IMG/VR virus record: IMGVR_UViG_3300044635_000119
Location: 1-21,323 of that record
DNA length: 21,323 bases
Source of the DNA: a virus
Strand: one strand, 5' to 3'
Part shown: piece after piece, positions 1 through 21,323 of the stretch
How the letters are laid out: each line of letters begins with the position of its first letter
How positions within the stretch are numbered: position 1 is the stretch's first letter
The notes under the pieces: model-generated
What the model saw: the letters and a program-made list of their open reading frames with translations, nothing else
Told to the model about the DNA's origin: nothing
Databases searched by the model: none
Position numbers and translations under genes: made by a program

Positions 1-2
1 AC

Positions 3-533
3 TGGCGTGAAATGTTGCGTGAGTTCGTGAAGTCTACGTGTAGCGCAAAAGATACATCGTCATGGCGTAGGGTGAATCGTAGGTTCTTGTCTATGGGTAC
101 GTACATGCCTAGCTTGATCGGTGAGAAGGTTGGTCACATGGTTATTGCCGTGGACACATCCGGTTCGGTAGGTCAGGAAGAGTTGTCGGGCTTCCTAACA
201 GAAGTTAAGGGTATCGCAGAAGAAGTAAAGCCGAGCCAAGTGGACTTGATCTATTGGGATAGCCGAGTAGCCGGACACGAGGAGTACACCGAGAGCATGG
301 TGGGCGACATTATCAATTCCACTAAGCCTAGGGGCGGTGGTGGTACGTCTCCATCCTGTGTATCAGAGTATCTGAAAGAGAAACGTATCGTACCCGAGTG
401 CGTCATCATGCTCACCGATGGGTATGTTGGTAGCGATTGGGGCAGGGATTGGACTGCGCCTGTACTGTGGGCGATCGTAGGAGGAAACGATTGTGTTGCA
501 GACAACGGCAAAACGATTCTTGTCAAGGATTAA
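3..533 (+). CDS. VWA-like protein, DUF2201 type, C-terminal part (5' end outside window)
   Basis: The frame is open to the left edge (W-R-E precede the first internal Met at 12), so this is the C-terminal part of a longer protein. Counting from that Met, a complete metal-ion-dependent adhesion site is visible: D48-T-S50-G-S52, a glycine-rich loop with T112 (GGGGTSP) and D136 in LTDGYVG. The preceding S-W-R-R-V-N-R-R segment and the late VLWAIVG strand fit the VWA-like domain of DUF2201 proteins, which normally carry a metallopeptidase-like domain N-terminally. Such proteins usually pair with a MoxR/CobS-type AAA+ ATPase and are thought to work as metal-dependent binding partners in chaperone-like complexes. 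That ATPase would be expected just left of the window. The exact role in the phage is unknown; the VWA fold is confident, the DUF2201 label fairly so. Confidence 0.8.
   Translation, partial: WREMLREFVKSTCSAKDTSSWRRVNRRFLSMGTYMPSLIGEKVGHMVIAVDTSGSVGQEELSGFLTEVKGIAEEVKPSQVDLIYWDSRVAGHEEYTESMVGDIINSTKPRGGGGTSPSCVSEYLKEKRIVPECVIMLTDGYVGSDWGRDWTAPVLWAIVGGNDCVADNGKTILVKD
195..208. repeat. CTAAC-N4-GTTAG palindrome family, one mismatch (in CDS)
   Basis: CTAACAGAAGTTAA; the last base departs from a perfect right arm. It lies inside the VWA gene and encodes L-T-E-V. Confidence 0.5.
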
Positions 534-546
534 ATTGTGGTGGTTC

Positions 547-560
547 ATAACAAATGTTAG
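547..560. repeat. CTAAC-N4-GTTAG palindrome family, one mismatch (at a ribosome-binding site)
   Basis: ATAACAAATGTTAG, with one mismatch in the left arm. Its last two bases form the start of the AGGAGG Shine-Dalgarno (559-564) of the gene starting at 571. Confidence 0.65.
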
Positions 561-570
561 GAGGTATCAG

Positions 571-822
571 ATGGTAGTAGTTGACATTGGATATAAGAAG
601 TTAGTGATGACCAAAGAGAAAGCAATGATGTTGGTCGAGTGCCTTGAGGGTGCTGACGTATACGAAGAGAAGTGGTGGAGTGATGACAAGCGCAAAGAGA
701 AAGGAATGGATAGCACTTACACCTATCACGTGTATCCGAATGAAGCCCATTTTGGGATGAGGATTGTTAGTGACACACATTATCAAATGGCTAGATTAGC
801 CGGAAAACCACAGGAGAAATAA
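571..822 (+). CDS. Small hypothetical phage protein (83 aa)
   Basis: I recognise no family. The start at 571 is preferred over the in-frame ATG at 493 because AGGAGG (559-564) lies 6 nt upstream of it, while 493 has no such site and would overlap the VWA gene. The protein is mixed-charge with an aromatic cluster (EEKWWSDDKRK) and a C-terminal segment rich in His, Tyr and Met. It has no signal peptide or membrane segment. It sits between the VWA-like gene and the DUF3150-like gene, with one base between its stop and the next ATG, so the genes are almost certainly co-transcribed. Function unknown. Confidence 0.75.
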   Translation: MVVVDIGYKKLVMTKEKAMMLVECLEGADVYEEKWWSDDKRKEKGMDSTYTYHVYPNEAHFGMRIVSDTHYQMARLAGKPQEK

Positions 823-823
823 A

Positions 824-1672
824 ATGAGTATTAGCGCATCAGCAGTATTAGTCGAGTTGAACATCAGCGTTTGGCCTGCCGCAAAGATTGATCGTGAAAT
901 CACGAGCCAAGTTAATGCGAGCGCGTCTGCACATAAAGACGCATCCCAAACAAAGAAGAATCTGTTTGCGGGTACAAGCCTACGAGCAGACATTGAGAAG
1001 TTTGCCGCAAGGGTTCGTCTCTACAACAATCAGCATACCCTACCTTGGGCAGACAAGGGTGAGCGCATGTTGCCGACCAAGTTGTTCATGGACTACAAGC
1101 AGACCATGAATGGCTACGAGCGTACGTTCAACATGTTGTGCGATAACTTCTTTGACGAGTACGAGAGGTTAGTTGAGGAAGCCAAGGTCAACTTGGGTTC
1201 TATGTACAAGGCAGAGGACTACCCCGACCTAACAGAAGTTAGGAAGAAGTTCAGCTTTAGACGTAGCGTGAAGCCTTTGCCCGAGGCGGGCGACTTTCGC
1301 TTGGATATTCCCGCGCATGACTTAGAGGAGATGAGATCTGCATACGAGGCGCAGTACTCGGAGAAGTTGGCCGATGCGATGCGCACACCATGGGAACGCC
1401 TGCACGAAGTTCTCTTGGGTATGTCCAAGAAGCTAGAAGATACAGGTGACGGGAAGAAGCGGTATCACGACTCATTGATCTCCAACCCATTGGAGTTGTG
1501 TGAGCTATTGACAAAACTGAATGTTACTAACGACCCCAAGTTGGAGGATGCACGTAGGCAAGTAGAGCTAGCCATGCTTGGTGCTGACATTGAAGAGGTC
1601 AAGGAAGACGCAAACGTGCGTGAGAATTTGAAGTCTAAGGTCGATGCGATCTTGGGTAAGTTCGAGTGGTAA
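824..1672 (+). CDS. DUF3150-like hypothetical protein (282 aa)
   Basis: AGGAG at 812-816 lies 7 nt before the ATG. The N-terminus L-V-E-L-N-I-S-V-W, followed by a long, charged, mostly helical body, resembles DUF3150 proteins. These occur beside CobS-like ATPase and CobT/VWA-like genes in phages and integrative conjugative elements. Position supports this, since the VWA-like gene is two genes upstream. The match is from remembered pattern and context, not alignment, so it could be an unrelated helical phage protein. Charged helices dominate residues 40-140 and 165-280. No catalytic motif, signal peptide or membrane segment is seen. A copy of the 14-bp palindrome (1229-1242) lies inside the gene and encodes L-T-E-V. 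Confidence 0.7.
   Translation: MSISASAVLVELNISVWPAAKIDREITSQVNASASAHKDASQTKKNLFAGTSLRADIEKFAARVRLYNNQHTLPWADKGERMLPTKLFMDYKQTMNGYERTFNMLCDNFFDEYERLVEEAKVNLGSMYKAEDYPDLTEVRKKFSFRRSVKPLPEAGDFRLDIPAHDLEEMRSAYEAQYSEKLADAMRTPWERLHEVLLGMSKKLEDTGDGKKRYHDSLISNPLELCELLTKLNVTNDPKLEDARRQVELAMLGADIEEVKEDANVRENLKSKVDAILGKFEW
1229..1242. repeat. CTAAC-N4-GTTAG palindrome, perfect arms (in CDS)
   Basis: CTAACAGAAGTTAG, both 5-bp arms perfect. It lies inside the DUF3150-like gene and is read as L-T-E-V. Confidence 0.7.
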
Positions 1673-1685
1673 TAACATTTGTTAG
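1672..1685. repeat. CTAAC-N4-GTTAG palindrome family, one mismatch (at a ribosome-binding site)
   Basis: ATAACATTTGTTAG; the centre ATTT is the reverse complement of AAAT found in other copies. It begins on the last base of the upstream stop codon and its end overlaps the AGGAG (1684-1688) serving the gene at 1698. Confidence 0.65.
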
Positions 1686-1697
1686 GAGTAACTGAAT

Positions 1698-2525
1698 ATG
1701 AGTATGAATACATTGAGTTTGAGCAACATAGTTGTTGGTGAAGACTTGCAGAAGTCTCTTGATAAGGAGGGGTTGAAGTTGACTGGCGTGTACTCCATGC
1801 TTGACCCTGTGGTTAGCCGACTGGCTTCATTGAATCCATTGTGGACTTTTGTTATCAACAACAGTGGTATGCACATCGGGTTGTCGTATATGGGTCAACG
1901 CGGGAAGGTTATCTCTATCTCCAACGATCGTATTGGTAAGGGCAGACAACGCTCGGACTCATACCGCACTGTGGATGCAGACAAAGCTATCCTCATGGCG
2001 AAGAAGATGTTTAGCAAAATGAACCCATCCGAGCGTATCAGTAAGGCTAAGGATGCGGCAGAACGTGTAGTGTCTCGGGCGAGCTGGAACAAAGAGCGAG
2101 AGCGTACTCAACATCAAAGCCTTGTTAAGAATGAGATGTTGGCATGGGCTGAGACCAAAGGTAATGCCTTGTTCTTGGAATACCTAAAAGCAGAAGCGAT
2201 ACCCTCGCTTAGACACAAAGTTACTGTCTCTATGGAGAAGGTAGAGTTACTCGATACTGAGATGAAGACTATCGAGAAAGTGCAAGAAGACTTTAGTAAT
2301 AATAAGACTGCGCTAGTAGTCAAAGACTTGGGTAAATACCTAGTCAAAATAGGTGACAACGTGGAACTATACGATGATAATACGCTCCCTCTAGATATGC
2401 GTATGAAAATGGGTATGCTTAAACTTGTGGAAGATGAGCAGTATCTTACTGATGTAGGTTGTAAGGTATCGAGTGAGATATTTGTGTTGTTGGTTGATCT
2501 AACAAATGTTAGCGAAGGAGTATGA
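1698..2525 (+). CDS. Hypothetical phage protein (275 aa)
   Basis: AGGAG (1684-1688) lies 9 nt before the ATG at 1698; an in-frame ATG at 1704 is a less well spaced alternative. I recognise no domain. Residues 1-60 look like a compact alpha/beta region; residues 90-190 are charged and helical with coiled-coil character; the remainder is mixed (KDLGKYLVKIGDNVELYDD). There is no membrane segment. It follows the VWA-like and DUF3150-like genes in one transcription unit and may belong to the same module, but only adjacency suggests this. The last codons overlap a perfect copy of the 14-bp palindrome (2499-2512). Confidence 0.75.
   Translation: MSMNTLSLSNIVVGEDLQKSLDKEGLKLTGVYSMLDPVVSRLASLNPLWTFVINNSGMHIGLSYMGQRGKVISISNDRIGKGRQRSDSYRTVDADKAILMAKKMFSKMNPSERISKAKDAAERVVSRASWNKERERTQHQSLVKNEMLAWAETKGNALFLEYLKAEAIPSLRHKVTVSMEKVELLDTEMKTIEKVQEDFSNNKTALVVKDLGKYLVKIGDNVELYDDNTLPLDMRMKMGMLKLVEDEQYLTDVGCKVSSEIFVLLVDLTNVSEGV
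2499..2512. repeat. CTAAC-N4-GTTAG palindrome, perfect arms (CDS end, before a ribosome-binding site)
   Basis: CTAACAAATGTTAG, perfect. It encodes L-T-N-V near the end of the 275-aa gene and sits 3 nt upstream of the AAGGAG used by the small gene at 2527. Confidence 0.75.
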
Positions 2526-2526
2526 A

Positions 2527-2694
2527 ATGAGAGAAGAAATTAAATACAGTTCAAAGGCTATCCCCCTACGGGGGTGTACTGACCCCAAGTTTAAATATTA
2601 CAACGCCGCCAATACAGACGTACGTAAAACATGGCGTAAGGCTCGCTTGCTTATACGCATTACCAAAGGGGCAGCGTATGAAAGCCGTACTTGA
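2527..2694 (+). CDS. Small basic hypothetical protein (55 aa)
   Basis: The start at 2527 is chosen over the in-frame ATG at 2506 because AAGGAG (2515-2520) is correctly spaced for 2527 and the longer form would overlap the previous gene. The product is basic, with a C-terminal R-K-T-W-R-K-A-R-L-L-I-R-I segment that could contact nucleic acid, though this is only composition. A CCCCC-TAC-GGGGG hairpin lies at 2562-2574 inside the gene. The next gene starts within its 3' end. No family recognised. Confidence 0.55.
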   Translation: MREEIKYSSKAIPLRGCTDPKFKYYNAANTDVRKTWRKARLLIRITKGAAYESRT

Positions 2695-2866
2695 GTTCAC
2701 GTATCCACAAGACGAGACCAAGCTCAAGCATGCGCTCAAGGGTGAGGACTACTACCTAGCATTGATTGATGTTGATCGGGTGCTTAGGAATCCACAACAG
2801 TTTGGAGACCGAGCCGACATGTTCGACAGGATTGGTTTTATCTTAGAGGGAGTACTAGAAGAATGA
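2678..2866 (+). CDS. Small conserved-looking phage protein (62 aa)
   Basis: The ATG at 2678 overlaps the previous gene by 17 nt, and a purine-rich AAAGGGG lies just upstream. The product is acidic and starts MKAVLEFTYP, followed by a helical part with D-V-D-R-V-L-R-N. Short proteins of this kind (an N-terminal strand followed by 'D-x-x-LR') are frequent in phage replication operons but have no known function. The stop overlaps the next start by the ATGA arrangement typical of translational coupling. Confidence 0.65.
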   Translation: MKAVLEFTYPQDETKLKHALKGEDYYLALIDVDRVLRNPQQFGDRADMFDRIGFILEGVLEE

Positions 2867-3054
2867 ATGGGTTTGTAAACCGACAACTTGAGCTTGGAAG
2901 TAAGCAACCCGTACACAAGTACAAGCTATGCAACAAGTGCGAAGAGTTGAAGCCCCCCGAGGGGGGAATCGAATTGTCCCCAAACAGATGGTCATGTGCT
3001 AGATGTTGGGCTAACAGAGTAATAGCAAGGAGTTTATTAAATGCCAAGACCTAA
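2863..3054 (+). CDS. Small zinc-ribbon-like protein (63 aa)
   Basis: It begins in an ATGA overlap with the preceding gene. Two cysteine pairs, C23-x2-C26 (KLCNKCEELK) and C45-x2-C48 (SCARCW), are spaced as in a zinc ribbon that binds one Zn ion. The gap contains a Pro/Gly knuckle encoded by a CCCCCC-GA-GGGGGG inverted repeat (2953-2966). Tiny zinc ribbons in phages usually bind nucleic acid or host proteins, but nothing here says which. The 3' end overlaps the next gene by 14 nt. Confidence 0.7.
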   Translation: MNGFVNRQLELGSKQPVHKYKLCNKCEELKPPEGGIELSPNRWSCARCWANRVIARSLLNAKT

Positions 3055-3262
3055 ACCGCCTGAGCCTTTGATTGGTAGGCAAGTACGACTAAGCGATAGG
3101 CAATTTCATATTCTTAATCACCTCGGTGGTGCGCAATGGCTACGTGATTTATTGGATAAGAAAGACCCATTCCCTAAACAATATTATGAAAGACTGAAAG
3201 ATGACGACAGGAATCGAGAATCTAAAACCGGAACAACAACGCAAGGGGCGGGGGTTAGGTAA
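3041..3262 (+). CDS. Small hypothetical protein (73 aa), possible DNA-binding
   Basis: AGGAG (3028-3032) lies 8 nt before the ATG at 3041. The core V-R-L-S-D-R-Q-F-H-I-L, followed by L-G-G-A-Q-W-L-R-D-L-L, looks like a strand plus two helices, as in small ribbon-helix-helix-type proteins, but the assignment is weak. The C-terminal tail (T-T-T-Q-G-A-G-V-R) looks unconserved and overlaps the next gene by 62 nt, so either the tail here or the start of the next gene may differ in reality. Confidence 0.55.
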   Translation: MPRPKPPEPLIGRQVRLSDRQFHILNHLGGAQWLRDLLDKKDPFPKQYYERLKDDDRNRESKTGTTTQGAGVR

Positions 3263-3407
3263 GAAACCCGCGCTGTTCTGCACGAGCTTGCGTCTACCAA
3301 AGGATGTGATGGATTACTTCAACACAAACTTTGCGTATACAAAGCAAGCCAAGATGAGAGAAATTCTTACTGAGTACGTTAACAACCAAACAGGAAATAA
3401 ATCATGA
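3201..3407 (+). CDS. Ribbon-helix-helix-like protein (68 aa), BrnA-like pattern
   Basis: A basic N-terminus (R-K-G-R-G-L-G-K-K) precedes SLRLPKDVMDYF, then K-Q-A-K-M-R-E-I-L-T-E-Y-V. This is the strand-helix-helix layout of ribbon-helix-helix DNA-binding proteins, including BrnA-type antitoxins. No toxin gene flanks it, so a phage transcription factor is at least as likely as an antitoxin. The start at 3201 has only a weak purine-rich site and overlaps the preceding gene by 62 nt; there is no better ATG downstream before the RHH core. It ends in an ATGA overlap with the next gene. Confidence 0.6.
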   Translation: MTTGIENLKPEQQRKGRGLGKKPALFCTSLRLPKDVMDYFNTNFAYTKQAKMREILTEYVNNQTGNKS

Positions 3408-3967
3408 TCGAATTAGCAACAACAAAAGAGCAACCTAAGATGACCAAGTCAGCACAGATTCGTAACTACGTTGCGAAACACCCAAAGGCTAAGTCAGCAG
3501 ACGTAGCCAAGGCGATAGGCGTAACCCCTGCTTATGTAGCCACAGTAATGTGGACTGCAAAGAAGAAAGCCAAGGTAGCGAAGAAGGCGAAGGCTAACTG
3601 GAAGACGATTGCATTTGCTTCATCGGACATTCCGTTTTATGCGGATTCAGTTACGGATACAACACCCAAACGCATGGCACAACTTGCGTACGAAGCGGGT
3701 GTAGCAAAAGCAAAGTTGCGTATGCAATCTGCGGAAGGCGATCGCCAGATCGAAATGTTCGAGCCTAAACCTGACGCGGTAAATCACCCTGCTCATTACA
3801 AAGTAGGTGGAATCGAGACGATTGATTTCATTGAAGCGAAGAAGCTTGGCTACAACCTTGGCAACGTGGTGAAGTACATCACACGTGCCGACCACAAAGA
3901 CAACAAGTTGGAAGACTTGCGTAAGGCACAATGGTATCTGACACGTGAGATCAATTCACTCAAGTGA
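3404..3967 (+). CDS. DUF3310-domain protein with N-terminal HTH-like region (187 aa)
   Basis: Residues 127-185 (VNHPAHYK, then GIETIDFIEAKKLG, then VVKYITRADHK, then KAQWYLTREI) match DUF3310. This domain is found in T7 gp1.7 nucleotide kinase and many phage proteins and is often annotated as nucleotide-kinase-related. Residues 14-50 (SAQIRNYVAKHP, SADVAKAIGVTPAYVATVMW) read as a winged or simple helix-turn-helix, followed by a Lys/Ala-rich basic linker (52-65). The combination suggests a DNA-binding or scaffold segment added to the DUF3310 domain; that is inference. It starts in an ATGA overlap and is the last gene before the terminator at 4005-4027. Confidence 0.8.
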   Translation: MIELATTKEQPKMTKSAQIRNYVAKHPKAKSADVAKAIGVTPAYVATVMWTAKKKAKVAKKAKANWKTIAFASSDIPFYADSVTDTTPKRMAQLAYEAGVAKAKLRMQSAEGDRQIEMFEPKPDAVNHPAHYKVGGIETIDFIEAKKLGYNLGNVVKYITRADHKDNKLEDLRKAQWYLTREINSLK

Positions 3968-3970
3968 CAC

Positions 3971-3984
3971 CTAACATTTGTTAG
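3971..3984. repeat. CTAAC-N4-GTTAG palindrome, perfect arms (intergenic)
   Basis: CTAACATTTGTTAG, perfect arms, 3 nt after the stop codon of the DUF3310 gene and 20 nt before the terminator stem. A GTTAG direct copy follows at 3989-3993. Confidence 0.75.
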
Positions 3985-4004
3985 AAACAGTTAGGGAAAC
4001 TACT

Positions 4005-4027
4005 AGCCACCTTCGGGTGGCTTTTTT
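4005..4027 (+). terminator. Intrinsic terminator, TTCG tetraloop
   Basis: AGCCACC (4005-4011), loop TTCG (4012-4015) and GGTGGCT (4016-4022) form a perfect 7-bp stem with a very stable tetraloop, running into six T residues (4022-4027). It closes the first operon, immediately upstream of the promoter at 4040. Confidence 0.92.
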
Positions 4028-4039
4028 ACGTCTGTACTA

Positions 4040-4052
4040 TTGACTTTGTCAA
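4040..4052. promoter_or_regulatory. Putative operator, TTGAC-N3-GTCAA
   Basis: TTGACTTTGTCAA is a perfect 5+3+5 inverted repeat covering the -35 box. The only other copy found (10013-10025) has the same position relative to a second promoter. A protein bound here should block or modulate RNA polymerase; the regulator is not identified. Confidence 0.6.
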
Positions 4053-4067
4053 AGGTTGTGCTATCAT
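4040..4067 (+). promoter_or_regulatory. sigma70-like promoter of the polymerase/nuclease/helicase operon
   Basis: -35 TTGACT (4040-4045), 16-bp spacer, -10 TATCAT (4062-4067). It lies directly after the terminator and about 30 nt before the start codon at 4097, giving a short leader beginning near 4074. The -35 is embedded in the palindrome TTGAC-TTT-GTCAA. Confidence 0.75.
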
Positions 4068-4096
4068 CGAGGCTCGAAAATATTTTGGAGTATCAG

Positions 4097-4435
4097 ATGG
4101 ACACACGCATGGAGTCAGCTTTAGCCCTTGCAGATAAGTGTTGGTCAAAGGCCAACCGAACAAGCCCCGAGTTTGTTGAGCGTTACTTAGAGCTAGCCGA
4201 AGAGTTGCTAGTATCAAAGCCCGTTGTTCTTGGTGATGAGTTCCGAGAATACTGCGGCAAGAAACTTTTATTCCGACCCAAAGAGTTGCACCCTAACGTA
4301 TGGGTGTCAGGCGTACGCACTCTGAGTACGCTCGGATGGATTGCCCACAATGGTTACACGACACCGACCAAGTCGCACAACCACATGCCTTCGGTCTCAG
4401 TATGGAAGAGCATGATCTATGGCAATGACACCTGA
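4097..4435 (+). CDS. Hypothetical phage protein (112 aa)
   Basis: The start at 4097 is chosen because GGAG (4087-4090) precedes it and the in-frame TTG at 4040 lies in the -35 box. Residues 5-40 are helical (SALALADKCWSKA, PEFVERYLELAEELL). The second half (GDEFREYCGKKLLFRPKEL, then GVRTLSTLGWIAHNGYT, then HNHMPSVSVWKS) has the look of a small winged-helix-like domain common beside phage VRR-NUC genes. It has no membrane segment. It overlaps the VRR-NUC gene by 17 nt. Function unknown; a DNA-binding partner is plausible but unproven. Confidence 0.75.
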   Translation: MDTRMESALALADKCWSKANRTSPEFVERYLELAEELLVSKPVVLGDEFREYCGKKLLFRPKELHPNVWVSGVRTLSTLGWIAHNGYTTPTKSHNHMPSVSVWKSMIYGNDT

Positions 4436-4721
4436 AGCCAAGGTCAAGGCAAAGATCAAGGCTATCTTAAAAGCCCATAACATCTACTACGCTATGCCTA
4501 TTGGTACTGGATACGGCAATAGCGGTGTGCCCGACTTCCTGTGCTGTGTGTACGGGTACTTCATTGCAATTGAAGCCAAAGCGGGTAATGGTACAACTAC
4601 CGCGCTACAAGAAAAAAACCTAACAAATGTTAGGGAGTCCGGTGGCGTAGCGTTGGTCATCAACGAAACAAACTTAGCCGATATTGAAATGCACATTAGG
4701 TTGGCAAGGGGTATGCAGTGA
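4419..4721 (+). CDS. VRR-NUC domain nuclease (100 aa)
   Basis: This is a single-domain VRR-NUC protein of the PD-(D/E)XK superfamily. Visible catalytic residues are D39 in SGVPDFL, E52 and K54 in IEAKAG, and Q64 in ALQEKN. Length and motif spacing are normal for stand-alone phage VRR-NUC enzymes. These act on DNA with structure preferences such as Holliday junctions or flaps, so a role in resolving replication or recombination intermediates is likely. ATG 4419 is used; ATG 4425 is an alternative. A perfect 14-bp palindrome (4620-4633) lies within the gene. The GTG start of the polymerase gene overlaps its stop codon. Confidence 0.88.
   Translation: MAMTPEAKVKAKIKAILKAHNIYYAMPIGTGYGNSGVPDFLCCVYGYFIAIEAKAGNGTTTALQEKNLTNVRESGGVALVINETNLADIEMHIRLARGMQ
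4620..4633. repeat. CTAAC-N4-GTTAG palindrome, perfect arms (in CDS)
   Basis: CTAACAAATGTTAG, identical to the copy at 2499-2512. Inside the VRR-NUC gene it is read as L-T-N-V. Confidence 0.75.
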
Positions 4722-6535
4722 ACATATTAACGATAGACTTTGAGACATATTATTCCCGTGAGTTCAGCCTAACAAAAGTTACCACTGAGGAATACATTCG
4801 TAGCCCTGAGTTCGAAACTATTGGCGTAGCCGTACAGGTCAACGATGGTGAGCCGGAATGGTTTAGCGGGGATGGCGAAGCCATGCACCAGTTCCTGACT
4901 AAATTTGATTGGGGGAATTCCCTAGCCCTTGCGCACAACGCCCCGTTCGATGGCGCAATTTTGAAGTGGGTCTACGGACTCAGCCCCAAAGGTTGGCTTG
5001 ATACTTTATCCATGGGCAGAGCTTTGCATGGCACTAACGTAGGCGGTAGCTTGAAGGTGCTGTCAAACTATTACGGCCTTGGTGAGAAAGGCATAGAGGT
5101 AGAAAACGCATTAGGTCTGCGGCGTCAGGACTTCAGCCCCGAACAGTTAGAACGATATGGCGACTACTGTAAGAATGACGTTACCCTTACGTGGGAATTG
5201 TTTAACGCAATGTCTGCTGGCTTCCCCGCTATTGAGTTGCGCCTGATTGATTTGACTGTGCGCATGTTCACCGAACCTGTGTTGCAGTTAGATAGAGAGC
5301 TTATCAAAGACCATCTACTTAGTGAGAAACAACGCAAAGAAGACCTACTCGAGAACTTTGACAAAGACGACCTGATGAGCAACATAAAGTTTGCCATTAT
5401 CTTGGAAGGCTATGGCGTATCACCACCGATGAAAGTCAGCCCCGCAAACGGCAAACAAACCTTTGCTTTCTCTAAAACAGACGAAGAGTTCAAAGCGTTG
5501 CTTGAGCATCCAAACCCACAGGTACAAACCTTAGTGGCAGCGAGATTGGGCACTAAGTCTACGATAGAAGAGACAAGGACAGCTAGGTTTCTTGGCATAG
5601 CTGAACGTGGCTCATTACCTGTACCCCTACGCTACTATGCGGCACACACGGGTCGATGGGGCGGTGACGATAAATTAAATCTGCAGAACTTACAACGCAA
5701 CTCACCTCTGAAGCATGCAATCATCCCCCCGGACGGATACATGATGATTGATTCGGACTCATCACAAATTGAAGCCCGTACGCTCGCATGGCTTGCGGAA
5801 CAAGACGACTTAGTAGACGCATTTGATCGGGGTGAAGATGTATACAAAATCATGGCAACGGCTATTTATGGCAAGAAGATTTCGGAGATTACAAAGGACG
5901 AAAGGTTTGTTGGCAAGACCACTATCCTTGGGTGCGGGTACGGGATGGGCGCGGCAAAATTCCAAGCGCAACTTAAGAACTTCAATGTCACGATCGAATT
6001 GGATGAAGCGAAACGGATTATTGACACATATCGAACTACGTATCCAAAGATTACTGAACTATGGAAGTCTGCGGCGTCAGCCCTCAAAGCCGTACTTCAG
6101 AATCAGCAGACAACGTTGGGCCGAGGCGGTATCTTAAAGATCGAAGGCAGTGATGGCATTCTATTGCCCAACACCTTGTACCTACGCTATCCCAACCTAC
6201 GCCTAATAGAGAACGAGGAAGGGAAGTCTGAGCTGGTGTACGACACCAAGAAGGGCAAGGCAGTTATACCGACCCGTATCTATGGCGGTAAGGTAATTGA
6301 GAACGTGTGCCAAGCGTTAGCCCGTATCGTGATCGGTGAGCAGATGCTCATGGTTGCGAAGAAGTACCGAGTGGTAATGACTGTACATGACGCCATCGCT
6401 TGCATTGTGCCGACTGCGCAAGTTGATACAGCCAAGGAGTACGTTGAGATGTGTATGCGTACCCGACCCAGTTGGGGCATGGAGCTACCACTTAACTGCG
6501 AAGCGGGAGCAGGGGCAAGCTATGGCGACTGTTAA
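4718..6535 (+). CDS. Family A DNA polymerase with 3'-5' exonuclease domain (605 aa)
   Basis: This is the phage replicative polymerase. The exonuclease domain comes first: D7-F-E9-T (motif I), HNAPFD near residue 75 (motif II) and YGDYCKNDV near 147-155 (motif III). The polymerase domain follows: YYAAHTGRWGG near 305; motif A D345-S-D-S-S-Q-I-E352; motif B with R396, K400 and Y408-G409; motif C T-V-H557-D558-A. Motif C ends H-D-A rather than the common H-D-E. At 605 residues it lacks the 5'-3' exonuclease domain of bacterial Pol I, as usual in phages. The start is GTG, overlapping the VRR-NUC stop; the next ATG is out of frame. A near-copy of the 14-bp palindrome lies at 4769-4782. Confidence 0.96.
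   Translation: MNILTIDFETYYSREFSLTKVTTEEYIRSPEFETIGVAVQVNDGEPEWFSGDGEAMHQFLTKFDWGNSLALAHNAPFDGAILKWVYGLSPKGWLDTLSMGRALHGTNVGGSLKVLSNYYGLGEKGIEVENALGLRRQDFSPEQLERYGDYCKNDVTLTWELFNAMSAGFPAIELRLIDLTVRMFTEPVLQLDRELIKDHLLSEKQRKEDLLENFDKDDLMSNIKFAIILEGYGVSPPMKVSPANGKQTFAFSKTDEEFKALLEHPNPQVQTLVAARLGTKSTIEETRTARFLGIAERGSLPVPLRYYAAHTGRWGGDDKLNLQNLQRNSPLKHAIIPPDGYMMIDSDSSQIEARTLAWLAEQDDLVDAFDRGEDVYKIMATAIYGKKISEITKDERFVGKTTILGCGYGMGAAKFQAQLKNFNVTIELDEAKRIIDTYRTTYPKITELWKSAASALKAVLQNQQTTLGRGGILKIEGSDGILLPNTLYLRYPNLRLIENEEGKSELVYDTKKGKAVIPTRIYGGKVIENVCQALARIVIGEQMLMVAKKYRVVMTVHDAIACIVPTAQVDTAKEYVEMCMRTRPSWGMELPLNCEAGAGASYGDC
4769..4782. repeat. CTAAC-N4-GTTAG palindrome family, one mismatch (in CDS)
   Basis: CTAACAAAAGTTAC, one mismatch in the right arm, near the 5' end of the polymerase gene. 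It is read as L-T-K-V. Confidence 0.5.
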
Positions 6536-6632
6536 CCCTGTATGGCCTTTTCCACCATTCCCAAACCCCAAGGACAGGGGCAACCGAGTCCCCAAGTTCA
6601 ACCCTGATAACCACGAGGATGCACCACTATGA
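6522..6632 (+). CDS. Very small proline-rich protein (36 aa)
   Basis: ATG at 6522 follows a purine-rich stretch (GGGAGCAGGGG) and overlaps the polymerase end by 14 nt; the stop forms an ATGA overlap with the next gene. The product is Pro/Asn-rich (NPVWPFPPFPNP) with an acidic end and no secondary structure evident. It fills an otherwise empty gap in a tightly packed operon, which is the main reason to accept it. No family recognised. Confidence 0.5.
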   Translation: MATVNPVWPFPPFPNPKDRGNRVPKFNPDNHEDAPL

Positions 6633-6787
6633 ACGACGATGACGATATTCAAGAATACGTAAATCCAAACAAGCAGCGAAACGATGTGTTGGAAGAGGTA
6701 GCCAAAGAGATCGAGAAGATGAAAGCCTTTGAGAAAGACACAATGGCAAGCTTTGCGGCATACATACGGAGCATGAAGCGTGATTAA
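6629..6787 (+). CDS. Small helical phage protein (52 aa)
   Basis: ATG at 6629, TAA at 6785-6787. The product begins M-N-D-D-D-D-I-Q-E-Y and continues with D-V-L-E-E-V-A-K-E-I-E-K-M, then K-D-T-M-A-S-F-A-A-Y-I-R-S-M-K-R. The 'KDT-x-x-SFA-x-YIR-x-MK' ending resembles a recurrent small phage protein of unknown function. It starts in an ATGA overlap with the proline-rich ORF and ends overlapping the GTG start of the next gene by 8 nt, so coupling on both sides supports expression. Confidence 0.65.
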   Translation: MNDDDDIQEYVNPNKQRNDVLEEVAKEIEKMKAFEKDTMASFAAYIRSMKRD

Positions 6788-7016
6788 GTACGACGGATAC
6801 GACGAGGCAATCATTGGGCCCGCAAGCATTTGGCGTGACAGTACTATGGTATCCGTATTGGTTTACGACGCCGAGAAGATACGAGAAGTCCTGATGCGGG
6901 ATGGTATGGATGCCGAGGAAGCTCGGGAGTTTATTGAGTTCAACATTGAAGGCGGCTACCTAGGGATTGAAACCCCTGTGCTAGTTTGGCCTAACGATAT
7001 ATGGGATGAAGAATGA
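6780..7016 (+). CDS. Hypothetical phage protein (78 aa)
   Basis: The GTG start at 6780 overlaps the previous gene, and the conserved-looking sequence begins at once (I-K-Y-D-G-Y-D-E-A-I-I-G-P-A). The body (SVLVYDAEKIREVLMRDGM, EEAREFIEFNIEGGYLG) is a compact acidic alpha/beta protein of a type frequently seen in phage replication regions, with no known activity. There is no membrane segment. It ends in an ATGA overlap with the nuclease gene at 7013. Confidence 0.78.
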   Translation: MIKYDGYDEAIIGPASIWRDSTMVSVLVYDAEKIREVLMRDGMDAEEAREFIEFNIEGGYLGIETPVLVWPNDIWDEE

Positions 7017-7657
7017 ATCAAATTAAAGCAATCGAAACTACGTACAAGGGCTACCGCTTTCGCTCAAGGTTGGAAGCACGATGGGCTGTGTTCTTTGATA
7101 CCATGGGTATAGAGTGGAAGTACGAAGACCAAGGCTACGAAAAGGAAATCTTTGCGAACGGCAAAACCGAAACCTTGCGCTACCTACCCGACTTCTTTTT
7201 GCCTAACCGCTATGGCACAGGTGTGTTTGTAGAGGTCAAAGGTGACAAGCAAGCGTTAGTAAAAGAACAACGAAAGTACACAGATCTTTTAGATTTTGGT
7301 AGCGTACTGCCGTATTTTGATGACTCAGGTGATGCAGGGATGCACGAACCTACACGTGGTTTGATCTTACTCGGTGATACACCTTTAGCCACAAAAGGAA
7401 AAACATTCTTTCATCCAATCGTCCAACACCACAAGGGCTTGGTCAGAAAGTGGGTGTACTTTACCCCTATGGGGGCAGTTGTAGCGCAACCTAATGAGTT
7501 GAGTACGTTATTAAACTTAGATGCAGATTGGAACATGTCGGGTGACGATTGGCTAGTTGAAATACGCGAGCTAACTACACCGCAGTTTTACCCAAAGGTT
7601 TATGATGCCTATGCCGCCGCACGTAGCGCTCGGTTTGAACATGGAGAAAGAGGATGA
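7013..7657 (+). CDS. PD-(D/E)XK nuclease-like protein (214 aa)
   Basis: The first 80 residues carry a restriction-endonuclease-like core: E21 in FRSRLEARWAVFF, D60 in RYLPDFFLP, and E74-V-K76 in VFVEVKGDK. This E...D...ExK set is typical of a family of small phage nucleases. The C-terminal 130 residues (GLILLGDTP, WVYFTPMGAVVA, then a charged helical end) are an uncharacterised extension. A role in DNA processing during replication or host DNA breakdown is likely, but substrate specificity cannot be read from sequence. It overlaps both neighbours by ATGA. Reasonably sure of the fold, not of the substrate. Confidence 0.8.
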   Translation: MNQIKAIETTYKGYRFRSRLEARWAVFFDTMGIEWKYEDQGYEKEIFANGKTETLRYLPDFFLPNRYGTGVFVEVKGDKQALVKEQRKYTDLLDFGSVLPYFDDSGDAGMHEPTRGLILLGDTPLATKGKTFFHPIVQHHKGLVRKWVYFTPMGAVVAQPNELSTLLNLDADWNMSGDDWLVEIRELTTPQFYPKVYDAYAAARSARFEHGERG

Positions 7658-8316
7658 GTATTGTTTGGTCATTCAGTAGCCTGAAAACATTTCAGCAGTG
7701 CCCTAAGAAGTACTACCATACTAAGATAGCCAAGGACATTGTTGAGCCGGACACACAGGCAACACTGTATGGAAAGACAGCTCATACTGTAGCGGAAGAA
7801 TATATTAGAGATGGGGTGCCGATCCCTGAACAGTTTGCGTATATGCAAGCTACCTTAGATACCTTAAAGGACATCCCCGGAGAAAAGTTATGCGAAGTAA
7901 AACTTGGGTTGACGAAGAACTTAGAGTCGTGCGACTTCGATGCTCCGAATGTATGGTGGCATGGGGTAGCGGATTTGGTGATTATCAATCGGACTACGGG
8001 GACGGCACACTCCATAGACTACAAGACGAGCAAGAGTGCGAGATATGCGGACGTGAAGCAACTCGATCTTGTCGCCTGTGGGTTATTCGCCAAGTTTCCG
8101 GAGATCAAGAGGGTAAAGTCGGCTCTCTTGTTTGTAGTCAGCAAGGAATTCGTGAAGGCTACGCACTATTCAGAAATGGTAGAGAAATACATTGAGAAGT
8201 CCGCCCAAGACGTTGCAAGAATTGAAGCGGCGTTAGAAAATGGGGTATGGAATCCAATCCAAGGCCCACTGTGCAAGTTCTGCTCGGTGAGAGAATGTGA
8301 ATACAACAGGAACTAA
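7654..8316 (+). CDS. RecB/Cas4-like Fe-S exonuclease (220 aa)
   Basis: This is a PD-(D/E)XK exonuclease of the RecB/AddB/Cas4 group. H44 (GKTAH), D107 (GVADLV), D122-Y-K124 (SIDYKTSK) and Q136 (KQLDLVA) form the metal-dependent active site. Four cysteines, C16 (QQCPKKYY) near the N-terminus and C207-x2-C210-x4-C215 (LCKFCSVREC) near the C-terminus, are placed as in the 4Fe-4S clusters of Cas4 and AddB. No cas1, cas2 or CRISPR repeats are present, so a phage recombination or end-processing exonuclease is favoured over a CRISPR role. It starts in an ATGA overlap with the preceding nuclease. Confidence 0.87.
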   Translation: MSIVWSFSSLKTFQQCPKKYYHTKIAKDIVEPDTQATLYGKTAHTVAEEYIRDGVPIPEQFAYMQATLDTLKDIPGEKLCEVKLGLTKNLESCDFDAPNVWWHGVADLVIINRTTGTAHSIDYKTSKSARYADVKQLDLVACGLFAKFPEIKRVKSALLFVVSKEFVKATHYSEMVEKYIEKSAQDVARIEAALENGVWNPIQGPLCKFCSVRECEYNRN

Positions 8317-8317
8317 C

Positions 8318-8632
8318 ATGCCCTACGTAAACAAACCCCGACCCTATAAAAAAGAATATCAACAACAGATTGCACGTGGCGAAAACCCAGATCGTTTAGA
8401 GCGTCAGCGTGCTAGAGAAGGTATAGATAAAAAGAATGCAGACCGAAACAAAGATGGACGTGCTGACGTCCGCGAAGGCAAAGATGTTGCTCACATCAAG
8501 GCACTATCTAAAGGTGGCACAAACGGGAACGGAGTCAAACTTCAAACCCCATCAGCCAATCGCTCGTTCAAACGTGGCTCAAACCACAAAGTTGTATCAG
8601 AAGTAAGCACCAAGGAACGTAAGAAAAAATGA
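8318..8632 (+). CDS. HNH-like small basic protein (104 aa)
   Basis: The start at 8318 (ATG, with AGGAA just upstream) is preferred over an in-frame GTG at 8297 inside the previous gene. The core R-E-G-K-D-V-A-H-I-K-A-L-S-K-G-G-T-N, followed by N-G-V-K-L and S-A-N-R-S-F, resembles the beta-beta-alpha metal fold of HNH nucleases, as seen in many short phage proteins. The cysteine knuckles of larger HNH enzymes are absent, and the D-V-A-H motif is incomplete enough that activity is uncertain. It is strongly basic. It ends in an ATGA overlap with the helicase gene. Confidence 0.72.
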   Translation: MPYVNKPRPYKKEYQQQIARGENPDRLERQRAREGIDKKNADRNKDGRADVREGKDVAHIKALSKGGTNGNGVKLQTPSANRSFKRGSNHKVVSEVSTKERKKK

Positions 8633-10032
8633 ACCTATCAGAATATACGTGGCCTCGTCCCCCGGGGTTCACGCCGTTTGAGCATCAGAAGACAACATCA
8701 GAATTCCTCACAACAAACCGCAAAGCGTTTTGTTTCAACGAGCAGGGTACAGGTAAAACAGCATCGGTCATTTGGGCTGTCGACTACCTCATGACCCTTG
8801 GATTAGTGAAGCGTGTGCTAGTGATCTGCCCTTTGTCGATCATGAAGTCGGCATGGCAAAACGATTTGTTTAAGTTTGCTATTCACCGCACCGTATCAGT
8901 CGCTTATGGAGCCGCACGTAAGCGCAAAGAGATTGTGAGTATGGGTGCTGAATTCGTCATCATTAACTTCGATGGTGTGGGCATCGTCAAGAAAGAAATC
9001 ATGGCGGGTGGGTTTGACCTCATCGTAGTAGATGAAGCGTCAGCCTATAAGAACGCACAGACTGAGCGTTGGAAAGACCTACGAGACCTAACAAAAGTTA
9101 TCAAGGGCTTGTGGATGTTGACCGGTACGCCTGCCGCGCAATCACCTGTGGATGCTTACGGATTGGCAAAGCTTGTGAACCCCAAGGGCGTGTCACCTTT
9201 CTTTGGGCAGTTTCGAGACACAGTGATGATGAAGCTCACTATGTACAAGTGGATACCCAAGCCGACCGCGCAACTAATCGTACACAAAGCGCTTCAACCC
9301 GCCATTCGGTTTGAGAAAGCCGACTGCCTTGATCTGCCGCCTGTTACGTTTGTTGAGCGAGATGCACCATTAACACCGCAGCAGATTAAGTTCTACAACA
9401 TACTGAAGAAGCAGATGCTCATTGAGGCTGCTGGAGAAGAAGTATCAGCCGTTAACGCTGCCGTACAAATCAACAAACTTCTACAGATAGCTGGAGGTGC
9501 GGTGTATACGGATACGAACGAAGTCATTGAGTTCGATGTGAGCAGTAGGCTCAACGTAGTTCAAGAGGTCATTGAAGAGTCAAGCCACAAGGTGCTTGTG
9601 TTTGTTCCGTTTACGCACACCATACAACTGCTTGAAAAGCATTTGCAGAAAAACAACATTACATGCGACGTGATTAACGGCTCGGTTCCTGTAAACAAAC
9701 GCTCGGATATTGTCAAGCAGTTTCAAGAGCAACCGGAACCAAAAGTATTAATCATCCAACCAAAGGCGGCGTCACACGGGTTAACTCTAACTGCCGCCAA
9801 CACAATCATTTGGTATGCTCCATGTACAAGTGTTGAGACGTACTTGCAAGCCAACGCACGTATCGACCGCCCCGGGCAAGTTAATAACATGACTGTGGTA
9901 CACATCAAAGGCAGTCCAATAGAAGCCAAGATGTACACGATGCTTCAAGGCAACATTGACAACCACCAAAAAGTAATTGATTTGTACAAGCAAGAAATTT
10001 CTTCAGAAGATGTTGACAATGTCAAATGTTAG
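8629..10032 (+). CDS. SNF2-like superfamily 2 helicase/ATPase (467 aa)
   Basis: Both RecA-like domains are present. Motif I is N-E-Q-G40-T-G-K-T44; motif II D135-E-A-S; motif III L164-T-G-T-P; motif VI Q407-A-N-A-R411-I-D-R-P-G-Q, where the RPGQ ending is typical of SNF2-type translocases. It is a stand-alone ATPase core with no accessory domain, as in many phage 'DEAD/DEAH box' annotations. A role in remodelling or unwinding DNA during replication or recombination is expected. Its last codons overlap the -35 box and operator (10013-10025) of the next promoter, and the stop TAG (10030-10032) lies within the spacer. An imperfect 14-bp palindrome lies at 9088-9101. Confidence 0.93.
   Translation: MNLSEYTWPRPPGFTPFEHQKTTSEFLTTNRKAFCFNEQGTGKTASVIWAVDYLMTLGLVKRVLVICPLSIMKSAWQNDLFKFAIHRTVSVAYGAARKRKEIVSMGAEFVIINFDGVGIVKKEIMAGGFDLIVVDEASAYKNAQTERWKDLRDLTKVIKGLWMLTGTPAAQSPVDAYGLAKLVNPKGVSPFFGQFRDTVMMKLTMYKWIPKPTAQLIVHKALQPAIRFEKADCLDLPPVTFVERDAPLTPQQIKFYNILKKQMLIEAAGEEVSAVNAAVQINKLLQIAGGAVYTDTNEVIEFDVSSRLNVVQEVIEESSHKVLVFVPFTHTIQLLEKHLQKNNITCDVINGSVPVNKRSDIVKQFQEQPEPKVLIIQPKAASHGLTLTAANTIIWYAPCTSVETYLQANARIDRPGQVNNMTVVHIKGSPIEAKMYTMLQGNIDNHQKVIDLYKQEISSEDVDNVKC
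9088..9101. repeat. CTAAC-N4-GTTAG palindrome family, one mismatch (in CDS)
   Basis: CTAACAAAAGTTAT, one mismatch in the right arm. It lies in the helicase gene and is read as L-T-K-V. Confidence 0.45.
10013..10025. promoter_or_regulatory. Putative operator, TTGAC-N3-GTCAA
   Basis: TTGACAATGTCAA is a perfect 5+3+5 inverted repeat over the -35 box, the same arrangement as at 4040-4052. It is followed by ATGTTAG, which makes CAAATGTTAG, the right-hand 10 bases of the other palindrome family. Confidence 0.6.
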
Positions 10033-10040
10033 TATATAAT
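10013..10040 (+). promoter_or_regulatory. sigma70-like promoter of the primase operon
   Basis: -35 TTGACA (10013-10018), 16-bp spacer, -10 TATAAT (10035-10040): both boxes match consensus. It lies over the last codons and stop of the helicase gene. The transcript should start near 10047, leaving a leader of about 110 nt before the ATG at 10159. Confidence 0.85.
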
Positions 10041-10046
10041 TAGATT

Positions 10047-10137
10047 TGTGTGGCAGTGGTGGGTATCGGGTTAGCGCCGATACAGCCTCTAGTATTAGGA
10101 CGAAACACTGCTTCATGTGAACTGCTACTGTCACACA
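10047..10137 (+). ncRNA. Structured leader RNA of the primase operon
   Basis: TGTGTGGCAGT (10047-10057) can pair with ACTGTCACACA (10127-10137) in an 11-bp stem with one G-U pair. Inside, GTATCGG (10063-10069) pairs perfectly with CCGATAC (10077-10083) around a 7-nt loop, and TCTA/TAGG (10088-10091/10096-10099) can form a small hairpin. A direct repeat ACTGCT (10107-10112, 10121-10126) gives GCAGTG (10053-10058) an alternative perfect partner, CACTGC (10106-10111). The closing stem begins at the predicted 5' end. No known riboswitch or tRNA is recognised; it could be a cis-regulatory leader or a processed small RNA. Confidence 0.55.
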
Positions 10138-10158
10138 CTTAACCATTAGGAGAATTAG

Positions 10159-10584
10159 ATGGACGAAGAAGTCAAGGATAGAGTCACCCCCATGGATTTG
10201 GACAAGCTGACCACAATCTACATCAAGATCAGAGACAAACGTGCCGACAACAAGCGCATGTTTGAAGCTGAAGACAACGATCTCAAAGAGCAGATGGAAG
10301 TGTTAGAAGCACAGATGCTCGATGTATGCAAAGAGATGAATGCCGACAGCATTCGCACCCCACACGGCACAATCATTCGCTCGGTAAAGTCACGGTACTG
10401 GACGAACGATTGGGATTCAATGTACGACTTCATAGAGGAGCATGGTGCATTTGGCCTGTTAGAGAAGAGACTTCATCAAACAAACATGAAGGACTTCCTC
10501 TCTGAGAATCCCACAGTTCTTCCACTTGGTCTCAATGTGGAGAATTCTTATTCCGTGGTAGTTAGACGTTCAAAGGAAAAATGA
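10159..10584 (+). CDS. Coiled-coil phage protein (141 aa)
   Basis: AGGAG (10148-10152) lies 6 nt before the ATG. Residues 12-65 form a charged helix with coiled-coil character (KLTTIYIKIRDKRADNKRMF, then EQMEVLEAQMLDVCKEM). They are followed by a beta segment (RTPHGTIIRSVKSRYWTNDW) and a C-terminal helix-plus-strand (LSENPTVLPLGLNVENSYSV). The layout recalls phage Gp157-like and related recombination accessory proteins, but the family is not established. It is the first gene of the third operon, directly upstream of the candidate ssDNA-binding protein, which favours a replication or recombination role. Function unproven. Confidence 0.78.
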   Translation: MDEEVKDRVTPMDLDKLTTIYIKIRDKRADNKRMFEAEDNDLKEQMEVLEAQMLDVCKEMNADSIRTPHGTIIRSVKSRYWTNDWDSMYDFIEEHGAFGLLEKRLHQTNMKDFLSENPTVLPLGLNVENSYSVVVRRSKEK

Positions 10585-10585
10585 A

Positions 10586-11473
10586 ATGAGTAATCTCACA
10601 ATCATCAACGAAGACTTGCCCGACTTCCTGCAATCAGCAGGTGTTAGCGCACTTACAAAACAACTCGCCGGTAAGACTGGCGTCAAGCGCATCGTGCCCA
10701 AAAACGGAATCTTCCGTAAAACGGTCGGCGGTGAAGAGATGGGCAAGATCAAGGGCAACCTGAACGCCATCATTGTTAACGCATCCCCTGCCGTGGGTCG
10801 TATCTTCTATGCAAAAGCATGGAGTCCTGATGCTGAGCCGACTGCGCCCGACTGCTTCTCTAATGATGGTCGTACGCCTGATGAGGGTTCATCAAACAAA
10901 CAAGCTGAGCGTTGCGATAACTGCACCCAAAACACCAAGGGTTCAGGTATGGGCAACTCAAAAGCTTGCCGCTATTCACGTCGCATTGCGCTCGTGTTAG
11001 AAGAAGACTTCGGTACTTCACTCGAAGGCGAAGTGTATCAAATGAACTTGGCATCCAAGTCATTGTTTGGTGATGGGCATGGCGACAATGCACACACGTT
11101 TGAAAACTATTCAAAGTACTTAGCCAACAACGGCAAGAGCTTGGACTACGTTATTACACAGATCAGCTTCAATGAAGAGAACGACAATCAGTCAGTGTTG
11201 TTCACGCCAACGCGCTTCATCAAGCAAGCTGAGTACGGCGTTACCAGTGAAGTGGCTAAAAAGCCTGACGTGCTGAAGATGGTAGTTATGACACCATACC
11301 AAGCTGACATGGCGGGCAAGCAAGCTAAGCTAGAAGCACCAGCCCCTAAAGCCGCGCCTAAAGCTGAGTCTCCTATTGAGGAGCCGACTAAGCGTGAGAA
11401 GAAAGCCGACCCCAAACCCACAGTTAAGAAAGACCTTGACTCTGTGGTAAAGGCTTGGAGCGAAGAGGAGTAA
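10586..11473 (+). CDS. Putative ssDNA-binding / replication accessory protein (295 aa)
   Basis: AAAGGA (10572-10577) lies 8 nt before the ATG at 10586. The N-terminal 230 residues are a mixed alpha/beta domain with four cysteines, C90, C110, C113 and C128 (APDCFSNDG, RCDNC, KACRYSRR), likely binding a metal. An Ala/Pro/Lys linker (about 245-280) leads to an acidic end, W-S-E-E-E. A folded core, flexible linker and acidic tip are what phage single-stranded DNA-binding proteins show, and proteins of this look occur in phage replication blocks. I infer that role; no OB-fold motif can be proven by eye. It lies 1 nt after the coiled-coil gene and just ahead of an HTH gene and the primase. Confidence 0.75.
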   Translation: MSNLTIINEDLPDFLQSAGVSALTKQLAGKTGVKRIVPKNGIFRKTVGGEEMGKIKGNLNAIIVNASPAVGRIFYAKAWSPDAEPTAPDCFSNDGRTPDEGSSNKQAERCDNCTQNTKGSGMGNSKACRYSRRIALVLEEDFGTSLEGEVYQMNLASKSLFGDGHGDNAHTFENYSKYLANNGKSLDYVITQISFNEENDNQSVLFTPTRFIKQAEYGVTSEVAKKPDVLKMVVMTPYQADMAGKQAKLEAPAPKAAPKAESPIEEPTKREKKADPKPTVKKDLDSVVKAWSEEE

Positions 11474-11477
11474 ACGC

Positions 11478-11726
11478 ATGACCTATGGTTATAGCCAAAG
11501 CTTGGTGTACGCCAACAAAAAAGCAAGTATCAAGTCTTTGGGTGTAGCCTTGGGTCGTGTATGTATTCGTGCAAACATAAGCGTGACCAAGATTGCAGAT
11601 GACTTCGGGGTGACTCGGATGACTATCTACAATTGGTTTAAGGGAGACCGAGAACCGCACTCAAGCTATGCGCAAGCAATTAGCGACTACATCATTCACA
11701 CCAAAGCTCACCAACAATTAAAGTAA
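11478..11726 (+). CDS. Small helix-turn-helix DNA-binding protein (82 aa)
   Basis: AGAGGAG (11464-11470) precedes the ATG at 11478. The segment RANISVTKIADDFGVTRMTI, then YNWFKGDREP, is a classic Cro/CI-type helix-turn-helix (first helix, turn at D-F-G-V, recognition helix T-R-M-T-I-Y-N-W). At 82 residues it is a single domain with no sensor or dimerisation region, like phage Cro-like or transcription accessory proteins. It lies inside the operon driven by the 10013 promoter, so it is a candidate binder of the TTGAC-N3-GTCAA operator or of the 14-bp palindromes; that link is inference only. Confidence 0.82.
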   Translation: MTYGYSQSLVYANKKASIKSLGVALGRVCIRANISVTKIADDFGVTRMTIYNWFKGDREPHSSYAQAISDYIIHTKAHQQLK

Positions 11727-11729
11727 AAC

Positions 11730-14582
11730 ATGTCATCTTTCGATCTACTTGATACGGTACTGCCACCGGAAGGGCGCTACTGTGTGATGGGGATTGGTAA
11801 GTACCCTGACCAAAAATTTGTAGATACTAAGGAAGAGGTTGAAGAGTTAGCGCAGCGATTTGTTAAACGGAAGATTGACGTATTCTTTGGATGCGCCAAG
11901 TACGGCTCGTTAAATAACCGCACTCATGAGAATGCCAAATACTTCCGTGCTCTGTGGATGGACATTGACTGTGGCCCCACAAAAGGTGTACCCGACGAAA
12001 AAGGCATTATCAAGGGCTATCTCGATCAGCAAACTGGACTCGATGAGTTCAAGAAGTTCTGCGTTGCGGTCGGCTTACCAAAGCCAATACTAGTTAGCTC
12101 TGGCTACGGCATACATGCGTACTGGCTACTAGAAGAAACAGTGTCTCGCCGAGAGTGGGAGCCACTAGCCAATCGGCTTCGTGAGTTGTGCGTTGAGCAA
12201 GGGTTGATTGTGGACTCCTCAGTATTTGAGGCTTCACGCATCCTGCGTATCCCCGGCACATTCAACTTCAAGCAGAAAGAGCCTAAAGAGGTAACAGTAC
12301 TAAATGAACTGACGCCTCGCATGACGTATCAAGAGTTGAAAGACTTGCTTGGTGCGCCTGAGCCAAAAGACGACGTACCCGATTTCATCCCGCGCTCAAT
12401 GAGCCCGATGATGGAAGCACTCATGGGTAACAAGGTCAAGCGGTTTAAGACGATCATGATGAAGGGTGAAGGTGGGTGCGCCCAACTTAACCACTGTTTT
12501 GCTAACCAAAACAGCATTGAAGAACCACTGTGGCGCTCCGCTCTTTCTATTGCAGCTTTCTGCGTAGACGGAGACAAGGCCGCACATAAACTGTCGAGCG
12601 AACACGAGGGCTACGATCCCGCAGAAGTTGACAACAAGGTTAACAATCTGCGCAAGAAAGGTGGCCCACATCACTGCTCAACATTTGCAAAACTCAATCC
12701 GCAAGGTTGTGAGGGTTGCATCCATAGAGGCAAAATTAAATCGCCCATCATGCTCGGTGTTGAGATTGAAGAAGCCGACGCAGAAGATAACGAATATGCC
12801 GTCGAAGATGAAGACGGTGAGGTTGAGATACAGCACATACCAGAGTACCCATTTCCGTTCTTTCGTGGCAAAAAGGGTGGTGTTTACATCCGCCCTGAAA
12901 GCGAAGATGACGAAGCCGAGCCCAAACTTGTTTACGAGCACGACTTGTATGTAGTCAAGCGCATGCGTGACCCTGAGCTTGGCGAGATAGCTTTGTTTCG
13001 TTTGCACTTACCGCATGACGGTGTTCGAGAGTTCAGCATCCCTACGATGGGTATCTCTTCACCCGATGAGTTGCGCAAACAGTTGGCACACAACGGAGTT
13101 GTAGCCCATAAGTCACAGTACGAATTGCTTGCAAGGTATGTTGTTTTCTTTATAAAAAATTTGCAATACATTAAAAAGGCAGAGACCATGAGAACTCAGT
13201 TTGGTTGGGTCGAGGGGAACAGCAAGTTCATCCTTGGCGATCGAGAGATCACAAAAGACGGCGTGTTTTACAGCCCCCCGTCAAGCGTTACGAAAGATAT
13301 TGCCGGAAAGCTAATTGCCAAAGGCTCTATGGAGAAGTGGAAAGAAGCGTTCAACATGTACGCTAAGCCCGGGCTTGAACCCCATGCGTTTGCCGCACTC
13401 ACGGCATTTGGCTCACCACTGTTGAAATTTACAGGTCTTGAAGGCGCGATCATTAACGTAATTCACCCTGAGTCTGGTTCAGGTAAGTCGACAGCATTGT
13501 TTATGTGCAACAGTGTGTATGGTGAACCCAAGGGGTTGACCTCCATGTACAAAGATACATTCAACGCAAAGATGCACCAGCTTGGCGTGATGAACAATTT
13601 GCCCAACACCATTGACGAGATCACCAACCTTAGTGGCATGGAGTTCTCTGACTTGGCGTACAGCATCAGCCAAGGCCGAGGCAAAAATAAAATGAACGGG
13701 CAAACCAATACGTTGCGTGTTAACAACACTAGCTGGCAGGGTATGACTTTGTGCTCGGCAAACGCCAGCTTCTACGAGAAGTTAGGTGTGGCAAAGAATA
13801 CGCCCGATGGCGAGTCCATGCGTCTGCTTGAGTACAAGATTGAACCCAACGGCATCATTGATGTGCAAGAGGGTAAGCAGATGTTTGACCACCAGCTTCG
13901 TGAGAACTTTGGTCATGCCGGTGAGATTTACATCCAATGGCTTGTTAATAACTTGGAAGAAGCAATAGCCTTAGTACGCAAGATTCAGGCTCGGCTTGAT
14001 AGGGAAGTACAGTTCAACCAAAAGGAGCGTTTCTGGTCAGGTGTGTCAGCTTGCAACATAGCTGGCGGTTTGATTGCTTCACAGTTGGAACTGCACAACT
14101 ACGACATGAAGGCCGTGTACGACTGGCTCAAAGGCATGTTAGGCGAGATGCGGTTTGAAATCCAAGCACCGAATTCAACACCCGTAACAATCCTTGGTGA
14201 GTTTGTTAACGCTCACATTAATAATGCTTTAGTTGTAAATGGTGAAGTCGATGCTCGTAGTAACCTGCAGTCCATGCCCATGCTTGAGCCTCGTGGAGAG
14301 CTGCTCATACGCTACGAGCCAGATACCAAAGAACTCTTCATCGCGGCCAAACAATTCAAAGACTTCTGCGTCAAACAGCAGATCAACTACAAGACTACCT
14401 TAAAAGAGTTAGGTAACGCCAAGATTTACTTAGAGGGTGTGAACAAACGAATGTCCAAAGGCATGAAGGTTGTATCCCCTGCAGTGCGTGTATTGAAGTT
14501 TGACGCATCCTCCGCCGAGTTCTTACAGATGGACGCTTTTGTAACCCCCGATGAAAATCGAGACAGTAACGTATCAGATTGA
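11730..14582 (+). CDS. AEP-type primase fused to a DUF927-like P-loop domain (950 aa)
   Basis: Residues 1-190 form an archaeo-eukaryotic-type primase: D78-x-D80 in LWMDIDCG, H129 in SGYGIHAYW, and R170-I-L-R-I-P-G-T-F-N-F-K181. A zinc-binding cluster follows, with C316, C327 and C330 (GGPHHC, GCEGC). Residues about 540-700 match the DUF927-type P-loop region: Walker A S582-G-S-G-K586-S-T, Walker B T627-I-D-E630, then Y-S-I-S-Q-G-R-G-K-N-K and W-Q-G-M-T-L-C-S-A-N. The enzyme should make primers and use ATP, probably to translocate on or unwind DNA. An acidic stretch (340-375) separates the halves. It follows the HTH gene by 3 nt with only a weak Shine-Dalgarno. Confidence 0.9.
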   Translation: MSSFDLLDTVLPPEGRYCVMGIGKYPDQKFVDTKEEVEELAQRFVKRKIDVFFGCAKYGSLNNRTHENAKYFRALWMDIDCGPTKGVPDEKGIIKGYLDQQTGLDEFKKFCVAVGLPKPILVSSGYGIHAYWLLEETVSRREWEPLANRLRELCVEQGLIVDSSVFEASRILRIPGTFNFKQKEPKEVTVLNELTPRMTYQELKDLLGAPEPKDDVPDFIPRSMSPMMEALMGNKVKRFKTIMMKGEGGCAQLNHCFANQNSIEEPLWRSALSIAAFCVDGDKAAHKLSSEHEGYDPAEVDNKVNNLRKKGGPHHCSTFAKLNPQGCEGCIHRGKIKSPIMLGVEIEEADAEDNEYAVEDEDGEVEIQHIPEYPFPFFRGKKGGVYIRPESEDDEAEPKLVYEHDLYVVKRMRDPELGEIALFRLHLPHDGVREFSIPTMGISSPDELRKQLAHNGVVAHKSQYELLARYVVFFIKNLQYIKKAETMRTQFGWVEGNSKFILGDREITKDGVFYSPPSSVTKDIAGKLIAKGSMEKWKEAFNMYAKPGLEPHAFAALTAFGSPLLKFTGLEGAIINVIHPESGSGKSTALFMCNSVYGEPKGLTSMYKDTFNAKMHQLGVMNNLPNTIDEITNLSGMEFSDLAYSISQGRGKNKMNGQTNTLRVNNTSWQGMTLCSANASFYEKLGVAKNTPDGESMRLLEYKIEPNGIIDVQEGKQMFDHQLRENFGHAGEIYIQWLVNNLEEAIALVRKIQARLDREVQFNQKERFWSGVSACNIAGGLIASQLELHNYDMKAVYDWLKGMLGEMRFEIQAPNSTPVTILGEFVNAHINNALVVNGEVDARSNLQSMPMLEPRGELLIRYEPDTKELFIAAKQFKDFCVKQQINYKTTLKELGNAKIYLEGVNKRMSKGMKVVSPAVRVLKFDASSAEFLQMDAFVTPDENRDSNVSD

Positions 14583-14745
14583 CTGGTCTAAGTTCCGGCG
14601 CGGTTATTCTTTCTTTGTACCCTGCATTGACGAGAAAGCCGCCCGGGGAACGATTGCAACAATCTGTAGGCGGTTAAAGATGACTACTGTTACGAAAGTA
14701 GTTATAGAAGACGGGATCAAAGGCTTGCGTGTATGGCGGGTTTAA
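14551..14745 (+). CDS. Small conserved-looking phage protein (64 aa)
   Basis: ATG at 14551 lies inside the primase 3' end (32-nt overlap). The product has IDWSKFRRGYSFFVPC, then R-G-T-I-A-T-I-C-R-R-L, and ends G-L-R-V-W-R-V. A 'SFF-x-PC...GLRVWR' pattern recurs in tiny phage ORFs following replication genes, with no assigned function. It is basic, and the two Cys residues are not arranged as a zinc site. It is the last gene before the terminator at 14799. Confidence 0.72.
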   Translation: MKIETVTYQIDWSKFRRGYSFFVPCIDEKAARGTIATICRRLKMTTVTKVVIEDGIKGLRVWRV

Positions 14746-14798
14746 AGTAGACTGAACCCATTGAGATTTCCTTTCGAGTTGGTTGCTACTCTCCTTTT

Positions 14799-14827
14799 AT
14801 CCCCGGCTAATCACTGGGGATTTTTTT
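14799..14827 (+). terminator. Intrinsic terminator of the primase operon
   Basis: ATCCCC (14799-14804) and GGGGAT (14816-14821) form the stem around an 11-nt loop, followed by seven T (14821-14827). The stop codon of the convergent giant gene (14811-14813) lies in the loop. On the minus strand the hairpin is followed by AAAAGGAG instead of a U run, so it should work in one direction only. Confidence 0.8.
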
Positions 14828-17800
14828 CGGCCTTTCGCCTAGCCGCCATCTCTTCGGCCCGTTTGTCTAAACGGTCTTCAAGCGTATTTACAGCCTCTTC
14901 AACTAATCCAATATTTTTCTTGGTGACGGCTACACCAGCACGAGCACCTTCGCGTTGTTTGGCTTTTTCCCTTAGCGAATTCTTAATGCTGTTGCCATCT
15001 AACTTATACGTTGGATGCTTGATGTTAAATTTAATTACTTCATTTTCTAAAATGTTGTTGAATTCTTCAGCGCCCTTGTCCGTATCTTTACGAAGCTGGA
15101 AATCCAATTTGTTTAGAATCATATTGCGTTGGTTAACAATTCTTTGCTCAATGCCGGTTAACTTAAATGCTGGCCCTTGAGTAGCTGCAAGAATGTCAGG
15201 ACGGAAACCAATTGCTTGACCAAGCAGCTCGCCCTTCTTTACGTCATCTTTGCTAACTAATTCTTTACCACGTGGGGTCTTCATGCCTTCGTCTGCATAT
15301 TTGTTAGCAACCACAAGATTACGTACGGCAGCGGGAAGCATCTTTTCTAACATCTTCTGATAGTCACCCATTGCGTAAGCATCGTAGGCGTCGGCAAAAC
15401 CAAGCAGTAAACTTGCAGTTGGGCCACCAAAGTGATCCAGCATAAATGCAATTGCGCTTTCGCGAGAAGTCTTAGTCTCTTTACTATCACGGCCCCACAG
15501 ATCATTCAAACCAATACGAGAGCCAATGTCGTAGCCTGTGATTGCATTCAATGGGCCACGGTCAACAATGTCACTTACAGGTACGCCACCAATCGTAACG
15601 TCACCTAGCTTCTCAGGCAAGAACACAGTGCGGAACCAAGTCTCAAAGTCTAGGTTTTTAAGTTCTTCAGGCCAATCATCGTCAAGCTCTAATTGACCCC
15701 AAGCCCAACCAACAAGTCCCATAATGGGACTAAACAAAGCCATGTTTGCCGCGCCAGCGAGCAAGAACGATGTGCCCATCATGCCGAAGAACTTAGTAGC
15801 TGCTTCCTTTTTGCCCTCTTTATTAAGGAAGGGGAGCATCTTCTTAAAGTTAGTTAACAACAGCAGAGACATCTGCAGTGGGTACGTCTTAAACTGGAAC
15901 GCAATCTTGCCAATACCCTGTTGCATAAAACGTGGGCGATTAGTAATGTCGTAATTACCAAGCGCTTCGTTAGTAGAGTCAACTGCTTTTTGAACAGCGT
16001 CATCGTAGCTAAGCCCTTGCTTCTTACCCAGCCTATACGCAGCTAGGTAGACGGCCTCACGACTCAAACGTTCTGTGTTGTGCATCAGAGCGCCGACCAT
16101 CAGGTTTGCAATACGCTTGCCTTTTCCCTTGATACCTTCAAACTGCTCGGTGGACATGCTCTTGTAGCCCCACACTAAAGAAGCGTAAGTAGACTCAGAC
16201 ACACCACGGGCTGTCATTTCACTGACGGCTTTGCGTTCATCTTCAGGAATAGATTTACTGTTAGCAATACTTGGCGCAGTGATAGAAGTTGTGCCGTCTG
16301 CGTTAGTGCGGAATACACTGTACTGATTGACCAAGGTGGTCATTTTTGCAAGCTCAGTAGCCGCGCCTGTAGCGTTGTTGTAATTACCGGCAAGTACGGG
16401 CAAGCCAGAAATGAATACGCTAGAAGGCTGAATCAAAGCCGACGCAGCGGAAGACAAGTACCAGAAGTAAGACGCCTTGTTTGCGATTCCAGCAACAGAC
16501 TCACTTAAAGAACCATGATCGCCAGACAACGCCATGTCAATACGCTTCTCAGCTTCTTGCACAAACGGTGATAACTCTTCACGTTCGTTGATTGAATCAC
16601 GTGCAGCCGACAATGAAAGGCGAAGCTTAGGCGCGTACTTCAAACGTGCCAACTGAATGGATTGCTTAGAAGCAGTAGTGGCAATGTTGCGCTGCAAGTC
16701 TGTGCTGAAACCACCACGCCCTTTACGATGAGTGAACTGCCTGCGGAATGACTGCTCCGGCATCGTGGTCAAATAGATTTGGTAGACCGCATCCTTTAAA
16801 CCTTCTTTAGCCGAAGGAGAGCCCAAGTCTTTGGCGTCGATTGCTTCAAAGATTTTCTTAAGCATCTCGCTTGAGTTCTGTGATGCGGCACGTAGTGTCT
16901 TAAGGTCGTTACCTTGCACGAACTCTTGACGGAACAGCACGTCTTCGTAGTCTTCTCCACGCTTTGCGGCTAACTCTTTAGCCTTAGCATTACGCTCCGC
17001 ACGGCTTTCAAACAAATAGAACAAGCGGTTTTCGCCTGAACCAATTGCTAACCAATAGTCACCACGACGCACCAATGGGAAGAAAGGTTTGATCCTTGCA
17101 TCAGCCTCAAAGGTCTTGCGTATGAGAGCCATCAAGTTTTTCTTCTCTTCAGGAGCCATACCCTGAATACCATTGATCTGCTCGTCTAACAAATCGGAGT
17201 ACAACTCAATGACTGACTCGTAGTAATCCCGCAATTGCTTGTACATGCGCTGACCGACAGGGCCAAGTGCTTTGTAGTCGGCGGCAAGAGTTGTTGTTTT
17301 TGGCGCAGGCTTAGCACCCTTTTTAGTTTTCTTCTCTTTACGCTCTACTTCTACTTCACGTGCATTTGGGTCAGATGGGTCAACCTCTGCCAACGTAGTG
17401 GCGTATATAAAGTCTGAAAACTTCTCACGGCTAAGCTTAGGGTCTTCTTTGAAACCACGGTTGAGCGAACCAATGACTTGTTCGGCACCAGCTAAGAACT
17501 GCTGAGACATACCTAACATGCGTTGTAGCTGCGTATTTGTTTCGCTAAGCGCAGAGATACCCACATCAGCGGCCCACTTAGCCAAAAAGTCAAACGTGGG
17601 TAAGCGCACTGAAGCTTGTAGTTTGAGGTACCCCATATCATCAACTGCGTTGGCTAGAATTTGCCGAACAGCTTTAGGGTCACGTGCCGTCTGCATCAGA
17701 CTTACATTCTTAGCCTCCTCGCCTTCGCGGGACAAACGTACTTTTTCTTTTGCAATCTTTACGTCTTTAGCAAGCTGGAGGGCGGAACGTTTTGCTTTTA

Positions 17801-20800
17801 GGTCAGCCTCTTCGTCAAACTCGGGAGGAGTGAACTTACCCTTTTGCTGGAGTGCGCCACCTTTTGTATCAACTTTAGTTAGCCTTGTGCCGAGCATCTT
17901 GTCAGTAATATCGACCAGATCAGTAAACGCAGTTGCATCTCCGGCCTTAACACCAAACAAGTCGCGGATGCTATCGACAAAACCAGAGAAGCCTGTGCCC
18001 CGTTTACCTTGCACGCTCATCAAGAACTTCTGGAACTCAGGGCTAGACATGCCGTAAGCCAAGAACTCATGGGGATCGGAGAACACACCGATAGATACTT
18101 TGCCCGTTCTGTCGCGGTCAGTAGTGCCTTCAATCATTTGTTGCACTTCTGGGGATAGTTCGCCAAACAGCACGCCTTCTTCATACGCTTCTTGCGTACG
18201 TTTCATCAGGCTTTCCATTTCGCGCATAAACTTCTGCAAGCTGGCGTTCTTAAAGCCTTTTAATAGACCTGCTTCAATACGACTAGCCGTTGCTGCATGC
18301 AGCAATTCGTGCAACACTGTTATAACGTTTATGCCTTGTTGGTCTCCGAAGCTACTACCACGCACGTAGATAGTACGTTCTTTAGACCCGGGCGTATACA
18401 CAAACAAACCACGCGCACCGCTTAGCTGAGGCGGTACTGGATCACCCTTCTCAACCACCACAAACTTAACACCAATTACAAAGTTGCGTATGCGTTGCGC
18501 CACAAACCGCTGGAATAGATTACCAGTCTTAATGATGTGCGCAATAGCTTGTGAGCCGTTAGTCAGATTGCTAAACCCTGTGTCGGGCTTGGCTACCCTT
18601 GCTTCAGAAGAACGCAAACCTTTGGGTATGTCTTTTGGATCAATCTCGTCCTCAAGCATTTGCTGGGCACGCTCACGTGCGGCTTTAGGCACATTTGGGT
18701 CAACTGCGGCATCACTAATGTACAGTGCTGCGTTTCTAGCTTCTTTGTCATTCGTAGTTGAGTTGTACGTTTCAAGCGCTGATTCCAACCTATTAATTTC
18801 GTCACGCGCTTCTTGATCTACCTCAGTAGTACCATCTTTTGACGGAGCTTTAGGTGGTCGGCCTCGCCCCGTAGACTTAAGTGCTGCATCTAGCTTCTCT
18901 TGATTTTTAGCAATTAGTGCAGCATCGCCTTTATCTTTAGATCTTGCCAAATTAACAGCCGCAATAGCTTGCTTCTTGTTCTTGTAAGTTGCAGTTACTT
19001 CGCCATCTGTAACATGGTCAAACCCACCTTCGGAATTTTCTGTAACTACGTGGCGTTGCTGAACAGGTGGCCGACCACGTTTGCCTTTGCTTACTGCTCC
19101 GGCTGGTGGTGCTTCTTGTCCTTCTTGCGTTGTTTCGATGGTTTCAGAGGTTTCAGGGCCACTTATGTTTCCTTCTTGGCGTTGGGTTATTTCTGTTTTT
19201 ACAAGGTTGTATTCAGCATCACTAAGACTAGTGTTAGTAAGTTCTGTATCAAGCTGCTCGTCTGATAACGCACGAATAGTATCGGGTGTAACTGCCCCAC
19301 GAGTTAACGCAAAGGGCTGTGGTTTTGTTTCTGCAGGTGTTTCTTTTGACGTTCCTCTAGCGGCGTCAAGTTCGTCAAGTTGTTTAATAATGGCGTCAAA
19401 TTTAGCTGAAGCCTCTTTACGCTTGGCTTCTAAAGCCTTTACAGCTTCGTATTTTTTGTCTGAGTCGTATTTACCGTTTTCATCAAGAACCAACGGCTTG
19501 CCGTCGTCGCCTAGAACGTCTGCTGCGCGAACACTATCTAAGTCAAGTAGTTTGTCTAGTAGAACCGAGCTCTCTTCGCTTACTGCATCGAGTTGTTTAG
19601 TAAGCTCATCTCGTTTTTCAAAATACGCTACCGTGTCTGATATGCCTTTGTCTTTTTCTTCGTCCGTTAATGCAGCCTGCTGTGCTCCTTCTCCAGTAGT
19701 AGCTCCTGCAGTAGTCTGTCCAGCAGGAACCACTCCACTTGTGTCAACTCCAGCAGTTCCTCCGGCGGGGAGTTCTGGACTGGGCTGTTCAGCCACGCTA
19801 ACGCTTTCTCCACTTGGAGTACTGATAGGTTCAGCAACATCTGCTGTTCCTCCTGTTTCGTTCTGCGCAAGCTCATCTGCTTGTGCCTCCTGTTGGGCTA
19901 AGTTCTGGGCGTCAATCTTTGCCTGTTGTGGTGGAACCCCAACCGCAATCAGTTCTTGTGCAATCTGTTCAACACGACCTTCAGGTATCTTAATAGCGAT
20001 AGTCTTAGCTTCAGCCTTTAACTGTGCATCAACTTTACGCGCAGCAATATTCCCAGCGTTTTCTGCGGGGATACCTTGTTGGATATAAACTTTGGTAAGC
20101 GCATCAATTCTGTCGGCACGAACTTTCTCGGGGGTTTCCGCAGGTGCTTCTTCTTTTTTCTCCGCCGCAAGTTCAGCGTTGATTGTGGCTTGTTGTTCAG
20201 CCATCTTAGCATCACGCAAGTTAGAGCGTGCTTCAATGGGAGCAGTAACACCTTCCGCTATGGCTTCAAGTAACACGTCGGCGGGTTTGTCTTCACCTGT
20301 AGCTTTTTGTGCGGCAAGTTCACCACCTGCACCACCACCCATTTGTAAAGCAAGCTCTTTACCCCACGCCGCCATCGTAGCTTTTTTAGCCGCAGTACCA
20401 GCGAGTTTGCCTTCAGCAATAAGAGCCTGTGCAGGCTTCAAGAATCTACCAGCTATGCCCATAGACAAAGCATCAAACGTGCCAATAATTAGACCACGCT
20501 TAGCGCCCTTTTCTTTGATCTCGTCCATGATCTTGGGGTTAGACAAGGCTCTGGATATTGCGTTTGCGTCCAGCATGTTGACGCCTTTGTCTTGCAAGAC
20601 ATCAGCCATGACCGAGCCGTACTCAATACCGCCAGAACTAAGACCAGCCGCACCCGAACGAGCCACAACTCCAGCCGGGCCGAGCACCAAAGAAGGCACC
20701 ATACCGGGCAAAGATACAGCTAGAGACTCCACCAACATTGTGAATGTTGCACGTGGGTTAGAAGCCAGAGCGGAGATAGCCTCACCGTAAGTTTCGGAGT

Positions 20801-21323
20801 TGCCGATTTCCATCATACCCGCACGGATATCTTGAGAAGGGGCAGCGGCTGCTCTCTGTTTTGCGTTGCGTGCCAGTAAACGCCCTGCGGCATCAGCGTC
20901 GGCTACGCCTGTCTGGAACAAATAACTTGTAGCTATGTCCCCTAGGCTTGCGTCTACGCGCTTAAACATATTGCCGGTTGCTTCTGCGGCATATTTTCCG
21001 GGGGATTCAGTAAACTTAGTTTCAGGTGTGGCTTTAATTTCGCCAACGGGTTCAGTCCTAGCGCGAGGTGGCACAGGCGCAGTCATTGGCGCTTGTTGTT
21101 TAAAGTAATCGCTACCCCGTTGTTGCCCGTGCTTAATTACATCTTCAAACTTAACGCCCATGTTTTCAAGGGACTGTTTTAGTTTTGCTTGGTCAGCGCC
21201 TTCTTCAAGGAGGTTGACGGCATCGTCAAGCATTTCAACCCGATTTTTATACGGGGCACGTTTAGGTGGCTCAGATACTTTTTCTACTACGGGAGTAGAC
21301 GAAGCAAGCTTTGGCGCAGTGGC
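14811..21323 (-). CDS. Giant internal-virion/polyvalent-type protein with zincin and PLxRFG motifs (partial, at least 2,170 aa)
   Basis: The frame stays open to the right edge, 30 codons beyond the Met at 21233, so the true start is outside the window. Numbering from that Met: a Gly/Ala/Pro-rich hydrophobic region near 165-290; a low-complexity A/P/E/T region 340-520; a coiled coil 530-640; RGRPP at 719-723 and 790-794; HELLH 975-979 with E1056 (DPHEFLAYG) as likely third zinc ligand; a PLVRRG motif 1386-1391 (the PLxRFG signature, here PLxRRG); a membrane-like segment about 1815-1848; a conserved C-terminal block near 1970-2035 (AAVRNLVVANKYADEGMKT); and a final helix. Such proteins are carried in virions and thought to be ejected, protecting or processing DNA and crossing the envelope. 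Virion location and peptidase activity are inferred. Confidence 0.85.
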   Translation of the reverse strand, partial: ATAPKLASSTPVVEKVSEPPKRAPYKNRVEMLDDAVNLLEEGADQAKLKQSLENMGVKFEDVIKHGQQRGSDYFKQQAPMTAPVPPRARTEPVGEIKATPETKFTESPGKYAAEATGNMFKRVDASLGDIATSYLFQTGVADADAAGRLLARNAKQRAAAAPSQDIRAGMMEIGNSETYGEAISALASNPRATFTMLVESLAVSLPGMVPSLVLGPAGVVARSGAAGLSSGGIEYGSVMADVLQDKGVNMLDANAISRALSNPKIMDEIKEKGAKRGLIIGTFDALSMGIAGRFLKPAQALIAEGKLAGTAAKKATMAAWGKELALQMGGGAGGELAAQKATGEDKPADVLLEAIAEGVTAPIEARSNLRDAKMAEQQATINAELAAEKKEEAPAETPEKVRADRIDALTKVYIQQGIPAENAGNIAARKVDAQLKAEAKTIAIKIPEGRVEQIAQELIAVGVPPQQAKIDAQNLAQQEAQADELAQNETGGTADVAEPISTPSGESVSVAEQPSPELPAGGTAGVDTSGVVPAGQTTAGATTGEGAQQAALTDEEKDKGISDTVAYFEKRDELTKQLDAVSEESSVLLDKLLDLDSVRAADVLGDDGKPLVLDENGKYDSDKKYEAVKALEAKRKEASAKFDAIIKQLDELDAARGTSKETPAETKPQPFALTRGAVTPDTIRALSDEQLDTELTNTSLSDAEYNLVKTEITQRQEGNISGPETSETIETTQEGQEAPPAGAVSKGKRGRPPVQQRHVVTENSEGGFDHVTDGEVTATYKNKKQAIAAVNLARSKDKGDAALIAKNQEKLDAALKSTGRGRPPKAPSKDGTTEVDQEARDEINRLESALETYNSTTNDKEARNAALYISDAAVDPNVPKAARERAQQMLEDEIDPKDIPKGLRSSEARVAKPDTGFSNLTNGSQAIAHIIKTGNLFQRFVAQRIRNFVIGVKFVVVEKGDPVPPQLSGARGLFVYTPGSKERTIYVRGSSFGDQQGINVITVLHELLHAATASRIEAGLLKGFKNASLQKFMREMESLMKRTQEAYEEGVLFGELSPEVQQMIEGTTDRDRTGKVSIGVFSDPHEFLAYGMSSPEFQKFLMSVQGKRGTGFSGFVDSIRDLFGVKAGDATAFTDLVDITDKMLGTRLTKVDTKGGALQQKGKFTPPEFDEEADLKAKRSALQLAKDVKIAKEKVRLSREGEEAKNVSLMQTARDPKAVRQILANAVDDMGYLKLQASVRLPTFDFLAKWAADVGISALSETNTQLQRMLGMSQQFLAGAEQVIGSLNRGFKEDPKLSREKFSDFIYATTLAEVDPSDPNAREVEVERKEKKTKKGAKPAPKTTTLAADYKALGPVGQRMYKQLRDYYESVIELYSDLLDEQINGIQGMAPEEKKNLMALIRKTFEADARIKPFFPLVRRGDYWLAIGSGENRLFYLFESRAERNAKAKELAAKRGEDYEDVLFRQEFVQGNDLKTLRAASQNSSEMLKKIFEAIDAKDLGSPSAKEGLKDAVYQIYLTTMPEQSFRRQFTHRKGRGGFSTDLQRNIATTASKQSIQLARLKYAPKLRLSLSAARDSINEREELSPFVQEAEKRIDMALSGDHGSLSESVAGIANKASYFWYLSSAASALIQPSSVFISGLPVLAGNYNNATGAATELAKMTTLVNQYSVFRTNADGTTSITAPSIANSKSIPEDERKAVSEMTARGVSESTYASLVWGYKSMSTEQFEGIKGKGKRIANLMVGALMHNTERLSREAVYLAAYRLGKKQGLSYDDAVQKAVDSTNEALGNYDITNRPRFMQQGIGKIAFQFKTYPLQMSLLLLTNFKKMLPFLNKEGKKEAATKFFGMMGTSFLLAGAANMALFSPIMGLVGWAWGQLELDDDWPEELKNLDFETWFRTVFLPEKLGDVTIGGVPVSDIVDRGPLNAITGYDIGSRIGLNDLWGRDSKETKTSRESAIAFMLDHFGGPTASLLLGFADAYDAYAMGDYQKMLEKMLPAAVRNLVVANKYADEGMKTPRGKELVSKDDVKKGELLGQAIGFRPDILAATQGPAFKLTGIEQRIVNQRNMILNKLDFQLRKDTDKGAEEFNNILENEVIKFNIKHPTYKLDGNSIKNSLREKAKQREGARAGVAVTKKNIGLVEEAVNTLEDRLDKRAEEMAARRKAEKNPQ

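Follow-up and report, generated by a model that had tools for sequence, protein, structure and literature searches.

The stretch of viral DNA analyzed here (the window: all 21,323 nucleotides of IMG/VR record IMGVR_UViG_3300044635_000119) raises the question of what a strongly folded RNA does at the very start of a replication operon, and whether it exists for the sake of that operon. The intergenic stretch 10033-10158 separates a SNF2-type helicase gene (8629-10032) from a gene for a 141-aa protein at position 10159 and is part of a plus-strand cluster with a DUF927 primase/helicase (Table 1). Nothing else promoter-like was found when positions 9000-11500 were scanned, and the transcript expected from the consensus promoter, which the preliminary description of this locus had correctly picked out, begins at about 10047, exactly the first base of the helix that closes the fold. 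The PHROG label of the first gene is unlikely for a member of a replication operon and probably is a carried-over misannotation. We find that the folded RNA, hereafter element A, is a real, previously uncatalogued RNA family, carried by many freshwater and Burkholderiales phages, and that it probably is not a regulator dedicated to the replication genes of the window.

Table 1. Coordinates of the features of the window and of the related modules on other contigs
Feature	Position	Strand	Basis or remark
Sigma-70 consensus promoter, TTGACA-16-TATAAT	10013..10040	+	12/12 consensus match; similar promoter in homologous leaders
Element A, whole structured RNA	10047..10137	+	MFE -37.4 kcal/mol, z -3.99, 0/200 shuffles equal; covariance-model match 74.0 bits, E 1.5e-18, window sequence among those used to build the model
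P1, 5' strand, starts at expected +1	10047..10062	+	
P1, 3' strand	10122..10137	+	Covarying helix; 97.8% of cells paired (28 homologues)
P2 hairpin, 7 bp (10063-10069 with 10077-10083), loop L2 GUUAGCG (10070-10076)	10063..10083	+	Covariation
Variable joiner, 22 nt in the window; length in relatives about 22-55 nt, some copies including a hairpin (P3)	10084..10105	+	
P4 mini-hairpin CAC/GUG (10106-10108 with 10117-10119), loop L4 UGCUUCAU (10109-10116)	10106..10119	+	
Proposed kissing pairing, AGCG with UGCU (10109-10112)	10073..10076	+	Putative tertiary contact
Ribosome-binding site AGGAG	10148..10152	+	Sequence; outside the fold of element A
First operon gene, 141 aa, PHROG 13900 'minor head protein', function uncertain	10159..10584	+	PHROG match
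Remaining operon: unknown 295 aa, HTH protein, DUF927 primase/helicase 950 aa, 64 aa	10586..14745	+	
Intrinsic terminator, 3' of operon	14799..14821	+	
Element B, examples	L229:806-1040; L239:4594-4900; L257:655-960	L257 copy reverse	
tRNA-like slot modules	L231:2917-3024; L244:1458-1565; L257:7569-7639; L266:1841-1911; L232:10760-10840	- (all)	

The preliminary description had proposed a foldable leader RNA, and comparison with shuffled sequences indicates that this was, if anything, an understatement: the longer stretch 10041-10158 has a z-score of -2.66, with none of 200 shuffles folding equally well, and the value is more extreme still for element A itself. Its coordinates stand, as do the perfect 7-bp hairpin, the placement of the ribosome-binding site beyond the closing stem and the guess of about 90 nt (element A spans about 91), whereas the closing stem, put at 11 bp, is in fact 16 bp long, the 11 bp being its outer part. 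The covariation that had been called for is present. Among 28 homologous leaders, standard pairs fill 97.7% of the pair cells, and double changes affect 11 pairs (53 cells), compared with at most 13 double-change cells in control structures with slid partners, and RNAalifold predicts the identical fold unprompted. When 57 copies drawn from every context are aligned, 94.3% of the cells pair, 19 of the 24 pairs show double changes, and 352 double-change cells contrast with at most 121 in slid controls; this alignment was fitted to the covariance model and is biased towards it, a fault from which the MAFFT-based counts are free. P4, a helix of only 3 bp, is constant among near relatives, with compensated versions farther away, namely, CCC/GGG in the second copy of L190, CAU/AUG in L206 and CGC/GCG in L286. 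The suggested competition between two mutually exclusive folds did not survive: the pairing GCAGTG/CACTGC shows no double changes and has one pair broken in 8 of the 28 leaders, its 3' side lies within an invariant motif, and it cannot form where the P1 sequence differs. A self-cleaving hammerhead, prompted by GGACGAAAC in the joiner, was dropped because the joiner is not conserved.

The constancy of the remaining parts is best seen in homologues that were collected blind to the element, through a search with the protein of the 10159-type gene. This search led to 80 viral loci, 66 of which carry element A at the equivalent position; GGGTTAGCGCC and ACTGCTTYATGTGAAC are exactly kept in all 66 of these leaders, and loop L2 is identical in every one. 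Because the copies found by pattern, described below, were chosen by their constant cores, the claim of constancy rests on these 66 protein-found leaders and on the divergent copies found with the covariance model. L4 reads UGCUUYAU, and its UGCU is complementary to the AGCG of L2. In two divergent copies (L203 and L204), one of the L2-L4 pairs, otherwise constant, is switched from A-U to G-C on both sides; two of the four prospective pairs never vary, and only this one co-varies. The switch lends thin support, from these two sequences, to a kissing contact between the loops.

As the preliminary description had anticipated, the RNA falls in no recognized class. Rfam 15 yields no match on the window at the gathering score, and loosening the threshold adds a single chance match of 15.6 bits, located nearby; on the related loci, it finds only tRNA and sRNA-Xcc1, elsewhere in those loci. 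ARAGORN calls no tRNA in the window, the Rfam tRNA model does not match element A, and a literature search on the core sequences and related descriptions returned nothing relevant. In the collection of named phages, no DNA similar to the window was found, and relatives of the downstream protein are less than 30% identical. Caudoviricetes sp. ct7QV12 gives the best short match to the cores there but lacks element A according to the covariance model.

The settings in which element A occurs extend well beyond replication operons. Scanning viral contigs with the two-core pattern recovered at least 119 stretches, many of them without helicase or 10159-type genes. The element lies upstream of terS/terL (L095, L133, L146, L151, L156, L166), between terL and the portal gene (L118, L130) and within long noncoding regions (L125, L137, L162, L174), the gene names here being a reading of translated open reading frames, not profile matches. 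The P1 sequence varies with the setting, and its pairing is preserved. Most copies share the strand of the next gene; in L169 and L190, the neighboring genes lie on the opposite strand. An intrinsic terminator stands directly 3' of the element in the viral contig L139 as well as in L188, L199, L202, L204, L205, L206 and L207. The placement relative to transcription is consistent: among 55 distinct upstream sequences (not independent, many being close relatives), 35 have a -10 box that ends 5-7 nt upstream of P1, whereas most other offsets count about 0-2; the secondary peaks at 0, 11 and 25-26 are consistent with neighboring boxes and with P1 ends placed a few bases off.

Element A was also sought in bacterial genomes. 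A strict pattern has no match there; a looser one recovers 8 contigs in a set of one genome per species (84,980 species), with Vreelandella, Achromobacter, Curvibacter and Variovorax among the genera. The covariance model finds the element in 6 of 401 Curvibacter-family genomes, four of these above 40 bits, query included, and almost nowhere in broader sets drawn from Gammaproteobacteria, Pseudomonadota and Burkholderiales, bacterial matches below about 30 bits being mostly chance-like; the host range is inferred from few genomes. The strong matches reside mostly in prophage-like regions, several with an intrinsic terminator immediately behind them; in Burkholderiales prophages, element A appears as a promoter-RNA-terminator unit. 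Three individual loci deserve mention in their own right. In Curvibacter sp. CHRR-16 (L189:3255-3361, minus strand), a copy lies about 60 nt 5' of a gene for a 781-aa lyase-like protein, next to gyrA; no phage genes are visible there. A prophage-like region of Achromobacter dolens (L190:3705-3904, minus strand) holds two head-to-tail copies that differ in sequence and adjoin lysis genes on the opposite strand. On the contig of the terminator-ended viral copy, sRNA-Xcc1 is also present (L139:6468-6552).

Another facet of the story, seen in related phages, is element B, a conserved hairpin (ACGCAUGGRGAUUG...CAGUCYCCAGCCGUGUUGG) on 65 viral contigs (L222-L282) that is absent from the window's own phage group. 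Its 3' end opens a constant stem slot, GUUGGU...ACCAACA, and many array copies of element A come after element B. In 86 copies of element B, more than 30 clusters of unrelated sequence occupy the slot, by a crude clustering in which some clusters reflect cut-off rules, among them element A, a variant of it (GGUUUAGCUCC...CCUGCUUYAUGG) and tRNA-like domains. The latter score 44-49 bits with the Rfam tRNA model, receive no ARAGORN call and have an anticodon arm that looks abnormal. The slot modules occur singly or in tandem, often 5' of terS/terL, and an A-like module is also found on 15 of the newly retrieved contigs with element B. In some contigs (L093, L133, L156, L166, L180), element A is nested atop the stem of element B instead of standing beside it. 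Arrays of the two elements on another set of contigs (L125, L137, L162, L174, L239, L250) are followed 3' by two further recurring noncoding features, a promoter-driven hairpin that ends in an intrinsic terminator, GCCGUUUACACAUGCG...GUAAGCGGCUUUUU, and a larger motif that starts with CCGUACUCCGCACGNUAGNAAG. A literature search found no description of such a slot array. A speculative reading, possible rather than probable, is that element A represents one cassette in a shuffling repertoire of interchangeable phage RNAs that might act as agents of counter-defense or host takeover.

What, then, is element A for? With moderate confidence, and judging from the arrangement of the sequences, we favor the view that it could be a phage RNA that is autonomous and most likely acts in trans, and that in the window is used as a 5' leader. 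This view draws on the covarying fold and the constant loops, the usual single copy per record, a relocated copy (in G005, below), the terminator-ended copies, those opposite neighboring genes and the -10 box at the 5' edge. Of the two options that had been raised initially, a small RNA with a protected 5' end and a cis-regulatory element, the former would fit best. Element A would function by itself as an RNA, with its two constant loops presented to a component that is conserved in its hosts, Burkholderiales and related bacteria; candidates are an RNA-binding protein, an RNase or RNA polymerase. In the phage of the window, the same module would serve as the leader of the replication operon, capping also the 5' end of the mRNA. 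A gene for a trans-acting small RNA would be expected to have its own promoter and terminator; several copies come with both, but the window copy has no directly adjoining terminator, nor was one found between element A and the operon genes, so that processing would be required to release it as a free species of about 91 nt. It also weighs against an autonomous RNA that most copies share the strand of the next gene.

The main rival of an autonomous RNA is a cis-acting element in the manner of put, whereby the nascent RNA would bind elongating host RNA polymerase and cause terminators to be read through. This reading, drawn by analogy with a known system, we consider unlikely, even though much of the placement described above would suit it: in several phage families, the element marks the +1 of operons and heads those for replication or terminase, the constancy of its loops hints at a host partner that is constant too, and an intrinsic terminator directly follows several copies, with element A, terminator, ribosome-binding site and gene contiguous in L139. 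The copy number argues otherwise. With the covariance model, element A is detected in 37 of 39 virus records, as a single copy in 35 and as an adjacent pair in 2, the count excluding one chance-like match of 22 bits (a second one in G011); this match, like those in G499, G927, G1494 and G1647 (27-29 bits), was rejected. Such near-universal single occurrence implies that the other operons would go unserved by an action of this kind. Of the 15 records that came from the protein search, 12 have the element in the leader, two fragments of 20-22 kb have none, and in G005 it is absent before the 10159-type gene, the single copy being located elsewhere, away from the replication operon, with a -10 box of its own. 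The copies opposite other genes (L169, L190) also speak against read-through, as does the window operon itself, in which no strong plus-strand terminator was found for it to overcome.

A cis-regulator of the replication operon, be it a riboswitch or a protein-controlled leader, as initially envisaged for the primase genes, appears rather improbable. In its favor, the element of the window lies between the operon promoter and the ribosome-binding site, and the 66 leaders have kept it there. However, the ribosome-binding site is outside the fold, no alternative fold involving it or a terminator is conserved, and the conserved bases are found in the loops, not near either of these signals. Furthermore, the same core precedes unrelated genes or none, lies opposite genes or forms a terminator-ended unit, with no fixed gene or pathway downstream, and the remaining 14 of the 80 otherwise homologous leaders manage without it. 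Given that these 14 retain promoter and ribosome-binding site, element A behaves as a module that is either present or absent.

Most of the leaders without element A bear a short hairpin at the transcript start in its stead (L037, L039, L053, L056, L061, L069, L070, L075, L076), such as GTGTGG..CCACAC in L037 and CGTGC..GCACG in L069. This substitution would suit an element that merely stabilizes the 5' end, its stem at +1 shielding phage mRNA from 5'-end-dependent decay, and so would the position of P1 at the expected +1 in many contexts. Nevertheless, shielding as the main function is likewise rather improbable, as it would leave unexplained both the constancy of L2 and L4 and the copies within module arrays behind element B. 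Finally, a feature of the DNA, that is, a palindromic recombination, packaging or replication site, is scarcely credible despite the variable position and the terminase genes often nearby, given that many G-U pairs on the transcribed strand are A-C mismatches on the other, that the complementary strand of 10047-10137 reaches a z-score of only -1.58 against shuffles, and that the placement relative to the promoter is fixed.

An autonomous, probably trans-acting RNA remains our preferred reading. The significance of the element is twofold. Element A adds a well-defined, covarying RNA family to phages with almost no known RNA biology. Moreover, the constancy of the loops in phages with differing hosts points to a target that these hosts conserve, for which the RNA could be used as bait.

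Among known systems, the put RNA of phage HK022, compared here by description, is the closest in placement. In HK022, put RNA attaches while still nascent to the transcribing host polymerase, which then passes terminators, and put is present in both early operons. Element A shares with it a structured RNA right after phage promoters and a presumed direct contact with a host factor, and differs in being nearly always single-copy, in often having its own terminator and in occurring also in arrays and opposite other genes. In general outline, the fold, with a closing stem and two hairpins whose loops touch, is reminiscent of purine-type riboswitches; element A, however, has no conserved junction core or shared expression platform, its joiner is 22-55 nt long, and it has no Rfam match. 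GOLLD and other ornate RNAs of lake-metagenome phages are likewise noncoding RNAs of freshwater phages, sometimes beside tRNAs, but they are far larger, and Rfam finds none of them in the searched loci. Trans-acting phage and prophage RNAs such as C4 of P1/P7 are, in general terms, comparable as small phage RNAs, several copies of element A having their own promoter and terminator; none of them matches it in Rfam, and the constant parts of element A are its loops, which seemingly pair with each other, making an antisense role less likely. If the cassette reading holds, the interchangeable RNA domains in the slot of element B could be likened to the variable protein cassettes of integrons or anti-defense islands, and such arrays, if confirmed, would amount to a variable RNA repertoire of a new type among viruses.

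Follow-up and report, generated by a model that had tools for sequence, protein, structure and literature searches.

The window analysed here, the whole stretch of 21,323 nucleotides, carries on its minus strand a giant gene (14811–21323) whose product is, with a probability of roughly 0.8, a podovirus ejection protein, namely the third one (gp16 position), grown into a polyvalent protein. The giant very probably travels inside the virus head and is driven into the bacterium together with the DNA. A polyvalent or ejected virion protein had been proposed in the preliminary description of this DNA, and the proposal is well supported by the position of the gene in its module, by homology to internal virion proteins and by the C-terminal PLxRFG and LPD39 domains.

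The reading frame stays open up to the contig end and yields 2,170 residues; counted from the first in-window ATG, the number is 2,140. Its 5' end lies beyond the contig. A complete version in a relative (L001:5770-12411) encodes 2,213 residues and is 100% identical across the overlap; the window holds residues 44–2213 of that protein, and the true start lies outside it. The frame and the overlap both bear out the opposite-strand ORF of at least 2,170 residues described earlier. Residue numbers below follow the 2,170-residue reading (P0001). In the earlier numbering, which starts at the first in-window ATG, HELLH was placed at 975–979 and PLVRRG at 1386–1391, and the same sites are residues 1005–1009 and 1416–1421 here. 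The convergent neighbour at 11730–14582 on the plus strand, a DUF927 protein of 950 aa recognised by Pfam and ORF order, adjoins the giant in many relatives and is separate from the ejection protein. The SNF2 helicase in the window is also a separate gene, outside the giant.

The gene neighbourhood is consistent with an ejection module. In L016 and L008, genes for proteins of ~690, ~213, ~922, ~360 and ~500 aa are followed by the giant, and the same order is found, as far as the contigs reach, in L003, L005 and L010. The giant is the last of the clustered ejection-protein genes in close relatives, an arrangement described in PMC8954989. The 355-aa gene two upstream of the giant in L001 matches PHROG 4287 'DNA ejection protein' (E 4.3e-10), and for the 686-aa gene of L016 the match is a virion structural family (E 3.4e-59). 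What precedes the giant differs in more distant relatives (e.g. L060, L064, L097), and the gene lists of L012, L019 and L023 do not include the ~213-aa gene. Both genome scans used strict peptide patterns; the first found no prophage copies and the second, covering 84,980 genomes, found one prophage locus (L299). Presence of this protein in the virion is suggested by homology, through the phiKMV record, the name of the PDB chain 9sfn_G and a proteome note for phiM5.

Residues 925–1148 (17880–18551, minus strand) form a zincin domain, identified by hhalign against phiKMV gp37 and domain C1 of the N4 virion RNA polymerase (vRNAP) and by 9sfn_G. The pairwise hhalign E-values are 2.8e-15 for the phiKMV gp37 family and 7.6e-12 for N4 C1, and the PDB profile match, 9sfn_G, is a chain named 'Internal virion protein' (E 9.9e-11); a PDB sequence search with the giant gave no match up to E 1. 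With an HExxH motif and profile homology to known members, the domain belongs to the MPTase/zincin group of ejection proteins. An HExxH in N4 vRNAP domain C1 is also reported in PMC12633501. HELLH is encoded at 18297–18311 (minus strand) and was assigned from the sequence and its conservation among relatives. The Glu of EFLAY (residue 1086; 18066–18068, minus strand) is a candidate third zinc ligand, as suggested by invariance in three alignments: both His residues and both Glu residues, that of HExxH and the downstream one, are the same in 9/9 aligned relatives, 6/6 phiKMV-gp37-like proteins and 8/8 N4-like vRNAPs. Loss of HExxH in homologues, named earlier as an outcome that would count against the peptidase, is not the pattern observed, as the motif is kept in 70 of the 74 unique complete relatives (one copy in 57, two in 13), a set that leaves out 5'-truncated ORFs and duplicates. 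Because it is kept in relatives and invariant in distant alignments, HELLH is not a chance occurrence. Among the four relatives lacking HExxH, one has a split gene, and in the other three (L128, L140, L299) no zincin was detected, although a diverged zincin missed by BLAST at E 1e-4 and without HExxH would count as absent.

Since no zincin was found in 3/74 relatives, catalysis does not appear to be indispensable, which would suit a catalytically silent domain kept for structure; the invariance of HExxH and the downstream Glu across three distant alignments makes such a scaffold distinctly improbable. The domain may instead be a peptidase aimed at the host, cleaving a defence or envelope protein once injected, with the rest of the giant as its delivery chassis. 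This is favoured by fold resemblance to Certhrax (Z 6.9) and to anthrax lethal factor (Z 6.7, rmsd 4.1, 149 residues), although the aligned part of the latter (44–263) is its non-catalytic N-terminal domain; sequence homology to lethal factor-like toxins beyond the zincin fold was not found (no PDB sequence match at E<=1). Effector-like variable cassettes in relatives point the same way, namely an ART-PolyVal domain in L149 (E 1e-25; below the cut-off in L010 and L012) and a GHKL-like ATPase with a second HExxH in 13 longer relatives. However, the zincin is the constant part and not one of these cassettes, and it is common to ejection proteins of phages with quite different hosts, so that a dedicated effector is possible but doubtful. 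The zincin match in Limnohabitans phage YIMV22061 falls in a protein of 1,576 aa that carries an SLT domain at its N-terminus; its gene follows the tail tubular genes. Besides this phage and Limnohabitans phage DC33, Pseudanabaena phage Pan3 is a cultivated phage that has parts of the giant in common. The sharing of the zincin by ejection proteins of phages whose hosts differ widely, and the failure to find it in three complete relatives, fit a general, dispensable accessory step at least as well as one specific defence target.

Cleavage of the giant by its own zincin, before packaging or on ejection, would agree with what Iyer et al. (PMC5512222) propose for the MPTases found in polyvalent proteins, arguing the case for phage P1 DdrB. 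It would also agree with the split ORFs of L074, which part behind the zincin, and of L008, which part in the Gly-rich region, for which sequencing error is at least as likely a cause. The N4 vRNAP, with a homologous MPTase, is nevertheless packaged unprocessed according to the same paper, and we regard self-processing as somewhat unlikely.

The C-terminus of the giant is the already known PLxRFG domain. The 'tail-700' profile NF032893 ('PLxRFG domain-containing') covers residues 1413–2137 (14913–17087, minus strand; E 7.3e-104) with 348.6 bits against a curated cut-off of 100. PLVRRG (17061–17078) belongs to this curated domain and adjoins LPD39 (Pfam PF18858; 17130–17432, minus strand; E 1.4e-9), which scores 38.3 bits against a gathering score of 27 and places the giant among polyvalent proteins. 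The conserved end block pointed out previously is confirmed, the C-terminal ~880 residues being the most widely common part (35/47 named records). The hydrophobic C-terminal region also mentioned there is present as hydrophobic stretches (e.g. residues 1801–1900, 48% hydrophobic), and there is a second, Gly/Ala-rich one near the N-terminus. The statement that most of the length has no recognisable domain is true only in part, with ~840 C-terminal residues falling in named domains and ~220 in the zincin. PHROG 10089 'DarB-like antirestriction' matches the C-terminus as well and would suggest a DarB-type antirestriction protein, but its best stretch spans only profile positions 3945–4635 of 4647, the common PLxRFG part, and no methylase or helicase domain was found in P0001 (Pfam to E 1; PHROGs), leaving very little probability for such a function.

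As a probable gp16-position ejection protein, the giant can be compared with several known systems. It shares with phiKMV gp37, labelled 'internal virion protein with endolysin domain' in the phiKMV record, a zincin with HExxH...E and the third place among clustered internal virion proteins. In contrast, gp37 has 1,337 aa and the relatives' giants mostly 2,000–3,300 aa, and the C-terminus of gp37 is joined to the PLxRFG domain only via a motif of 28–30 residues (P 4.5e-4 to 5e-3), the first half of that domain showing no link to gp37 (P 0.16–0.21). The tetrameric ejection protein of PhiM1 is grouped with gp37 by fold match. The N4 virion RNA polymerase gp50 (Schitoviridae) likewise has a zincin (C1) before a large C-terminal domain. 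No single-subunit RNA polymerase domain was detected in the giant by Pfam, NCBIfam, PHROGs or PDB to E 1, and none of its unassigned stretches is as long as the ~1,100-residue polymerase of N4. Equivalence of the PLxRFG domain with N4 C2 is not supported by hhalign, which gave no significant match (P 0.01–0.37; reversed controls 0.09–0.58). Lastavirus-type PLxRFG/'DarB-like' giants such as SopranoGao gp6 have a C-terminal PLxRFG domain (27% identity) and an HExxH 230 aa ahead of it; gp6 differs in being about twice as long (4,369 aa), with the match confined to the C-terminal part. The MPTase polyvalent proteins treated by Iyer et al. 2017 (PMC5512222) are similarly multidomain, with an LPD domain, a zincin and, as in some relatives here, ART. 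The giants differ in their swappable N-terminal tags and in the GHKL-like ATPase of longer relatives; the words GHKL and Hsp90 are absent from the main text of that paper.

An AF2 model of the C-terminal 881 residues of L001 reached a pLDDT of 79.1 and a pTM of 0.66. PDB Foldseek searches gave no match at E<0.001, and the ejectosome match 8vb2_A has Z 7.4, yet an rmsd of 25.3. BFVD fold matches include two whose TM-scores are low (0.14–0.18), namely the 'Putative internal (Core) protein' of PAO1_Ab05 (E 2.9e-8) and, in CRP-4, 'Internal virion protein D' (E 2.9e-4). No N4 chain is among the fold matches listed, which decides nothing either way.

Toward the N-terminus, a Gly/Ala-rich, membrane-like region at residues ~165–380 (20184–20831, minus strand) was defined by tblastn and sequence, and part of it is common to the Xanthomonas phage CP2 group and Limnohabitans phage DC33 (tblastn). 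It may have a membrane role. A motif count located two AT-hook-like RGRP motifs on the minus strand, at 19068–19079 (within KGKRGRPPVQQ) and 18855–18866 (within STGRGRPPKAP); [KR]GRP occurs in 34/52 giants vs 2.95 expected from shuffles. The motifs sit in the linker of the giant.

At their extreme N-terminus, a part that lies just beyond the window, the giants bear a swappable tag, of which there are up to 16 kinds. The tags are short peptides or ~30-residue mini-domains in one to three copies, often two or three, and in ten relatives (two clades) the tag is repeated behind the membrane-like region. Regular expressions for the tag kinds fit 51/53, which is a description and not a test because the expressions were written after viewing the sequences; FSFEEA/FSLEEA/SIEEAFG and WETIVP/W.VVSETP may be variants of one kind each. 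Searches in named phages, from which ten tag kinds were left out, gave four matches at E <= 0.01, each starting an ejection-type protein otherwise unlike the giant, and none for the tags of L066 and L071 at a limit of E 1 or for that of L070 at a limit of E 10. A tag like those of giants begins ORF31 of phiM5, 'detected in phage particle proteome'. At E 0.5–0.6 the L003 tag matched SEN22 (two records) and Kapi1, and these matches were not counted; the one in SEN22 is in frame but sits at the C-terminal end of the second ejection protein, not at an N-terminus. Other genes of loci L001–L103 lacked tags, with these exceptions: KFVPL matched once in a minus-strand ORF of 129 aa, IYEYAG occurs within the ~950-aa gene in two loci, and L008 and L074 have tags in their split-off N-terminal ORFs.

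Somewhat short of even odds, we suggest that the tags serve the last podovirus ejection protein as an exchangeable address code, each read by a matching partner, which might be the portal or scaffold, one of the other ejection proteins or a host factor. The T4 capsid targeting sequence and encapsulin cargo peptides are short terminal peptides directing cargo into a shell. The giants' short terminal tags could act likewise, but they are of many kinds, often tandem and sometimes internal. The ~360-aa neighbour was rejected as tag partner, its L003 and L010 copies being 96% identical while the tags differ; the same comparison gave 60% for the ~500-aa and 83% for the ~922-aa neighbour (top 40 pairs with different tags). 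A partner search by comparing contigs G001–G004 was also discarded, as G002 breaks off within a gene three places upstream of the giant; most late genes of G001 have no counterpart in G002 and G003.

We propose that the giant is packaged in the head beside the other ejection proteins, docked to a partner by its N-terminal tags, and that it would exit by way of the tail, ahead of the DNA or along with it, to be delivered into and across the inner membrane. The Gly-rich region may then insert in the membrane and the AT-hook-like motifs may hold DNA. The zincin could act as a peptidase during or just after ejection, on the giant, its ejection partners or a host protein, and the PLxRFG domain would be the common core that places the giant in the virion or ejectosome.

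A giant ORF so far nameless is now placed in the ejection machinery. The swappable N-terminal tags, the AT-hook-like linker motifs and the GHKL-like ATPase with a second HExxH in 13 longer relatives are new details. If the address code is true, it would govern packaging, or the order in which ejection proceeds, and could be exchangeable between phages independently of the remaining protein; as packaging or docking signals, the tags could serve to load chosen proteins into phage heads. One zincin domain ties together the ejection proteins of phiKMV-like, N4-like and PLxRFG phages, and the role of the peptidase-like domain is therefore testable in cultivated phages.

The plus strand of the window, a 21,323-base IMG/VR virus record, carries a replication block made up of DNA polymerase A, an SNF2 helicase, a PD-(D/E)XK nuclease, DUF927 and DUF3310. 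The ORF of the giant protein enters from the opposite end on the minus strand (14811-21323) and meets no stop before the contig end. The complete gene, found in locus L001, encodes 2,213 residues and is 100% identical to the window over the giant. The contig begins with a truncated DUF2201 protein, VWA-like (window 3-533), in which a weak match below cut-off points to the end of the putative metallopeptidase domain DUF2201_N.

In L016 and L008, two loci with relatives of the giant, genes of ~690, ~213, ~922-968, ~350 and ~500 aa precede the giant in this order, and L003, L005 and L010 show the same order for as much as they cover. The ~213-aa gene is not listed in L012, L019 and L023 at a listing cut-off of 120 aa. 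A convergent ~950-aa DUF927-type gene follows the giant, and the upstream genes differ in more distant relatives, such as L060, L064 and L097. The 355-aa protein of L001 belongs to PHROG 4287, 'DNA ejection protein', and the PHROG scan placed the 686-aa protein of L016 in a virion structural family; no PHROG match was obtained for the ~490-, ~1044- and ~213-aa proteins scanned. Based on the upstream gene order and the PHROG matches of the neighbors, the giant is therefore the closing gene of the ejection module, like gp16, which stands last in that module in T7 and its relatives according to the accessible text of PMC8954989. Strong variation marks the gene that lies three places before the giant (L001:66-3200, with relatives of ~922 aa); for example, the copies on contigs G002 and G004 are 48-62% identical to that of G001 in phages that are otherwise close. 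Its product is possibly a binder of variable partners.

Domain positions refer to P0001, the 2,170-residue reading of the window; adding 43 gives the position in the full protein. Linker and helix-like sequence (1-165) leads into a Gly/Ala-rich membrane-like region (~165-380) that is partly common to Xanthomonas phage CP2 and its relatives and to Limnohabitans phage DC33. The subsequent linker with AT-hook-like RGRP motifs (~380-920) includes a stretch, ~557-717, that local alignment between close relatives skips. It is followed by the HExxH zincin (925-1148), LPD39 (1298-1398) and the PLxRFG 'tail-700' domain (1413-2137). Of the 52 giants, 34 contain [KR]GRP, compared with an expectation of 2.95 from shuffling each protein. 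The 34 include L005 (sole match within the zincin) and L085 (match at residue 266) and do not amount to 34 independent events, the motif being inherited jointly by close relatives. The motif lies mostly ~150-260 residues N-terminal to HExxH.

With a profile built from nine relatives, the zincin matches PDB chain 9sfn_G ('Internal virion protein') at E 9.9e-11. In pairwise profile comparisons it matches the phiKMV gp37 family at E 2.8e-15 and domain C1 of the N4 virion RNA polymerase, vRNAP, at E 7.6e-12, and these two match each other at E 2.5e-11. All three alignments (giants, phiKMV gp37-like and N4-like) conserve two His, a Glu and one later Glu without exception. The first AF2 model is weak overall (pLDDT 66.5, pTM 0.38) and good in its zincin part (pLDDT 76-93). 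VIA comparison of this model gave as its highest-ranked match 8vb2_A, a chain of the PhiM1 ejectosome, with Z 7.4 and rmsd 25.3 over 322 residues. It also returned Certhrax (Z 6.9; rmsd 5.1 over 152 residues) and anthrax lethal factor (Z 6.7; rmsd 4.1 over 149 residues); in the latter the alignment covers 44-263, the non-catalytic domain sharing that fold. Because every VIA Z is below 8, the zincin assignment relies on the sequence profiles. The accessible text of the PhiM1 paper (PMC11440229) contains no words beginning 'protease' or 'metallo'.

P0001 matches 47 named phage records, 35 of them (H1-H35) via the PLxRFG part, 11 via the N-terminal membrane-like region and one via the zincin. A second AF2 model, built from 58 sequences for the C-terminus alone, has good scores (pLDDT 79.1, pTM 0.66) and is nearly all helical, with no convincing PDB match. 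Proteins like phiKMV gp37 share a short C-terminal motif (PRFMQQGIGKIAFQFK...) with the giant, at P 4.5e-4 to 5e-3 against 0.17-0.87 in reversed controls. The N-terminal half of the PLxRFG domain gave no match to them (0.16-0.21), and the profile match of this domain to N4 C2 was not significant.

HExxH is present once in 57 of 74 unique complete giants and twice in 13. The remaining four are L123, a C-terminal piece of a split gene that has its HExxH in the other piece (L074), and L128, L140 and L299, none of which showed a zincin. The 13 long giants (L149:2831-12637, L101:2298-11009 and 11 other loci) span 2,802-3,269 aa, with the second HExxH placed 241-246 residues ahead of the C-terminal domain; in the two scanned, the second HExxH domain is weakly YgjP-like, below cut-off. 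Between the zincin and this domain lies a GHKL-like ATPase, with Pfam HATPase_c below cut-off in both giants scanned, the N-box E[LI]FQN[SG] in 13/13, and DNGxG in 7/13 by pattern and as DNGLG in L101 by eye. An ART-PolyVal ADP-ribosyltransferase in the variable part is clear in L149 (E 1e-25), below cut-off in the L010 and L012 giants, and was not found in the protein of the window. DC33 (PQ492659.1, L026) is filed as Inoviridae, a label that looks wrong because its 39-kb record encodes a 3,125-aa polyvalent protein (LPD22, ART-PolyVal). Two loci carry the giant as two ORFs, L008 (8529-9638 and 9644-14308, broken within the Gly-rich region) and L074 (2-3295 and 3154 on, broken behind the zincin), through either natural fission or sequencing error.

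The extreme N-terminus of the full giants, which for the protein of the window lies just outside it, does not belong to a single family over its first 30-60 residues. Sorted by eye, these tags comprise 16 kinds, of which some may be variants of a single kind. They are present in 51 of 53 unique giants, both exceptions being split ORFs with the tag on the upstream piece. Some are mini-domains of ~30 residues (MPIYEYQG... in the virus of the window, MAIEAKLADGR...FPDG..., QTATNPQTGE...); others are short motifs, mostly in 2-3 copies with Pro/Ala linkers (GRDLSAELF, FTSFTPIEE, WETIVP, AALAKQFGG, W.PPSDAVV). In 26 of the 53 giants the best internal 9-residue repeat of the first 90 residues sits in the tag and exceeds all 40 shuffles; in five more, such a repeat sits, by our reading, in the Pro/Ala linker. 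The tag of L001 differs from those of L003 and L016 despite 93% identity at residues 101-400 and 91-95% at the C-terminus. Ten giants carry a tag again behind the membrane-like region, of another kind in L058 and of the N-terminal kind in nine, which represent two clades and not nine events. At this place L070 has PTEPTIGRDLSAELFG whereas L071 and L075 have PTEPTIGEGWETIVPAG, each matching its own N-terminus, between flanks that are otherwise alike. A thin literature search found no description of swappable tags on ejection proteins.

Six tag kinds were compared with 50,697 phage records, and three kinds gave matches, in seven records. Four records reach E ≤ 0.01, and in each the match forms the start of a protein encoded after other ejection or late genes. 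These are Sinorhizobium phiM5 ORF31, the third 'putative internal virion protein', 'detected in phage particle proteome'; a Rhizobium RHph_N65 protein directly after a 'putative injection protein' and before a lysin gene; the third 'ejection protein' of Pseudanabaena Pan3; and a hypothetical protein of MW202796 after two hypothetical genes and a 'stabilization protein', which we read as ejection-type. None of the four is among the 47 named records matching the giant itself. That the tags start ejection-type proteins in records otherwise unmatched by the giant is the strongest reason to think that they may serve the ejection protein's own business, namely packaging, docking or order of exit. 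In the P22-like phage SEN22 (L302, 2501-2563), the second ejection protein carries a tag-like peptide (E 0.5) at its C-terminus, perhaps by chance or perhaps as the tag on another ejection protein.

The genomic place, homologies and conserved catalytic residues of the giant are established. The protein would be packaged in the head and exit through the tail; the Gly-rich part may insert into the membrane and the RGRP motifs may contact DNA. The accessible text of PMC5512222 reports that the N4 vRNAP, whose MPTase is homologous, is packaged unprocessed, yet that its MPTase region is needed for encapsidation; self-cleavage before packaging is therefore not assumed for the giant. Its zincin may cleave the giant itself, an ejection partner or a host protein.
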